Source: Niallia sp. FSL W8-0635 (GTDB lineage Bacteria; Bacillota; Bacilli; Bacillales; Cytobacillaceae). Taken from it: 64,000 bases of DNA. Position numbers and translations under genes: made by a program. Below the pieces are notes generated by a model. The model had not been told where the DNA came from, searched no databases, and was given only the letters and a program-made list of their open reading frames with translations. Position 1 is the stretch's first letter; every line of letters starts with the position of its first letter. This document shows, in pieces, positions 1 to 64,000 of this stretch. The DNA is taken from the NCBI RefSeq assembly GCF_038007965.1, contig NZ_JBBOYD010000001.1, forward strand, positions 2,954,501-3,018,500, read 5' to 3'.

Positions 1-334
1 TCTTCCTTAACTTTTTGATCGTTTCTTGTTTATTTTGAATCATTTTACTTGCATCTTGAAAAGCTGTTGCAAATCCCCCATGCTTTTCAGCAAAATAGAC
101 AAAACTTATAACTTGATGATCAAAGTTTAATCTTACAAGATTTTCAAAAAAAGTTTCCCCTCCTTTTAAAGAACCATAACAAGCATTTATATCTTCCATT
201 AAATGATTAGGCATATAATAACGCGAAGATTGGACTGCTTCCGACATGGAATATCCTCTTTCCAGCAATTCTCCGATACATTTTAAAAATTTTGCTTGTT
301 CTAAATTTGTCCATCCACTATTTCTTTTCATCAT
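1..334 (-). CDS. comGB: ComGB, competence pseudopilus inner-membrane platform protein (N-terminal 111 residues only)
   Basis: Partial gene running off the left edge. Reading the minus strand from the tandem ATG ATG at 334-329 gives a continuous frame to base 2 beginning MMKRNSGWT, followed by a type II secretion F domain N-terminus (ERGYSMSEAV, FENL, FAEKHGG). ComGB is the polytopic GspF/PilC-like platform that works with the ComGA ATPase to assemble the transformation pseudopilus. The start lies 17 bp inside the end of comGA, the translational coupling expected in the comG operon. The transmembrane part of the protein is outside the window. Confidence 0.9.
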   Translation of the reverse strand, partial: MMKRNSGWTNLEQAKFLKCIGELLERGYSMSEAVQSSRYYMPNHLMEDINACYGSLKGGETFFENLVRLNFDHQVISFVYFAEKHGGFATAFQDASKMIQNKQETIKKLRK

Positions 335-1385
335 AAATCCACCGTTCATATTCCCCTTGCTTTATATAACCTAACGCTATCCCTTTACAAATAATGTCTC
401 CTAATGACTTATACTTCTTTCTCCAATTATCTGACCGATTATAGAGAATATCAGCGATCACCCTTCCTGTTATCATTTCAAACACCGTCGAACGTTTTAT
501 TCGATCATCTAAACGGTAACAAATAGGTGAACAGCCAACATCACAAAATGGACATACCATTTCTACCAATCTTTGCGCTGTAACAGCAATCAAGGTTTGT
601 TCAATTTCTGTCTCCTTAATTCCAAACTCTAGCAAACGATGTATAGCGCCTTTGGCATCCCTTGTATGCATTGTGGTTAATACCAAATGCCCTGTTAAGC
701 TTGCCCTAATTGCAATATGAGCAGTTTCTCTATCACGGATTTCTCCAACCATAATAATATCAGGATCATGTCGAAGAATTGCTTTTAGTCCAGTAGAATA
801 CGTAATACCCGCCTTCTCATTGACCTGAATTTGGAGGACATTTTCTTGAGGTTTTTCAATAGGATCTTCTAAACTGATAACATTTCGTTGGTATAGATGC
901 GCATTTTCATTTAAAAGGGAATAGAGCGTTGTGGTCTTGCCTGAACCAGTCGGCCCAGTGAGGATTATTAAACCATGAGCGTGCTTTAATAAAGAAATTA
1001 ATTTTCGTGAAACATTGGGAAATAAAGAGATATGGTAGATTGGAAGCATGTTTTTATCGGAAAGAATGCGAATAACTAAACTTTCATGTGGGTAAGAAGG
1101 TAAGGTCGACAAACGTAAGCCAATATACTGCCGGTTGATTGTTGTGGAAATGGAACCATTTTGCGGTTTTCTTCTTTCTCCAATATCCATGGATGCCGTA
1201 AATTTAAAATGAGAGATTAACTTGTCACACTCCTCTGTTGCAATCACTAATCTAGTAAGCAAGTGATTAGCAATGCGAAACTGAATAACAGACTCCTTTT
1301 GCCTTGGGATAACGTGAATGTCAGTAGCATTCTGCTCCACCGCATCACGAATAATACGATTTGCTAAAGCTTCAATAGATAACAC
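318..1385 (-). CDS. comGA: ComGA, competence pseudopilus assembly/traffic ATPase
   Basis: A GspE/PilB-family secretion ATPase of 355 residues that powers assembly of the competence pseudopilus for DNA uptake at the cytoplasmic face of the membrane. Walker A GPTGSGKT lies at residues 144-151, the Asp box around RHDPDIIMVGE at 205-215, and a His box near residues 237-250. A C-terminal CPFC pair at 278-281 is also seen in B. subtilis ComGA. The start is GTG at 1385, preceded by AAGGTGGTG; the nearby ATG at 1392 is out of frame. First gene of the comG operon, overlapping comGB. No clear pair of ComK AT-boxes was found in the short AT-rich leader. Confidence 0.95.
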   Translation of the reverse strand: MLSIEALANRIIRDAVEQNATDIHVIPRQKESVIQFRIANHLLTRLVIATEECDKLISHFKFTASMDIGERRKPQNGSISTTINRQYIGLRLSTLPSYPHESLVIRILSDKNMLPIYHISLFPNVSRKLISLLKHAHGLIILTGPTGSGKTTTLYSLLNENAHLYQRNVISLEDPIEKPQENVLQIQVNEKAGITYSTGLKAILRHDPDIIMVGEIRDRETAHIAIRASLTGHLVLTTMHTRDAKGAIHRLLEFGIKETEIEQTLIAVTAQRLVEMVCPFCDVGCSPICYRLDDRIKRSTVFEMITGRVIADILYNRSDNWRKKYKSLGDIICKGIALGYIKQGEYERWIYDEKK

Positions 1386-1576
1386 TGTGCATAAAACACC
1401 ACCTTTTCATTTATTCGAGTTTATATTTCGACAAAAAAGGAGAAATTCCTTCTCGATTTATTTATTTTTTTATTTTTTTGTTTTTCATATAATCTGAACA
1501 TTTCTTTCATCAAAAAACAGCAGACAACTTTGTATAAAAAGAAAGGAATAATCCATACTATAGATATAATTATTTA

Positions 1577-1648
1577 TGGGCTATAGCCAAGTGGTAAGGC
1601 AACGGACTTTGACTCCGTCACTCGTTGGTTCGAATCCAGCTAGCCCAG
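1577..1648 (+). tRNA. tRNA-Gln (anticodon TTG)
   Basis: A 72-nt cloverleaf. The acceptor arms are TGGGCTA (1577-1583) and TAGCCCA (1641-1647) with discriminator G1648. The anticodon arm is ACGGA/TCCGT with loop CTTTGAC, giving anticodon TTG, and the T-arm contains GGTTCGAATCC. The U1-A72 closing pair is typical of glutamine tRNAs. The 3' CCA is not encoded, so it must be added after transcription. It is a single-gene unit followed directly by a terminator. Confidence 0.96.
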
Positions 1649-1650
1649 TA

Positions 1651-1677
1651 AAGACCCACTTTTCATGGGTCTTTTTT
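1651..1677 (+). terminator. Intrinsic terminator of the tRNA-Gln gene
   Basis: An 8-bp stem AAGACCCA / TGGGTCTT with a 7-nt loop and a run of six T (1672-1677) starts three bases after the tRNA. Confidence 0.9.
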
Positions 1678-1720
1678 CATTCAAAAAAATAACCCCAAAA
1701 TGAAGCTGCTCTGTATTCAT

Positions 1721-2659
1721 TTACACATTCATATCATCATGTTGAATCTGTGACTTTTCAATTTGAATAGTTGTATGTTCTATTTTAAATTTATCTTTCA
1801 TTCGATCTATCGCTCGCTGAAGAATTTCTTGACTATCCTTATTATCATCAATTAGAATATGGCAACTTAACGTATCTAATCCAGAAGTAATAGTCCAAAT
1901 ATGCAAGTCATGTACATTCAATACTCCTTCAATCCCTTCTAACTCCATTTTTACATCTGCAGTGCTTATCGTTATCGGCGTTCCTTCCATTAATATATGA
2001 GTTGAATTTTTTATGACACCCCAACCGCTTTTTAAAATTAATAATGCAACTATTACAGATATAACGGGATCAGCAACATACCAATCAAAGAATAACATGA
2101 AAACTCCAGCAATAATCGCACCAACTGAACCTAATGCATCCCCCAATATATGTAAGTATGCACTTCGTAAATTCACATTGTTATGCACATCCCCTTTCTG
2201 TAATAATGCCCAGGCACTAATCATATTAGCTAACAATCCTATCAATGCAATAATCATCATTGTTCCACTAGCGACTGTAGGAGGCTCAGTGAATCGTTCT
2301 ATAGCTTCCCATATGATAAAAAATGCTATGACAAACAAAGTTACACCATTAAAAAGAGCCGCTAAAATCTCGAAGCGATAGTATCCGAACGATTTACTGC
2401 CAGATGGCTTTCGTGATGCAAACCAGATAGCAATGAAACTTAAGAAAAGTGAACTTGCATCACTTAACATATGGCCAGCATCTGATAATAAAGCAAGACT
2501 ATTTGTAATAAGACCTCCAAAAAACTCTAATAGCATGATGGCGCATGTGATGAATAAAGCGATAAGTAGTCCTTTTTTATTTCCTTCTCTTGTTTTTTCA
2601 AACCCATGATGATGGTGTCCATGCTGATGACTAGGCTCGTGTCCATGGAAATGTCCCAT
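1721..2659 (-). CDS. czcD: CzcD-like cation diffusion facilitator (Zn/Cd/Co efflux)
   Basis: A 312-residue CDF transporter exporting divalent metals in exchange for protons (or K+ and H+ in B. subtilis CzcD). The N-terminus is histidine-rich (nine His in the first 18 residues), followed by six predicted transmembrane segments and a cytosolic dimerisation domain. HxxxD motifs, typical of zinc-type transporters, are visible in TM2 (HMLSD) and TM5 (HILGD). It is monocistronic, with the CzrA-like operator about 165 bp upstream. No regulator gene of the ArsR/CzrA type is next to it, so control would be in trans. Confidence 0.9.
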   Translation of the reverse strand: MGHFHGHEPSHQHGHHHHGFEKTREGNKKGLLIALFITCAIMLLEFFGGLITNSLALLSDAGHMLSDASSLFLSFIAIWFASRKPSGSKSFGYYRFEILAALFNGVTLFVIAFFIIWEAIERFTEPPTVASGTMMIIALIGLLANMISAWALLQKGDVHNNVNLRSAYLHILGDALGSVGAIIAGVFMLFFDWYVADPVISVIVALLILKSGWGVIKNSTHILMEGTPITISTADVKMELEGIEGVLNVHDLHIWTITSGLDTLSCHILIDDNKDSQEILQRAIDRMKDKFKIEHTTIQIEKSQIQHDDMNV

Positions 2660-2826
2660 TTTTCTTCCTCCCTAACATTTGATTGTCTATTAGCTTTGTC
2701 CGAGCTTCATCGTTTTTGATGCTTTCTGTATAAACCAAATTTATCAAACCACCAGAAAATATTCTTTTTCCCCATATTTTGTGGCAAAAACCGAATATTA
2801 TGACCTACTAATAAATAAACCTTATT

Positions 2827-2864
2827 AACATCTATATATGAACATATGCTCATATATAGATGTT
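2827..2864. promoter_or_regulatory. CzrA/SmtB-type operator: perfect 15-bp inverted repeat upstream of czcD
   Basis: The arms AACATCTATATATGA (2827-2841) and TCATATATAGATGTT (2850-2864) are exact reverse complements separated by 8 bp. The centre reads ATGAACATATGCTCAT, very close to the ATGAACATATGTTCAT operator of zinc-responsive ArsR/SmtB repressors such as CzrA. Its position between the divergent czcD and the 3087 regulator, nearest to czcD, suggests zinc derepression of czcD. The rest of the 2660-3086 gap shows nothing else recognisable. Confidence 0.75.
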
Positions 2865-3086
2865 ATACTCCCCATTGAAAAATGTCAAATAAAGTTTTGC
2901 ATTTTCTAAAGAGATTATTTTGAATATCCATTTATAATGGTATCCATATTTAAATTAATATGTCTAATTTATGAACTTTTAATTGTGAAGTTGTGAACAT
3001 TTTATAAACTTATCGTTTTAACCATGTTTATGGTAGATTGCTATATTATAATAAAGAAAATTAGTTCCCAGGAGGAAACATTTGTT

Positions 3087-3785
3087 ATGGAAAATACACT
3101 AAAAGTTACAAATGTATTATCTGATCCCACTCGTTTCTATATTTATCAATACATTACTAAACGCCATCAAGATGTAACAGTTCAAGAAATTGCAGACGAA
3201 TTTTCCATCCATCCAAACGTGGCAAGATTGCATTTATCTAAATTAGAAGATGTAAGAATGCTACATTCTGAAACAAAAAAAACAGGAAAGGGTGGCCGTC
3301 CAAGCAGACTTTATCGCTTATCAGATGAGGTTATACAATTTAGCTTCCCATTTCGAGACTATCAATTATTAAGCAGCATTTTATTAAGATCCCTTGAAAG
3401 TCTTGGAGCAGACGGAAGCAAGGCCTTATATGAAACCGGAAAGACATTTGGCAAAGAAATGATGGAACAAGAAATTGCTCGTTTTACAAACAATACTTCA
3501 TCATTATCTAATGAAGATAAACTACGCTTATTACAAAATGCTAGTTTAATGACAGGGCAATTACCAGCTTTAGAATGGAATGAAGATCAAACTTCCCTAT
3601 ATTTTGAGATATATAACTGTCCATTCAAAGAAATCGCAATGGAGCATAAAGATAAGGTATGTACAATGCATCAATCCTTCTTTACCGGTATGTTTGAAGC
3701 ATTATTTGCAGATGTTCAATTAATTGAAAAACAAAATATTATCTCAGGCTGCGATCAATGTGCCTACAAAACATTTGTACAATAA
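3087..3785 (+). CDS. Winged-helix transcriptional regulator, COG2345/SufR-like, with four C-terminal cysteines
   Basis: A 232-residue protein. Residues 5-80 form an ArsR-like winged helix (LSDPTRFYIYQYI, then a recognition helix near HPNVARLHLSKLE and a GGRPSRLYRL wing). The rest resembles the C-terminal region of COG2345/SufR regulators, with cysteines at 178, 192, 222 and 225 (C-x13-C-x29-CxxC). In SufR such cysteines hold an Fe-S cluster; this is inference here. The start is ATG 3087 after GGAGG at 3071-3075; a longer frame from 3024 lacks a ribosome site. Its target is unknown. It is divergent from czcD but not of the SmtB length or metal-site type. Confidence 0.75.
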   Translation: MENTLKVTNVLSDPTRFYIYQYITKRHQDVTVQEIADEFSIHPNVARLHLSKLEDVRMLHSETKKTGKGGRPSRLYRLSDEVIQFSFPFRDYQLLSSILLRSLESLGADGSKALYETGKTFGKEMMEQEIARFTNNTSSLSNEDKLRLLQNASLMTGQLPALEWNEDQTSLYFEIYNCPFKEIAMEHKDKVCTMHQSFFTGMFEALFADVQLIEKQNIISGCDQCAYKTFVQ

Positions 3786-3787
3786 AG

Positions 3788-3831
3788 AAAAGATAGAAGG
3801 GACTATTTTAACCCCTTCTATCTTTTCTTTT
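3788..3831 (+). terminator. Intrinsic terminator of the 3087-3785 regulator gene
   Basis: A 14-bp stem AAAAGATAGAAGGG / CCCTTCTATCTTTT (3788-3801 and 3813-3826) is followed by a T-rich tract. The T tract is where a repeat element has inserted. Confidence 0.85.
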
Positions 3832-4040
3832 GGCTGTTTATGTAAAGTTTGTTGCTATGATCCGCAGCCTGAATACACTCCGCTTTCCGTGGGGCTCGCG
3901 CTGAGCCGCTTCGGCTTCGCCTGCAGGGTCTCAGGCTGTCTCGCTAATCCCACAGGAGTCTACGTGTATTCAGGCTGCTCCATTTTTCTCATTAATTGAT
4001 TTTTTCTATTGAGAAAGCAACAATCTTTTAGAAAACAGCC
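3832..4040. mobile_element. MITE-like repeat, copy 1 (GGCTGTTT ends, GC-rich palindromic core)
   Basis: A 209-bp element. The ends GGCTGTTT and AAACAGCC begin about 25-bp imperfect terminal inverted repeats (20 of 25 matching). It is flanked by the perfect 8-bp direct repeat TTTCTTTT (3824-3831 and 4041-4048), although that sequence is low complexity. The core at 3864-3978 is GC-rich, unlike the surrounding DNA, and its arms GCAGCCTGAATACAC / GTGTATTCAGGCTGC pair perfectly over 15 bp. No transposase is encoded. Short open frames across it (CxPQPEYT type) are artefacts of the repeat. Confidence 0.85.
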
Positions 4041-4058
4041 TTTCTTTTTAATGCTAGC

Positions 4059-4697
4059 TCAAAAACCATTAATATAGGGATTATGATCCATTTCATGTTC
4101 AATTGTTGTTTTTCTCCCATGACCTGAGAGCACAATTGTCTCTTCTGGCAAATTCAATAACTTCTCGTGAATACTATTTAGTAAAGTTCGTTGATTTCCA
4201 CCAATTAAATCAGTCCTACCAATGCTTTCATAAAAAAGTGCATCTCCGACAAATGCCCAATTCTCCTTTTTAAAATAAAAGGTTACACCACCTGGAGAAT
4301 GTCCTGGTGTTTCCATTACTTGAAAAGTAAAATCTCCGATAGTCATTTTCGGATTCTCATCTAAAAAATGTTCAGCTGGTCTGGTCACAATAGGCTTTGG
4401 CAACTTAAACGACTCACTGCCATTTAATTTCGGATCAATCAACCAATCTTCTTCTTTACTATGTATATAAACGGGAATACTGTACTCTGTTCTAACATCC
4501 TCCACTGCACCAATATGATCAAAATGTGCATGTGTTAACAGAATCGCTATAGGAGAAACGGCTAAATCCTGTATTATCTTAATTAGTTTTTCCCCGTTTG
4601 CACCAGGGTCTATTACTAAACAATCCTTCTTATCATTCCATACTAAATAACAATTAGTTTGGATTGATCCTAAAGGAATTTGTTTATATTCCATCAA
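4059..4697 (-). CDS. yqgX: YqgX, metallo-beta-lactamase-fold hydrolase (glyoxalase II-like)
   Basis: A 212-residue MBL-fold enzyme with the metal-binding motif THAHFDH near residues 55-61, a second ligand region HSPGG, GDALF, and a final SGHG histidine. This is the short glyoxalase II/hydroxyacylglutathione hydrolase-like family; in bacilli the natural thioester substrate is not settled. The start is ATG 4697, 13 bp after yqgV on the same strand, so the two are probably cotranscribed. Confidence 0.88.
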   Translation of the reverse strand: MMEYKQIPLGSIQTNCYLVWNDKKDCLVIDPGANGEKLIKIIQDLAVSPIAILLTHAHFDHIGAVEDVRTEYSIPVYIHSKEEDWLIDPKLNGSESFKLPKPIVTRPAEHFLDENPKMTIGDFTFQVMETPGHSPGGVTFYFKKENWAFVGDALFYESIGRTDLIGGNQRTLLNSIHEKLLNLPEETIVLSGHGRKTTIEHEMDHNPYINGF

Positions 4698-4710
4698 AAA
4701 ACACCTCCTA

Positions 4711-5025
4711 TTAGTTCTCTAAATGACTTAATACACGATCAACCTTCTCTTCCATTTTTCTCTTAATATCTCGTCTGTCATCAATTCTTATATTTGTACA
4801 AACACGAACAAGACCTTTTTCAAATGGAACTTCATGCATTGCTTGGATTACTTCAAATAACGTCGGAAGCTCCCCCTCAATAATAGTGTTCATCGGCGTT
4901 AATTGGAAGCGAATTTGTCCTTTTTTCTCATAACTTATTAACACCTTATGTATATCTGCTACATATGCACTTACACTAGGTGTTTGTGTGCCTACTGGTA
5001 TAACTGTTACATCTACTATTGCCAT
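4711..5025 (-). CDS. yqgV: YqgV, MTH1187/YkoF-family thiamine-binding-like protein (DUF77)
   Basis: A 104-residue ferredoxin-like fold protein of the MTH1187 family, recognised by the N-terminus DVTVIPVGTQTPSVS, the central LTPMNTIIEGE segment and the C-terminal IRIDDRRD. Family members bind hydroxymethyl-pyrimidine or thiamine-like ligands, but no enzymatic role is established. It precedes yqgX by 13 bp. It is full length for the family. Confidence 0.85.
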   Translation of the reverse strand: MAIVDVTVIPVGTQTPSVSAYVADIHKVLISYEKKGQIRFQLTPMNTIIEGELPTLFEVIQAMHEVPFEKGLVRVCTNIRIDDRRDIKRKMEEKVDRVLSHLEN

Positions 5026-5123
5026 TATTATTGCCCCTTTCAGTCCGATAATTAATCGTATTCCAACTATTAATAATCAATAAAGTTCATCACTATGATG
5101 GCATATTTTTATAGCAACATCAA

Positions 5124-6248
5124 CTATTGTGAAGGATTTGACGCAAATAATGAAGTTATTTCTCCTGTCTCCATATTAAGCATATTCTCAAAATAATACC
5201 CAAGCAGGAAATAATTTCCGTCGCTTGAAATTTGAATCGGCTGATCCTCAAAATCCATATCAGTAAATAACCTTTTGCTTTGTCCAGTTTCCATATCTAC
5301 TTCCAAAAGTTCAAAACCATCTTGATAAGTTTCTGCATTGCCATTTTGTTTAGGAACAAATGTAAGAAATTTATCTTTATAAATAGTATAGTTTGGTACT
5401 AACCAATTCGAAAATTTAGATAATCTAGGAACATGAACACTTCCTTGCTTACTAAAATCAGTATGATAAAAAGTATAAACCGCCTCTTCTTCCTTAACTG
5501 TACTTGAAATAGTAAGGAGGTAATCATTTTTCTGGTCGATATAATAGATATTAGACAGGTCTATCTCCTTTTCTTCTCCTGTTTCTAGATTAAATATTTT
5601 AAGTGGTGCATATAAGGAAGGATTACTTTGATTCCAATCAAGGTACATTACCTTTTCTGTTGATAACCATTGCGGAAATGGAGTAGAAACAGGGAAATCA
5701 TTTAATACGTTTTCTTGAATATCCAATGTAGAAACTTTACTTTCCCATTCTTTGGTGAAGACGGTTATTAACAATTCATTTTCATTGTGAGGATTCCATA
5801 CAAAATCTGTTTCATAGCTTTCTAGCCTTTTAGAAAGTATTTCGTTTCCCTTAGAATCAATTATATGAATTTCTCCTTCTTCTTCAGAAAGAGCACTGTA
5901 AATTAAAAGTTGATTATTATTGATCATCACATTAGATAATTCTGCTTCCGACTCATACAACTGGGTATGCTTTCCCGTATAAATATTATAGGCATAAATT
6001 TTATATATACCCTCAAGCTTAGCAGAATAACAAATCGTGTCTTTCTTTATCCAGCCATAGACCTGCTCAAATTCGCCTTCAATCGGGCTTATAGGAGGAA
6101 GCATTGTATTATTATTTACATTTTTGTCCTTCGCTTCTTTTTCACTGGCTGAATCACTCTGTCTAGGGGCACAGCTAGACAAAATTAGGGTAAAAAAAGT
6201 GAAGAGAAGAACAATTCCTAGTGTGTTTCTCTTACCAAATGGAAACAT
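5124..6248 (-). CDS. yqgU: YqgU-like lipoprotein with six-bladed beta-propeller
   Basis: A 374-residue exported lipoprotein. A signal peptide of about 25 residues ends in the lipobox LSSC (LILSSCA), then a Ser/Lys/Asn linker, then repeated blade-like units (INNNQLLIYSALS, WNPHNENELLIT, ISSDGNYFLLGYY). It matches the YqgU beta-propeller family of bacilli; function unknown. It sits between yqgV and yqgT as in B. subtilis. The start ATG 6248 is taken because the signal peptide follows at once. Confidence 0.85.
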   Translation of the reverse strand: MFPFGKRNTLGIVLLFTFFTLILSSCAPRQSDSASEKEAKDKNVNNNTMLPPISPIEGEFEQVYGWIKKDTICYSAKLEGIYKIYAYNIYTGKHTQLYESEAELSNVMINNNQLLIYSALSEEEGEIHIIDSKGNEILSKRLESYETDFVWNPHNENELLITVFTKEWESKVSTLDIQENVLNDFPVSTPFPQWLSTEKVMYLDWNQSNPSLYAPLKIFNLETGEEKEIDLSNIYYIDQKNDYLLTISSTVKEEEAVYTFYHTDFSKQGSVHVPRLSKFSNWLVPNYTIYKDKFLTFVPKQNGNAETYQDGFELLEVDMETGQSKRLFTDMDFEDQPIQISSDGNYFLLGYYFENMLNMETGEITSLFASNPSQ

Positions 6249-6305
6249 TATTCCACACCCCTATAATACTTTTCAAGTTTTGTTCACTCTATAGAATAGT
6301 AACAC

Positions 6306-6333
6306 AAAAAAGCCGATTTTTTCGGCTTTTTTT
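6306..6333 (-). terminator. Terminator hairpin between yqgU and yqgT
   Basis: An 11-bp stem AAAAAAGCCGA / TCGGCTTTTTT with a 5-nt loop, symmetric enough to act on either strand. It lies 160 bp beyond the yqgT stop on the minus strand. Confidence 0.8.
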
Positions 6334-6347
6334 AAATCATCCTTGAG

Positions 6348-6381
6348 ATTTTAATAGAAAAATTAGATTTTCTATTAAAAT
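6348..6381. repeat. Perfect 14-bp AT-rich inverted repeat in the yqgT-yqgU gap
   Basis: The arms ATTTTAATAGAAAA (6348-6361) and TTTTCTATTAAAAT (6368-6381) are exact reverse complements around a 6-bp spacer. It contains a single G-C pair in 14, so it is a poor terminator, and it could be an operator for yqgU. No family assigned. Confidence 0.7.
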
Positions 6382-6491
6382 CATCTGCACTGGCACCGGA
6401 AAGGATGTGTTTGTGCTTAATAACCTAAAATTAAATTTAATTCCCTTTATCCATTTTATATTCTATTCTTCTTTCTATGAAAAGCAGAAAC

Positions 6492-7679
6492 CTACATATA
6501 TAAAGAAGCTAAGAAAATCCCAAAACTATCATGATAGATTTCATCCAATTGGGAGAGGGGGAGTGGATTTATTCCTTTTCCTAATTCTATTGTAAATCCT
6601 GGCTTTCTAAATTCTTGTATAAACCAATCTTTATAGCCGGCATGACTATCTACATTTTGAATAGCCTTATATCCGCTGACTCTTGAAAATTCATCAGCTA
6701 TTGCCCTCGATTCTGCTGGTTCCAATCCTTCATAACCCCAATAAAATTCTTTACCTTGTGTATGTAAAGCTACTATTCGATCAAATTTTTCTTTTTCAGC
6801 AAGACTAGACATCGTCTTTGACTCTGGCTCAATCAACGGAGCATCTCCTGGATAATCCCTCGGAGCTGGTGCTTTCGGCTCTTTGCGCTCTTTCTCAATT
6901 TCCCAATTTGCAGGGAACTGATTATTTAAATCTACACCACGTATATTTGCTTTCCAGCCAGTAAAATCGGTGCCACCGCCATTAATGGAAACGACTTTTT
7001 CCCTCTCGCTTTCTGGTGGTCCGTTTAAAACCAAATCTACTCCATCGGGATTAACTAGTGGAACAAGGGATAAATCTGCTGCTTGATATAACGGCATCGT
7101 TTTAACATTTTCAATACTTGTTCCATTTGTCAATGATAATAAGTAGTCATTTAAAAACATCATTAAGATAGAAGTAGTAATCCATTCATTCGCATGAAAA
7201 GACGCATTTATATGAACCTTTTTCGTTCCTTTGCCTATTCTAATTTCATCAATATTTTTTCCTAATACACTTTTACCAATCGTATGCACTTTAATAAATG
7301 GGAAAATTTCCTTTAAGCGATTCATATCTGTTTGCTGGGAAGAGTAATCATATTTTTTCTTCCCACGAACTACTCTTCCAATAATTCGATTCGGAATGAA
7401 GATTTTATCTCCTACTTTAAGGTTATTAGGATTTATTTGTTGATTTAACAATAATATACTATCAACTGATATATTCCTAGCACCTGCAATTTTCCACAGT
7501 GTATCTCCATGCTTTATTTGATGGACTTGTGATTCAAATCCAGGAATGAGAATTGATTCAGAAATTGCTAACTTATTCGGATTTACGTTTGGATTACTGT
7601 CTATAATTAGATTTAGGGGAACCATAAAAAGCTGACTATAGTACCAAAGTGTATCTCCCGGTCTTAATTTTATCTCCAT
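6492..7679 (-). CDS. yqgT: YqgT, M14 gamma-D-glutamyl-diamino acid peptidase with two LysM domains
   Basis: A 395-residue putative peptidoglycan peptidase. Residues 2-46 and 52-97 are LysM domains (RPGDTLWYYS, KHGDTLWKIA; each ending in an IPG/IPN motif). The M14 carboxypeptidase domain follows from about residue 115, with zinc ligands H162 and E165 in FHANEW, the substrate-binding RGVDLNNQFP, a later HTQG zinc-ligand histidine, and the catalytic Glu in FTIELGKG near the C-terminus. There is no signal peptide, as for related spore or sporulation endopeptidase I-type enzymes, suggesting action on recycled or spore peptidoglycan. The start is ATG 7679 after GAGAGAGGAAG. Confidence 0.9.
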   Translation of the reverse strand: MEIKLRPGDTLWYYSQLFMVPLNLIIDSNPNVNPNKLAISESILIPGFESQVHQIKHGDTLWKIAGARNISVDSILLLNQQINPNNLKVGDKIFIPNRIIGRVVRGKKKYDYSSQQTDMNRLKEIFPFIKVHTIGKSVLGKNIDEIRIGKGTKKVHINASFHANEWITTSILMMFLNDYLLSLTNGTSIENVKTMPLYQAADLSLVPLVNPDGVDLVLNGPPESEREKVVSINGGGTDFTGWKANIRGVDLNNQFPANWEIEKERKEPKAPAPRDYPGDAPLIEPESKTMSSLAEKEKFDRIVALHTQGKEFYWGYEGLEPAESRAIADEFSRVSGYKAIQNVDSHAGYKDWFIQEFRKPGFTIELGKGINPLPLSQLDEIYHDSFGIFLASLYM

Positions 7680-7764
7680 ATGATCACTTCCTCTCTCTAT
7701 TTATATATGAATCCCTTTTAAAAAACATGCTTACAAGCGTATTCCCATTAGCATTTTAAAATAT

Positions 7765-7962
7765 AGCTGTTTTCGTAAAATTGTTGCTATGACCCGCAGC
7801 CTGAATACACTTCGCTTTCCATGGGGCGAGCGGTGAGCCTCCTCAGCTTCGCCTCCGGGGTCTCACCTGTCTCGCTAATCCCATAAGAGCCTACGAGTAT
7901 TCAGGCTGCTCAGATTTCCTCATTAATCTATTGAGAAAGCAACAATCTTTTAGAAAACAGCC
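7765..7962. mobile_element. MITE-like repeat, copy 2
   Basis: A 198-bp relative of the 3832 element in the same orientation. The left end is AGCTGTTTTC (first G changed to A) and the right end GAAAACAGCC. The flanking octamers are TAAAATAT (7757-7764) and TATAATAT (7963-7970), a 7/8 match. The GC-rich core 7796-7909 begins GCAGCCTGAATACAC and ends TATTCAGGCTGC, with one arm substitution. No coding capacity. Confidence 0.82.
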
Positions 7963-7975
7963 TATAATATACATA

Positions 7976-8026
7976 AAAAAAGCTTCATAACATACTAGCA
8001 GCTACTAGTAGTCATGAAGCTTTTTT
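7976..8026 (-). terminator. Terminator of the LTA synthase gene
   Basis: A stem AAAAAAGCTTCAT / ATGAAGCTTTTTT, with an inner CTAG-type stem-loop, lies 16 bp beyond the stop codon of the 8042-9931 gene. T-runs on both strands would let it work in both directions. Confidence 0.88.
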
Positions 8027-8041
8027 AATCTATTAACATCA

Positions 8042-9931
8042 TTAATCGGTTTCTTCCATTAAATTAAGCATTCCTTTTTCTTTATCATAGAAACGCAAAA
8101 GATCTCCATAAATAATACTATCGGAATACTGCATTTCTAAATTTGCCTGTTCTGTATACGGCTCGCACGCATTTCCATCGATTGGTTCACCAGTTTTTCT
8201 GTCATAACAAACATCTTTGGTATATACATAATCTTCCGTAATAAAGCTACCATCTCGTAAAACAACAAATTGACTATTGCTCTCTGAGAAAAGATCAGAT
8301 CCGAATTGAATATCATTTTTAGTTTCTATTCCAAGCAAATGGAGAAGTGTTGGTTTGATATCCATTTGACCTGATACAGTTGACATTGTTTTTCCTTTCA
8401 TACCTGGAATATGGATAGCAAAAGGAACCCTTTGTAATTGAGTACTCACAAAAGGAGTCACTTCTTCTCCTAAAAATTCACTCATCGCTTTATTATGATT
8501 TTCAGAAATCCCATTATGATCACCATATAATACGATAATACTATTTTCATAGAGACCTTCCTCTTTTAATCTCTCAATAAAGATTTTCAAGGCTTCATCC
8601 TGATAACGAACAGTCGGAATAAAGTTATTCAGCGTTCTACTACCGGTTGTTAGAGGTTCAATTAATTTATCCTCTTCCTCTAGCTCAAAAGGAAAATGAT
8701 TTGTCAGCGTAATAAATTTACTATAAAAAGGCTGAGGCATTTCTTTTAAGTGTGTGATGGATTGTTCAAAGAAATCGATATCCTTCAGTCCCCACCCAAC
8801 AGAATTCTCCTCGTTTACCTCATAATCATTAATTTCATAAAAACGGTCATAGCCTAAGCTCTGGTACATAATATCACGATTCCAGAAGCTCTTATTGTTT
8901 GCATGTAGGGAAGCAGTAAAATAACCATTTTCTTTTAAAATCTCCGGTGATGCTTGATACTCATTTCCCGAATGAGTAAAGAATACTGCCCCTCTGCTTA
9001 ATGGGTATAAAGAATTTTCAACTATAAACTCAGAGTCCGATGTTTTACCTTGACCAGTTTGATGGTAAAAATTCTCAAAGTAAAAGCTCTCTTTAATAAA
9101 TTCATTTAAAAACGGAGAGATTTCTTCTCCATTCACTTCTCGATTTACTGTAAAGGTTTGGGTAGATTCTAAACTTACCATTATCACATTTTTTCCCTTG
9201 GCAATTCCAAACATGTCCTTATTTGGTTCCGTGTAATTCGCCTGATTATAGTTGACCATGTCTGTTAATTCACTGCCATCAGCAAATGCTCTTTGTGCCG
9301 ATGCCTTTGTTTGTAGAAAAATATCATAAAGCTGGTAGTTATATGTCCCGATATTTTTCACTAATAGCTCTCTATCAAATGTTCTTGTTAACAATTGCGT
9401 TCTCTGTGTTTCTGCTAAACTCAAATTAAAAAAGGCTAAGCTAATCGTAAATAAATAAAATATACTTTGCTGTACCCTTGTGTATTTAGGAAACTTTAAG
9501 AATGTAGGTTTCTTTTTAATGATGAAGGCAATTAAAATTATATCTACAAAGAAAAGTATATCCGTAAAATGAACTAATTCTCTTACACTGCTTCCTAAAT
9601 CACTCATATTACTTGTTTGAAATAAAAGTGGAAGGGTTAAAAAGTCTGTATAAACGCGATAAAATACTACATTCGCGTATAATACAATCGATAAAATCAA
9701 ACTAGAAAAGAAAATATATCTCTTTTGATTTTTCTCCGAGAAAAACATGGATATCCCTAAAATAAATAACAATGAGCTTAAGGGATTAATAATTAATATA
9801 AACTGTTGAATTGAATTTTCGATTTTAATATCAAAGCTAGTAATATATGCAATGTTTGTTTTAATCCAAAGCAAAACTGTTGCAATCGTTATAAGTGATA
9901 TCTTAGACCATTCTATTTTATTTTTAAGCAA
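8042..9931 (-). CDS. yqgS: YqgS, lipoteichoic acid synthase family (polyglycerol-phosphate transferase)
   Basis: A 629-residue LtaS-type enzyme that polymerises glycerol phosphate from phosphatidylglycerol on the outer face of the membrane. Five transmembrane segments span residues about 10-175, followed by a linker and an alkaline-phosphatase-like sulfatase domain. The metal-coordinating E255 and nucleophile T257 lie in SLESTQTF, with a metal-binding DHN and the TLTNHFPF motif further on. B. subtilis has four such enzymes (LtaS, YfnI, YqgS, YvgJ); the position fits YqgS. The start is TTG 9931, seven bases after GGAGGA. Confidence 0.9.
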
Positions 9932-10243
9932 TGATGAATCCTCCTAACTATTGATCAAACAAAATTCCCAAATGATCGCTTTACACATTTACAATAAATT
10001 TATTATCCAAAGCTAATCTTTATGAAATTTTAATCTATTTTTCATGTTTGTGTATTATTATAATAACTTACTATTTTTTAGACGTCCACTCAGACAAAAA
10101 GTTTCAAAAAAGTAGTATTTATTTGAAGATTAAATAATTAGAACATTTCGTATTTTCTCATATTTTAAAAAAAAGAAAAAAAAAAAAAGAAATCGTTTTA
10201 TTGTAATTCTTCCTCAGAAAATCGAAACCACTTTAAAGACAAC
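9932..10243. other. Non-coding upstream region of the LTA synthase gene
   Basis: About 310 bp, very AT-rich, with homopurine A tracts around 10160-10195. No credible gene, RNA or strong promoter box was found by eye; it must contain the yqgS promoter and leader. Confidence 0.5.
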
Positions 10244-10279
10244 AAAAAAATCTTCTCCATTTTAGAAGAAGATTTTTTA
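10244..10279 (-). terminator. Terminator of glcK
   Basis: On the minus strand a stem AAATCTTCTTCT / AGAAGATTT is followed by seven T, 45 bp after the glcK stop. Confidence 0.85.
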
Positions 10280-10324
10280 TTTATATGAAAAAAAGTTAAT
10301 GAAAGATAATATTACAAAACTAGA

Positions 10325-11287
10325 TTAATTTTTTGCTAGCCAAGCAGCACCAATCACACCTGCTGTATTTCCCAATGTTGCTACATCAATTACTGTCGAT
10401 TCCGCTACGCTTTTAAAGGAGAATTTCAAAAAGTTTTCTTTTACAGGGGTTAAAAGCACATCCCCAGCTTTCGACACACCACCACCAATGACGATTTTCT
10501 CTGGATTTAAAGTATTGGCAATATTAGCTAATACTAAACCTAAATGAAAAGCTACGAATTGCACAATTTCATTTGCTAATTCGTCACCATTTTTGGCCGC
10601 ATCAAATACATCTTTTGCTGTAATTGCCCCTTCTTGATCCAGAACAGAATGAAGCACACTCAAAGTATGTCTTTCAGCTAACCTTTCTTTCGTCAACCGA
10701 ACAATTCCTGTTGCAGAAGCAATCGTTTCTAAACAGCCTGTTTTTCCACAGTTACAAGGAGCACCATTTTCAACAATAGCCGTTAAATGACCTATTTCAC
10801 CAGCAGCACCCTTTACTCCTTGCACAATATCGCCGTTAATAATAACGCCACCGCCTACACCTGTACCAAGTGTAACACAAACTAAATCCTTGGATCCTTC
10901 TCCTGCACCTTTCCACATTTCACCTAATGCTGCACAATTCGCATCATTGTCGATCGTTACCGGTAGCCCTAAGTCTGCTTCAAGTCGAGCTTTTAATGGA
11001 AAATTATCCGGCCAGCCTAAGTTAACTGTATTAAAAATTACTCCTGTTGCATAATCAAATGGTCCTGGGGCGCCCATTCCTGCCCCTAAAACATCTTCCT
11101 TCGAATGACCTAATTCTTGCAATTTAGCATCGATGGATTTAGCAATATCAGAGGTAATATTTTTTCCTTCTTCTGAGTTATCTGTTGGGATTTCCCAATG
11201 AGCGATTAAATCTCCCGCTAGTGATAAAAAAGCGATTTTAACCGTCGTCCCGCCTAAGTCAATTCCTGCAACCCATTTTTCCTGCAT
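10325..11287 (-). CDS. glcK: ROK-family glucokinase
   Basis: A 320-residue ATP-dependent glucokinase (B. subtilis GlcK/YqgR). The phosphate-binding GIDLGGTTVK lies at residues 9-18, the sugar-binding NDANCAALGE at about 113-122, and the ROK zinc motif CNCGKTGCLE at about 179-188, with the GHLT histidine before it. It phosphorylates free glucose, for example after disaccharide hydrolysis. The gene starts two bases after the yqgQ stop, so translation is likely coupled to yqgQ. Confidence 0.95.
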   Translation of the reverse strand: MQEKWVAGIDLGGTTVKIAFLSLAGDLIAHWEIPTDNSEEGKNITSDIAKSIDAKLQELGHSKEDVLGAGMGAPGPFDYATGVIFNTVNLGWPDNFPLKARLEADLGLPVTIDNDANCAALGEMWKGAGEGSKDLVCVTLGTGVGGGVIINGDIVQGVKGAAGEIGHLTAIVENGAPCNCGKTGCLETIASATGIVRLTKERLAERHTLSVLHSVLDQEGAITAKDVFDAAKNGDELANEIVQFVAFHLGLVLANIANTLNPEKIVIGGGVSKAGDVLLTPVKENFLKFSFKSVAESTVIDVATLGNTAGVIGAAWLAKN

Positions 11288-11289
11288 AA

Positions 11290-11496
11290 TTAGTTCCCCC
11301 TATTTTCCGTTAAAAACTGTATTTCTTGATTAAGTAATCGCATAGCAGAATCAAATTCTAGTTCCCTTATTAATTGCGATTGATATAATTCCTTTATTTC
11401 AGCTTTCATTAATTGCAAATCGCCTACTCGATCTCCAACATAGATAATCGTCCCATATTTTTTTAGAAACTGCTGTACATCGTAAATTGTTTGCAT
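11290..11496 (-). CDS. yqgQ: YqgQ, small DUF910-type protein
   Basis: A 68-residue protein beginning MQTIYDVQQFLKKYG and matching B. subtilis YqgQ in length and in the YDVQQ..KKYG and ELYQSQLI segments. ATG 11496 follows GAGGGG and is preferred over an in-frame upstream ATG at 11544. Biochemical function is unknown; the conserved linkage is gluP-yqgQ-glcK. Confidence 0.88.
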   Translation of the reverse strand: MQTIYDVQQFLKKYGTIIYVGDRVGDLQLMKAEIKELYQSQLIRELEFDSAMRLLNQEIQFLTENRGN

Positions 11497-11554
11497 GGTA
11501 CCCCTCGATTTCATACATAATACACTTACTGCAAAGGTTTGCATAAAGTGATAG

Positions 11555-11618
11555 ATTAATCGTTTTCAAATTAAGTATATCGGAAATGAACTGTTTCCTC
11601 AACAGCAGATTCATTTCC
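11555..11618 (-). promoter_or_regulatory. Leader hairpin and cre-like site ahead of yqgQ-glcK
   Basis: A nested inverted repeat at 11582-11618 has outer arms GGAAATGAA / TTCATTTCC and an inner CTGTT / AACAG. It has no T-run, so it is not a terminator. Just inside it, on the minus strand, TGAAAACGATTAAT (11568-11555) resembles the CcpA cre consensus with mismatches in the second half. A leader structure or carbon control of glcK is inference only. Confidence 0.4.
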
Positions 11619-11796
11619 CCTATTAGAATATTTTTTAAACGATTTAATCAAGATATCTATTTATCCAATTTAAGTCTAAACTACTTCTTTTATCATATTT
11701 CTTTTATCTTTTCATATATTTAAAGAAGTGTATAGAAGACAGGCTAAATAAATTAATACTCATTTATTATTTCCATTAGATGGAGCGGTGAAATTA

Positions 11797-12669
11797 ATGA
11801 AAAAAGATTTTGTTCGTTTAAGTGTTTCCCTTATTATTCTTGTAGCTATTTTTTATATTTTCCAACAAAAACAGATTGCGAAGGAAAGTATAACTTATTT
11901 CCCAATTGATCCAACAGTGACCTTTCCTAAAGCAAACACAACTCTTACATTTAGTAAAAAAAGATTCGATGAGTATAGTATTCTCTGGCAAAGCAATTCT
12001 TCTATTAACAAGCGAGCCTATTTACGACAAGATATGAGCTTACTTTATGCAAATGGGAAATTAATAAGCACAATGGGAGAATGGAAACAACATACATTAG
12101 AACTTTCAGAAGAAAAGACAGTCGTTGAAAGAGAAAGCAACTTTTTCCAAGCAATTACCTTTCACTATGCCGAAATACATGATACGAGTGAACGAATATT
12201 CAGCTCACAAAAAATTTCGGCAGACAATCTATATGTTATTAACTCAAAGTTTGAAAATACACCATTATCTTTCCATACTCCGAATAATTTAGTAGAAAAA
12301 GATTGGGCAACAATGATGGATAAAGAAGCAGTAGATTTTGTTAATTACTCTCTTCACCAAGGATTAAAGAAATTTCATATTTCACAAGAGCAGTACGATA
12401 CAAAATTATTACTGACAGATTTACCGAAATATAATGACACACCTCTTCCATCATTTTCAAAGGAACAAAGTGCAAAAATTATTGGACAGTTGACTGAAGG
12501 CCTTTATAAAAACTATTTCCTTGGAATTATAAAAGAAGATGGAACCATTATTGATCCCATCGGAAGTTCTATCCCTGTATTATTAATTAATGATAATCAT
12601 CTTCTTATCTTATTTACAACAGAAGACGGAGAACCCATTGTTTTAAGACAGCAAATTTCTACTCTTTAA
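11797..12669 (+). CDS. Uncharacterised membrane-anchored extracytoplasmic protein
   Basis: 290 residues, family not recognised. A single N-terminal hydrophobic helix (VRLSVSLIILVAIFYIF, about residues 6-22) follows a short basic head, giving an N-in anchor. The remainder is a soluble, beta-rich outer domain with no cysteines. ATG 11797 follows GGAG by 11 bases; a GTG at 11788 is too close to that site. It is convergent with gluP and the two coding ends overlap by 11 bp. No paralogue is visible in the window. Confidence 0.75.
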   Translation: MKKDFVRLSVSLIILVAIFYIFQQKQIAKESITYFPIDPTVTFPKANTTLTFSKKRFDEYSILWQSNSSINKRAYLRQDMSLLYANGKLISTMGEWKQHTLELSEEKTVVERESNFFQAITFHYAEIHDTSERIFSSQKISADNLYVINSKFENTPLSFHTPNNLVEKDWATMMDKEAVDFVNYSLHQGLKKFHISQEQYDTKLLLTDLPKYNDTPLPSFSKEQSAKIIGQLTEGLYKNYFLGIIKEDGTIIDPIGSSIPVLLINDNHLLILFTTEDGEPIVLRQQISTL

Positions 12670-14176
12670 TTTTATCCCATAATAGTAGATATTTTGGATT
12701 ATTTTTATCTAATTCTATTGCTTTTTGCAAATATTCCCTAGCCTCTTCTACCTTTTGATTATATAAACTGACGATCGCTAAATTATAATATGCTTCATGA
12801 AAATTCGGATTTAATTTGATTGTCCTTTGTAGATTTTTTTCCGCTTCCATTAGTTCCTTTTTTTTCAGTTGAATATAAGAAAGGAAAAAATAATAGTCTG
12901 CGTTATTTTTAGATTCTATGGTTGTCAAAACTTCTTGAGCATGATCATATTTCTCCTCATTTATATAAGTATTGACCATTATTAATGCTGATTGATCCCG
13001 TATTTGTAAGGCACTTGAACTCGATGAATAACTAATTCCAACACAGACGAGCAATAAGGTAATAAGTAATGCACCAAGCTGGATTTTCCAGCTTTTTTTC
13101 TTTGGAAAATGAACGATTGCCGTTGCTAAAAAGCCACCTACTAAACCACCAATATGACCTGCGTTATCGATTCCTTGTATGGTAAAGCCAAAAATAAGAT
13201 TAATAATAATGATAATAATAACATTCCAACCCATCACACGAAAAAAAAGGTTTGGAAATTGCCATGCAAAATAAAGAAGCGCTCCAAAGCATCCAAAAAT
13301 GGCTCCACTTGCACCAGCTGATAAAGAAGGACTTAATAAATAACTCGCAAATACTCCGCTAAATCCAGCAAATAGATAAATAATAAAAAATCTACTGTTC
13401 CCAAAAATTTTCTCTATTAATGGGCCAATATAATAAAGAGCAATAGAATTCATTACTAAATGCAAAAAACCAATATGTAAAAAAATCGGTGTTATTAATC
13501 GCCACCATTCCCCATTTGCGATTAAATAATTCACTTTTGCTCCCCATTTAATTAATGTTTGGTTATTAGTGCTTCCGCCATTTACTTCCATTAAGAAAAA
13601 CATAATAATTTGAATGCCAATAAACAGGTAGGAAATAAACGATTTCCCAAAATTCAGCAGCTGTCTTTCTTCTTTTTCATTTTGTTTTATCAGAGCAAAA
13701 ATATCGTTTTGATAATTTTGAATTTGAATGTCACGTTCTTCCTCTGTATCAGGAATGGCATTTAAGTCTGATATTTTACGTCCTGCGATGTCCCATTCTT
13801 GAACAGATCGATCGAGAAGAACTGTATTTATTAGTACTTTTTTATCAGTACTTATATATGGCTGATTTACTAAATGTTCAAAGGAATCTACAGGAGGAAA
13901 GGCTGTAATATAAATACTCTCCAATTTAAGTGAGCGATTACGCAAGGTACTTCTTATTTTTTCTGCATTTAATGCTGTTCTTTCTATATCACGACTTAAC
14001 CAATTACTCCAATCAAGATTCATTTGAAATAATCGAATAATTGGGGTTTTCTTTCTATCATCTTGACTTTCCAACCAAATTTCTTGTTTATTTTCTGATA
14101 AATAAATTAATTTATAATGGCATTTCATTATTAAAAAATGGATTATTCTCCAATATTTATACGGTTCTATCTCCAT
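12659..14176 (-). CDS. gluP: GluP (YqgP), rhomboid intramembrane serine protease with TPR tail
   Basis: A 505-residue protein. An N-terminal cytosolic domain (about 1-175, family role divalent-cation sensing) is followed by seven transmembrane segments with the rhomboid serine in GASGAIFG (about residue 288) and the catalytic histidine in NAGHIGGLVGG (about 339). A C-terminal tetratricopeptide region follows (NADYYFFLSYIQLKK, NPNFHEAYYNLAIV). In B. subtilis YqgP cleaves the magnesium transporter MgtE under metal stress and feeds it to FtsH. Here gluP is separated from yqgQ-glcK by the convergent 11797 gene, so it is not in the B. subtilis gluP-glcK operon arrangement. Confidence 0.93.
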   Translation of the reverse strand: MEIEPYKYWRIIHFLIMKCHYKLIYLSENKQEIWLESQDDRKKTPIIRLFQMNLDWSNWLSRDIERTALNAEKIRSTLRNRSLKLESIYITAFPPVDSFEHLVNQPYISTDKKVLINTVLLDRSVQEWDIAGRKISDLNAIPDTEEERDIQIQNYQNDIFALIKQNEKEERQLLNFGKSFISYLFIGIQIIMFFLMEVNGGSTNNQTLIKWGAKVNYLIANGEWWRLITPIFLHIGFLHLVMNSIALYYIGPLIEKIFGNSRFFIIYLFAGFSGVFASYLLSPSLSAGASGAIFGCFGALLYFAWQFPNLFFRVMGWNVIIIIIINLIFGFTIQGIDNAGHIGGLVGGFLATAIVHFPKKKSWKIQLGALLITLLLVCVGISYSSSSSALQIRDQSALIMVNTYINEEKYDHAQEVLTTIESKNNADYYFFLSYIQLKKKELMEAEKNLQRTIKLNPNFHEAYYNLAIVSLYNQKVEEAREYLQKAIELDKNNPKYLLLWDKIKE

Positions 14177-14352
14177 CTTTTTTCTCCCTACTCTCCAAAC
14201 TCATACAAAATAGTTTCTCTTCTTATTCTACTAACTCCTTAACAATACAACAAATCATATGTATTTTCTTTTTTTGCATAAACCTTACTAAAAATTCTGC
14301 ATTTTCAACAACTAGAAAAGCTTATCCTATGATATATAGAAGTAAAACTTAG

Positions 14353-14377
14353 TAAAATCATCGCATGCGATATTTTA
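14353..14377. promoter_or_regulatory. Palindrome centred on ATCGCATGCGAT upstream of gluP
   Basis: ATCGCATGCGAT (14360-14371) is a perfect 12-bp palindrome, extended by TAAAAT and ATTTTA with one unpaired base. It lies about 180 bp upstream of the gluP start in a 350-bp gap (14177-14526) that otherwise holds only AT-rich sequence and a terminator. A regulator binding site is possible; the family is not identified. Confidence 0.45.
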
Positions 14378-14462
14378 ATTATAAGTGGTTAACTAAATAT
14401 TATGAGGAAAGTCATTTATAAAATTATAAAAGCTAATGCCTTTATACAAATGACAGAAAAGG

Positions 14463-14509
14463 AAAAACTAAATACCTTGTGTGACTAAAATCCAATCCAC
14501 AAGGTATTT
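14463..14509 (-). terminator. Terminator of the 14527-14727 gene
   Basis: A 12-bp stem AAATACCTTGTG / CACAAGGTATTT with a 16-nt loop, followed on the minus strand by a T-rich tract. Confidence 0.85.
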
Positions 14510-14526
14510 AGACTGTTTTTTGAAAG

Positions 14527-14727
14527 CTATTGATAAATCGTATTACTAGAGCGTCCAAACACGGAATTCATCATCGTTCTTTTTACACTTGGAATACTCA
14601 TTAATATTCTTACTGCATATTTCCGAATAAATGGATTTCTCAATACGGAATTTATGACACGATACCGTTTTTGAAATAAAAAATATCCACCTAAGGCAAT
14701 TAGTAAAATGGAGAATACTCTTGACAT
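14527..14727 (-). CDS. Small basic membrane protein, unknown function
   Basis: 66 residues with one N-terminal hydrophobic helix (VFSILLIALGGYFLF) and a strongly basic remainder (RYRVINSVLRNPFIRKYAVRI). A Shine-Dalgarno site (GGAGGGAT) precedes the ATG at 14727, and a terminator follows. No homologue recognised. Confidence 0.7.
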   Translation of the reverse strand: MSRVFSILLIALGGYFLFQKRYRVINSVLRNPFIRKYAVRILMSIPSVKRTMMNSVFGRSSNTIYQ

Positions 14728-14837
14728 TTTTCCATCCCTCCTAATTATAGTTTGGTGATTATATTATTTTTTATCCGTATAGTCTAATGTGAAAATATTC
14801 CCGTATTTATCATAATGTAAACGGAATTTACGGAACA

Positions 14838-15614
14838 TTATAAATGAAGAATAAGATAACCAAATGCCGCAAAAAAACCAGATAGAACATTCACCATATC
14901 ATTGTTAAAAAATGTATAACCTTTAATTTTCCCTACAGTCTTATGACATACCATTCTTGTTTCCACAATTTTCCCACAAACTGGACATTGATACTCTACC
15001 TGTATATATGCACCTAAAAGGGTATCCAACACATTCCCTAAAAAGCCAAAAAGAAAAATGAGGAAAAATCCCCAAAGCTGAATAGGAAATAATAAGGTAG
15101 TTATCAAGGCAATCAATAATGAACCCGCTAATCCTGCAACCGTCCCTAATATGCTAACAGCTCCAGATGTTCCTGTTTCTGCTTCCTTAAAGTTCCGAAT
15201 AGATAAGGGTCTTTTCTTACTTAATGATCCAATTTCAGAAGCCCAAGTATCTGAATTAGCAGCTGCAAGCAAAATAGCGAAAACCGTAATCCACATAGAC
15301 TCTTTTGTTATATAATAAATAACACCTACAATGGCAGCTAATGCTCCATTTGCCATTACTTGTAACCAATCCCTAGTTGACCCTTTTTGTGTTTTTTTCT
15401 CCATTGTTTTTTTGGTTTTGCTTTTGTACTTAGAAAGCATACTTGAGGACACAAAAAAAGCCCCCAAAACAATTAATCCCTTATAGCCAAATCCAATAGC
15501 AATCCCCATACCAACAAAGAAAGCTGCGATTGCACCACTCTTCGTTAAAGACCGACGCTTGTATGAGTAGAAAGAAACAAAAAAAATTATAATTGCATAC
15601 ATTAAACTACTCAT
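14838..15614 (-). CDS. DUF92 (TMEM19/VTE6-like) integral membrane protein
   Basis: 258 residues with about six hydrophobic segments and the DUF92 hallmarks AAANSDTWASEIG, the TGTSGAVS region and FGFLGNVLDTLLGAYIQ. A CPVCG...C pair sits before the last helix. The plant member VTE6 is a phytyl-phosphate kinase; the substrate of the bacterial proteins is not established. The first codons overlap the end of yqgN by 8 bp, so the two are translated as a unit. Confidence 0.82.
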   Translation of the reverse strand: MSSLMYAIIIFFVSFYSYKRRSLTKSGAIAAFFVGMGIAIGFGYKGLIVLGAFFVSSSMLSKYKSKTKKTMEKKTQKGSTRDWLQVMANGALAAIVGVIYYITKESMWITVFAILLAAANSDTWASEIGSLSKKRPLSIRNFKEAETGTSGAVSILGTVAGLAGSLLIALITTLLFPIQLWGFFLIFLFGFLGNVLDTLLGAYIQVEYQCPVCGKIVETRMVCHKTVGKIKGYTFFNNDMVNVLSGFFAAFGYLILHL

Positions 15615-16176
15615 TTGTAACTATTATCCCTTCATTTGTAATTATTTTCTCCACAGCTAAATCGTGTTTTTGCAATGGTATTTCTTCTTGAAGCTGCATG
15701 GAGAAGGCTAATGATATGGTTTCTCCATTATAACTTTGTAAAAATCGGTCGTAATATCCTCCACCAAATCCCAATCGGTATCCATTCTTCGTAAAGGCTA
15801 GTCCTGGAACAAGGAGTAAATCGATTTCTTCTGGCTCTGTTGGTTTTGTTTTTTCCATTATAGGTTCAAACAGATTGCTATAAACAGATTCAAGGTGATT
15901 AAATTGCTCTAATTTACGAAAAAGCATTTGTTTAGTTTCAGGAATACATTTTGGGATACTTACCTGCTTTCCGAGTTGCCAACACTTACGTATTATTTGG
16001 TATGTATCAACCTCAGGAAATTTGGAAATGGTAATGCCTATATGAGAAGCAGAAGTAAATGAAGCATGTTTATATAGTTGAAGAGCTATCTGATATGACA
16101 TATGCTCATATTGAGGCTTACTGATTGTTTGTAGTTGTTTTATCATATTTGTTCTGAACTGTTTCTTTTCCTGCAT
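15607..16176 (-). CDS. yqgN: 5-formyltetrahydrofolate cyclo-ligase (YqgN)
   Basis: A 189-residue ATP-dependent enzyme converting 5-formyl-THF to 5,10-methenyl-THF. Diagnostic features are the basic N-terminal KKQFRTNMIKQL, the central TISKFPEVDT segment, the LLLVPGLAF strand and the nucleotide-binding GYRLGFGGGYYDRFL motif near residues 132-146. Length is normal. It lies downstream of rpmG, as in B. subtilis, and is coupled to the DUF92 gene. Confidence 0.93.
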   Translation of the reverse strand: MQEKKQFRTNMIKQLQTISKPQYEHMSYQIALQLYKHASFTSASHIGITISKFPEVDTYQIIRKCWQLGKQVSIPKCIPETKQMLFRKLEQFNHLESVYSNLFEPIMEKTKPTEPEEIDLLLVPGLAFTKNGYRLGFGGGYYDRFLQSYNGETISLAFSMQLQEEIPLQKHDLAVEKIITNEGIIVTNE

Positions 16177-16216
16177 TTTATGTATACACCATCCTTACCT
16201 TCTGTTTTTGAATATG

Positions 16217-16245
16217 AAAAAAACAGAAGGGAGATATCCCTTCTG
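16217..16245 (-). terminator. Terminator after rpmG
   Basis: A perfect 9-bp stem CAGAAGGGA / TCCCTTCTG around a GATA loop (16224-16245) begins two bases beyond the rpmG stop and is followed by seven T on the minus strand. Confidence 0.9.
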
Positions 16246-16246
16246 C

Positions 16247-16396
16247 TTATTTTGTTTCACGATGAACGGTAGTACGTTTTTCTCTTGAGCAATATTTTTT
16301 TAGCTCAAGACGATCTGGATTATTTCGTTTATTTTTTTTAGAAATGTAGTTACGATCACCACATTCAGTGCAAGCTAACGTAATGTTTACACGCAT
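16247..16396 (-). CDS. rpmG: 50S ribosomal protein L33 (bL33), three-cysteine form
   Basis: A 49-residue protein reading [16 protein letters not shown]... and ending HRETK, read directly from the minus strand between 16396 and the TAA at 16247; the GAGG Shine-Dalgarno lies just upstream. Zinc-binding (C+) L33 has CxxC...CxxC; the zinc-free (C-) form lacks them. This protein has C9, C12 and C36, but the fourth position (39) is glutamate, in CSRE. It therefore looks like an intermediate between RpmGA and RpmGB types. Confidence 0.93.
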
Positions 16397-16464
16397 GGTT
16401 TATTTCCCTCCAAACTATAGGTTGCTAGTTCGTGCATACGACTTTTATATGATAACATCTTTTG

Positions 16465-17091
16465 TTAGGAAATGCTAGTACTTGTTTTCAGTAGAATGTG
16501 ATTCAATTCTAAAATTTCCTTTTTTTCTGTGCCAATAATAGACCAAGCTCGACTAATCCCAGTAGATTGGGGATTAACATCCATACTTAATGAAAAGATA
16601 CTTACACTTGAACCTTTCGCCATTGGCTGATACTTAAGGATACCCTTTTGGTTATTACTCCATATATGCTCTGTGTGTACATTCCAAATAGGTTGTACAG
16701 TTCTCTGCTCGATACTGTTTTTATTATATTCTCCATTTACTAAATATAGCTGGTCATCAACAGAATGATAGATGACATTTTCAGTAGGCGAAACGAAAGA
16801 AAGATGTTCTTGATACGTTACTGGAAAATAATTCAACACCAAAATTTTCAAGTTCTTCTCTTGTTGGGAATGGTTTCTAACGTAAATTTCATTATATTGA
16901 ATTTTGGAATGCTTGTGTATTTGCTTTACATGAACAGAAATCGAATGTTCTGGTATTAATTTTTCATAGCCGTTTTGAATCCAATAAGTTTTTCCATCAA
17001 TCCAAATCCCAGGGGTAGTAGTTAATTTTTTTATTAGTAGCTTTCTTTGAGCGCTTTGATAATCTTTTTGTAAGTTAGCCTCAATCTTCAT
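16465..17091 (-). CDS. Uncharacterised protein, third gene of the DUF4912/GH57-GT4 cluster
   Basis: 208 residues, family not recognised. There is no signal peptide or membrane segment; the sequence is strand-rich and aromatic with many His/Gln/Asn and no cysteine. It includes IWIDGKTYWIQNGYEKLIPE, suggesting a beta-sandwich. The gene starts 25 bp after the glycosyltransferase stop on the same strand, so it is very likely cotranscribed and linked to the same glucan-related process. It is about 70 bp upstream of the divergently unrelated, same-strand rpmG. Confidence 0.7.
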   Translation of the reverse strand: MKIEANLQKDYQSAQRKLLIKKLTTTPGIWIDGKTYWIQNGYEKLIPEHSISVHVKQIHKHSKIQYNEIYVRNHSQQEKNLKILVLNYFPVTYQEHLSFVSPTENVIYHSVDDQLYLVNGEYNKNSIEQRTVQPIWNVHTEHIWSNNQKGILKYQPMAKGSSVSIFSLSMDVNPQSTGISRAWSIIGTEKKEILELNHILLKTSTSIS

Positions 17092-17116
17092 TCTATTTTC
17101 ACCTACTCTACTATTA

Positions 17117-19570
17117 TTAATTAGATATGGATTCTTTCACCTTTGTATTTACTAGCAGTTCATCAAACACTCTTTTTGTTTCTTCCCCAATTCGATTCCA
17201 GCTGAAAAGTTGACTAACTAATTTTTGACCATTCTTGCCAATCTCTTTACCAACTGTTGGATTTCCTAATAAATATTCGATATTCTCTACTAAGCTTTCT
17301 GCATTATTTGGTTCCATGAATAATCCCGTTTCTTTATTCTTAATAATCCCTTTTAAGCCACCGGTATGGGAAACAATCGTTGGAATGGCAAATATAAGTG
17401 ACTCTAATGCTACAATACCAAATGGTTCATAAGAACTTGGTATCACTACAATATTTGCATGAGCATAAAATGCATTTTTTTGTTCTCCTTGCAAGTAGCC
17501 TATTAATCGAACACATTCTGATAATCCATTTCTCTCAATGAATTTTTGATATTCATCGTACATTGGTCCGACTCCAGCAATAACAAAATATAAATCCGAT
17601 CGTATTTTATGCAATCTTCGCGCTGCTTCCAGTAAAGTACCAAACCCTTTTTCTTTTACCATACGACCCATTGCAAAAATAATTTTTTTATTAGTGTCTA
17701 AGTGAAAGGCTTCTAATGGAGCAATCGAAGCTTTTTCCATTTGCAAAGATTCTATTCCATTCGGGATAATGTTAATTTTTGATTGCTCTACTTCAAAAAT
17801 AGTCATTACCTCATTCTGCATATATTCACTGCATACAATTAAAGAATCAGCAGATTGTATCAACTGCCTTTCTTTTTCATGGATAAATTTTTGCATTTCC
17901 GTATAAATGCCACCATTTCTTCCGTGTTCTGTTGCATGAATGGTTGCTATTAATGGTATATTTAATTGGTCCTTTAATGAAATTGCAGCAGCTCCTACTA
18001 ACCAATCATGTGCTTGAACTAGGTCAAATGTCGATTTCTTCCCTATTTCAATCGCTTTATCCCACATCGCTAGATTTAAGCCACCAATCCAATGGATAAA
18101 GTTCTGCTCTATACTATAAATTGGTTTAACACGATAAACAAATAAGTGTTCCTTTTCTATTACATCTTCCGCATCTTTTTTCATATCTTGCGCGGTAATT
18201 AGATGTACTTCATATCCATTTTTTATTAAACTGTTCGTTAATCCAACTACATGTGTTCCAAGGCCACCAACTATATTCGGTGGATATTCCCATGATAAAA
18301 TAAGTACCTTCTTTTTATTTGTCGGAATGATTTCCCTTACCTTCTGATTATTTATTTGGATCGTTGTATTTAAAATTGGATGTACTTTTTCTCTTAAAGA
18401 AATCCATTCCTTATCTATTGGTCCTTTCATTAAGGCACTTAACTGATCTGCTGCCTCTAGATAGGTTGAGACTTCTTTGTCCGTCCAATTATCTTGATAA
18501 AGCAAGGAACTTAATAAAAACCATTCTTTTTCCATTTGTTTCTGCACTCTATGAACTTCATTTGCTAATGTTACTTGTCTCCATTGATGAAGTTCTCTTT
18601 CCAAAAACGCTAAAGAGGCATATTGAGAACTTTTATTTTTCATATCGTTTTCCCTTTGGCGATCCAAAAAGGAGGAACATAGATGTACATGATCCATGCC
18701 TTGACTAAATTGATTTATATATGTTTTTGGTGAGATATGAACCATATAGCCTTCATCGCATAAGTAACGGATACTTTTATTTAGCTCCTCCCTCATCTTA
18801 ACATAGCTTCCCAAATCAATTGGTAGGGAAAGAATAGACTCATTTGTATAATGATTATACGATTCAAGTACTTCCATAAGTGCTTTATCCCACACTTGCT
18901 TTTTTGCACTCGTTTCTTGAAAAATTTGATATAATCGTTCTTCAACAGGGAAAAAAACAACATGATGAGGTGATTCAACTGCTATACCAATATCACTCGG
19001 CAATGGATCACTATGATAGATTGTCTTACTGTTAAGAAAACTATATGTTAATTTTTCTTTCTGCAAATATAAGTCTAAACCAGGTGAAAAATATCCTTCT
19101 GGAAACCAAAATCCCTTCGGACGATAATCTAAATAATCGTCTATAATCGATAAGCCCATTTCTATTTGCAAATGGACACCTGTACTTGTTGACACGTTCG
19201 ATAAATGAGAAAAGGATGCTGGACTAGCAAGGAGCTCTATTCGATTTTCTTGAATGAGTGACTTAAGAACTTTTAATAAATTTTGTTCCTTTTGCCGCCA
19301 ATAGGAAAGTAATTCCATGTTACAATGATATTTTTCTAAAAATTCTGTTATTTCTTTTCGTAATGTTGGATTATCGAGCATTTCTACATAAATTGGCGGT
19401 AGTACAAGTTGAATGGTATATGGAGAATTTTCTTTCTCTGTTTGAAATAGAAAGTTAATAAATTGCACTGTCTGTTCATAAAATTCATTCTTTTTGTACT
19501 GATCTTCCGAAAAATAGTTCATGAAAGGAATATTATTTATCACTATCAATTGGAAATACGACCCATTCAT
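17117..19570 (-). CDS. GH57-like domain fused to a GT4 glycogen-synthase-like glycosyltransferase
   Basis: 817 residues. The N-terminal half (about 1-400) has a GH57 branching-enzyme-like layout: the strand GSYFQLIVINNIPF where active enzymes carry LHxHLP, and GFWFPEGYFSPGL with the presumed nucleophile E158. The usual His-x-His motif and the HWWYEGP motif are absent. The C-terminal half (about 420-800) is a GT-B glycosyltransferase: WEYPPNIVGGLGTHV, HDWLVGAA, NGIES, GRMVKEKGF and the EX7E pair E715/E723. This suggests an alpha-glucan or other polysaccharide synthase with a possibly inactive GH57 partner. ATG overlaps the preceding stop (ATGA). Confidence 0.85.
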   Translation of the reverse strand: MNGSYFQLIVINNIPFMNYFSEDQYKKNEFYEQTVQFINFLFQTEKENSPYTIQLVLPPIYVEMLDNPTLRKEITEFLEKYHCNMELLSYWRQKEQNLLKVLKSLIQENRIELLASPASFSHLSNVSTSTGVHLQIEMGLSIIDDYLDYRPKGFWFPEGYFSPGLDLYLQKEKLTYSFLNSKTIYHSDPLPSDIGIAVESPHHVVFFPVEERLYQIFQETSAKKQVWDKALMEVLESYNHYTNESILSLPIDLGSYVKMREELNKSIRYLCDEGYMVHISPKTYINQFSQGMDHVHLCSSFLDRQRENDMKNKSSQYASLAFLERELHQWRQVTLANEVHRVQKQMEKEWFLLSSLLYQDNWTDKEVSTYLEAADQLSALMKGPIDKEWISLREKVHPILNTTIQINNQKVREIIPTNKKKVLILSWEYPPNIVGGLGTHVVGLTNSLIKNGYEVHLITAQDMKKDAEDVIEKEHLFVYRVKPIYSIEQNFIHWIGGLNLAMWDKAIEIGKKSTFDLVQAHDWLVGAAAISLKDQLNIPLIATIHATEHGRNGGIYTEMQKFIHEKERQLIQSADSLIVCSEYMQNEVMTIFEVEQSKINIIPNGIESLQMEKASIAPLEAFHLDTNKKIIFAMGRMVKEKGFGTLLEAARRLHKIRSDLYFVIAGVGPMYDEYQKFIERNGLSECVRLIGYLQGEQKNAFYAHANIVVIPSSYEPFGIVALESLIFAIPTIVSHTGGLKGIIKNKETGLFMEPNNAESLVENIEYLLGNPTVGKEIGKNGQKLVSQLFSWNRIGEETKRVFDELLVNTKVKESISN

Positions 19571-20265
19571 TTCTTGTTCACATCCTCTTGCTCTTCTAAT
19601 TCATAATAACTATAAGTGCTTACATGCTCAATCCAATTTGGAATAGGATTGTCCCCTTTTTCCCACTTTTTCAATTCTTCTTCCATAATACCGACTTGAT
19701 CATGCGAGATTCTAGGAGTATGTAATGGATTAGACTGTAAGATTGGTAAAAAGGATTGATAAACATCAAGAACGCCAATTTCAAAACAAAAACTTCTGTT
19801 TGGAGACAAATCTTGTAATACAATCGATTCCTGTTTATTCCCTACAGGAAGCAGACGATAGCTATGAGCATTTCTTCCATTATAAATAATACTCGTAATA
19901 TCATTAATCTTTACTGCCAAAGCGCAATTTTCCGGATCAATATCATAATAAGTTGAAATTAATTGCCATTTCCCATCAGGAATTCGCCAAAATACTAATG
20001 CAGCATTTTCACTTATTAACCAAGCCTCCATACCATTTTTCTTCGTTAATAAATCAATACTTGTCCAAAAATGTTCAGATACAAAACGCATCTTAGGTAG
20101 TGTTTTTGTTGGTATTTGTTTCTCTTCTTCTTGCCCACTCGTCTCTTGTTCTTTCACGTACTTTTTCCATTGGTATTGAACTTTACCTACAGTTGAATTA
20201 AGTTCGATAGCAATTTTCCGGAAAGAAAGTCCTTTACGTCTTAAATTTACAATTTGTTCAATCAA
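19567..20265 (-). CDS. DUF4912 domain protein with N-terminal helix-turn-helix-like segment
   Basis: 232 residues. Residues 1-40 resemble a helix-turn-helix (VNLRRKGLSFRKIAIELNST), followed by a charged linker and a DUF4912 domain (W-rich LISENAALVFWRIPDGKWQL, PNRSFCFEIGVLD). The most likely start is TTG 20265, 11 bases after AAGAGG; a GTG at 20277 overlaps that site. The stop overlaps the next start in ATGA, showing translational coupling. DUF4912 genes are often found beside GH57/GT genes; biochemical role unknown. Confidence 0.78.
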   Translation of the reverse strand: MIEQIVNLRRKGLSFRKIAIELNSTVGKVQYQWKKYVKEQETSGQEEEKQIPTKTLPKMRFVSEHFWTSIDLLTKKNGMEAWLISENAALVFWRIPDGKWQLISTYYDIDPENCALAVKINDITSIIYNGRNAHSYRLLPVGNKQESIVLQDLSPNRSFCFEIGVLDVYQSFLPILQSNPLHTPRISHDQVGIMEEELKKWEKGDNPIPNWIEHVSTYSYYELEEQEDVNKK

Positions 20266-20739
20266 TAGAAATAGCACCTCTTTCTAAATTTTCAATTTAT
20301 CTCTTCCTGAATATCTTTGATGTATGTATGACAAATTACTAGTATATGTCTACAAGATTACTTTTCATTCCCTATTTATACTATTATGTTACCACTGAAT
20401 GCTTGATGCCACAACGAACAGATTTTGTCGGATTGTGCTTAAACATATGTACGTTCATCTGAAAGGGGCAAAAAATTTTTTCTACCTTCCATCTACTTAC
20501 TCAAGTAACCTAAATTCGACATATGCCTTGTTAAAACCAAGTAGTATTACGACATATTCCTAAATGTTTCGCAAGCAAATACGAATATTGTCTACCTTTC
20601 TAAGAATAGTTGCCAGCCATCCCTTTTGCCGTTTTGTAAAAAAATTCTAGCCTTTGACCAATTTATTCTTTCAGCTTTTCTAGATAGATTCTGTTTAAAT
20701 AGGAATTATTGTTTGATAATGATAAAATAACATAGTCTG
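20266..20739. other. Intergenic region between divergent DUF4912 and 20803 genes
   Basis: About 475 bp with no believable open frame, RNA or terminator. It must hold the promoters of two divergent units. A TGATAATGATAA stretch near 20714 is only half of a Fur-type box. Confidence 0.5.
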
Positions 20740-20770
20740 GACTATTTTATTTGCACTTTGTAAAATAGTC
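20740..20770. promoter_or_regulatory. Inverted repeat GACTATTTTA/TAAAATAGTC ahead of the 20803 gene
   Basis: Perfect 10-bp arms (20740-20749 and 20761-20770) around an 11-bp spacer, 33 bp upstream of the ATG. There is no T-run after it. A second overlapping palindrome TAGTCTGGACTA precedes it. Operator or 5' leader hairpin; family not known. Confidence 0.5.
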
Positions 20771-20802
20771 TAAAATTTAGAATTTAAATCTTGAGGTGAA
20801 TT

Positions 20803-21192
20803 ATGCTAGTTGTAACATTACTATTATTAGGAGTTTCCTTATTACTTCTTCTTCTATCTTTTTTTCTTCGCGATCCTGTGAAAGATTTACGGGAAGAAAT
20901 AGATCAGTTTTCTATTCAACAAGTACAAGAACTGTATAAAATAAAAAAGAAATTAAAAGTCTTAGAAGAAGAACTAATGCTAGGGGAAGAAGATTTTGCT
21001 TTCAAGCCTCCCTCTTCCATAAAAGAGACTACTTCTTTCCAGCCTGAAAATACACAATCTATTCACGCTATCATTAAAAACCAAGTTTGGACTCTTGCAG
21101 CAAGTGGAGTTCCAATAGATCAGATTGCCAATCAATCTTCCCTATCCATTTCTCAAGTTCAACAAATTATTAACGAACGGGAAGGACAGTAA
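20803..21192 (+). CDS. YqzD-like small membrane protein with C-terminal helix-turn-helix-like segment
   Basis: 129 residues. An N-terminal hydrophobic helix (about 1-22, almost all Leu/Val/Phe) anchors the protein, then a coiled-coil-prone charged segment (EIDQFSIQQVQELYKIKKKLKVLEEEL) and a C-terminal stretch ASGVPIDQIANQSSLSISQVQQII that looks like a helix-turn-helix. Size and position upstream of the pst genes resemble B. subtilis yqzD; assignment is tentative. The next gene starts five bases after its stop. Confidence 0.7.
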   Translation: MLVVTLLLLGVSLLLLLLSFFLRDPVKDLREEIDQFSIQQVQELYKIKKKLKVLEEELMLGEEDFAFKPPSSIKETTSFQPENTQSIHAIIKNQVWTLAASGVPIDQIANQSSLSISQVQQIINEREGQ

Positions 21193-21196
21193 TGAG

Positions 21197-21685
21197 ATGA
21201 AGAAACAAAGTTTACGTTCATTCGCAATAGGGATGCTCCTTTCAGCAAGTATGTTGGGGAGTTATTATTTCTATCAGGAAAGCAAGAGCCAAGAGCAGTT
21301 CAGCTTAAACGTACCTGATGCAACAACCTTTCTTCAAAAAGAAGGCTTTATCATATTAAGCGATTCTGAGTATAAGGATATGCAAAAAACAATAGAGCAA
21401 AGCAAGCAAGATCAAGCAAAATCAGATGTGGAAGCAAATGAAAAGAAGCAGGAAGAATCGAAAGAAGAAAAACAAGAAATCTATTCTTACACACTAAAAG
21501 TTAAAAGTGGTATGAGTATTTCTAGTATTGCAGAATTATTATATGAAAATAAGATTATTAAAGATCCAAAAAACTTGGAGACATACTTAATCGATAACGA
21601 CTACCATAAAAAAATACAAGTCGGCAGCTTCCGCTTAACCAGCGAGATGAGCAATAAAAAGATTGCAGAGAAGCTTACAAAATAA
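21197..21685 (+). CDS. YqzC-like membrane protein with MltG/YceG-type LysM-like domain
   Basis: 162 residues: basic head, one transmembrane helix (about 9-25), a charged coiled-coil linker rich in Lys/Glu/Gln, and a C-terminal domain (about 100-160) resembling the LysM-like N-terminal module of MltG transglycosylases (KSGMSISSIAELLYENKII, then QVGSFRLTSEMSNKKIAEKL). The MltG catalytic domain is missing, so it is probably a peptidoglycan-binding or scaffold protein. ATG 21197 follows GGACAGTAATGAG; it is coupled to the 20803 gene. Confidence 0.75.
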   Translation: MKKQSLRSFAIGMLLSASMLGSYYFYQESKSQEQFSLNVPDATTFLQKEGFIILSDSEYKDMQKTIEQSKQDQAKSDVEANEKKQEESKEEKQEIYSYTLKVKSGMSISSIAELLYENKIIKDPKNLETYLIDNDYHKKIQVGSFRLTSEMSNKKIAEKLTK

Positions 21686-21704
21686 TTTTAATTACTCATC
21701 TTAT

Positions 21705-22140
21705 AAGGCTGGGACAAAACTAAATAACCACTCTGAAAAGACAAACAACCTCTATTTTAGCTCTTAAATAAAGGCTAGTTTTTCATACTAGTTATTTATG
21801 ATTTTAAATATAATCAGTGTAAAAACTAATTCGTTTTTAAAGATGTTTTTCTATAAAATATTATGGAAATAGAAAACATTAATTAATTGGAAAGACGGAG
21901 CAGCCTGAATACACGTAGACTCCTATGGGAGCTGCGAGAAAGTCCGAGACCCTGCAGGAACGCAGTGACGAAGCGGCTCGGCGCTCGCCCCATGGAAAGC
22001 GAAGTGTATTCAGGCTGCGGATATTAACACTAATCTTACTGAAACTGACTTTTATAAAACTAATTAAGACCCGAACAATTATGAATTTCTTCATATTTGT
22101 TCGGGTTTATCTATGTATGGAATACTTATGTCCCAGCCTT
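21705..22140. mobile_element. Composite 436-bp repeat element with AAGGCTGGGACA ends
   Basis: The ends AAGGCTGGGACA (21705-21716) and TGTCCCAGCCTT (22129-22140) are a perfect 12-bp inverted repeat. No direct repeat is visible at the borders. The interior is non-coding and AT-rich, except for the GC-rich palindromic core at 21900-22018 and a terminator-like hairpin at 22066-22108 (CCCGAACAA / TTGTTCGGG). No transposase. Confidence 0.7.
21900..22018. repeat. GC-rich palindromic core, copy 3, inverted and nested in the 21705-22140 element
   Basis: Reads GCAGCCTGAATACAC ... GTGTATTCAGGCTGC with perfect 15-bp arms. Its interior matches the cores at 3864-3978, 7796-7909 and 60906-61020 when read on the opposite strand. 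Homology to copy 1 extends only a few bases beyond the arms (TCC / TCC), after which the sequence is different. Confidence 0.85.
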
Positions 22141-22211
22141 CAGTTTGTCGCCAAAAGGGACTAAGAGTGTTTGGAGTGCATCATCTTATTTCTAAGTAAA
22201 TGAAAAAAGAT

Positions 22212-22261
22212 AAAAAAGACCGTAAACACCCCCCTAACTTTCATAGAATTTGTCTACGGTC
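22212..22261 (-). terminator. Terminator of the pst-phoU operon
   Basis: A stem GACCGTA / TACGGTC with a long loop is followed on the minus strand by TTTTTTATC, 40 bp beyond the phoU stop. Confidence 0.75.
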
Positions 22262-22301
22262 CCCTCCCTTAAAACAAGGAAAGTTTACTAAAATAAGTTT
22301 T

Positions 22302-22955
22302 TTACCAATCGTATTGTCTACCTTTTACTAGATAGAAAATATTTTCAGCGATATTTGTTGTATGATCCGCTGCTCTTTCTAAATAGCGACAAACAAACGT
22401 TAACTGGGAGATTTGATGCAAATATTCAGGTTTATTTTTACTGATTTCAAATAACTCTACAAACGCTTGTTTGTTTAAACTATCAACCTCATCATCCATC
22501 TCAGCAATCTTTCGAGCTAATTTTGTGTCTTCCTCATTATAGGCATTTAAAGATAACCGTAACATTTCATTGGTAATTTCCAACATTCTTTTTACATGTA
22601 CCATTGGTTTAACTAATTCCTGATTTCCTATTCTAATAGTAGCCTTTGCAATATTGACTGCAAAATCAGCAATTCTTTCGATATCTGTCGCAATCTTAAT
22701 TCCAACAATAATTCTTCTTAAATCAATAGCTACAGGTGCCTGTTTCGCAATAAGAAGAATAGCAAAATCATTTATTTCTTCATACAACATATCTGCCTTT
22801 GCATCATTATCAATAATTTCTAGTGCCATTTCGATATTTTGTGTCTCAAGTGCATCTAATGATCTTTGTAGAGCTTGAATAGAAAATTCTCCAAGCTCTG
22901 TCAATTTTCCCTGTAATTCCTTAAGCCCTGCTTCAAATTTCTCTCTAACTGGCAT
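22302..22955 (-). CDS. phoU: PhoU, phosphate-transport regulator
   Basis: 217 residues forming two PhoU helical-bundle repeats, each with the metal-binding E/DxxxD-type motif (NDAKADMLYEEIND; AEMDDEVDSLNKQ). It modulates Pst transport and histidine-kinase signalling in response to phosphate. ATG 22955 follows AAGGAGAC; a longer frame to 23000 has no ribosome site. Last gene of pstSCAB-phoU. B. subtilis lacks phoU at this locus. Confidence 0.92.
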   Translation of the reverse strand: MPVREKFEAGLKELQGKLTELGEFSIQALQRSLDALETQNIEMALEIIDNDAKADMLYEEINDFAILLIAKQAPVAIDLRRIIVGIKIATDIERIADFAVNIAKATIRIGNQELVKPMVHVKRMLEITNEMLRLSLNAYNEEDTKLARKIAEMDDEVDSLNKQAFVELFEISKNKPEYLHQISQLTFVCRYLERAADHTTNIAENIFYLVKGRQYDW

Positions 22956-22992
22956 GATAAAGTCTCCTTTTTCGGTTGTTGAGCTAAAATGA

Positions 22993-23814
22993 TTATCCAA
23001 ATCTTCCTGTGATATAATCTTCGGTTCTTTTATCCTTTGGATTTGAGAATATTTTATCTGTTACATCAAACTCAACAACTTCTCCATTTAAAAAGAAAGC
23101 TGTTTTATCAGAAATACGTGCAGCCTGCTGCATATTATGTGTAACAATAATGATACTATAATTTTCTTTTAATTCTTGAACTAGTTCTTCTACTTTTAAT
23201 GTTGAAATTGGATCAAGTGCAGAGGTCGGCTCATCCATTAGAATAACATCTGGCTCTATCGCAAGACATCTAGCAATACATAGACGTTGTTGCTGTCCAC
23301 CTGAAAGTCCATAAGCATTCTGGTTTAATCTATCTTTCACTTCATCCCAAATTGCCGCACCTCTTAGACTTTTTTCCACAATTTCATTTAAAATTTTCTT
23401 ATCACGAATTCCATGAATTTTCGGTCCGTAAGCTACATTTTCATAAATCGACTTTGGAAATGGATTCGGTTTTTGAAAGACCATTCCTACTTTTGTTCTT
23501 AATTCTTCCACTCCGTAATCTTTATCAAAAATATTTCTGCCTCGGTAATTAATTTCACCTGATGTCTTTACTCCAGGCACTAATTCAATCATACGATTTA
23601 ATGTTTTTATATACGTTGATTTACCGCAGCCTGATGGTCCAATAATAGAAGTTACTTCATTTTCAATAATATCTAAATCAATATTTTTCAGCGCATGATT
23701 TTCCCCATACCATAAATTAAGCTGATTTGTTTTATAAACAGAATTTTTCACTTTACCATCTTTTGAATTACTTTCTACTGCTTTTTTCACTTTATCTACA
23801 AAGACTGTACTCAT
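22993..23814 (-). CDS. pstB: PstB, phosphate ABC transporter ATPase
   Basis: 273 residues with Walker [11 protein letters not shown]-loop [20 protein letters not shown], signature [13 protein letters not shown], Walker B and D-loop [11 protein letters not shown] and H-loop [10 protein letters not shown]. Energises high-affinity phosphate import through PstC/PstA. A single copy here, in contrast to pstBA/pstBB of B. subtilis. An N-terminal extension of about 25 residues precedes the ABC core. Confidence 0.96.
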
Positions 23815-23834
23815 TTGAAGTTCCCCCTATACGT

Positions 23835-24713
23835 TTAATAACGCTTTTGAAATTTATTTCTTATTAATACTGCGATAGAGTTCATTAATATTAATAGCAC
23901 TAAAAGGACAATTATTCCTGCTGCTGCAAGACTCTGAAATTCTTCTTGCGGTCTTCCCGTCCAGTTATAAATTTGCATCGGCAACACCGTAAACATATCA
24001 AATACAGTTCTCGGCAAGAATGCTAAGAATAATGGTAAGCCTAATACTACCAATGGAGCAGTTTCTCCGATTGCGCGAGAAAGAGCCAATATCCCCCCCG
24101 TTAAAATACCTGGAATAGCTGCAGGCATTACCACTCTAACAATTGTCTGCCATTTCGTTGCTCCCATCCCAAGTGAGGCTTCTCTTAATTCACTAGGTAC
24201 TGATCGTATAGCTTCTTGAGCTGCTACGATAATGATTGGCAATACTAATAAGCTCATTGTTAAACCTGCGGCAAGGACACTTGTTCCTAGTGATAAAGCA
24301 CGTACAAATAGTGTTAAACCTAGTAGACCAAACACAATCGATGGTACACCAGCAAGGTTCGATATATTGATTTGGATAAAATTCGTAAACTTATTTTTAC
24401 TCGCATACTCTTCTAAATATATTGCAGTCCCTACTCCAATCAAAAGGGAGACAGGTGCAACTACTGCCATAAGCCACACTGTTCCTATTAACGCAGTATA
24501 TACGCCTGCATTTTCAGGTTTACGAGAAGGTAAGCTTGTTAAAAATTGAAAATCTAAATAGCCAATTCCTTGAGTCAATACTCGATAAAAAAGGACACCG
24601 AGAACAACTAAACCAAATAAAGTTGCACTTAAAAATAATCCTCTCATAATGACATTTTTCATTAATCTCGGTTTCATTCGTTTGATAACTTCTGAATGAT
24701 TTACTAACTTCAT
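23835..24713 (-). CDS. pstA: PstA, phosphate ABC transporter permease
   Basis: 292 residues with six hydrophobic segments and the binding-protein-dependent transport EAA loop (EASLGMGATKWQTIVRVVMPAA). ATG 24713 is used because GGGAGG lies inside the end of pstC; an upstream ATG at 24755 lies inside pstC without a ribosome site. One base separates it from the pstC stop. Confidence 0.94.
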   Translation of the reverse strand: MKLVNHSEVIKRMKPRLMKNVIMRGLFLSATLFGLVVLGVLFYRVLTQGIGYLDFQFLTSLPSRKPENAGVYTALIGTVWLMAVVAPVSLLIGVGTAIYLEEYASKNKFTNFIQINISNLAGVPSIVFGLLGLTLFVRALSLGTSVLAAGLTMSLLVLPIIIVAAQEAIRSVPSELREASLGMGATKWQTIVRVVMPAAIPGILTGGILALSRAIGETAPLVVLGLPLFLAFLPRTVFDMFTVLPMQIYNWTGRPQEEFQSLAAAGIIVLLVLLILMNSIAVLIRNKFQKRY

Positions 24714-24714
24714 C

Positions 24715-25665
24715 TTAATATTCCTCCCTAAAACGACGAGAAATGTATTGGGCAAGCAGGTTCATTAAGAAAGTGAACAGGAATAATGTAAATCCAACAG
24801 CATAAATACTGTAATAAATCGTTGTACCATATCCTGCATCACCTTGACTTACTTGAACAATATAAGCTGTCATAGTCTGAATAGATTCTGTTACATTGAA
24901 GCTAAGGTTAGGTGTACTTCCTCCAGCAACTGCCACAATCATTGTTTCACCAATTGCTCTTGATAAAGCTAATACTATGGAAGAAACTATACCAGAAACC
25001 GCAGCAGGCAAGACAACCTTTAAAGCAACTTCAAATTTTGTAGAACCCATCGCTAAAGCCCCTTCACGCATCGCCCGTGGAACTGCACTCATTGCATCTT
25101 CTGACAAAGAAGCAATCATAGGGGTAATCATAATCCCAATCACAATTCCTGGACTTAAAGCATTAAACATTTCTAAAGAAGGAATAATCGATCTAAGCAA
25201 CGGTGTTATAAATGTTAAAGCGAAAAAACCGTAGACAATCGTAGGAATACCAGCAAGCACTTCTAAAATTGGCTTAATTATTCTCCTTGTTCTATCACTC
25301 GCGTACTCACTTAAAAAAATGGCAGATGCTAGCCCTATCGGTACAGCAACAATTCCTGCAATGATCGTTACTTTTAACGTACCTGAAACAAGTGGCATGA
25401 TTCCAAAAGATCCTGGTTCAGAAAATGGATACCATGATGTACTTGTTAAAAATTCTTTAATATTTACTCTATCAAAAAAGGTAAATGTTTCAATAATTAG
25501 TGTGAATAATATACCCAGCGTAGTTAAAATCGAAAAAATTGCGGTAATTAATAAGACTTTAGGCATCATTTTTTCTAGTACTTTGCTTATATTATTTTTT
25601 TGCTTCTTTTCTGCAATTAATTCTTGAACGGATCGTGTATTTCCTTTTAGATCTTGCTTAATCAT
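24715..25665 (-). CDS. pstC: PstC, phosphate ABC transporter permease
   Basis: 316 residues: a cytosolic N-terminus of about 35 residues, six hydrophobic segments and the EAA loop (EGALAMGSTKFEVALKVVLPAA). Forms the membrane channel with PstA. The ATG follows a GGGGGGC-type ribosome site and lies 69 bp after pstS. Confidence 0.95.
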   Translation of the reverse strand: MIKQDLKGNTRSVQELIAEKKQKNNISKVLEKMMPKVLLITAIFSILTTLGILFTLIIETFTFFDRVNIKEFLTSTSWYPFSEPGSFGIMPLVSGTLKVTIIAGIVAVPIGLASAIFLSEYASDRTRRIIKPILEVLAGIPTIVYGFFALTFITPLLRSIIPSLEMFNALSPGIVIGIMITPMIASLSEDAMSAVPRAMREGALAMGSTKFEVALKVVLPAAVSGIVSSIVLALSRAIGETMIVAVAGGSTPNLSFNVTESIQTMTAYIVQVSQGDAGYGTTIYYSIYAVGFTLFLFTFLMNLLAQYISRRFREEY

Positions 25666-25734
25666 GCTTTTTAGCCCCCCTTAATCCAAACACCAAGATG
25701 GAAAGCTAAGAACAAAGCTTTCCATCAAAACTTA

Positions 25735-26703
25735 TTACTTAAGTCCTTTAATTAACTCTAAATCTTTTTCATATTCTTCTTCTGGTAATTTCACATAACC
25801 TACATCTTCTGAAAGCTCTGCAGCATTATCAATCATAAATTCAACAAAATCAGCTACTTCTGCTTTTTTCACAGATTCATTTTTCACATAAGTGAATAAT
25901 GGTCTAGATAGTGGAGCGTACTCTCCGCTTTCAACTGTTTCGTTTGTTGGTTCAACTGGACCGTTTCCGCCATCAATTGGCACAACTTTTAACTTATCTT
26001 TGTTTTCAGCATAATAAGCATATCCAAAGTATCCAATTGCATTTTTATCACCTGTTACACCTTGTACTAAAATATTATCGTCTTCTGATAATGTTGCTGC
26101 TTTAGCAATTGGTTGATCTTCTAAAATTACTTCATCGAAATAATCGAATGTTCCAGAATCAGTTCCTGGAGAATAATATTTAATTTCTTCTTCTGGCCAG
26201 CCTTCGCGGATATCAGACCATTTTTTTGCTGTGCCATCTTCCAGCCAAATTTTCTTTAATTCATCGATTGTTAAATGGTCAACCCATGTATTATCTTTAT
26301 TCACAACAACGGAAAGTCCGTCATATGCTAATCGTAATTCTGTAAAATCAATACCTTTTGATTCTAATTCCGTTTTTTCTTCGTCTTTAATTGGGCGAGA
26401 TGCATTACTGAAATCTGTTTCACCTGCGATAAATGCTTTAAAGCCTCCACCTGTTCCAGATGATGCAACAGAAACTTTTACATTTGGTTGCTCTGCTTGA
26501 TATTCTTCAACGATTGCTTCCATAATTGGATAAACAGTTGATGATCCATCTAATTTAATTTGTCCTGATAATTGTTCAGTACCGTTTTCCTTTGATGAAT
26601 CTGACGAATTGGAAGGACTAGATTCATTGTTTCCTCCACATGCCGCTAGTGCTAACATTGTTCCAATCATTGCTGTTAATCCTACTGTTTTAAGGCTCTT
26701 CAT
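25735..26703 (-). CDS. pstS: PstS, phosphate-binding lipoprotein
   Basis: 322 residues. Signal peptide with lipobox LAAC (LALAACGG), Ser/Asn-rich linker, then a periplasmic-binding-type fold with phosphate ligands in DGSSTVYP, SSGTGGGF, the NASRPIK segment and SPGTDSGTFDYF. First gene of the operon, with PHO boxes immediately upstream. Confidence 0.96.
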   Translation of the reverse strand: MKSLKTVGLTAMIGTMLALAACGGNNESSPSNSSDSSKENGTEQLSGQIKLDGSSTVYPIMEAIVEEYQAEQPNVKVSVASSGTGGGFKAFIAGETDFSNASRPIKDEEKTELESKGIDFTELRLAYDGLSVVVNKDNTWVDHLTIDELKKIWLEDGTAKKWSDIREGWPEEEIKYYSPGTDSGTFDYFDEVILEDQPIAKAATLSEDDNILVQGVTGDKNAIGYFGYAYYAENKDKLKVVPIDGGNGPVEPTNETVESGEYAPLSRPLFTYVKNESVKKAEVADFVEFMIDNAAELSEDVGYVKLPEEEYEKDLELIKGLK

Positions 26704-26772
26704 TTTTCTCTTTACCCCCTAAGGATGGTTGTTTTGTTTACAAGATAACTATAAGTCTTTAGTATTAATTTG

Positions 26773-26811
26773 GTTTTAACTGTTTGTAAATCAATGTAAA
26801 CACAATGTAAA
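26773..26811 (-). promoter_or_regulatory. PHO box: tandem TTTACA repeats for PhoP
   Basis: On the minus strand three TTTACA hexamers (plus-strand TGTAAA at 26806, 26795 and 26785) are spaced 11 and 10 bp apart, followed by a TTAAAA variant one turn further on. This is the direct-repeat pattern bound by PhoP dimers in Bacillus. It lies 70-110 bp upstream of the pstS start and predicts induction on phosphate starvation. Confidence 0.85.
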
Positions 26812-26900
26812 TTTAGGGATTTTCCTTATATTTTGTCGTTATATGTTGTGAAGACAGCAAATCTACCTTTATTAAAAGACATTTTTCTTTAACAAAATGC

Positions 26901-26944
26901 AAAAAAAAAAGGACAAAACTAATGGAGACTAGTTTGTCCTTTTT
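26901..26944 (-). terminator. Terminator of the first pbpA gene
   Basis: A 12-bp stem AAAAAGGACAAA / TTTGTCCTTTTT plus an inner CTA/TAG, ending 8 bp beyond the 26952 stop, with A/T tracts on both sides. Confidence 0.88.
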
Positions 26945-26951
26945 ATCACTA

Positions 26952-29057
26952 TTATTCTTTTTCTTCTTTTTTCTCGTCTTTTTGTCTCTCTTTTTTCAAA
27001 TCGAAATACGCATCCAATACGCGCTCTCCGATTTTTTTATTGGAGCCATTATCGACACTTCCTTGGTATGCCCATGGAACCATCACGGCCATAGCTACTT
27101 CTGGATTATCAGAAGGAGCATAACTAATTAAGCTTAGGTTCATGACTTGAGGAGGTTCTTTTCCATAATCACTTCTAGATGGTCCATCATAAAAGGCCTC
27201 TGCTGTTCCTGTTTTTGCTGCAGGAGAATAATCTTTTCCACCTAAATTAGAATAAGCCGTACCTTTAGGAGTTTGGGCTACCATTTTAAACCCTTGCTGG
27301 ACTCGTTCAATCCATTCAGACTTTACATCAACCTTATTTAATACTTTTGGTTTAATGGTTTCTACAACTGGTCCAAGTGTACTATCATCTGCTACGGGTT
27401 CACGAATTTCTTTTACAATATGTGGTTCCATTCTTTTCCCACCATTAGCGATTGTCGAAACATATTGTGCAAGCTGCATATTGGAATACGTATCATATTG
27501 TCCAATCGATAAATCTAGTAAGAAACCTGGCAGTGTATCTTGTCCTTTAAAACCAACTTGTTCGTTAGGCAAATCAATCCCTGTGCGAATTCCTAATCCA
27601 TACTGAGCAAATTCATTTCTAACTAAGGAGAAGTCACTTAGCTGTACAGACAATGGTTGACCATATACATAATTTGCACCAGCCATCTTCATCACTGTAC
27701 GGAACATATAAACGTTAGAAGATCGTTGTAATGCAGTGAGATCATTAATCGGTCCCATTGTTGTCCAAGATTTCTTAATTGTGTTTCCTATTTTTACAGG
27801 TGTATCATTCCAGACTGTTCCAGGGGAAATAGCTCCTGTTTTATATCCAGTTAATACAGTTGCACCCTTTACAACAGAACCTACATTGTATGTTGTTGTA
27901 ATATTACCAAGTGCATCATCTTGAACTTCTAACTTTCCAGTTTTCTCATTTCTTACTAGTCGCTTTCCTGCCATGGACAGAACATCACCTGTATTAGGAT
28001 TCATTAAAACGACATAGGCTCTATCAAGTAATTTCGTGCCAGCAAAGGTTTTCGCTGTTTTTAATTCTTCCTCGATGATTTTTTCCACTTCTAATTGAAG
28101 CTCCATATCAATAGAAAGAACTAAATCATTCCCTCGTTTCCCTTCTGTAATGACCTCTGTACTTACGATATTGCCTTTTTTATCTGTTTTATTACGAATT
28201 TTTTCTTTTTGCCCTTTAAGAACATCTTCGTATTGTAGTTCTAGGTAACTTGTCCCTACTCGATCATTCCGGCTATATCCTCTTGAAACATAATAATCTA
28301 ATTTCTCTGCCGGCAATCCTCTTTCAGCAGAACTCACATTACCTAACACAGATTTTAATGTATCACCGAATGCATAGGATCTTTCCCAGTCAGTTGTTGT
28401 ATCAACACCTGGTAAAGATTCTAAATTCTCACTAACTACCGCAAACTCCTTGTCACTCACATCTTTATTTTTAACCATTTGCGGGGTTAGTTTATATCCG
28501 CTAATAAACTCACGATAAATGGCTAACACTTCTAAATCATGATTAGAAAGTGAATTTATATCTTCTTCTGTAATACGATCAAGCTGTAATTGATACACTT
28601 CAGTATTATATTCGTCTTGATCTGGATACTTCTCTGCTAAAGCTTCTTTTTCCTTATCAGAGACCTTCTTATTAGCCTTTTCTTCATTTTTTATAATCCA
28701 ATAATCCTTTTTCTCACGCTCTGTTACCTTTTTTGTATCTTTCATAATATACTTTGAAAGCAACTCCGCTGTTTCGAGCATCTCTTCTTGCTTCACTCCA
28801 GAATTTGTATATGTAATTGCTTTTTGCGCAACATTATCCACAATTACTTTTCCAGTAGCATCATACATTTTCCCACGGGGCACAGAGGTATTTACTGTAA
28901 CATCTTCTGTTTTCTCCAATTCTCTTTTATAATCCTCTCCATAAACAATCTGCACAAATCCTAATCGCAGAATTAAGGCCGAAAATAATAAAAAGACAAA
29001 AAAGAAAATAATATTAAGACGTACAGGTATTGTTTTTTTCTTTTTCTTTTTTCCCAA
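26952..29057 (-). CDS. pbpA: Class B penicillin-binding protein 2 (PbpA-type), copy A
   Basis: 701-residue transpeptidase of the PBP2 type used in side-wall elongation. A short Lys-rich cytosolic tail and one transmembrane helix precede the dimerisation domain (VPRGKMYDATG). The catalytic domain has SxxK as SVVK (about residue 394), SSN (about 447) and KTG in AKTGTAEAF (about 614). The dimerisation motif reads RGKMYDATG where RGxIYDRxG is usual, unlike copy B. It ends in a Glu/Lys-rich tail. Confidence 0.92.
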   Translation of the reverse strand: MGKKKKKKTIPVRLNIIFFFVFLLFSALILRLGFVQIVYGEDYKRELEKTEDVTVNTSVPRGKMYDATGKVIVDNVAQKAITYTNSGVKQEEMLETAELLSKYIMKDTKKVTEREKKDYWIIKNEEKANKKVSDKEKEALAEKYPDQDEYNTEVYQLQLDRITEEDINSLSNHDLEVLAIYREFISGYKLTPQMVKNKDVSDKEFAVVSENLESLPGVDTTTDWERSYAFGDTLKSVLGNVSSAERGLPAEKLDYYVSRGYSRNDRVGTSYLELQYEDVLKGQKEKIRNKTDKKGNIVSTEVITEGKRGNDLVLSIDMELQLEVEKIIEEELKTAKTFAGTKLLDRAYVVLMNPNTGDVLSMAGKRLVRNEKTGKLEVQDDALGNITTTYNVGSVVKGATVLTGYKTGAISPGTVWNDTPVKIGNTIKKSWTTMGPINDLTALQRSSNVYMFRTVMKMAGANYVYGQPLSVQLSDFSLVRNEFAQYGLGIRTGIDLPNEQVGFKGQDTLPGFLLDLSIGQYDTYSNMQLAQYVSTIANGGKRMEPHIVKEIREPVADDSTLGPVVETIKPKVLNKVDVKSEWIERVQQGFKMVAQTPKGTAYSNLGGKDYSPAAKTGTAEAFYDGPSRSDYGKEPPQVMNLSLISYAPSDNPEVAMAVMVPWAYQGSVDNGSNKKIGERVLDAYFDLKKERQKDEKKEEKE

Positions 29058-29171
29058 CGTTTAATCACACTTTCCTTGAATATTCTTTTTCTATTGTAAT
29101 AGAAAACAGGAGATTATTCTATTAATAACTAATTGGAATAAAATGCTAGAATTGTTATGGTGATGATATTT

Positions 29172-29216
29172 GCGTTTTTTCCTCTTCTATTATTTATTAA
29201 TATGGAAGAAAAAACG
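29172..29216. repeat. Inverted repeat between the two pbpA genes
   Basis: GCGTTTTTTC pairs with GAAAAAACGC (10 bp), extended by partial TCTTC/GAAGA pairing. It lies between the start of copy A and the terminator of copy B, so it may be a leader hairpin or operator of copy A. Confidence 0.5.
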
Positions 29217-29252
29217 CCTATATATCCGCGATTCTTTTATCCAAAAAACACC

Positions 29253-29305
29253 AAAAAGACTATCTATATCAGATAGAAATGCATCTACTAATAGATAGTC
29301 TTTTA
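29253..29305 (-). terminator. Terminator of the second pbpA gene
   Basis: A stem AAAAGACTATCTAT / ATAGATAGTCTTTT, about 20 bp beyond the 29324 stop. Because it lies between the two PBP genes, they are probably transcribed separately. Confidence 0.85.
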
Positions 29306-29323
29306 TAGTAAAAGTCTATGAAT

Positions 29324-31438
29324 CTAGTCTTTTTCTTTCTTTAATTCAAAATATTTATCCATTACACGTTTACCGATAGTTAAGTTTGGCGAAGGACCAT
29401 TACTTGTTGTGTAGACCCAAGGAACCATTACTGCCATTGCTACTTCTGGATTATCAGAAGGTGCGTAAGTAATCAAACTAAGATTCATAACCTCGGGTGG
29501 CGGAGTATCAAAATTGGTTCTTAATGGACCATCATAAAACGCCTGTGCGGTACCAGTCTTACCGGCTGGGCTATACGGGGCACCTACAAATACTCCACCT
29601 GTTCCACCTGGTTGCATTACCATACGGAATCCTCTTTGTACTTGTTCTATCCATCCTGGTTGTAAATCCAGTTTATTTAGAACCTTAGGTTGAATTTCTT
29701 GAACTATTGGACCTAACTTCTCATCTCCTTGGCCTGGTTCTCTTATTTCTTTTAGGAGTCGTGGCTGTATCCGATAGCCACCATTAGCAATAGTCGCAGC
29801 ATATTGTGCTAGTTGCATATTTGTGTATGTATCATATTGTCCGATTGATAAGAACATTAAATTACCTGGTACTGTTGTGTCTTGCCCTTTAAATCCAGCC
29901 ATTTCATTTGGCAAATCAATTCCAGTTCTAACACCTAAACCAAACTCGCTAAAGGAATTTCTAATTTTATTCCATGCAGCTGGATCCACGTTCAAAGTTT
30001 GTCCAGGAGTTGTATAGCTTTCCTTTCCAATCGCTAGTGCAATCTTTGCCATATATACGTTAGATGATAATTTTAAAGCAGTTAAATCGTTCATGTTTCC
30101 CCATAATCGACTTGAATAAGATTTAAAATCTGGTGAATCCTTGATTTTAATAACTTCATCTCTTAACAGGGAGCCAGGACGAATAACGCCTACTTTATAA
30201 CCCGTTAGTACCATAGCTCCTTTGACCGCTGATCCAACATTATATGAAGTTGTAATATTGCCTAACGCAAAATCTTGGACAACTTGGTTTCCGGTTTTCT
30301 CATCTTTTCCTAACTGCTTACCTGCCATTGTTAAAACTTCACCTGTATGTGGATCCATCAGTACAACAAACGCTCGATCTAAATAATGGGTACCAGCATA
30401 GCCATATTTCGTTCTTTTCAATTCTTCTTCAATGATTTTCTCAACTTCCAACTGTAATTTCATATCGATCGTTAATACTAAATCATTTCCAGCCGATCCA
30501 TCAGATAAAATTTCCGAGCCAACAATTTCATCTGTTTTATCTTTAATATATTTGACCTTTTTCTTTTGACCTTTTAAAACATCCTCATACTGTTTTTCTA
30601 AATAGCTTAGGCCAACTCTATCGTTCATGCTGTAGCCCTTTGCTAAATAGCTATCTTTTTGTTCTGCAGGAACACCTCTTTGTGAAGTACTTACATTTCC
30701 TAACACAGTTTTTAATGTGGATCCAAATTCATACTTTCTATCCCAATCTCGAAGGGTGTCTACACCAGGTAATCTTTCTAAGTTTTCACTAATAATAGCT
30801 ATTTCCTTATCAGTAACTCCTTCATTTTTTACAATATGAGGAGTATAAAAATAACCACTTTGAAACTCTCGATATATCGCTAATGTTTCCATATCTAAAT
30901 CTGTTAGTTTATTTAAATCTGTTTCAGATATCCGATTACGCAATAGTTCATCATATGCTTTTTGATATTCCTTTTTGTCATCCTTATACTTTAGTTCAAG
31001 CTGTTCATTTTCTTCTTCTGATATTTTTGATTTTGCTTCATCCGGATTTATTAAAATCCAATAATCCTTCTTGTCTCTTTCTGATATCTTTTTAAGATCT
31101 TTTTCACTGTCCATCTTAATTATTTTCGCCAACTCTTCAGCGGTATCTCGCATTTCTTTTGGCGTATACTTTTTCCAATTAGTATATGTAATGGCATTTT
31201 TGCCAACATTGCTTACAATACTTTGACCTGTTCTATCATAGATTTCTCCCCTAGGAACAGAGGTGCTAATAACAACATCCTCTTTTTTCTCTACTTCTTT
31301 TTTATAGTCATCTCCATACACAATTTGTACAAAGCCTAATCTTAAAATGAGTGCTGAAAACAATAAAAATACCGTAAAGAATATAAGGTTTACTCTTAAA
31401 GGTATTGGATTTCTCTTCTTCTTCTTTTTTTCCCCCAT
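29324..31438 (-). CDS. pbpA: Class B penicillin-binding protein 2 (PbpA-type), copy B
   Basis: 704 residues, clearly paralogous to the 26952 gene along the whole length: near-identical transmembrane segment and LRLGFVQIVYG, GQYDTYTNMQLAQY and APSDNPEVAMAVMVPW segments. Catalytic motifs are SAVK (about 403), SSN (about 458) and GKTGTAQAF (about 625). The dimerisation motif RGEIYDRTG is canonical. Tandem duplication at the position where B. subtilis has one pbpA. Confidence 0.92.
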   Translation of the reverse strand: MGEKKKKKRNPIPLRVNLIFFTVFLLFSALILRLGFVQIVYGDDYKKEVEKKEDVVISTSVPRGEIYDRTGQSIVSNVGKNAITYTNWKKYTPKEMRDTAEELAKIIKMDSEKDLKKISERDKKDYWILINPDEAKSKISEEENEQLELKYKDDKKEYQKAYDELLRNRISETDLNKLTDLDMETLAIYREFQSGYFYTPHIVKNEGVTDKEIAIISENLERLPGVDTLRDWDRKYEFGSTLKTVLGNVSTSQRGVPAEQKDSYLAKGYSMNDRVGLSYLEKQYEDVLKGQKKKVKYIKDKTDEIVGSEILSDGSAGNDLVLTIDMKLQLEVEKIIEEELKRTKYGYAGTHYLDRAFVVLMDPHTGEVLTMAGKQLGKDEKTGNQVVQDFALGNITTSYNVGSAVKGAMVLTGYKVGVIRPGSLLRDEVIKIKDSPDFKSYSSRLWGNMNDLTALKLSSNVYMAKIALAIGKESYTTPGQTLNVDPAAWNKIRNSFSEFGLGVRTGIDLPNEMAGFKGQDTTVPGNLMFLSIGQYDTYTNMQLAQYAATIANGGYRIQPRLLKEIREPGQGDEKLGPIVQEIQPKVLNKLDLQPGWIEQVQRGFRMVMQPGGTGGVFVGAPYSPAGKTGTAQAFYDGPLRTNFDTPPPEVMNLSLITYAPSDNPEVAMAVMVPWVYTTSNGPSPNLTIGKRVMDKYFELKKEKD

Positions 31439-31542
31439 TTAAAATCCCACCATTTCCTCCAAAACTTTCCTAATTTCTATTTTAAAGGAAGTTTACAGAA
31501 ATTTCTATATGATATTGGAGATTAAAAAACAATCTATTGTAT

Positions 31543-31579
31543 AAAAAATGAAGAGAATCTGCTATATAAACAGATCCTC
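31543..31579 (-). terminator. Weak terminator after yqgE
   Basis: On the minus strand GAGGATCTG pairs with CAGATTCTC (one G-U) and is followed by TTCATTTTTT. Confidence 0.6.
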
Positions 31580-31586
31580 CTCTCAC

Positions 31587-32804
31587 TTAAGCTGGTTTCC
31601 ATCTTATTTTCCTAGCAAAGAAATAAATCACAGAATGCCCACTTCCTAGTATAAATAACAGAACAGGTATTACTTTATTTGGATTGAATATGCTAACGCC
31701 AATTATAAAAATGAGAACGGATAAGAGTCTTCCTAGATTAAGAAACAATTCTCTCACGACTATATATTCAATTCTCATTTCTCCTGCTTTCCAGCCTTTT
31801 CCGATTACGTCAAAAGTTAAACTAGTGTAAGGAACTAGAATTAATGGATAGGCTATAGCTATTGTACTCGCATAAATCAGCAATTTCGTATAAGAAAAAT
31901 CAAAAACGATAATAAACATCGATAGGAATAACATAATTCCCCCAACTAAAATAGACTTATTCCGATTCTCATTTTTGATTGTCCTCGAAACAATGTAATA
32001 GGCAACAAATGAAATCCCTGAATTTATTAACCCAAATTTCCCCAAAGCCAATTCACTATCTGTTGCTATATAGACAAAGACAGTTATCATAAACGCAAAG
32101 ACACCTTCACGTAAGCCTTGAAAAAAATGAGCATTTGTAATGAGTTTCCAGTTATAATTATGTTTTCGTTCTTCGACAATTCTTTTAAAAAAGTATTTGC
32201 CTTCTGCTGGTCTTCTCTTCAAAAAGAAGCTCGAAATAACTGCTAAAAGAAAAAGCCCAAGAGACATTCCAAAAACAATCATATAACCTGTTGACTTTGT
32301 TAATTGAGAAATAATAAATCCAGCAATCATTGGTCCTATCATTCCAGCAACCGAATTTAACAATCCTAAAAACCCATTAAAGAAATCTCTAGTTTCCGGT
32401 TCTGTTACTTCAAATGTTAGTACATTATACGCTAGCCAATAGAATCCATTTCCAATACCAAGTATTGCTCCTAGCACTAGAAGAAATGTTGATGCCTTGT
32501 CTCCAATTAATAATACTGTCAAATAGAAAATAGTAAGGAAGGCAACTCCGATTCGGAATACAATTACACGATCAATTTTCTTTGCCCATCTGCCAGCAAG
32601 TGTAAAGGTAATTAATTGTAGCAAGATGATAGCAAGATTATACAATCCCAAATCTCTAAATTCACCTGACTGTTTCCATAGAAATACGTTCACGAAAGTA
32701 TTAGAAAGCGCTACACTTAATGCGTACAAGCCTCCTGTGAGCAACAATATTTTTAAATCTTTTGTAAGCTCTACATCACCTAATATTTTACCTATTTTCA
32801 TCAT
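31587..32804 (-). CDS. yqgE: YqgE, major facilitator superfamily transporter
   Basis: About 405 residues with twelve hydrophobic segments and the MFS loop LAGRWAKKIDR after TM2. Substrate unknown. ATG 32804 (or the adjacent ATG 32801) follows GGGGAG; a further upstream frame to 32840 has no ribosome site. The order pbpA-yqgE-sodA matches B. subtilis. Confidence 0.85.
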   Translation of the reverse strand: MMKIGKILGDVELTKDLKILLLTGGLYALSVALSNTFVNVFLWKQSGEFRDLGLYNLAIILLQLITFTLAGRWAKKIDRVIVFRIGVAFLTIFYLTVLLIGDKASTFLLVLGAILGIGNGFYWLAYNVLTFEVTEPETRDFFNGFLGLLNSVAGMIGPMIAGFIISQLTKSTGYMIVFGMSLGLFLLAVISSFFLKRRPAEGKYFFKRIVEERKHNYNWKLITNAHFFQGLREGVFAFMITVFVYIATDSELALGKFGLINSGISFVAYYIVSRTIKNENRNKSILVGGIMLFLSMFIIVFDFSYTKLLIYASTIAIAYPLILVPYTSLTFDVIGKGWKAGEMRIEYIVVRELFLNLGRLLSVLIFIIGVSIFNPNKVIPVLLFILGSGHSVIYFFARKIRWKPA

Positions 32805-32925
32805 AGAAACTCCCCTTTGTTCTAGAGTAGTTTCTAACAAAATGAATATCGTTATGCATTATATATAAAAACTAACAATTATGAAAATAAGCGAAAATAC
32901 TTGGCTATATTGCTAATAAGAATAT

Positions 32926-32962
32926 AAAAAGCCCTGTGAGCTTTTTTGCTCACAGGGCTTTC
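32926..32962 (-). terminator. Terminator of sodA
   Basis: A strong 15-bp stem AAAGCCCTGTGAGC / GCTCACAGGGCTTT with a T6 loop, 14 bp beyond the sodA stop. Confidence 0.92.
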
Positions 32963-32975
32963 GCATAACTTAAAA

Positions 32976-33584
32976 TTATTTAGCAGCTGTATAACGCTTA
33001 GCTACTTCATCCCAGTTGATTACATTAAAGAATGCACTAATGTATTCTGGACGACGGTTTTGATAGTTTAAGTAGTATGCATGCTCCCAAACGTCTAATC
33101 CTAAAACTGGTGTTTTGCCTTCCATTAAAGGATTGTCTTGGTTTGGAGTGCTTGTTACTTCTAACTCACCGTTGTTAACAACTAGCCATGCCCAGCCTGA
33201 ACCAAAACGAGTTGTAGCAGCTTTTGAAAATTCTTCTTTGAAGTTTTCGAAGCTTCCAAATTTGCTATCAATAGCAGCAGCTAAATCACCAGTTGGTTGA
33301 CCGCCACCATTTGGAGAAATCACTTCCCAGAATAATGAATGGTTTGCATGACCGCCACCATTGTTACGAACTGCAGTACGTGCAGCTTCTGGAACTGCAT
33401 CAAGATTAGATACAAGCTCTTCAACTGTTTTAGAAAGTAATTCGTCATTTCCTTCTAATGCATTGTTTAAATTTGTTACATAAGTATTATGATGTTTCGT
33501 ATGATGAATATTCATCGTTTCTTTATCAATGTGAGGTTCTAATGCATCATAAGCGTAAGGTAATTGTGGTAATGAATAAGCCAT
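32976..33584 (-). CDS. sodA: Manganese superoxide dismutase
   Basis: 202-residue Mn/Fe SOD. Metal ligands are H in [10 protein letters not shown] in [15 protein letters not shown], and D and H in [20 protein letters not shown] and the QDNPL segment are characteristic of the Mn type. Detoxifies cytosolic superoxide. AGGAGGAATTAGAC precedes the ATG. Confidence 0.97.
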
Positions 33585-34163
33585 GTCTAATTCCTCCTAA
33601 TATTATATGTATTATCTTCTTCCTTATAAAGCTTTGTCCTATTTCGACAATTCTTATAAGAGAAGCTCTTTAACAATACATTATCAAATATAGAACTTAC
33701 TTTCAATCTATTTGCTTGAAAAGATTCCCTCTTTAAAATACCCATTATTAATTATTTTAAACAGACAAGGATTAGTTTTAATACGGATAAATGGAATGCG
33801 ACAAAATCAATGGAATTTACCTACACTCTGTTGATTAGGAGAAAAATCCATGTTTATTTCCTTCCATTAAAGCCACTTTTCCTTTTATACGGCAAATTTT
33901 TGGCGTGCATTCCTTTGTTAAAAAACACTTTTTCCTCCTCACCTTAGAAAATAATAAAAGGCAATCCATCTCCCAATACCTACTAGTGATTAACATCACT
34001 TCTGTGTTCATACTAATTAGTATGCTTACCGCGACTATTAGAACTTATCCTGTAATAAGTTCGATAAATTGTCATTTTTCCATTTCTCCCTATTGAATCA
34101 ACGTTCTGGCGTAGATTGTGATTCGAACGACTCATCCTCATTCCATTTTATCCCATTTATAGT
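33585..34163. other. Intergenic region between sodA and the divergent Fnr-type gene
   Basis: About 580 bp, AT-rich. A 63-codon frame at 33905-34096 has no ribosome site or recognisable content and is rejected. The region must include the sodA promoter; no PerR or Fnr palindrome could be defined by eye. Confidence 0.5.
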
Positions 34164-34192
34164 TTGACAAATATTTCACAATGTTTTTAAAT
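34164..34192 (+). promoter_or_regulatory. Probable SigA promoter of the Fnr-type gene
   Basis: TTGACA (34164-34169), a 17-bp spacer and TTAAAT (34187-34192), followed after about 35 bp by AAGGAG and ATG 34228. Confidence 0.6.
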
Positions 34193-34227
34193 CAAGTAAA
34201 GAGGAACTTTTTAAGGAGTGCTTTCTT

Positions 34228-34923
34228 ATGAATGAAGTACAACTATCGTTATATAGTTTATTGATTCAACATTTCTTTGAAACAGACAAAATAGAACATA
34301 TAAAAAAAGGAACTTTATTATTTCAAGAAAAAGATCCTGTTCAAAAAATATATATTTTATTAAATGGAACGATTTCTCTTGGGAGAGTACATGAGAAGGG
34401 CAAAGAATTTGTGATTAAAATACTCCATGACGAGGAATTACTGTTAGAATACCAAATATTTAAACATTCACCTAAATATTATTTTTTTGCAAAAAGTCTT
34501 ACAGATTGTGATGTTCTTGCAATAGATCGAAAAGAGTTTGAAGATTTAGCGTTAAAAGACCCAATGCTCCTTACTTCCATTACTAGATGGTTAAGTACAG
34601 GATATCTAAAGGCACATATGAAATGCCAAGACCTTATTATGAATGGGAAAAAAGGTGGTCTCTATAGCATATTAATAAGACTGTGTCATTCATTTGGGAT
34701 TAAGAATAAAGAAGGAATCATGATTGATATCCCAATTACTCATCAAGAACTAGCTAATTTAACCTTTGGGACTAGAGAAGTGATTCAGCGGATATTAAAA
34801 GATTTAAGAGAAAGGGAAGTAATTGACTATAGCAACCAGAAGATAACCGTAAAAAACCTTGCCTATTTAAAAAAAGCAGTTGACTGCCAAAACTGCCCTG
34901 TTGATATTTGTGGGCTAAATTAA
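34228..34923 (+). CDS. fnr: Fnr-type anaerobic regulator with C-terminal [4Fe-4S] ligand set
   Basis: 231-residue Crp/Fnr protein: cAMP-binding-like beta roll (25-110), dimerisation helix and C-terminal helix-turn-helix (THQELANLTFGTREVIQRIL). The C-terminus has C220, C223 and C228 in C-x2-C-x4-C, matching the C227/C230/C235 cluster ligands of B. subtilis Fnr, and D135 aligns with its fourth ligand Asp141, just before the shared GKKGxLYSxLIRL. So an oxygen-sensing Fe-S cluster is likely. The recognition helix (TREVIQR) differs from ARESVNR in B. subtilis. It sits beside sodA rather than the nar genes. Confidence 0.82.
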   Translation: MNEVQLSLYSLLIQHFFETDKIEHIKKGTLLFQEKDPVQKIYILLNGTISLGRVHEKGKEFVIKILHDEELLLEYQIFKHSPKYYFFAKSLTDCDVLAIDRKEFEDLALKDPMLLTSITRWLSTGYLKAHMKCQDLIMNGKKGGLYSILIRLCHSFGIKNKEGIMIDIPITHQELANLTFGTREVIQRILKDLREREVIDYSNQKITVKNLAYLKKAVDCQNCPVDICGLN

Positions 34924-34930
34924 GAAAAGC

Positions 34931-34969
34931 AAAGGGAAAGAGATACTTAAAAGTTGCACTCTTTCCCTT
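34931..34969 (+). terminator. Hairpin after the Fnr-type gene
   Basis: AAGGGAAAGAG (11 bp) pairs with CTCTTTCCCTT. A pyrimidine-rich tract follows but no clean T-run, so terminator strength is uncertain. It lies between convergent genes. Confidence 0.6.
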
Positions 34970-34979
34970 CCTTTCCCCC

Positions 34980-35459
34980 TTATATTTTTAGAAAAAAATA
35001 AACAATCATTATCCCCTGTATTATACCTTTCGTAACTACACTACTCAAAAAACCGATTAATGAGCCTACCCCTATTTTAAGTGCAGTCTTCCAATTCGTC
35101 TTACTAACGATAAGCTCAGCTAGAACAGCTCCTATAAATGGTCCGAGAAGAATGCCGATTACAGGAATGACAAAAGGACCTACGAGTAATCCAATTGTGC
35201 TTCCCCAAATCCCTGCCTTCGTACCACCAAATTTCTTTACTCCTATCCAATTGGATACGGAATCAGCAAAAAATAATAGGATAACAAACATCCCTTGTAT
35301 AATCCAAAAAAGTACACTAAGTTCTTCAAACGAAAAAAAGATACCATATAAAAGATATCCCGCTAAAATAAATAGTACACTAGGGATGATTGGATAAATT
35401 AGACCAATAAAAGCAATAATGAATAAAACACTAATTATAATCCAATAAATAATATCCAT
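34980..35459 (-). CDS. yqgC: YqgC, DUF456 membrane protein
   Basis: 159 residues with about five hydrophobic helices and the DUF456 glycine-rich repeat ([33 protein letters not shown] is the core, positions about 80-112). ATG 35459 follows AGAGGAACGG; the frame continues upstream to 35573 but without a start signal and across the divergent promoter region. Function unknown. Adjacent to sodA in B. subtilis. Confidence 0.88.
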
Positions 35460-35604
35460 ACCGTTCCTCTTTTCTTCTAATTTAAATATGATAAACCATT
35501 TAAATTGTTTATCATACTTTTTTCTGCAAATCAAATGCTGAGACTTGTATCTACTTGCTGTAAAAAGATACAATAAGGATGAAACTTTTGAAGGATGTGT
35601 CAGA

Positions 35605-36384
35605 ATGAATATTTTTAAGCAGTTTTATCGAAGCCTCTATTCTCCAAAAGATATAGCAAGCTTCCGTTTTCAAGGTATCGGCAAAACCATTATTTATCTG
35701 TTGCTTTTAACTATTATTGCATCATTTCCTAATTTGTATTACTTAAATAAGGGAATTAATGAAGCAATACATACGTTTAGTATAACAATGGAGGAAGAAG
35801 TACCTTCATTTACAATAAGCGATAATATACTACATACAGAAAATCAAGAAGAACCAACTATCATTGAAAAGCCTGATTTAACAATCATTTTAGATTCTTC
35901 AGGGACCTACGATCATACAAAAATTAGTTCTTACGGAAATACTGTAGCTCTTTTAAAGGACGAATTTGTCATTGTGACTTCAGGACAGGCCCAAAGGTTT
36001 GAATATTCCTCATTCGGAAATATCACCTTAACAAAAGAAGAGCTTATTGATTTTATTCAAACGATGGATTCTTTAGCATATGTGTTTATCATTATTTTAG
36101 TGGTCATCTATATCCTGTTTATGCTTATTTATAAAGTGCTGCAAACAATCGTGCTTGCTATGTTTGGAAACTTTTTCTCAAAGATATTTGGCAGAGCATT
36201 AACATTTGCACAATGCTGGAAAATCACCGTATATAGTACAACTATTCCTGTTATTTTCTTTACGATTATGGACAGCCTACAAACAATGGTTCCTAGCGGT
36301 TATTTATTAAATTGGTTTATTAGCTTATTCCTTGTTTGCTTAGTTATTAAAGAGGTTCAACCGGAAAAGCCAATGCAACCGTAA
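35605..36384 (+). CDS. yqgB: YqgB, DUF1189 membrane protein
   Basis: 259 residues. A first transmembrane helix (about 27-44) is followed by an extracytoplasmic domain of about 130 residues (includes [14 protein letters not shown]) and then three or four C-terminal hydrophobic helices. This is the DUF1189 layout. ATG 35605 follows AAGGATG; the upstream in-frame ATG at 35545 lacks a ribosome site. Function not known. Confidence 0.85.
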
Positions 36385-36422
36385 ACCTTTTTTGTCTATG
36401 TAATATAGCTACCCATTATGAT

Positions 36423-36457
36423 AAAAGCAAAAACTACTTGAGATAGTTTTTGCTTTA
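36423..36457. terminator. Bidirectional terminator between yqgB and the chemoreceptor gene
   Basis: A 14-bp stem with arms TAAAAGCAAAAACTA-type (36423-36436) and TAGTTTTTGCTTTA (36444-36457), loop of 7, serving two convergent genes. Confidence 0.88.
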
Positions 36458-36483
36458 TTGTTTATTATGTCCTAATAATTATC

Positions 36484-38172
36484 CTATTCTTCTTCCATAT
36501 TAATATTTTCCTCTAATTTTACTACTAATTTCGAAAGCCTTGAACTGATATCTGCATTTATCTGAATACTGTCCTGCTGTATTTCCCCTATCTTTTTCAT
36601 TTCATCTGAACTTGCAAGTGTCTGTTGGCTAATTGACGTTACATGTAGTGTACTATGCTCCATTTTTGGAAAAAACGCTTGAAGCTCATTCAAAAGATGG
36701 TGATTATCTTTTAAACCTACACTAACTAGAGAAATTCCTTCCAGTAATTGATTAAAAGATATCGTCGCTTTTTTTGCTAAATCAGCACTTTTTGTGAAAT
36801 TTAATTGAATATCTTGTAAATCAGTTGATGATTTTTGGATGATTTGGTCCATATCAAGTGTGAAAGTTTTAATATCTTCTGCTGATTTAGAAGATAAAAC
36901 AGCAAGTTTCTTCACTTCATTTGCTACTACCGCAAACCCTTTTCCTTGTATACCGGCTCGAGCTGCTTCTAGCGTAGCATTTAAAGCCAAAAGCTTTGTT
37001 TGTTCTGCAAGTCCTTTAATATCTTCTACTACCTTTTTAATAGATAGAGCATGATTATTAAGTAAATCGTTATTACTATATATCACCGTTACTTTGTCTT
37101 GTAGTAAATGTTGACTTGCAAATAAATTATTCATATTTTCTTCGCCCAATATGGCAGCACGATTCATTTTTCCTGTATGTTCATTTATTTTCTTACTACT
37201 TTCTTCTAATTGAACACTTAATGCTTTCATTTCTTGAAATATAGTTATATTTTGCTCTGAGCTTATTGCTGTTTGCTCTGCTCCATTTTTAACTGTATTA
37301 ATCATTTCACTGAGCGTTTCGCCACTTTCTATCATCTGCAACGCTTCTGTTTGTAATATTTCATTTGTTTTAGCCAAATGAGCGCTTGTTGCTTGCATTT
37401 CAGATAATACAAGCTGTAACCTCTTAATTAATAAATTATAACTGTTAACCAGTGACATAATCTCCGGTATAGAAGTTTTAATGGAAGTAACCTCTGTTAA
37501 TTGACCATCTCTTGCAACCCGCATAATTTCTCGTAGCTTTAATAGCGGGCTTACCATCGTCTTAACAAAAAGTCGAATAACAATTGCGGTAATTATAATA
37601 CTCAATGCTGAAAAAAGAAGAAGGCTATTTTTCAACTGAGTGACATTATGTAAATACTCTTCTTGCGGGATGACTAATAGATAAATCCCTTTTAATTCTT
37701 GTATATTTTGAAAAGCTACTGTATAGGTTTTACCGTTCCATTGTGTTTCCAATACACCTGATTCTAATTCGTTTGCTTTTTGTATAAATGAATCCTCCCA
37801 CTTTAATGGTGAAGTTTGACTCACTTTAAAAGGTTTAATTTCATTTTCTGATAGCAAAAAGAAGGAGGCATTTAACCCTTCTTTAGCAAAGCTAGCATCC
37901 TGGTCTCTAATTATTTGTTCCATTTTCGTTTGGAACTTTTCTTCCTGGCCAACATACATTAACATGGTATTCTGAGCCATAATATAAATGGTATCCACTT
38001 CTTTTTCTAGTCTTTCATGCATCATCTGAATAGTTATCTTCGTAGAGCTATTAATAGAAATCATTGTTAAAATAAAAATAGTAATAATAAATAATGGCAA
38101 AATAAAAAGGAATAATCGATTTTGGATAGAAAACCTTTCCTTTGATTGTTTTTTATTCTTCAATATTTTCAT
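36484..38172 (-). CDS. Methyl-accepting chemotaxis protein
   Basis: 562 residues: basic N-terminus, TM1 (about 20-42), an extracellular sensor region of about 140 residues, TM2 (about 185-205), HAMP ([15 protein letters not shown]) and a C-terminal signalling domain whose hairpin tip includes [21 protein letters not shown]. It signals to the CheA/CheW complex. The ligand is unknown. This gene has no counterpart at the equivalent place in the B. subtilis order that I can recall, so it is probably an insertion between yqgB and yqfZ. Confidence 0.9.
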
Positions 38173-38374
38173 TTCTTTCGTCCCCCCTACACCATATTTT
38201 CACAAATATTTATTAAGGACATGTAAAAATTAAGTAATTTATTATTAATTTTATGACTATTTACCTACTCTTTTTTCCCCATTTGAAGATCTGAATAATA
38301 TCTTTCTTTTAATAGTTCTAGTGAATGTTGGACAAGCATATATTTTGTCTATAATCATTTTAGGGGGCTTTAGG

Positions 38375-38695
38375 ATGAAAAGGTTTTTTATTACATTTGC
38401 AATTTTAGTAACCATTTATGTTATATATATTGATTTAAATGAAGGGACACTTTCCTCCACCCAAAAACAAGAACCATCACTAGAAGTACAGGCATCTCCA
38501 GAAGATTCCAGCAATTTTTTCGAACAAAAAGTTCAATCTGGTGATACCGTTCTTTCCATAGTAGAACAATATTCGACTGGTGGTATATCTGTAAGCCTTG
38601 AGACCGTAGTAAAGGACTTTCAACAATTAAATGATGGTTTAAAACCTGAAGATATTCAGATTGGAAAAACATATATTTTTCCAATCTATAAATAA
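38375..38695 (+). CDS. yqfZ: YqfZ-like LysM-domain membrane-anchored protein
   Basis: 106 residues: one N-terminal hydrophobic helix, a low-complexity linker and a C-terminal LysM (QSGDTVLSIVEQYS ... IQIGKTYIFPIY). Probably secreted or anchored and bound to peptidoglycan. ATG 38375 is preferred; TAGGGGGC lies before it. The position just upstream of ispG matches B. subtilis yqfZ. Confidence 0.8.
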   Translation: MKRFFITFAILVTIYVIYIDLNEGTLSSTQKQEPSLEVQASPEDSSNFFEQKVQSGDTVLSIVEQYSTGGISVSLETVVKDFQQLNDGLKPEDIQIGKTYIFPIYK

Positions 38696-38824
38696 CATAA
38701 ATGCAGACTTCCAAAAATAAACTATTTTGAGGGAGTTTTTTTATATTTACTTAGATCCATTACTTATTTTTTCTCAGAATAGATGTTTCCCATTAAAAAG
38801 CCAATGCAATTTTCAGCAAGTTTC

Positions 38825-38854
38825 TTGTCAATATGAACGATTCATTGATACAAT
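38825..38854 (+). promoter_or_regulatory. Probable SigA promoter of ispG
   Basis: TTGTCA (38825-38830), an 18-bp spacer and TACAAT (38849-38854), 72 bp upstream of the TTG start. Confidence 0.65.
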
Positions 38855-38926
38855 AGGAAACGATACTAGGAATAAATGAAAAGCTAATTATTTTGGCTGG
38901 TCCAATATAAAAGGAGCGAATCACCA

Positions 38927-40057
38927 TTGAGTGAAATTATACATCGTACAAAAACCCGACCAATTAAAGTTGGTAACTTAACAATTGGGGGAAGTAATGA
39001 ACTATTTATCCAAAGCATGACAACAACAAAAACACATGATGTCGAGGCAACTGTTGCACAAATTAAGCGTTTAGAAGAAGCAGGCTGTCAAGTTGTTCGT
39101 GTCGCATGTCCTGATGAACGTGCTGCCGATGCTATTAGCGAGATTAAAAAACAAATAAATATACCGTTAGTTGTAGATATCCATTTCGATTATCGACTTG
39201 CCTTAAAGGCAATTGAAGGTGGTGCGGATAAAATCCGGATTAACCCAGGTAATATCGGAAAAAGAGAGAAAGTTGAAGCGGTTGTTAAAGCTGCTAAAGC
39301 AAAAGGTATCCCTATTCGAATTGGTGTTAATGCTGGTTCTTTAGAAAAGAAAATCTTAGAAAAATATGGATATCCTACTGCTGATGGAATGGTGGAGAGT
39401 GCTCTACATCATATCAAAATATTAGAAGACCTTGATTTCCATGATATTATTGTATCCATGAAGGCTTCTGATGTGAACTTAGCTATTGAAGCATATGAAA
39501 AAGCTGCTAAAGCATTTGATTATCCCTTACATTTAGGAATAACTGAATCAGGAACACTTTTTGCTGGAACAGTAAAGAGCGCTGCTGGTCTCGGTGCTAT
39601 TTTAAGTAAAGGAATTGGAAATACTTTACGTATCTCCTTAAGCGCGGATCCTGTTGAGGAAGTAAAAGTTGCTAGAGAACTGTTAAAATCATTTGGTCTT
39701 TCTTCTAATGCAGCTACATTAATCTCTTGTCCAACTTGCGGTCGTATCGAAATCGACTTAATTAGTATTGCCAATGAAGTAGAAGATTACATTTCTACCA
39801 TAAAAGCACCTATTAAGGTTGCTGTTCTTGGCTGTGCAGTTAATGGACCAGGGGAAGCAAGAGAAGCAGATATTGGTATTGCTGGTGCTCGTGGAGAAGG
39901 ATTACTTTTCCGTAAAGGAAAAATTGTTCGCAAAGTTCCAGAAGAAACAATGGTAGAAGAACTTAAGAAGGAAATCGATACAATAGCGGAAGAATATTTT
40001 GCAAAAAAAGCAGCTGAAGAAGCTGAAAAAAATGATACTGTTAGTGTACAACCATAA
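38927..40057 (+). CDS. ispG: IspG, (E)-4-hydroxy-3-methylbut-2-enyl-diphosphate synthase
   Basis: 376-residue [4Fe-4S] enzyme of the MEP isoprenoid pathway. TIM-barrel features include [15 protein letters not shown] [13 protein letters not shown] and RINPGNIG; cluster cysteines are in SCPTCGR and CAVNGPGEA. The start is TTG 38927 after AAAGGAGCG. IspH, the next enzyme, is encoded about 6 kb downstream in the window. Confidence 0.96.
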
Positions 40058-40064
40058 AAGTGAG

Positions 40065-40098
40065 AAAATCTAACCTCAATACAGAGGTTAGATTTTTT
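40065..40098. terminator. Bidirectional terminator between ispG and yqfX
   Basis: A 12-bp stem AAATCTAACCTC / GAGGTTAGATTT with loop AATACA and T6 on the plus strand. Confidence 0.92.
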
Positions 40099-40113
40099 GA
40101 TTTTCAATTCTTG

Positions 40114-40482
40114 TTAGAAGAATGGGGCAATAAAAATTCCTATGATAATGGAGATTGCACCTAGTGTAATTGCCCATGTTCCTAGTGCGGATGCTCCTTT
40201 TCTTCTTGCTATGAATCCTAATACTATCCCGACAATACCTAAGATAATAGGCATTACAAACAAGGACAGGATAGAAATGATTAAAGCTGTAATACCAATT
40301 CCTTTACCTCCTGCTACTTCCCTATCTCTCCCAACACCAGAGGTCACTGGACGTGTAGCATTATAAGTCATTGGAGGTGTTATTTCTGCTGATGTTTCTT
40401 CTAAATAATCAACAGGTGATCCAGTTCGCTCTCTATCTTGAAAATCGTGACTGTATCCTTCATTGCTATTTTGGTCTGCCAT
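40114..40482 (-). CDS. yqfX: YqfX-like small membrane protein
   Basis: 122 residues: a hydrophilic Asp/Glu/Thr-rich N-terminus of about 60 residues and two C-terminal helices separated by a basic ARRKGAS loop (LSLFVMPIILGIVGIVLGFI; LGAISIIIGIFIAPFF). Position convergent to ispG matches B. subtilis yqfX. Function unknown. Confidence 0.82.
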   Translation of the reverse strand: MADQNSNEGYSHDFQDRERTGSPVDYLEETSAEITPPMTYNATRPVTSGVGRDREVAGGKGIGITALIISILSLFVMPIILGIVGIVLGFIARRKGASALGTWAITLGAISIIIGIFIAPFF

Positions 40483-40651
40483 GATGATCCCTCGCTTTCT
40501 TTAATAGGAGCATTTATTATCATCACCAAATTCTCTGTCCCTATGTCTGTAAATGTTTTACATACGTTTCTCCTTTTTTACTTCTATCCTTTTCCTTGAC
40601 CCCATTATTTGGTAAGCTAGATAGGAACAACATTGGACAAAGGAGCATAAA

Positions 40652-41233
40652 ATGAAAAAAATGCGTTTTGGAATTGATATTGATGGAACAGTAACTAGCC
40701 CTGCTACATTTGTTCCCTTTTTAAATGAAAGCTTTCAATTAAATATTTCGTTTGAGGATGTTGTACAGTATGAATTTTATCCTTTAGTAAACGTTTCAAA
40801 CGAAGAATTTGACAAATGGTTTATGGAAAATGAGGCTAGAATTTACACGGCATCTCCCCTTGCCGAGGGAGCGAATATTGTATTAGAAAAATGGGCAAAA
40901 CAACATGAACTCATATTTATTAGTGCAAGAGGCGAAGGAATGCTTGATCTAACTAAGGAATGGTTTAATAATAACGGTATTAGCTTTGACCATATTGAAT
41001 TAATTGGTTCCCATCATAAAATAGCTGCTGCCAAAAAAAACAAAGTAGATATATTCTTTGAAGATAAGCATGATAACGCCGTTATGCTTCATGAGGAGTT
41101 AGGTATTCCAGTTATTCTCTTTGATACGCCATATAATAGGAAACCCATACCTAAAGGAGTTATACGCGTCACAACATGGAATGAAGCATATGAATGGGTG
41201 GAAGAATGGCTCCATTCTCCATTCAATAAATAG
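40652..41233 (+). CDS. yqfW: YqfW, HAD-superfamily 5'-nucleotidase-like hydrolase
   Basis: 193 residues. HAD motif I is DIDGTVT (residues 9-15), motif II FISARGE and motif III/IV around KKNKVDIFFEDKHDN, as in the 5'(3')-deoxyribonucleotidase type C family. Substrate unknown. Good Shine-Dalgarno (AAAGGAG) before ATG 40652. Confidence 0.88.
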   Translation: MKKMRFGIDIDGTVTSPATFVPFLNESFQLNISFEDVVQYEFYPLVNVSNEEFDKWFMENEARIYTASPLAEGANIVLEKWAKQHELIFISARGEGMLDLTKEWFNNNGISFDHIELIGSHHKIAAAKKNKVDIFFEDKHDNAVMLHEELGIPVILFDTPYNRKPIPKGVIRVTTWNEAYEWVEEWLHSPFNK

Positions 41234-41265
41234 CTTTCCTTTAATGGTTCCAGTTATTATTAAAT

Positions 41266-41305
41266 AAAAAAACGAAGCAATATCTCAATAGATATGCTTC
41301 GTTTT
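41266..41305. terminator. Bidirectional terminator between yqfW and zur
   Basis: A long stem AAAAACGAAGCA...TATC / GATATGCTTCGTTTT, with T or A tracts at both ends, directly at the zur stop. Confidence 0.9.
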
Positions 41306-41306
41306 C

Positions 41307-41720
41307 TTATTTTTGACACTCCGGACATTTCCCATAAATTTCAAACTTATGACCAGAAACATCATAGCCATTTAAGCTTTCTGTCAGTTCTTCCATGGGA
41401 CAAGTAATGATTTCTTTTGTTTTTCCACAGTCTAAGCAAATGAAATGATGGTGGTGGTGGTGATGAGAACAAGTAAAGCGAAAATGCTTTTCGCCATTTA
41501 ATTCTGTCATTTCAAAAATATCCAAGTCTGCAAATAAGGATAAATTACGATATATCGTATCAAAACTTAAACCTGGATAGTCATCCTTTAAAGCTTCTAA
41601 TACATCTTTGGCTGTTAGATATTTATTTTCAGTCGAGAATAATGCTAATATATCTTCTCGCTTGTCCGTATGTTTATATCCTTTTTCCTTCAGGATATCT
41701 AGTGCACTTTGTACATTCAT
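41307..41720 (-). CDS. zur: Zur, zinc-responsive Fur-family repressor
   Basis: 137 residues, close to B. subtilis Zur (YqfV) in every segment: [40 protein letters not shown]-terminal winged helix, then the dimerisation domain with structural zinc cysteines C95, C98, C132 and C135. A run of seven histidines (86-92) precedes FICLDCG. It represses zinc uptake genes when zinc is sufficient. ATG 41720 follows GAGGTGGAG. Confidence 0.95.
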
Positions 41721-41827
41721 TTTTCTCCACCTCATTTCTGCTTGTCTTTTTTAACAGGTAAGGATACTTATATTCCAAATAATTTTTTCCTGATTTTACT
41801 CTATTCCTTATAAAAATAAAAAATCTA

Positions 41828-41842
41828 TAGTAATCATTACGA
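41828..41842. promoter_or_regulatory. Zur-box-like palindrome between zur and yqfT
   Basis: TAGTAATCATTACGA fits the Bacillus Zur consensus TCGTAATNATTACGA at 13 of 14 fixed positions; the right half continues into ATTT as in the longer consensus. It sits 108 bp upstream of zur and 152 bp upstream of the divergent yqfT. It suggests control of zur itself, or cross-binding by another Fur-family protein. Confidence 0.65.
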
Positions 41843-41993
41843 TTTATTTACTCTAAATGGTTTCAAAATCAGTATACAAGAATGAACGATTTCTGTAAAG
41901 ATATCTTCTACTTATAAAGATTAATTAAAGAAATCAAAAAAAAATAGCACATTTTTGTCTAACTCCTCATATGTTAGAATGGGGAGTGATGAC

Positions 41994-42251
41994 ATGAAAA
42001 TTTTTGAAAATATAATCAATCATAAAATCAACAACATAACCTCTACTGAATTAATGAAATACAGTAAACAGTTCAAAATTAAAATTACAAATGAGGAAGC
42101 AGTAAAACTTGCTAATCATCTTAACGGACGAAAAATCAATATTTTCAAGCCTAATGAACGCGCACAATTAATTAGAGAGGTAGCTAAATTAACAAGTCCT
42201 GCTACAGCAAAGGAACTAAACGATTTATTTAATTTATTTGCCGAGCAGTAA
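41994..42251 (+). CDS. yqfT: YqfT, DUF2624 small cytosolic protein
   Basis: 85 residues beginning MKIFENIINHKINNIT; helical, with the DUF2624 pattern (ELMKYSKQF, AVKLANHLNGRKINIF). ATG 41994 follows GGGGAGTGATG; an upstream frame to 41955 lacks a ribosome site. Function unknown. Followed by a terminator shared with nfo. Confidence 0.85.
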   Translation: MKIFENIINHKINNITSTELMKYSKQFKIKITNEEAVKLANHLNGRKINIFKPNERAQLIREVAKLTSPATAKELNDLFNLFAEQ

Positions 42252-42280
42252 ACTACCATACTTAACTTTACTTTTGAAAT

Positions 42281-42306
42281 AAAAAACGCTCTAATGAGCG
42301 TTTTTT
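42281..42306. terminator. Bidirectional terminator between yqfT and nfo
   Basis: A perfect 11-bp stem AAAAAACGCTC / GAGCGTTTTTT with loop TAAT, overlapping the nfo stop codon. Confidence 0.93.
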
Positions 42307-43198
42307 AACTTTGTAAAATTTCTGCCAATAGATTTTCATTAAATGTTTTATTTCTAATCATTTCGATTTCATGCTTATAAGGGGCTTTTTTATCATTTTT
42401 ATCGGTTCCAACATACGGTGTTTCCAATATTTTTGGAACATCTTCTAGTTGCGGATGATGAACTATTTTCACCAATGCATCAAAACCAATCTGACCGTAA
42501 CCGATATTTTCATGTCTATCTTTTCTTGCACCAAGAATATTTTTACTATCGTTAATATGCAATACTTTTAATTTATCGATTCCCACGATTCGATCGAACT
42601 CTTCTAATACACCATCAAAATCTTCTACAATATTGTATCCAGCATCATGAGTATGACATGTATCAAAGCATACTGATAATTTATCATTATGTGTAACACC
42701 TTCCATAATCATTGCTAATTCTTCAAAGTTGCGACCACATTCCGAACCCTTTCCAGCCATTGTTTCAAGGGCTATTTGCAAGTTTTCATTACCAGTAAGC
42801 ACTTCATTTAAGCCTTCAATGATCTTTTTAATGCCAACTTCCGCGCCTGCGCCTACATGTGCACCTGGATGTAAGACAATTTGCTTTGCTCCTAGTGCTT
42901 CTGTTCTTTCAATTTCACTACGCAAAAAATTTACTCCCAATTCAAAAGTAGCTGGGTTCGTTGTATTGGCAATATTAATAATATATGGTGCATGAACAAT
43001 AATATCTTTTATGCCATTTTGCTCCATATGAAGTTGACCTGCTGCGATATTTAAATCTTCTATTTTCTTTCTTCTTGTATTTTGTGGAGCCCCTGTATAG
43101 ATCATAAAAGTATTAGCACCATAGGAGACTGCTTCTTCACTTGAACCTAGTAACATCTTTTTTCCACTCATTGATACATGTGAACCAATTTTCAACAA
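42305..43198 (-). CDS. nfo: Nfo, endonuclease IV (apurinic/apyrimidinic endonuclease)
   Basis: 297 residues of TIM-barrel AP endonuclease IV, acting in base-excision repair. Trinuclear zinc ligands are in [10 protein letters not shown], the [10 protein letters not shown] glutamate, [34 protein letters not shown] and the LETP glutamate. The start is placed at TTG 43198 ([12 protein letters not shown]), nine bases from GAGGAG and equal in length to B. subtilis Nfo; TTG 43207 and 43195 are alternatives. It lies just after cshB and is probably cotranscribed. Confidence 0.94.
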
Positions 43199-43215
43199 AT
43201 CAACCAACTCCTCTA

Positions 43216-44529
43216 CTACCTATTTTTTCTATTACTTATTCTCTTTTCTCTCTTTTTAATTGTTTCTACTTGTAGTTGCATTTTTTTCTTATATCCAGGT
43301 TTAACTTTTTTCGGTTTTTTGACAAGTGACTTAGCTTTTAAATCAATTTCGTCTACTTGCTTCTTGCGGTTTTTACGGCGATTTCGATCTTCTAATTCTA
43401 TCCATTCGCCTTTTTTTAGATCCATATGCTTAAACTCAATACCTAATTTTTCCAGCTGGTTTAGCTTGTCTTCATCAGACGTCTCATAGATTGTTAAGGC
43501 AATTCCTGAATAACCAGCTCTTGCTGTTCTACCGACGCGGTGTACATAAAAATCTAGGTCTGAAGGCAGCTCATAGTTGATAACATGGCTAATCCCTTTA
43601 ATATCAATTCCTCTTGCCGCTAAATCTGTTGCTATGATGTATTGGAATTCTAAATCTAGAATTTGTTTCATTACTTTTTTGCGTTCACGAGGGGTTAATC
43701 CACCGTGTAATCTTCCAACCTTAAGACCTTTATTTGATAAACCAGTTGCTACTTCATCACACATTTGCTTTGTATTTGTAAATACAATTGCAAGATAAGG
43801 ATTGTAACTTACTAATGCTTCATAGACAGTTGTGATTTTATCACGGTGTCGAGAAGGTATTAGAATATGTTCAATATTTGCAGCAGTCAACTGCTTTGGC
43901 TCAATATGAACATACGTTGGATTTTCTAAATATTTCTTTAAGAATGGTTTTAATTTTTCAGGAATGGTTGCTGAAAATACAAACATACTTAAATCTTTAG
44001 GCATTTTCGCTGCAATCTGATCGACATCTTCAATAAAGCCCATATCAAGCATTAAGTCAGCTTCATCGACAATGAGAATTTTAGCTGTATGCACAAATAA
44101 TGCTTGCTCTTTAACAAGATCATTAATTCTTCCTGGTGTACCTACAACAATTTGTGGTTGCGTCTTTAACTTTTCAATAGAACGCTGTTTATCTGTACCT
44201 CCAATATAAAGGCGGGACGTTATTGGTTGTTCTGAATGCTTAATTATTTTCAAAATTTCTTGGTTGATTTGATTCGCCAATTCTCTTGTTGGTGCTGTAA
44301 TAACAGCTTGTACCGCTTGTTTTTCAGCTACTATTCTTTGAATAATCGGCAAAACATAGGAATGGGTTTTACCTGTTCCAGTTTGTGATTGACCAATTGC
44401 ACTTTCCCCTTTTAAAACAAGAGGAATAACTTTCTGTTGAATTTCTGTCGGTTCGTAAAAACCTAATTCATCAATAGCATCTATAATAAATGGTTTTAAC
44501 TCGTATTGTTTAAATTGATTATTACTCAT
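43216..44529 (-). CDS. cshB: CshB, DEAD-box RNA helicase
   Basis: 437 residues with the full motif set: Q motif (TEIQQKVIP), motif I SQTGTGKT, Ia APTRELA, II VDEAD, III SAT, and [12 protein letters not shown]. The lysine/arginine-rich C-terminal tail of about 70 residues matches CshB (YqfR), a cold-shock helicase implicated in RNA remodelling and 50S assembly. Upstream of nfo as in B. subtilis. Confidence 0.94.
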
Positions 44530-44809
44530 ATATAAAACTCCTTAATAGCCAGATAAATGAACGTGCACAGATTTGGCATTTACCTATAGCTCTTTTGTCC
44601 ATCATTTAATTATAATAAAAATTTACCTAAAAGGCTATAACGAGTGCCCTTTTTATTTTTTCCAATACCATAAATCACTCAATGGTTTATCCTATTCCTA
44701 GCTTTTTACATTACACGTAAAGCTATCCATTATTTCTTTGCAAAACCTAAACATCTTCTGACTCTTTGCATACTCTATAAAGTAGTATAAGTGAAAGGAG
44801 GCGTTTTTT

Positions 44810-45385
44810 ATGATGCCACCAAGACCACGTGGACCGTTCCAAGGACCACCAATGGGTGGGAGAATGCCGGGAATGAGAGGTCCATCTAACTTTCCTGGAG
44901 GCGCAATGGGCAGAGGTGGAGGGCCGAGCAGAGGAAGTGGCGGCGGATTACTATCTAGACTTCTCGGAGGCGGTAATAATGCAGCAGGAGCTGCTACGAA
45001 CGCAGGAGCTAGAAGTGCTGCATCTGGGGGCGGCGGATTGCTAAAAACATTGACCAACCCTTCTTCCATTAATGGATTTTTAGCAAATTCTCAAAAATTC
45101 CTTAATACCGCGAGCCAAATTGGACCGATGATTAATCAATATGGTCCAATGGTTAAAAACATCCCTGCTATTTGGAAAATGTATAGAGGATTAACAAGCT
45201 CGAGCAATGAAACAGACGAAGCAGAAGTTACAGAACAACCAACGAATTCAGTAAAAAGTGAAAAAACAACTAAACCAGCAACAAAGAAACAAATCAAGAC
45301 CATTGAAGATGTAAATGATGATTTTGAAACAGAATCAGCACCTGAAAAATCTACTGGTGCTCCGAAACCTAAATTATATGTATAA
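44810..45385 (+). CDS. yqfQ: YqfQ/VrrA-like Gly/Pro-rich protein
   Basis: 191 residues. The N-terminal 60 are Pro/Gly/Arg-rich (MPPRPRGPFQGPPMGG then GGLLSRLLGGGNN), the middle is the conserved YqfQ domain (FLANSQKFLNTASQIGPMINQYGPMVKNIPAIWKMYRGL), and the tail is acidic and lysine-rich. Homologues next to ispH include B. anthracis VrrA, the first VNTR typing locus of that species. No exact tandem repeat is present here. GAAAGGAGGC precedes ATG 44810 (ATG ATG). Function unknown. Confidence 0.85.
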   Translation: MMPPRPRGPFQGPPMGGRMPGMRGPSNFPGGAMGRGGGPSRGSGGGLLSRLLGGGNNAAGAATNAGARSAASGGGGLLKTLTNPSSINGFLANSQKFLNTASQIGPMINQYGPMVKNIPAIWKMYRGLTSSSNETDEAEVTEQPTNSVKSEKTTKPATKKQIKTIEDVNDDFETESAPEKSTGAPKPKLYV

Positions 45386-45670
45386 ATATCCCTTGACCTT
45401 TCAAGCATGAACCAATAAAACGTTTCATTCCAAACTAGGCTCCATTATGAATCAACAGTGCCTATTGCCAAGAGTGAATCTGGATTGGTTTTTGCTTTGT
45501 TTGGTCAATTTTTTTAATAGACTTATGAATCATCCTTTTTCCAGACAGTTATACTTTGTAAACCGTTCCTATGTTATATATAATAAACATGTTATATTAT
45601 TGGAAGAAATAATAGTACCTAATACTTAATATATTGTTATAGAGAAGTATCATGCAGGAGGAATCGGAGA

Positions 45671-46612
45671 ATGAAGGTTATAAAAATCGCACCTAGGGGC
45701 TATTGCTACGGTGTTGTTGATGCCATGGTTATTGCTAGAAATGCAGCTTTAGATAAAACACTACCTCGTCCTATTTATATTCTTGGGATGATTGTTCACA
45801 ATCAGCATGTCACAGATGCATTCAAAGAAGAAGGCATTATCACATTGGACGGACAAAATAGAAAAGAAATATTAGAAAAAGTAGATTCAGGTACCGTTAT
45901 TTTTACAGCCCATGGTGTGTCACCAGAGGTTCGCAAAATTGCGGAAGCAAAGGGATTAGTTACATTGGATGCAACCTGTCCAGATGTAACAAAAACCCAT
46001 GATTTGATTAAAGAAAAAGAAAAAGAAGGATACTATATTATTTATATAGGGAAAAAAGGTCATCCTGAGCCTGAAGGAGCTGTTGGAGTTGCTCCCCATG
46101 CTGTTTCGTTAGTAGAAACACAAGAAGATATTAACGCATTAGAGATTAATCGTGAGAAAATTCTCGTTACGAACCAGACAACAATGAGTCAATGGGATGT
46201 TGCAGATTTAATGGAAAGCATTAAGAAAAATTTTCCACATGCTGAATTCCATAAAGAAATCTGTCTAGCTACACAAGTAAGACAAGAAGCAGTTGCCAAA
46301 CAAGCTGGAGAAGCAGATGTCTTAATTGTTGTAGGGGATCCAAAAAGTAATAACTCAAATCGTTTAGCTCAAGTTTCTGAAGAAATCGCCCATACAAAGG
46401 CTTATCGTATAGCTGACATTTCAGAACTTAAGCTAGAGTGGTTGAAAGATGCAAATAGCGTTGCAGTTACAGCAGGTGCCTCGACTCCTACTCCTATTAC
46501 GAAAGAGGTCATTAATTTTCTAGATCAATATGATCCTGCCGATGAAAATACCTGGCCATTAGAAAAGAAAGTACCATTAAATAAAATTTTGCCAAAAGTA
46601 AAGGTTAAATAA
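45671..46612 (+). CDS. ispH: IspH, 4-hydroxy-3-methylbut-2-enyl diphosphate reductase
   Basis: 313-residue [4Fe-4S] enzyme making IPP and DMAPP, final step of the MEP pathway. Cluster cysteines lie in APRGYCYGV (C12), LDATCPDV and [10 protein letters not shown]; substrate-binding motifs TAHGVSPEV and TTMSQWD are present. AGGAGGAATC precedes the ATG. Confidence 0.96.
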
Positions 46613-46620
46613 CATGGAAA

Positions 46621-46655
46621 CAAGCGTTCACTTCTTGAGTGAGCGTTTTGTTTAT
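46621..46655 (+). terminator. Terminator of ispH
   Basis: Hairpin CGTTCACT / AGTGAGCG (one G-T wobble) followed by TTTTGTTTATTTTTT, nine bases beyond the stop. Confidence 0.8.
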
Positions 46656-46762
46656 TTTTTGGAGGACATTTGGAGCTATCGAGGTTTTCATTCCCTTGAT
46701 GAACGCCACTTTTATTTCTTCCTCTTCTACTTGCAGCGTTCATCCCCAGCTCTAAAAAACTT

Positions 46763-46799
46763 AAAAAGCAGACATACTTAAAAAAAAAGTCTGTCTGCT
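46763..46799 (-). terminator. Terminator of yqfO
   Basis: AGCAGACA pairs with TGTCTGCT around an A-rich loop and is followed by TTTTTAAG on the minus strand, 13 bp after the yqfO stop. Confidence 0.82.
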
Positions 46800-46811
46800 C
46801 ATTATTCTTCA

Positions 46812-47927
46812 TTAAATAAAAGTAAATGGATCTGTATGAATAGCAGAGGCAAAAATATCCACCTCATAGCCTTTTTCTTCACACATTTTCGTTAATACCT
46901 TTGATACTCCGTTTTTCATTATTTTTTCTACATTGTGTCCAGGATCGATAATATTTAACCCCACAGCTTGTGCATCATGGGCAACATGATAATACATATC
47001 TCCTGTAATATAGACATCTGCACCTTTCATTAAAGCATGGGAATAATACTTATTACCATCTCCCCCTAAAACCGCCACTTTTTTGACCTTTGCATCTAAA
47101 TTGCCTACTACACGTACCCCGTCTACTTCAAGAACCTTTTTGACATGATTAGCGAATTCTAATAATGTTGTCTCTTCTACCTTACCAATTCGACCTAAGC
47201 CCAATTGTTCCCCTTTTATTTGTAAATCATAGATATCATAAGCAACTTCTTCATATGGGTGGGCTTTAAGCATTGCTTTTACTATTTTCTTTTCATTTGA
47301 AGCCGGATACACCGATTCAATTTTCACTTCTTCTACATGTTCTAATTTATTTACATTCCCAATGTATGGATTAGATCCTTTTAAAGGTTGAAATTCACCG
47401 ATTCCCTCCGTTGAAAAGACACAATGACCATAATTTCCTATTGCTCCAACACCTGCATCGCCAATTGCTTTTTTCAGCTGTTCCGCATGATCTTTAGGTA
47501 CATAAACGACTAATTTCTTTAATTTATCTTCATAGGTTGGAACTAATACTTCAGCATCTTGTAATCCTAAGGCATCACTTAAAAGATCATTGACCCCACC
47601 TTTTGCGACATCAAGATTTGTATGAGCAGCGTAAACTGCAATATCATGCTTAATTAATTTATGCATTAATTTTCCAGATGGATTATCCATCGTTATTTTA
47701 GAAAGAGATCGAAAAATAGGTGGATGATGAGCAATAATCAAATCAACCCCTTGCGAAATTGCTTCTTCCACAACCTCGTCAAGAACATCCAACGCGATCA
47801 TTACCCGCTTAACAGGTCTGCTTAAATCCCCAACTTGCAGTCCTATTTTATCGCCTTCCATTGCATATTTCTTAGGAGAGAATTGTTCAAACAAAGATAT
47901 TATTTCATAGCCATTAATATTCTTCAT
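46812..47927 (-). CDS. yqfO: YqfO, Nif3-like dinuclear metal centre protein (GTP cyclohydrolase I type 2 homologue)
   Basis: 371 residues. The split Nif3 domain carries metal-binding IIAHHPPIF, the HTNLDVAKGG segment and the C-terminal GDMYYHVAHDA and GHNVEK histidines. A PII-like insert occupies the middle (about 130-235, including KAMLKAHPYEEVAYDIYDL). The biochemical role is not established. Its start overlaps the trmK stop by 4 bp, so the pair is coupled. Confidence 0.92.
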   Translation of the reverse strand: MKNINGYEIISLFEQFSPKKYAMEGDKIGLQVGDLSRPVKRVMIALDVLDEVVEEAISQGVDLIIAHHPPIFRSLSKITMDNPSGKLMHKLIKHDIAVYAAHTNLDVAKGGVNDLLSDALGLQDAEVLVPTYEDKLKKLVVYVPKDHAEQLKKAIGDAGVGAIGNYGHCVFSTEGIGEFQPLKGSNPYIGNVNKLEHVEEVKIESVYPASNEKKIVKAMLKAHPYEEVAYDIYDLQIKGEQLGLGRIGKVEETTLLEFANHVKKVLEVDGVRVVGNLDAKVKKVAVLGGDGNKYYSHALMKGADVYITGDMYYHVAHDAQAVGLNIIDPGHNVEKIMKNGVSKVLTKMCEEKGYEVDIFASAIHTDPFTFI

Positions 47928-48634
47928 TGTTTCATCACCTCATCTACTAATTTAATTTTTTCATGCAGTTCCTTTCGTTTTCGAGAATTTTCTTCTGAGT
48001 TTGGCGCAGCTTCTAGTTGCATAAGTATCCTCTGCCAATTCTTTTTTTCCATCGTCCATTTTTTCACAAATGCTTCATTTTTTTCTTTCATTAAAAATGG
48101 ACCAAATAATAATTCACTCGTTTTATTTGTTTCATACAAAGAGTGAGAATCCCCTTTTTCTGCAACTAAAACCTCGTAAATTTTTCCGTCCTCTTCCAAA
48201 ATTTCTTCCGCTACTAAAGCCCACTCATTCTTCAACAACCATTCTCGAATAGAAGACGCACTAACATTCGGCTGCAAAACAAGTCTTTGAACAGATTCTA
48301 ATTTGTTCTTGCCACTTTCTAATATTGTTGCAATCAATGTACCGCCCATCCCCGCAATCGTAATACAATCTACTTCATTTGCTTCGATAACGTCTAAGCC
48401 ATTCCCTTTTCGCACAGATATCTTTGAAGTTAATCCTTCTGATTTCACTTGTTTAACTGCTGACTGAAAAGGGCCCTCCACTACTTCTCCTGCAATCGCA
48501 AAACAAACATCGTTTCGTTTCACCGTATAGCATGGTAAATAGGCATGGTCAGATCCTATATCTGCAAATCTTGCGTTTTTAGGTATGTATTTTGCAACGG
48601 TTTCTAATCGTTTGGATAATTTATCTGTATTCAT
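47924..48634 (-). CDS. trmK: TrmK (YqfN), tRNA m1A22 methyltransferase
   Basis: 236 residues: a Rossmann methyltransferase with SAM motif ADIGSDHAYLPCY near residue 24-36 and catalytic-face ITIAGMGGTLI, followed by a C-terminal coiled coil. It methylates N1 of A22 in a subset of tRNAs (for example Ser, Tyr). ATG 48634 gives MNTDKLSKRLETVAKYIP, aligned with B. subtilis; GTGGTG upstream serves as ribosome site. Confidence 0.93.
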   Translation of the reverse strand: MNTDKLSKRLETVAKYIPKNARFADIGSDHAYLPCYTVKRNDVCFAIAGEVVEGPFQSAVKQVKSEGLTSKISVRKGNGLDVIEANEVDCITIAGMGGTLIATILESGKNKLESVQRLVLQPNVSASSIREWLLKNEWALVAEEILEEDGKIYEVLVAEKGDSHSLYETNKTSELLFGPFLMKEKNEAFVKKWTMEKKNWQRILMQLEAAPNSEENSRKRKELHEKIKLVDEVMKQ

Positions 48635-48660
48635 TATTAACACCACATTTCAAATTCTAG

Positions 48661-49200
48661 TTAAAGCAAATACTTAGTTACAATAAGTATTATTAGTAAA
48701 AAAACCCCTATCAAAGCGGATATCGTAAAATATAATAACTTATACCTCTTACCACATAAATACCAAAATAAACAGTTAATGAATAAAATGATATATAAAA
48801 ATATTATTTCATTAGAAAAAAATTTCAAAACAATTGCTACACTGCATAAAAGAAAGATAATTGCAGCAACAGTAGCCGGTATATCTACATTTAACTGATT
48901 TTTATTATACAAAAAAATACCAACAAAACAAAAAATCAGAAAAATTAGTGAAATAGCCATTTGCAAAATGAAAGACAATTCAGTAAAATATAATAAAAAT
49001 ATAGTTATTGGAATGAATAAAAAAAACAGTAGGGAAAAAAGAAATATATTCTTGCCTTTTTTCTTTACCTTACTTTCTTCCACACCATTGCCTTCTGTAT
49101 ATAAGGTAAGTAAATAATCACAATAATGTTCTGGAAGCATCTTATTTTCTTTCCAATAGGCAATTTCCTTTACAATAATCATTTTTCTCTGATCTTGCAT
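48661..49200 (-). CDS. Unknown membrane protein between trmK and sigA
   Basis: 179 residues. The N-terminal cytosolic part (IVKEIAYWKENKMLPEHYCDYLLTLYTEGN) is distinctive, then five hydrophobic helices rich in Phe/Leu/Ile. There is a single Cys near the N-terminus and no haem motif, so it is not the cytochrome c550 (cccA) found here in B. subtilis. Family not recognised. 26 bp upstream of trmK, so possibly in the same transcript. Confidence 0.72.
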   Translation of the reverse strand: MQDQRKMIIVKEIAYWKENKMLPEHYCDYLLTLYTEGNGVEESKVKKKGKNIFLFSLLFFLFIPITIFLLYFTELSFILQMAISLIFLIFCFVGIFLYNKNQLNVDIPATVAAIIFLLCSVAIVLKFFSNEIIFLYIILFINCLFWYLCGKRYKLLYFTISALIGVFLLIILIVTKYLL

Positions 49201-49277
49201 GTTTAAGCAACACTTCCTTTTCCTTTAAGTAAAAAGGTAAACAAGAAAATAAATTTCTATTTATTTCAAACCTTAAA

Positions 49278-49321
49278 AAAAAGAAATAGCCACTTCATAC
49301 AGGAAGTAAACTATTTCTTTA
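49278..49321 (-). terminator. Terminator of sigA
   Basis: Stem AAAGAAATAG / CTATTTCTTT, with an inner CACTTC..GAAGT helix, and seven or more T on the minus strand; 37 bp after the sigA stop. Confidence 0.85.
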
Positions 49322-49357
49322 TGGAATCGTATTGAAGATTACTAAGCCGTTGGAAAC

Positions 49358-50482
49358 TTACTCTAAGAAATCTTTCAATCGTTTGCTTCTGCTTGGGTGT
49401 CTTAACTTTCTTAATGCTTTTGCTTCAATTTGACGAATTCTTTCACGTGTTACACCGAATACTTTCCCTACTTCTTCTAGTGTGCGTGTACGCCCATCGT
49501 CAAGCCCAAAACGTAATCTTAAAACATTTTCTTCTCTATCTGTTAGTGTATCTAATACGTCTTCTAATTGCTCTTTAAGCAATTCATATGCAGCATGCTC
49601 TGAAGGAGAAGTAGCATCTTGGTCCTCTATAAAATCGCCTAAATGAGAATCATCTTCCTCACCAATTGGTGTTTCTAAAGAAACAGGCTCTTGTGCGATT
49701 TTTAAAATTTCTCTAACTTTATCTGGTGATAAATCCATGTCTTCTCCAATTTCTTCAGGAGATGGTTCGCGGCCAAGATCCTGCAGTAATTGACGTTGCA
49801 CACGAATTAATTTATTAATGGTTTCAACCATATGAACAGGTATACGAATTGTTCTAGCTTGGTCCGCAATTGCACGAGTAATTGCTTGGCGAATCCACCA
49901 TGTAGCATAAGTACTAAATTTAAATCCTTTTTCATAATCAAATTTTTCAACGGCTTTGATCAAACCCATGTTTCCTTCTTGGATTAAATCTAGAAACTGC
50001 ATTCCACGTCCAACATAGCGTTTAGCAATACTTACAACCAAGCGCAAGTTAGCTTCTGCTAGACGACGTTTTGCTTCTTCGTCCCCTTGCAATATACGCT
50101 TTGCTAGGTTAATTTCTTCTTCTGCAGAAAGTAAATCAACTCTTCCGATTTCTTTCAAATACATACGAACTGGATCATTTATTTTTACACCAGGGGGAAC
50201 ACTTAAGTCATTTAAATCGAATTCTTCTTCCCCTTTAGCAAGTTCTTGGACATTAGGAGCTTCTTCTTCTCCATCACCGATTAACTCGACTCCCTGATCT
50301 CCTAAAAATTCGTAAAACTCATCCATTTGGTGAGAATCTAATTCAAAACTGGCTAATTTCTCAGCAATATCATCATATGCGAGCACACCTGTTTTTTTAC
50401 CTACTTCTGTTAATTGTTCCTTTACCTGATCAAGGGTTAGTTCCGTTTCAATCTCTTTTGAACGGGCAGACTTTTCAGCCAT
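49358..50482 (-). CDS. sigA: RpoD-type primary sigma factor SigA
   Basis: 374 residues: region 1.1 (about 1-75), 1.2 ([16 protein letters not shown]), the 2.1-2.4 block including [42 protein letters not shown] (here region 2.3-2.4 core), region 3, and 4.1-4.2 ([29 protein letters not shown]). ATG 50482 follows AGGAGGGGGAC; an upstream in-frame start at 50500 overlaps the ribosome site. Directs RNA polymerase to housekeeping promoters. Classic dnaG-sigA pairing with a 39-bp gap. Confidence 0.98.
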
Positions 50483-50521
50483 ATGTCCCCCTCCTTCCAA
50501 AAAATCAAGACAATAATATAC

Positions 50522-52336
50522 CTATTTTAACGTTTTTTCTAATAAAAGAACTTCCATGCCTATTTGAGCAGCTTTTATAAAGTCATTTTGACGTTCCGCT
50601 TCTTTCAACATTTGTTTCTTTTCTTTAATTTCAAGCATTTTCTCATAATTAATGATTTGCTTTATATAATCACTAATTTCTACTTCACTTACCTCTTCAT
50701 TTACTTCCATCATTTCGATTTCGGCTACAATCCGTTGTAAATCTGGATCGTCAATAAAATTCATAAAGGAACTTGTATCGTTGCCTAGTCCTTTTTCATA
50801 ATAAGCAAGAAGATAAGTAAAGATTGCTTGATTTTCATCAATATTAAATGCTCTTCCCTGTAATGAGTCCTGCACTTTGTAGGCAATATCCTCATTTTTA
50901 AACATATGTGCAAGCAGTCTTTTTTCTGCAGTATGATATGCTGGTAATAATCCGGTTGCTCGTTTTTTTACCGTATATTGCTTAACAGGAACTACATTTT
51001 TTTCAACAGCATGCTCATTTGGAACTGATTGTTCCATCTGCATCTGTTGTTGCTTTAATGCCTCTAATGAAAGCGAAAATTCATCCGCAAGTTGTCTTAA
51101 ATAGAGGTCTTTTTCTACCGCCTTCTCCAGTTTAGCAATTTCTCCTATTACTTCTTCGATATAGGCGAGTTTATCTCCTTCATTTTGAAGATTTTTCCCT
51201 CTTCGATAGTAAAGCATTTTGAATCCCATGAAAGGAATGCTTCCATGAAGAATTTCCTGTTGCAATTTATCTTCCCCAAATTTATTCACATAATCATCTG
51301 GGTCCATTCCGTCTGGTAACATTACTACTTTTACAACACAATTAGCCTTTGTAAGAAGCTGACCTGCACGAAAAGCTGCTTCTATCCCAGCTGAATCAGA
51401 ATCATAACAAATTGTTATATTTCGTGCGCTTCTTTTTAGAATTGCGATATGCTCTTCCGTTAAGGATGTTCCCATTGTCGCAACACTATTTTCAACTCCT
51501 GCTCTAATGGCAGCTATAACATCTGCAAACCCCTCAAATAGAACAGTGTATTGAAGCTTTCGTATAATAGGCCTTGCTTTATGAAAATTGTAAAGTGTAT
51601 TGCTTTTATTAAAAATTGGTGTTTCGGGACTGTTAAGATATTTGGGATTATTATCCCCTAAAGCACGTCCAGAAAACGCAATTGTGTTACCATTTCGATC
51701 ACAGATAGGGAATATTATTCGATCGCGAAAACGATCAAAATATTTATCATCCCTTTCACTTTTTACAATCAAACCAGCTTTTTCCAATAGTGAAACATCA
51801 AATTTACGTTTCCCTAAAAATTTCACAGCTAAATCCCAAGAATTAAGTGTATAGCCTATTTGGAACTTTTCAATGATAGGTAAAGTAAAGCCCCTATTAG
51901 TCAAATATTCTAATGCATGCTGACCATCCTTTGTATTTACGAGCAAATGATGGTAGAATTTAGATAATAAATCATGTGCATCAATCATTTGCTGTAGATT
52001 ATCAGGAATGGCTGTTTTCTTTTCCAAGTCAGCGACTTCTATTCCTAAGTCTATACTTGCTCTGTCTGCTAGACTCGAAGCTACTTCTACAAAAGAGGAG
52101 CCTTCTAAGTCCATAAGGAAAGTAAATACATTTCCACCTGCATGACAACCGAAGCAATGGAATATCTGTTTATCTGGCGATACAGTAAAAGAAGGTGTTT
52201 TTTCGCCGTGAAAAGGACAAAGACCGATGAAATTGCGCCCTTGTCTAGTAAGGGATACATGCTCTCCAATGATTTCAACTATATCAGTAGCCTGTTTAAT
52301 TTCATTGAGTTTTTCTTCAGGAATGCGCGCCACCAT
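50522..52336 (-). CDS. dnaG: DnaG, DNA primase
   Basis: 604 residues. CHC2 zinc ligands are C40, H43, C61 and C64. The TOPRIM core has FEGFADVIA and YDSDSAG, and a C-terminal helicase-binding domain contacts the replicative helicase. Synthesises RNA primers at the replication fork. In the same direction as, and 40 bp after, yqxD. Confidence 0.97.
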   Translation of the reverse strand: MVARIPEEKLNEIKQATDIVEIIGEHVSLTRQGRNFIGLCPFHGEKTPSFTVSPDKQIFHCFGCHAGGNVFTFLMDLEGSSFVEVASSLADRASIDLGIEVADLEKKTAIPDNLQQMIDAHDLLSKFYHHLLVNTKDGQHALEYLTNRGFTLPIIEKFQIGYTLNSWDLAVKFLGKRKFDVSLLEKAGLIVKSERDDKYFDRFRDRIIFPICDRNGNTIAFSGRALGDNNPKYLNSPETPIFNKSNTLYNFHKARPIIRKLQYTVLFEGFADVIAAIRAGVENSVATMGTSLTEEHIAILKRSARNITICYDSDSAGIEAAFRAGQLLTKANCVVKVVMLPDGMDPDDYVNKFGEDKLQQEILHGSIPFMGFKMLYYRRGKNLQNEGDKLAYIEEVIGEIAKLEKAVEKDLYLRQLADEFSLSLEALKQQQMQMEQSVPNEHAVEKNVVPVKQYTVKKRATGLLPAYHTAEKRLLAHMFKNEDIAYKVQDSLQGRAFNIDENQAIFTYLLAYYEKGLGNDTSSFMNFIDDPDLQRIVAEIEMMEVNEEVSEVEISDYIKQIINYEKMLEIKEKKQMLKEAERQNDFIKAAQIGMEVLLLEKTLK

Positions 52337-52376
52337 TATCTAACACATCTCCCTACTTATTGCCTACTTTAAAGAA

Positions 52377-52838
52377 TTATTCGACGTATCCCATCGATTC
52401 TCCTTCATCTTTCGACAAAATCCTTTTAAAGTTTCTTCTAAATTTTTGTCGATCCTCTTCTGTATAAGGTTTTGGTCCTTTTCCATATACTCCTTTTCGC
52501 CTTGCTTTAGCGGATAAATACCGCATATCAAGTGCAGTATTTATACTGTCTTCCTTAAAAATTACTCCTCTTGGTGAGAGTACAGTAACTTGCTTTAGCA
52601 ATAACGTGGAGGCCAAGCCTATATCTTGAGTTACGACAATATCCTGTTTCTTGGTAGCATTCATAATAAATAAATCCACAGCTTCTTTATCACTATCTAC
52701 ATACTTCCACTTTTGTTCGTCATTATCCCGCTTCATATGTGCATAGGATGCAACGAATAACAATTCATAATGATAATAAGAAGCTATTTCGACAATATCT
52801 TCTTTTACAGGACAGGAATCAGCATCAACATATACCAT
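52377..52838 (-). CDS. yqxD: YaiI/YqxD-family protein (DUF188, PIN-like fold)
   Basis: 153 residues beginning MVYVDADSCPVKEDIVEIA, the conserved N-terminus with acidic residues and Cys, followed by DIVVTQDIGLAS, the RGVIF segment and KGPKPYTEEDRQKF. PIN-like, nuclease-related fold predicted for the family; no activity proven. First gene of the yqxD-dnaG-sigA block. Confidence 0.9.
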   Translation of the reverse strand: MVYVDADSCPVKEDIVEIASYYHYELLFVASYAHMKRDNDEQKWKYVDSDKEAVDLFIMNATKKQDIVVTQDIGLASTLLLKQVTVLSPRGVIFKEDSINTALDMRYLSAKARRKGVYGKGPKPYTEEDRQKFRRNFKRILSKDEGESMGYVE

Positions 52839-53184
52839 ATGTTTTCCTAATGTACTATTAATTCTACATCACTCCACATATTCCTTCTTCCTAAATAATT
52901 TTTTCACGAAAGAAGTAATGTCGAAAATTTTTTTATCCCTTTCCTTGACTTCTCACAATAAATAGTTTATTCGTAAAAAGCCAAGTCTAAACCTAAAATA
53001 TGATACTTTTTTATCACAATTTTTTATTATAGTACAAATTCGCTTGAAATTCCATCTTTTTTTATCTATAATTATTCCTTTTATGCAATACTAGAACAAA
53101 AAATATAAGCAAAAAAGAATAAGGAATCAAATAATTTCTAAGAAAAAGTTCATTTCAGTTAGTAAAGATCTGATTTTTTACAAT
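52839..53184. other. Intergenic region upstream of yqxD
   Basis: About 345 bp of AT-rich sequence between yqxD and the ppsR terminator, both on the minus strand. No gene or RNA structure seen; presumably contains the promoter of the macromolecular synthesis operon. Confidence 0.5.
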
Positions 53185-53218
53185 TAAAAACTTGATTCTA
53201 CATATGAAGAACCAAGTC
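53185..53218 (-). terminator. Terminator of the ccpN-ppsR operon
   Basis: ACTTGGTTCT pairs with AGAATCAAGT (one G-U) around a TCATATGT loop and is followed by TTTTTAATTG on the minus strand. Confidence 0.85.
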
Positions 53219-53246
53219 GTTACCACTTACTGTTCAATATAATATC

Positions 53247-54077
53247 CTAATTATCTGCATTATATTTGGATCGATAATACAAACTGTGAATTATATTTGC
53301 TGTTTCTTCCACTGCTTTATTCGTAACATCGATAACTGGACAGCCAAGACGATTTACTATATCGTCAAAATAAGTTAATTCTTCCTTAATTCTTTCAATT
53401 TGCGCATAGCTCGCTTGATCACTTAATCCTAAGGAAATAAGCCGTTCTTTTCTAATATTGTTTAATTTTGTCGGACTTATTTTCAACCCAAAACATTTGC
53501 TTGCTGGTACCTCAAATAATTCTTTGGGAGGATCAACTTCAGGTACGATTGGAACATTTGCTACTTTAACCCTTTTATGTGCCAAAAATTGAGAAAGAGG
53601 TGTTTTAGATGTTCGGGAAACACCAATTAAAATGATATCGGCCTTTTCCAAGCCTCTCGGGTCTCTGCCATCATCATATTTAACAGCAAATTCTATTGCC
53701 TCTACTTTTTTAAAATAATCTTCATCTAGCTTTCGAACAAGCCCTGGTTCATATAAAGGTGTCTTTCCCCATAACACTTGAAATTGATCAATAATTGGTC
53801 CAATGATATCACAAGCATATACCCCTTCTTGTCGTGCCAGCTCGCTCATATAATTCCGAATTTCTGGCTTGACCAGTGTATAGGCAATCATTCCATGCTC
53901 TACTTTAGCTTGCATAACTACTTCATGAATATTCGATTTATCCTCAACAAATGGAAATCTTTTGATTAATACATTTACATTATGTCCAGAAAACTGGCTA
54001 ATTGCTGCTTTAGTTACAAGTTCAGCTGTTTCACCAACCGAATCAGATACAACATAAATAATTTGTCTTTCAGTCAT
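53247..54077 (-). CDS. yqfL: YqfL, PEP synthase/PPDK regulatory kinase-pyrophosphorylase (DUF299)
   Basis: 276-residue bifunctional ADP-dependent kinase and Pi-dependent pyrophosphorylase family. Visible motifs are [17 protein letters not shown] at the N-terminus and the P-loop-like [13 protein letters not shown] at about residues 150-162. In B. subtilis yqfL is cotranscribed with ccpN and modulates CcpN activity. ATG 54077 follows GGAGGAAC and overlaps the ccpN stop by 8 bp. Confidence 0.92.
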
Positions 54078-54720
54078 TTTGTTCCTCCACAATTCCATCA
54101 CGAATGTTAGCCAAGTCCACAAACGCTCTAGTGATATTTGTTTTCGAAACTCTTCCTATCACAAGAAGACCATTTTCCGTTTTTTCAACGACTGGGAGTG
54201 CATCAATTTCTCGATCCATTAATTTGCAGCCAACATCTACTAATATTTCTTCTTTAAAACAATACGTAACGTTCGGCATCCTAGTCATAATAATTGCTAC
54301 TGGTAAAGAATTTAACTCTTGTTTCCCAATGCTTGCTCTCAGTAAATCTTTACGGGATACCACTCCTGTTAATGTGGACTCTTCATCAACGACAAAAATG
54401 GTTCCAACATCTTCTGTAAACATAATTACGATTGCATCATAAACAGAGGAATTTTCATGAACCACAACTGGATGTGAATAATAATCTTTCACTAATATAT
54501 TGCGAATATTATCTATTACTAACCTTTCCGAGTTTTTCCCAGTGTAGAAGTAACCTACACGAGGTCTCGCATCTAAAAAGCCAGCCATTGTCAATATCGC
54601 TAAATCTGGTCGAAGGGTAGCCCTTGTTAAATTTAATTTATCTGCAATATGCTCACCTGTAATTGGACCATTTTCTTTTACTATTTCAATTATTCTTTCT
54701 TGACGTTTATTCAGTTCGAT
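54070..54720 (-). CDS. ccpN: CcpN, gluconeogenesis repressor; frame lacks a canonical start codon
   Basis: 216 residues if read from ATC 54720. Residues 1-60 are a winged helix ([40 protein letters not shown]) and the rest is a pair of CBS domains ([34 protein letters not shown]). Represses gapB and pckA in B. subtilis. In this frame a TAG stands at 54726-54724 and the first ATG is 54594, inside the protein. A strong ribosome site AAGGTGGTGA (54737-54728) ends seven bases before ATC. Either initiation at ATC or CTG, or a one-base deletion after an upstream ATG/GTG. Confidence 0.85.
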
Positions 54721-54876
54721 TTCCTATTCACCACCTTCATTTAGGTAACGATATCTATTAACTATTATATACGAAATACCCGGAATCAAAAGAAAAAGAA
54801 TGAAAAGTAAGCTTTTTATCCTTACAAATTTAAAAGTTCCGTTAATCATTACCACCTATTACCTTTTACAAAACGA

Positions 54877-54904
54877 AACTAGGTAGGGTTTCCCCTGCCT
54901 AGCT
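54877..54904 (-). terminator. Terminator of glyQS
   Basis: 12-bp stem AACTAGGTAGGG / CCCTGCCTAGCT (near perfect) with a TTTC loop, 20 bp beyond the glyS stop, followed by TTTCGTTTTG on the minus strand. Confidence 0.82.
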
Positions 54905-54924
54905 CTCCTAAAACCAACTATTCA

Positions 54925-56991
54925 TTACTTTACAATTATCTCGTTGACACTTGCAAATCCTTTAATATATACAGCTATTTCTGCCATCATATTTAAGCGA
55001 TTTGCTTTAATCTTATCATCTTCAGCCATTACCATTGTATGGTCAAAGTAAGCTGAAATCACATCTTTCAAGGAGAATAATAAATCGAAATATTCTTCCT
55101 CACTTACCTCTTTATTGATTTTTTCCTTAACTGCTATAAAGCTATTATATAGATTACTTTCATACTCGTTTTCAAATAAAGTGGGCTCCACAGAAGAAAT
55201 TGTTTCGGCTTTATTGGATATATTAATGATTCTGCTTAAGGATTCTATCCCTTCTTTAAAATCAATATTTTCTTTGCGAGTATCTAGTACTTTTGCTTTT
55301 CTTAAAATACTTGCGGCCCCACCTATTTTTTCTGCTAGTATCGCTTCGATTATATCATAGCGAATACCTTCTTCTTGTAAAATATGCTTAACACGTAATT
55401 TAAAGAATGAAAGAACAGAATCAACTAGCTCTATTCCTGCAACTTTTGCTGAATCAGACATTTCCTTAATCGTAATCTCAGCTAACTGTTCAATTGAAAT
55501 ACTCCAATTTTTATCGATTAACGTTTGTACAATTCCTGTTGCCTGTCTTCTTAATGCATAAGGGTCTTGTGATCCCGTAGGAACCATTCCAATACTAAAG
55601 AATGATACAATCGTATCCAGTTTTTCCGCAAGTGCTAGGACAGCACCGATATTACTAGCAGCTGTTTCATCCTCAGCATGACGTGGCATATAATGTTCAT
55701 TTATCGCAGTTGCAACCGCCTTTTTCTCTCCTTTTTGCAATGCATAACGTTCCCCCATTAATCCTTGTAGCTCAGGGAATTCATACACCATATTTGTAAC
55801 AAGATCAAACTTAGCGATTTGTGCTGCTCTATCAACATCCTGTGTCTCTTCTGCTGATAAATGTAATTGCTCAGCCAACTTTGCAGCGATTGCTCGTACT
55901 CGAGCTACTTTCGCCGCTAAAGTACCAATTTCTTCATGATAAACGATTGCTTCTAACTTTTTAAGCAGTTCATCAATCACTAATTTTTGGTCTTCTTTAT
56001 AGAAGAATGCTGCATCTGCAAGTCGAGCTCTTAATACTTTTTCATTTCCTTTTGCAACTTTGTCTAAGTGCTGATGATCACCATTACGAACAGTGACAAA
56101 GAACGGAAGTAGCTTACCATCCTTTGATTTCACTGGGAAATAGCGCTGATGTTCCTTCATACTTGTTATTAATACTTCTGTTGGTAGTTCTAAAAATGCC
56201 TCTTCAAAAGTACCGTATAAAGCTGTTGGATATTCAACTAAATTGGTAACTTCTTCTAATAAATCTTCATCAATTGGAATAATCCAATTGTTTTCTTCTT
56301 CTAATTTTTTTATTTGAGAAACAATTGCTTCCTTTCGATCGGTTGCATTAACCATTACGAACTGCCCCAACATTTCCTTTTCATAATTAGAAGGATTATT
56401 AAAGATAATTTCCCCACCAAGAAAACGATGACCAAGTGACTTATTAGATGTTTCAACATTAGTAATCGAGAACTTAATAATTTCTTCTCCGAATAATGCG
56501 ATCAACCATTTAATTGGACGAATGTAACGTAAATCATTATTAGCCCATCGCATGTTTTTTGGGAAAGATAAGCTTAAGATTAATTCTTTTAATTCTGGTA
56601 GTAGCTCACTAGTTTGTTTTCCTTCAATAAACTTTTTAACATGAGCATATTCAACACCTTTTATTTCTTTAAAATAAATGTCATCTACTGTTAAACCATG
56701 GCCTCTTGTAAAACCAGCAGCAGCTTTAGACCATTCACCAGCTTCATTTTGTGCAATTCGTTTAGCAGGACCTTTCGCTTCTTCTTCCATATCTTGTTGG
56801 GATTCATCTAATCCAGTAACAAGAAGCGCCAATCTGCGAGGAGATGAAAATGCCTGAACAGAAGCATAACCTAATTGTTTCTCTGTAAGCCATGCCTCCA
56901 TTTTATCCTTCAGTGTACTAATACTAGTAGTGATAAAACGTGCTGGCATTTCTTCTAAACCAATCTCCAATAATAAATCTCTTTTATTCAT
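54925..56991 (-). CDS. glyS: Glycyl-tRNA synthetase beta subunit
   Basis: 688 residues: [20 protein letters not shown] at the N-terminus, HAD-like and anticodon-binding regions later ([37 protein letters not shown]). Partner of the alpha subunit in the bacterial alpha2beta2 enzyme. Its start overlaps glyQ by 8 bp. Confidence 0.96.
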
Positions 56992-57874
56992 GGCTTTCTC
57001 CCTCCTTGCTTTTTAAAATTGGGAATCCTAATTTTTCTCTTTCTTCATAGAATGTTTTTGCAACTTTACGCGCTAAATTTCTACATCTTCCAATATACCC
57101 TGTTCTTTCTGTAACAGAGATTGCTCCTTTAGCATCCAACAAATTGAATACGTGAGAGCATTTCAATACATAGTCATATGCAGGGTGTACTAGCCCTTCG
57201 TCCATTTGTCTATGTGCCTCTTTTTCATAAATAGAGAAAAGGTTAAACAGCATATCTGTATCAGACGTTTCAAATGTATATTTACTATGCTCAAATTCTG
57301 GCTGATAAAAAATATCTTTTATGGTGAAACCTTCTGTCCATTCTAAATCAAAAACATTTTCTTTATCCTGAATATAAGATGCTAGTCGCTCAATCCCGTA
57401 TGTTATTTCAACAGATACTGGCTTACACTCAATACCACCAACTTGTTGGAAATACGTAAATTGGGTAATTTCCATTCCATCAAGCCATACTTCCCATCCA
57501 AGGCCTGCACAGCCTAAAGAAGGGTTTTCCCAGTTGTCCTCTACAAATCGTATATCATGCTCCAATGGGTTAATTCCTAACGCTCTTAAAGAATCTAAGT
57601 ATAGTTCTTGAATGTTATCTGGTGATGGCTTCATGATTACTTGAAATTGATGATGCTGATATAAACGGTTTGGATTTTCGCCATATCTTCCATCAGCAGG
57701 TCTTCTAGATGGCTCTACATATGCCACATTCCATGGTTCTGGACCAATTGCTCTTAAAAATGTGTACGGGCTCATCGTCCCTGCGCCTTTTTCAACATCA
57801 TATGCCTGCATCAAAATGCAGCCATAATCAGACCAATGTTTTTGCAATGTTAAAATCATGTTTTGAATATTCAT
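56984..57874 (-). CDS. glyQ: Glycyl-tRNA synthetase alpha subunit
   Basis: 296-residue class II catalytic subunit: [46 protein letters not shown] (motif 2 region) and [14 protein letters not shown]. Charges tRNA-Gly together with GlyS. Transcription is controlled by the T-box leader immediately upstream. Confidence 0.97.
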
Positions 57875-57952
57875 TGCCTTTCCTACACCTCCGAGTTATT
57901 AAAACGTTATTCAGCATAGATTTTTATGTAGAGTTCATTCTTTTAAAAACGC

Positions 57953-58165
57953 AAAAAAACTCTCATCCCTATGCCAAATATTTTTTGACATAGGGACGAG
58001 AGTTAACCCGCGGTTCCACCCTATTTGCTGTATATATACAGCCACTTTCATACGCAGTTGCTCCAAGAACGCCTTCCTTAATGCTCATGCACTTGGCTTC
58101 CACTATCCCAAGCTCGCTTTTCACGAGGAAATTAAGTACTACTTTCTTTTCAACGCAACACCTTT
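57953..58165 (-). promoter_or_regulatory. Glycine T-box riboswitch of glyQS
   Basis: On the minus strand the T-box sequence AGGGTGGAACCGCG lies at 58022-58009. It is followed by a terminator stem CTCTCGTCCCTATG / CATAGGGATGAGAG (58002-57959) and T7. The upstream Stem I contains GAAGGCGTTCTTGG, aligned with GAAAGGCATTCTTG of the B. subtilis glyQS leader, giving specifier GGC (Gly). Uncharged tRNA-Gly would stabilise the antiterminator. Confidence 0.93.
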
Positions 58166-58175
58166 ATTTACATGA

Positions 58176-58204
58176 ATAATATCGAAAAAAAAATAAGTTG
58201 TCAA
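58176..58204 (-). promoter_or_regulatory. SigA promoter of glyQS
   Basis: On the minus strand consensus TTGACA (58204-58199), a 17-bp spacer and TATTAT (58181-58176), just upstream of the T-box leader. Confidence 0.88.
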
Positions 58205-58261
58205 CCTTACTAAACCTATTTTCTAACTGAAACGTTCGCTAACAGTGATGCATTATTTATC

Positions 58262-59023
58262 TTATGTAAAAGCGTCTCCTAAATTCTTCATTGATTGAAT
58301 AAATTTTTTCGATTTCAAAAACAAACCGGAATACTCTTCATAATAAGCATCAATTATCATACTAAGCTCTTTCTTCGTTGAATCTTTCACAGAAATACTT
58401 CCTAGGCGGGAAATATCCATATAATAAAAAATACGGAGAAGCTTTACAGTAGCCTGTGAAATTTTATGGTGGTAAGGGTCCTTCTCCAAGCATTGATGGC
58501 AAATCAATCCCCCTTCTCGTATGGAAAAAGAAAAATGCCCCTCTGTTGAGCCACAAAAAGCACAACGGTCTAATACTGGATATAACCCTAAGCTATTTAA
58601 CATTTTTAATTCATAAATGTTAACCAATATTTCCGGATCATATTCTTCATTCATATAATTTAACGTTTGAAATAATAATTCAAACTGATACGGATTCGGC
58701 TTTTTTTCATCTGTGCATTTATCTGTAAGCTCTACTATATAACTAGCATATGCAGTAAGAAAAATATCCTCTTTTAACCCTCGCATGCTAGAAATAATAT
58801 CCCCTTGCTGTAAAAGTCCTAGACCACTACTCCGTTGGACGAGAAAATAACCATAGACAAAAGGTTGGGTTACAGCAGAAAGCCTACTGTTTGGCTTTTT
58901 TGCACCTCTGGCCATTACCCCAACCTTTCCCCATTCTCTCGTATAGAGGGTTACTATTTTATTGGATTCACCATAATCAATTGATCTAATAACAATTCCT
59001 TCACACTTTTCCAGCATCTTCAT
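58262..59023 (-). CDS. recO: RecO, recombination mediator
   Basis: 253 residues: N-terminal OB fold ([27 protein letters not shown]), helical middle, and a zinc-finger cluster [14 protein letters not shown]...CHQC (about 150-180). Loads RecA with RecR onto SSB-coated DNA in the RecFOR pathway. ATG 59023 or the second ATG 59017 could be used; AAGGGATGG is the ribosome site. Confidence 0.94.
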
Positions 59024-59050
59024 TCACCATCCCTTACTATAGAGACAGTG

Positions 59051-59194
59051 CTATGAGATCGGATAATCAAGTTCTGCTAGTTCCTCCTCGTGCATTCCTG
59101 GTATTTCATGATTAGCCTTTTCTAATTCTTTAAAGAGTAGATAAGTATCAATGTTACCTGTTTGGGAAAAAACTTTCCAGGTAAAGTCTAACAT
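59051..59194 (-). CDS. yqzL: YqzL small protein
   Basis: 47 residues, MLDFTWKVFSQTGNIDTYLL and ending LDYPIS, read directly on the minus strand; AAAGGTGGGG precedes the ATG. It is the conserved short gene between era and recO in bacilli. Function unknown. Confidence 0.88.
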   Translation of the reverse strand: MLDFTWKVFSQTGNIDTYLLFKELEKANHEIPGMHEEELAELDYPIS

Positions 59195-59389
59195 GTAAAA
59201 CCCCACCTTTCGATTTTTTACTAGCTGTTTACAACCTTAATCTTATCATAGCCTGTCTTTATAAAATCATGAGACGAAAATATTGTTAATTGATTGCATG
59301 TATAATTTTTAACCACCTATATATTTAAAAAAAGGCTTTTTTTCTCATCGTTAGTTGCTTTTATTAAACAACCTTAAATCCAAGTGAGA

Positions 59390-60704
<1,315 letters not shown>

Positions 60705-60873
60705 TCATTTCTTTTTAACTGTTTTTCATTCATTTCTATCAATTACAAATAGCTATTGAAAAGGTTATTCTTCTGTCCATTGGATTGTTCTGTAGACATT
60801 CTTCAACAAACTTTATTTTAAAATAATATTCTCACATGGTCCCTTTATAGTGCTGCAATTTACTTTAAAGAAA

Positions 60874-61082
60874 GGCTGTTTTCGTAAAGTTTGTTGCTAT
60901 TACCCGCAACCGGAATACACTTCGCTTTCCGTGGGGCTCGCGCTTAAGCCTCCTCAGCTTCGCCTCCGGGGTCTCAGACTGTCTCGCAATCCCCGTGGCG
61001 ACTACGTGTATTCCGGCTGCTCCATTACTTCAACTAACTCTTTTCTCCTATTGAAAAAACAATAATCTTTTAGAAAACAGCC
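60874..61082. mobile_element. MITE-like repeat, copy 4 of the core (third GGCTGTTT-bordered copy)
   Basis: A 209-bp element with ends GGCTGTTTTC / GAAAACAGCC (perfect over 10 bp) and a clean 8-bp direct repeat TAAAGAAA at 60866-60873 and 61083-61090. The core 60906-61020 starts GCAACCGGAATACAC and ends GTGTATTCCGGCTGC, with a compensating change (CTG to CGG on both arms). It lies in the otherwise gene-free 60696-61341 gap between cdd and dgkA. Confidence 0.88.
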
Positions 61083-61250
61083 TAAAGAAAAAAACCTTCG
61101 TTTTCAAACTTCAGTAACGATTAACCTATTTACTATGTACTGTCTTAAAATTATATACTAATTTATATATACAATAAAGAGGCAGAAGTCAGGAGTTCTA
61201 TTTAAAGTTTACAGCCCGTCGAGAACAAGCGTTTTAATACCGTTAAACCA

Positions 61251-61326
61251 AAAAGACTATCTGAAAAGCTAGACCCTAACGCAAAAAACTTTTTTTAGGT
61301 AGAGTGTCTAGTTTTTTCAGATAGCC
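61251..61326 (-). terminator. Large nested terminator of the dgkA operon
   Basis: Outer arms GACTATCTGAAAA / TTTTTTCAGATAGCC and inner CTAGAC / GTCTAG stems form a hairpin of about 75 nt, followed on the minus strand by TTTTTGG. It is 16 bp beyond the dgkA stop. Confidence 0.8.
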
Positions 61327-61341
61327 TACGATTACTTATAT

Positions 61342-61740
61342 TTACCCGCCTGTTATAGCTTCGACTATTTTCGGGATAAAAATGATTCCACCAATTACAA
61401 CAGAAAGAATCGCTGCAACAAATACAGCTCCTGCTGCAATATCCTTTGCCTCTTTTGCCAATGGATGATATTCACGGGTAACAAGATCCACTACACGTTC
61501 AACTGCTGTATTCACTAACTCCAGAGTAATTACTAAGCCAATACAGAACGAAATAAACATCCACTCTTGTTTAGAAAGATCATTTAAAACTCCTAATATA
61601 ATTACAAGAATGGAAATAACTAAGTGAATCTTTACATTTCTTTCTTGTTTAATAGCGGTTAATATTCCTAATATAGCTAAGCGGAAGGAGGATAATTGAC
61701 TATTCTTTCGAATTCTTTTATCTTTGTAATCCGAATTCAT
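61342..61740 (-). CDS. dgkA: Undecaprenol/diacylglycerol kinase (DgkA family)
   Basis: 132 residues, three transmembrane helices, catalytic region [14 protein letters not shown] and [15 protein letters not shown]. Gram-positive members phosphorylate undecaprenol to regenerate the lipid carrier for wall synthesis. The start overlaps ybeY by 23 bp. Confidence 0.94.
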
Positions 61741-62188
61741 CTAAAATATCCTTTTGAAGAGTAAACATAACTTCTTCTTCTTCTTTTGTCATATGATCAT
61801 ACCCTAGTAAATGCAAGAACCCATGCACCGATAAAAATCCAAGCTCTCGCATATAAGAATGGCCATATTCCTTTGCTTGCTCCTCCGCTTTGTCAATGGA
61901 AATGACAATGTCCCCTAACATTCTTGGAAGCCCTTCACCAACTAATTGAATCTCCCCTTCTCCTAATTCCTCAAGCGCAAAAGAGATGACATCTGTCGGT
62001 TGATCCTTTTCTCTGTATTCCTTATTTATTTCTTGAATTTGCTCATTGTGAACAAAAGTGATGGACAGCTCAATTTCCCCTTCCAATTGTTGTTTCTCCG
62101 CAGCAAATTGAAGAAGGTCATGAATTTTGGTTATTTCACTTTCCTTTACTTTTTCCGTTTCATCAATAAAATCAATTTCTAAATTCAT
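61718..62188 (-). CDS. ybeY: YbeY (YqfG), rRNA maturation endoribonuclease
   Basis: 156 residues with the zinc motif [11 protein letters not shown] near the C-terminus and [10 protein letters not shown] in the middle. Needed for 16S rRNA 3' processing and 70S quality control. 12 bp after pgpH. Confidence 0.95.
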
Positions 62189-62200
62189 ACTCTACTTCCT

Positions 62201-64000
62201 TTACTTTTTCATTTCTGGATATTCGATTCGTGAATGAAATATCCCTTTTAAAGTTTCACTCAATGTATTTCGAACAATTTCTAATTCCTTTAATGTTAAA
62301 TCACATTCGTCTAATTGTCCATCTTGCAACCGATCGGAAATAATATTTTTAATTAAAGAATCAATTTGAACCGTTGTTGGAGCATTTAAACTTCTAACAG
62401 CAGCCTCTACACTATCAGCAATTCCGATAATGGCTACTTCTCTTGTCTGTGCCTTTGGACCAGGATAGCGGTAATCACTTTCATTTACGTCACCACCCTT
62501 TTCTTTAGCCTTATAATAAAAATATTTTAATAAGGAAGTGCCATGATGCTGTTCTGCAATATCTACTATTTCTTTCGGTAATTTATATTTTCTTAACAAT
62601 TCCGCACCATCTGTCGCATGAGCAATAATAATATTTTTACTTGCTTGAGGTGGGATACGATCATGGGGATTTCCCATATTCATTTGATTTTCAATAAAGA
62701 AATGTGGTCTTTTTGTTTTGCCTATATCATGATAATAACAACCCACTCTCGCGAGTAAGCCATTAGCTCCAATCGCTTCACAGGCAGATTCAGCTAAATT
62801 TGCCACCATAACACTATGATGATACGTACCAGGTGCTTCGGTTAAAATCTTACGTAAGAGTGGATGATTTGGGTTTGATAGCTCAATTAGCTTGATTGTA
62901 GAAAGTACTCCAAAGCCAGTTTCTAGGAAGGGAAGAAACCCAATCGTCAAAACAGCAGAGCTTATTCCAGATATTACTGCCAACAAAATAAAAACACCAT
63001 ATTCTTTCGCTCCATAATGACCATTTTGTAAATACAATATTGCTAATATCGTCACTATATTGATGAAAGAGATAAAGAAGCCTGCGTAAAGAATATTGGT
63101 TCGTTGATTCCTTTTGTTTAAAAAGAGTATTCCCGCTAAACCACTGGCTATTATATATATACCCATTCCAACATTAAAAGTTCCTGCAACCCCTTCATTA
63201 AACATAATCATTCCACATATTGCAAGAATTATCGTCACCATAATGGCGGATTTTTCTTCCATTAATATTTTTATTAGCATTACTGCCATTGCCGCCGGAA
63301 AGATATAGCCTATCTCTGTATATTCAAATTGCTGAAATACACTTACTGTTTTCATCAGTAAGACGGTAACACTAATAATTAGAAAGAACATTAAATAGAA
63401 AGGAATATTTTTCTCTTTTTCCATTGCCGTTCTTCTGAATATATAAAAATATAATAAAGAAAGTATCGCCAAAATTATTATGCCTAAACCGATAAATGGT
63501 TGAATAGAATTATCGCTGTCTAACAATCCAACAAGCTCTAGCTGTCTGTGAATTTCTCGGCTAATTAGCTGCCCCTCTTCTACAAGAACTTGACCTTGAA
63601 GGACTCTGATCGGCTCCACGCTATCCACCGCTTGCTGACGCATTTCTTCCGTGGCAGTTGGATCGTAAAACTCATTTTGAATAATCGCAAATCTTCCTAG
63701 ATCAATACTTGCACTCTTTAAATCGGATGTTAAGCCGTCGTTAACCTTTAAAATATCCTCCACTCTTTTTTTAGCATTTTCTACTTCATCGGATGGAATC
63801 TTTCCATTCATCACTGTATGTATCGCAGTCACTGTTATATCTTTGGCTATTTCTAATTGATCTTCAGAATAAGGGATAAGGGATTTTAAAGAACGATCCA
63901 TAATTCCGTTCGTCACTTCATTTGTCAACTTTCCTTTTAATAATTCGAGCTTTTCATCCACAGATGGCTCCTCTATTGACTCCTGATCCTTATCATCCTC
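62201..64000 (-). CDS. pgpH: PgpH (YqfF), membrane cyclic-di-AMP phosphodiesterase, N-terminus beyond window
   Basis: C-terminal 599 residues; the frame stays open to base 64000, so the start and first helix are missing. Layout: extracytoplasmic 7TMR-HDED domain (to about 63540), seven transmembrane helices, and a cytosolic HD domain with YHHSVMVANLAE, YYHDIGK and EQHHG. Hydrolyses c-di-AMP to pApA. A GTG at 63961 is internal and not the start. Confidence 0.93.
   Translation of the reverse strand, partial: EDDKDQESIEEPSVDEKLELLKGKLTNEVTNGIMDRSLKSLIPYSEDQLEIAKDITVTAIHTVMNGKIPSDEVENAKKRVEDILKVNDGLTSDLKSASIDLGRFAIIQNEFYDPTATEEMRQQAVDSVEPIRVLQGQVLVEEGQLISREIHRQLELVGLLDSDNSIQPFIGLGIIILAILSLLYFYIFRRTAMEKEKNIPFYLMFFLIISVTVLLMKTVSVFQQFEYTEIGYIFPAAMAVMLIKILMEEKSAIMVTIILAICGMIMFNEGVAGTFNVGMGIYIIASGLAGILFLNKRNQRTNILYAGFFISFINIVTILAILYLQNGHYGAKEYGVFILLAVISGISSAVLTIGFLPFLETGFGVLSTIKLIELSNPNHPLLRKILTEAPGTYHHSVMVANLAESACEAIGANGLLARVGCYYHDIGKTKRPHFFIENQMNMGNPHDRIPPQASKNIIIAHATDGAELLRKYKLPKEIVDIAEQHHGTSLLKYFYYKAKEKGGDVNESDYRYPGPKAQTREVAIIGIADSVEAAVRSLNAPTTVQIDSLIKNIISDRLQDGQLDECDLTLKELEIVRNTLSETLKGIFHSRIEYPEMKK

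What the first reader, a model, noticed from the sequence alone, without database searches (positions are those of the whole stretch)
3824..4048. GC-rich miniature transposable element with terminal inverted repeats and 8-bp direct repeats
Copy 1 (3832-4040), copy 2 (7765-7962) and copy 4 (60874-61082) share GGCTGTTT...AAACAGCC ends, about 25-bp imperfect inverted repeats and a GC-rich palindromic core. Their borders carry direct repeats of 8 bp: TTTCTTTT, TAAAATAT/TATAATAT (7/8) and TAAAGAAA. This points to transposition with 8-bp target duplication, so these are non-autonomous mobile elements rather than passive REP-like palindromes. Eight-bp duplications are known in families such as ISL3, IS256 and IS66; the parent transposase is not in the window. 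The strongly folded core could form a large RNA or cruciform hairpin.
Basis: partly seen in the sequence, partly recalled or inferred. Interest (0 to 1): 0.72.

Follow-up and report, generated by a model that had tools for sequence, protein, structure and literature searches.

The report
Mobile mini-transposon carrying a widespread hairpin
The repeats are small non-autonomous transposons of a Bacillus-like bacterium, most likely moved by a known transposase family, and their GC-rich middle is a conserved folded hairpin that also turns up, in other settings, in many relatives and inside a catalogued Staphylococcus small RNA.

Summary
Observation confirmed. Window copies 3832-4040, 7765-7962 and 60874-61082 are MITEs with flanking octamers; a diverged fourth copy lies at 21868-22045. 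In the host genome (Niallia-like Bacillaceae) 14 of 21 elements with two recognisable ends have perfect 8-bp direct repeats, none of 5-7 or 9-11 bp. The parent is the IS1595 family, not ISL3: IS1595 elements in relatives have the same ends and perfect octamers, and the host's only IS1595 transposase match is a decayed copy between such ends. That part is a new member of a known kind.

The core is more surprising. The same ~110-nt hairpin occurs in 77 of 299 genomes of the class, 25 of 119 genera: inside two IS1595 end types, in a third frame that often duplicates terminators, and stand-alone. It shows strong covariation, a strand bias in wobble pairs, and is the core of Rfam tsr24, an S. aureus small RNA. 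I read it as an independently evolving structured module, probably acting as RNA, carried by several transposon types. Its function and own mobility are untested.

The parts
3832..4040 (.). MITE copy 1 (209 bp), GGCTGTTTATG...AAAACAGCC
3824..3831 (.). left 8-bp direct repeat TTTCTTTT
4041..4048 (.). right 8-bp direct repeat TTTCTTTT
3864..3971 (-). hairpin core of copy 1 (model R1 match, 110.3 bits)
7765..7962 (.). MITE copy 2 (198 bp), left end AGCTG
7757..7764 (.). left octamer TAAAATAT
7963..7970 (.). right octamer TATAATAT (7/8)
7796..7902 (-). hairpin core of copy 2 (R1, 103.3 bits)
21868..22045 (-). diverged copy (the fourth in the window); no octamer pair identified
21907..22018 (+). 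hairpin core of the diverged copy (R1, 110.0 bits)
60874..61082 (.).
60866..60873 (.). left 8-bp direct repeat TAAAGAAA
61083..61090 (.). right 8-bp direct repeat TAAAGAAA
60906..61013 (-). hairpin core of this copy (R1, 67.2 bits; its minimum-energy fold departs from the consensus)

Best explanation
A composite of two things. (1) The frame is an IS1595-family MITE: a DDE transposase of an IS1595 element with the same ~25-bp ends binds them in trans, excises the element and inserts it into an A+T-rich target with an 8-bp duplication. In the host the only helper found is a decayed 1142-bp copy, so today's copies are probably stranded (inference). (2) The ~110-nt GC-rich core is not transposase debris. 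It is an independently conserved hairpin module of the class Bacilli, under selection to pair on one strand (5'-GACTCCTG...GGAAAGCG-3', the minus strand of the three main window copies) and therefore most likely acting as RNA. It is carried as a passenger by several different transposon frames and also occurs stand-alone. Shown: ends, duplications, IS1595 elements with the same ends, the core in several frames, covariation, strand bias, match to tsr24. Inferred: mobilisation in trans, transcription in this host, any benefit of the hairpin.
For: MITE: 14 of 21 perfect octamers, T at position 1 in 11 of 14, A at position 8 in 12 of 14. IS1595 elements with this end type and 8/8 octamers at 9 of 43 loci scanned (L096, L099, L102, L104, L109, L111, L129, L131, L132); the last three share length and octamer, so probably one inherited insertion. 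The right end of copy 1 is 25/25 identical to that of L111. Transposases of L111 and L109 match PF12762 (E 8e-16, 5e-16). The host's single PF12762 match lies in L042:1607-2748, between such ends with 7/8 octamers. Two 1969-bp copies with an IS110-family element in the core are 99.4% identical over 1972 columns but have different perfect octamers, TTTCTATA and AATCGGTA, so these ends appear to have moved cargo as one unit. Copy-1 and copy-2 sites lack the element in N. circulans NBRC 13626. Core: 77 of 299 class genomes; 95.0% of cells paired against 81.0% shuffled, 277 double-change cells against 72, 0 of 500 shuffles; outside one conserved U.G pair (46 of 58), GU/UG 49 against AC/CA 14 in 58 non-redundant copies; the same strand folds more stably in 4 of 4 window copies; R1 matches 16 of 16 tsr24 loci, 15 strongly.
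Against: No transposition was observed and no intact helper was found in the host. 4 of 21 elements have under 7/8 octamer match. The empty-site comparison is at about 80% identity: the junction is approximate, and at copy 2 the octamer itself is not recognisable. The core gave no match in 14 IS1595 elements tested, so how it entered the frame is unknown. The strand test uses an alignment fitted to a model built on that strand, and T.G also pairs better than A.C in single-stranded DNA (recalled), so it does not prove RNA. The shuffles do not keep relatedness (tool's caveat). The weak tsr24 matches on cores (4 of 9 loci; 1 of 12) stand beside chance-like matches of similar E-value; the firm link is. 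I had no transcript data. 222 of 299 class genomes had no core match at the threshold.
Confidence: 0.85

Rival explanations
1. The core is itself mobile, REP-like: a single-stranded DNA hairpin moved by its own (HUH/Y1-type) enzyme, which lands in MITEs and intergenic DNA alike.
For: Stand-alone copies with extended arms such as GATTGGAGCGG...CGGAAATC in several genera; such hairpins nested inside IS1595 ends in L077 and L091 (by eye); tandem arrays in L090 and L174.
Against: No associated enzyme gene was searched for or met. Duplications at stand-alone copies were not tested systematically; the 8-bp scan flagged 8/8 octamers at L073 and L076, which I judge internal repeat and chance. Own-genome orientation is even (21 plus, 23 minus on C1). 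At about 110 nt it exceeds the 20-40 bp given for REPs (PMC3733652, abstract start in the listing).
Confidence: 0.3
2. The core is only an insulator: any stable hairpin protects host transcripts, and sequence conservation reflects recent spread.
For: By a crude ORF call none of 27 own copies lies inside an ORF of 90 aa or more, and 11 lie between convergent genes (L020 overlaps an ORF by 43 bases).
Against: Compensatory changes across non-redundant copies with near-invariant loop residues; by eye no T-run follows the core on strand B in the listed copies, so it is not an intrinsic terminator.
Confidence: 0.2
3. The MITE derives from ISL3, IS256 or IS66.
Against: Matching ends with 8/8 octamers surround IS1595 transposases; the host's one ISL3 match is a fragment with no matching ends listed near it. 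IS256 and IS66 were not searched for.
Confidence: 0.02
4. The octamers are pre-existing low-complexity sequence.
For: Targets are A+T-rich, and mispaired flanks reach 7/8 in 49 of 2000 draws.
Against: 14 of 21 perfect at exactly 8 bp and 0 at neighbouring lengths; a single T-rich tract at the empty copy-1 site.
Confidence: 0.01

Closest known systems
IS1595 family insertion sequences (DDE_Tnp_IS1595)
   Same: Same ends as IS1595 elements found here, beginning GG; A+T-rich 8-bp duplications.
   Different: No transposase; the internal sequence is a hairpin not found in 14 IS1595 elements tested.
bcr1 of the Bacillus cereus group, and other bacterial MITEs
   Same: Dispersed short non-coding repeats with mobile-element features (PMC6542083 and PMC3733652, passages).
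   Different: [quoted passage not shown] sequences were not compared here.
Rfam RF02577 tsr24 (S. aureus small RNA)
   Same: In L182 the shared blocks AGACTCCTG.GGGA...CCC..GGAAAGCG lie on the same strand; R1 matches all 16 tsr24 loci taken.
   Different: tsr24 is 238 positions with other flanking sequence; host-genome cores do not match it (0 in G000).
REP elements as insertion-sequence targets
   Same: An IS110-family element sits in the near-invariant GACTCCT motif, as some insertion sequences do in REPs (PMC1525189 abstract).
   Different: Much longer, with conserved internal loops; no REP-associated transposase shown.
Bhal-1, a 74-bp stem-loop family of B. halodurans
   Same: Size, setting and host group could fit (PMC2267715 passages).
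   Different: Its sequence was not seen, so identity is undecided.

Membership tests
IS1595-derived MITE | ends shared with IS1595 elements that encode a transposase | tested here: met
IS1595-derived MITE | 8-bp target duplication | tested here: met
   14 of 21 perfect at 8 bp, 0 at 5-7 and 9-11
IS1595-derived MITE | no transposase gene inside | tested here: met
   no ORF of 100 aa or more over the three copies
IS1595-derived MITE | mobilised in trans by an IS1595 transposase | not testable with these tools
   needs a transposition assay
IS1595 family (the presumed parents) | DDE_Tnp_IS1595 domain | tested here: met
   PF12762 over its cut-off in L111, L109, L104 (second of two ORF pieces) and the L042 remnant
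IS1595 family (the presumed parents) | N-terminal zinc-ribbon domain | tested here: inconclusive
   PF12760 at 21.3 and 23.5 bits, cut-off 25.4
ISL3-derived MITE | ends shared with an ISL3 element | tested here: not met
   one fragment at C2:233873-234091; the only C2 end-like match is at 288209
tsr24 (RF02577) | score over Rfam's gathering cut-off | tested here: not met
   window: only a tRNA reaches its threshold; G000: 0 matches
tsr24 (RF02577) | shared core hairpin | tested here: met
   16 of 16 tsr24 loci match R1, 15 at E of 5.1e-6 or less, L221 at 0.04
REP/REPIN | association with a REP-type tyrosine transposase | not tested
   no search was made for such an enzyme

The most novel reading that the evidence does not exclude
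The core is a structured RNA module of the class Bacilli that persists by hitch-hiking: different transposon frames (two IS1595 end types, a terminator-duplicating frame, the tsr24 repeats) repeatedly acquired it because its RNA does something for the carrier or host, making these 'MITEs' vehicles of a mobile non-coding RNA.
Probability: 0.3. Interest if true: 0.82.

Novelty: new variant of a known kind. Interest (0 to 1): 0.56.

Why it matters
MITE cores are usually treated as leftover parent DNA. Here the core has its own, wider distribution than the transposon ends, with compensatory evolution and a strand preference. It links dispersed repeats in many genera of Bacilli to a catalogued staphylococcal small RNA, which gives a concrete way to ask what such repeats do, and it suggests that these ends can move a 2-kb passenger.

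Tried and rejected
ISL3 parent: one fragment only. IS1182 parent for the third frame: the end motif I recalled gave no element-like end pair at 13 PF13751 loci, so that frame is unassigned. Third-frame duplications: 6 of 12 loci share 12 bp or more between flanks against 2 of 132 cross pairs; the other 6 fall below (L158 11 bp, L162 10 bp, the rest 6-8). IS110 insertion at L078: no IS110-like ORF was recognised by eye in the list (no domain search), so the break there is unexplained. Rfam: no family at its threshold on the cores taken, apart from a Bacillaceae-1 match that overlaps a weak second core match in L089; weak tsr24 matches led to the link. Global alignments of the full loci with L135 misplaced the gap and were set aside for the joined-flank alignments of the same script. 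Replication-strand bias: the origin was not located, so only plus/minus counts are given. Literature: no paper describing this element turned up in ten searches of an open-access library; subscription papers and supplements were not seen. Papers were seen as passages, an abstract with outline or listings; none was read whole. Rows dropped: L016, L078 and L082 left out of A1 (25 of the 28 candidates); one search was given 66 loci, not all held; one search kept 58 of 79 rows. Only about a dozen candidates per genome were scored, so per-genome counts there are lower bounds.

Full report
What was checked. The three copies are present at the stated coordinates with the stated octamers. They are 209, 198 and 209 bp, 81-84% alike, 48-49% G+C in a 34% G+C window; a fourth, diverged copy lies on the minus strand at 21868-22045. 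The window is part of a 5.14-Mb genome in 3 contigs. A flanking protein is 95% identical in Bacillus sp. 522_BSPC and 93% in Niallia circulans NBRC 13626, so the host is a Niallia-like Bacillaceae.

The element shows an 8-bp duplication. BLAST gives 44 matching pieces in the host genome. Scanning 59 partly overlapping host loci for two recognisable ends gave 21 elements: 14 with perfect octamers, 3 with 7/8 and 4 with less; none had perfect repeats of 5, 6, 7, 9, 10 or 11 bp; mispaired flanks reached 7/8 in 49 of 2000 draws. Of the four low ones, L004, L009 and L043 have ends that look altered or interrupted by eye; L039 (5/8) is unexplained. In N. circulans NBRC 13626 both the copy-1 and the copy-2 site lack the element. 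At copy 1 a single T-rich tract remains; at copy 2 the octamer is not recognisable; at about 80% identity both junctions are approximate. Copy 1 sits just after an apparent terminator of the upstream ORF (sequence).

The parent is IS1595. A pattern search for the ends led to a 1142-bp element, L042:1607-2748, with matching ends and 7/8 octamers. Inside is a decayed transposase matching PF12762, DDE_Tnp_IS1595 (E 1.7e-11), the only such match in the genome. In 193 genomes of the family, 70 have PF12762 matches. A scan for inverted ends plus octamers at 43 loci, some overlapping, found nine elements with the MITE's end type and perfect octamers; three of these (L129, L131, L132) share length and octamer and are probably one inherited insertion. 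Another group has GGCTCTGTTAAA-like ends, and other loci gave no convincing pair. L111 and L109 encode uninterrupted transposases of 335 and 336 aa; that of L104 is in two ORF pieces. In L111 the right end is 25/25 identical to that of copy 1. The L111 and L109 transposases carry PF12762 and a sub-threshold zinc ribbon; L111 also carries a GNAT acetyltransferase gene. The family is described as usually flanked by 8-bp duplications and carrying this domain, with 5'-GG ends noted for its Merlin relatives (PMC8101967, passages); a member prefers A/T-rich 8-bp repeats (PMC12561309, passages).

These ends seem able to carry cargo. Two host loci, L031 and L032, hold the MITE with an IS110-family element (PF01548, PF02371) inside the core. 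They are 99.4% identical over 1972 columns, including both MITE halves, yet have different perfect octamers. The simplest reading is that the 1969-bp composite transposed as a unit. The IS110 element sits within the core's near-invariant GACTCCT motif.

The core has a life of its own. Of 61 genomes (the host and 60 relatives), 48 match the MITE, but in several only query positions around 58-138 match. Among 29 loci read from relatives, seven show the core in the GGCTGTTTTC frame with perfect octamers (L063, L065, L067, L069, L072, L077, L091) and one in a GGCTCTGTTAAA frame (L082, octamer tttttata); a further such frame is L170. Most others lack recognisable ends of either type. In two relatives of the same genus the core lies in a third frame; of 12 loci compared (one from another genus), 6 are flanked by direct repeats of 13-40 bp that look like whole terminator hairpins, against 2 of 132 cross pairs reaching 12 bp. 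The parent of that frame is unassigned. Core-less short derivatives (L053, 68 bp; L045, 83 bp) also exist in the host, and the host copies gave no match beyond the ends and short chance words in 14 IS1595 elements.

The hairpin is under selection. A covariance model from 25 cores finds 45 matches in the host at E of 1e-3 or less and matches in 77 of 299 class genomes, 25 of 119 genera, at E of 1e-6 or less. On 79 copies from 66 loci given, 95.0% of cells pair against 81.0% shuffled, 277 cells have double changes against 72, 0 of 500 shuffles reach them, and sliding the partner by 1-3 columns drops pairing to 35-47%. This alignment was fitted to the structure, and the shuffles do not keep relatedness; the first, sequence-only alignment of 25 gives the same picture (93.8 against 83.6%). 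In 58 copies under 90% alike, one U.G pair is conserved (46 of 58), and elsewhere GU/UG cells outnumber AC/CA cells 49 to 14. Since GU on one strand is AC on the other, this favours pairing on the GACTCCTG...GGAAAGCG strand. That strand also has the lower folding energy in 4 of 4 window copies (z-scores -2.2 to -2.9 against -0.95 to -2.6), although the minimum-energy fold of the 60906-61013 copy departs from the consensus.

Link to tsr24. In the window no Rfam family reaches its threshold except a tRNA. With lax thresholds, RF02577 tsr24, an S. aureus small RNA, matched the core on the same strand in 4 of 9 loci (E 5e-4, 0.034, 0.16, 0.62) and in 1 of 12 in an earlier call; other, chance-like families scored similar E-values there, so these alone are weak. 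In L182 the shared blocks are plain. In seven genomes of one genus (f40/g69), tsr24 has 6 to 74 matches each, over its cut-off in five of the seven; it has none in G000, G182 or the 14 control genomes. Model R1 independently matches all 16 tsr24 loci taken, 15 of them at E of 5.1e-6 or less. So tsr24 is a dispersed repeat built on the same hairpin. A transcript map of S. aureus reports repeated transcripts near transposases (PMC2873960, passages); I did not tie those to tsr24.

Mechanism. Shown: ends, duplications, IS1595 elements with the same ends, sites without the element, multi-frame core, covariation, strand bias. Inferred: the MITE is mobilised in trans by IS1595 transposase; the core works as RNA; frames acquired it more than once. 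The rival that the core is itself mobile remains open: hairpins are nested in frames (L077, L091) and arrays exist (L090, L174), but no enzyme was searched for and duplications at stand-alone copies were not tested systematically.

Verdict. The MITE alone is a new member of a known kind. The module it carries makes it a new variant. I found no description in ten open-access searches, but Bhal-1 of B. halodurans (PMC2267715, passages) may be a relative whose sequence I could not see.

Noticed in passing
L031:2205-4173 and L032:2064-4032: IS110-family element inside the MITE core, at the near-invariant GACTCCT motif; the composite appears to have transposed as a unit.
   Followed up: partly
L157-L164, L167, L168, L071, L171: The same core in an unassigned transposon frame, flanked at 6 of these 12 loci by duplicated stretches of 13-40 bp that look like terminators.
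   Followed up: partly
L090 (989-1840) and L174 (1064-1610): Cores in tandem arrays, four copies spaced about 247 bp and three spaced about 218 bp.
   Followed up: no
L151:300-490 (contig C2 of the host): A core copy with about 60 bp inserted in the GACTCCT motif, the place where IS110 sits elsewhere (by eye).
   Followed up: no
L111:2189-2716: GNAT acetyltransferase passenger gene inside an IS1595 element.
   Followed up: no
L042:2222-2650: ORF without a Pfam match, lipoprotein-like by eye, inside the decayed IS1595 element of the host.
   Followed up: no
window 27057-27224 and 29402-29569: 168-nt direct repeat, 73% alike, within two neighbouring ORFs of 701 and 704 aa, probably paralogues.
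   Followed up: no
window 1577-1648: tRNA gene.
   Followed up: no
L089:1713-1850: A weaker core match (1713-1826) overlaps a Bacillaceae-1 RNA match (1785-1850) downstream of a strong core copy.
   Followed up: no
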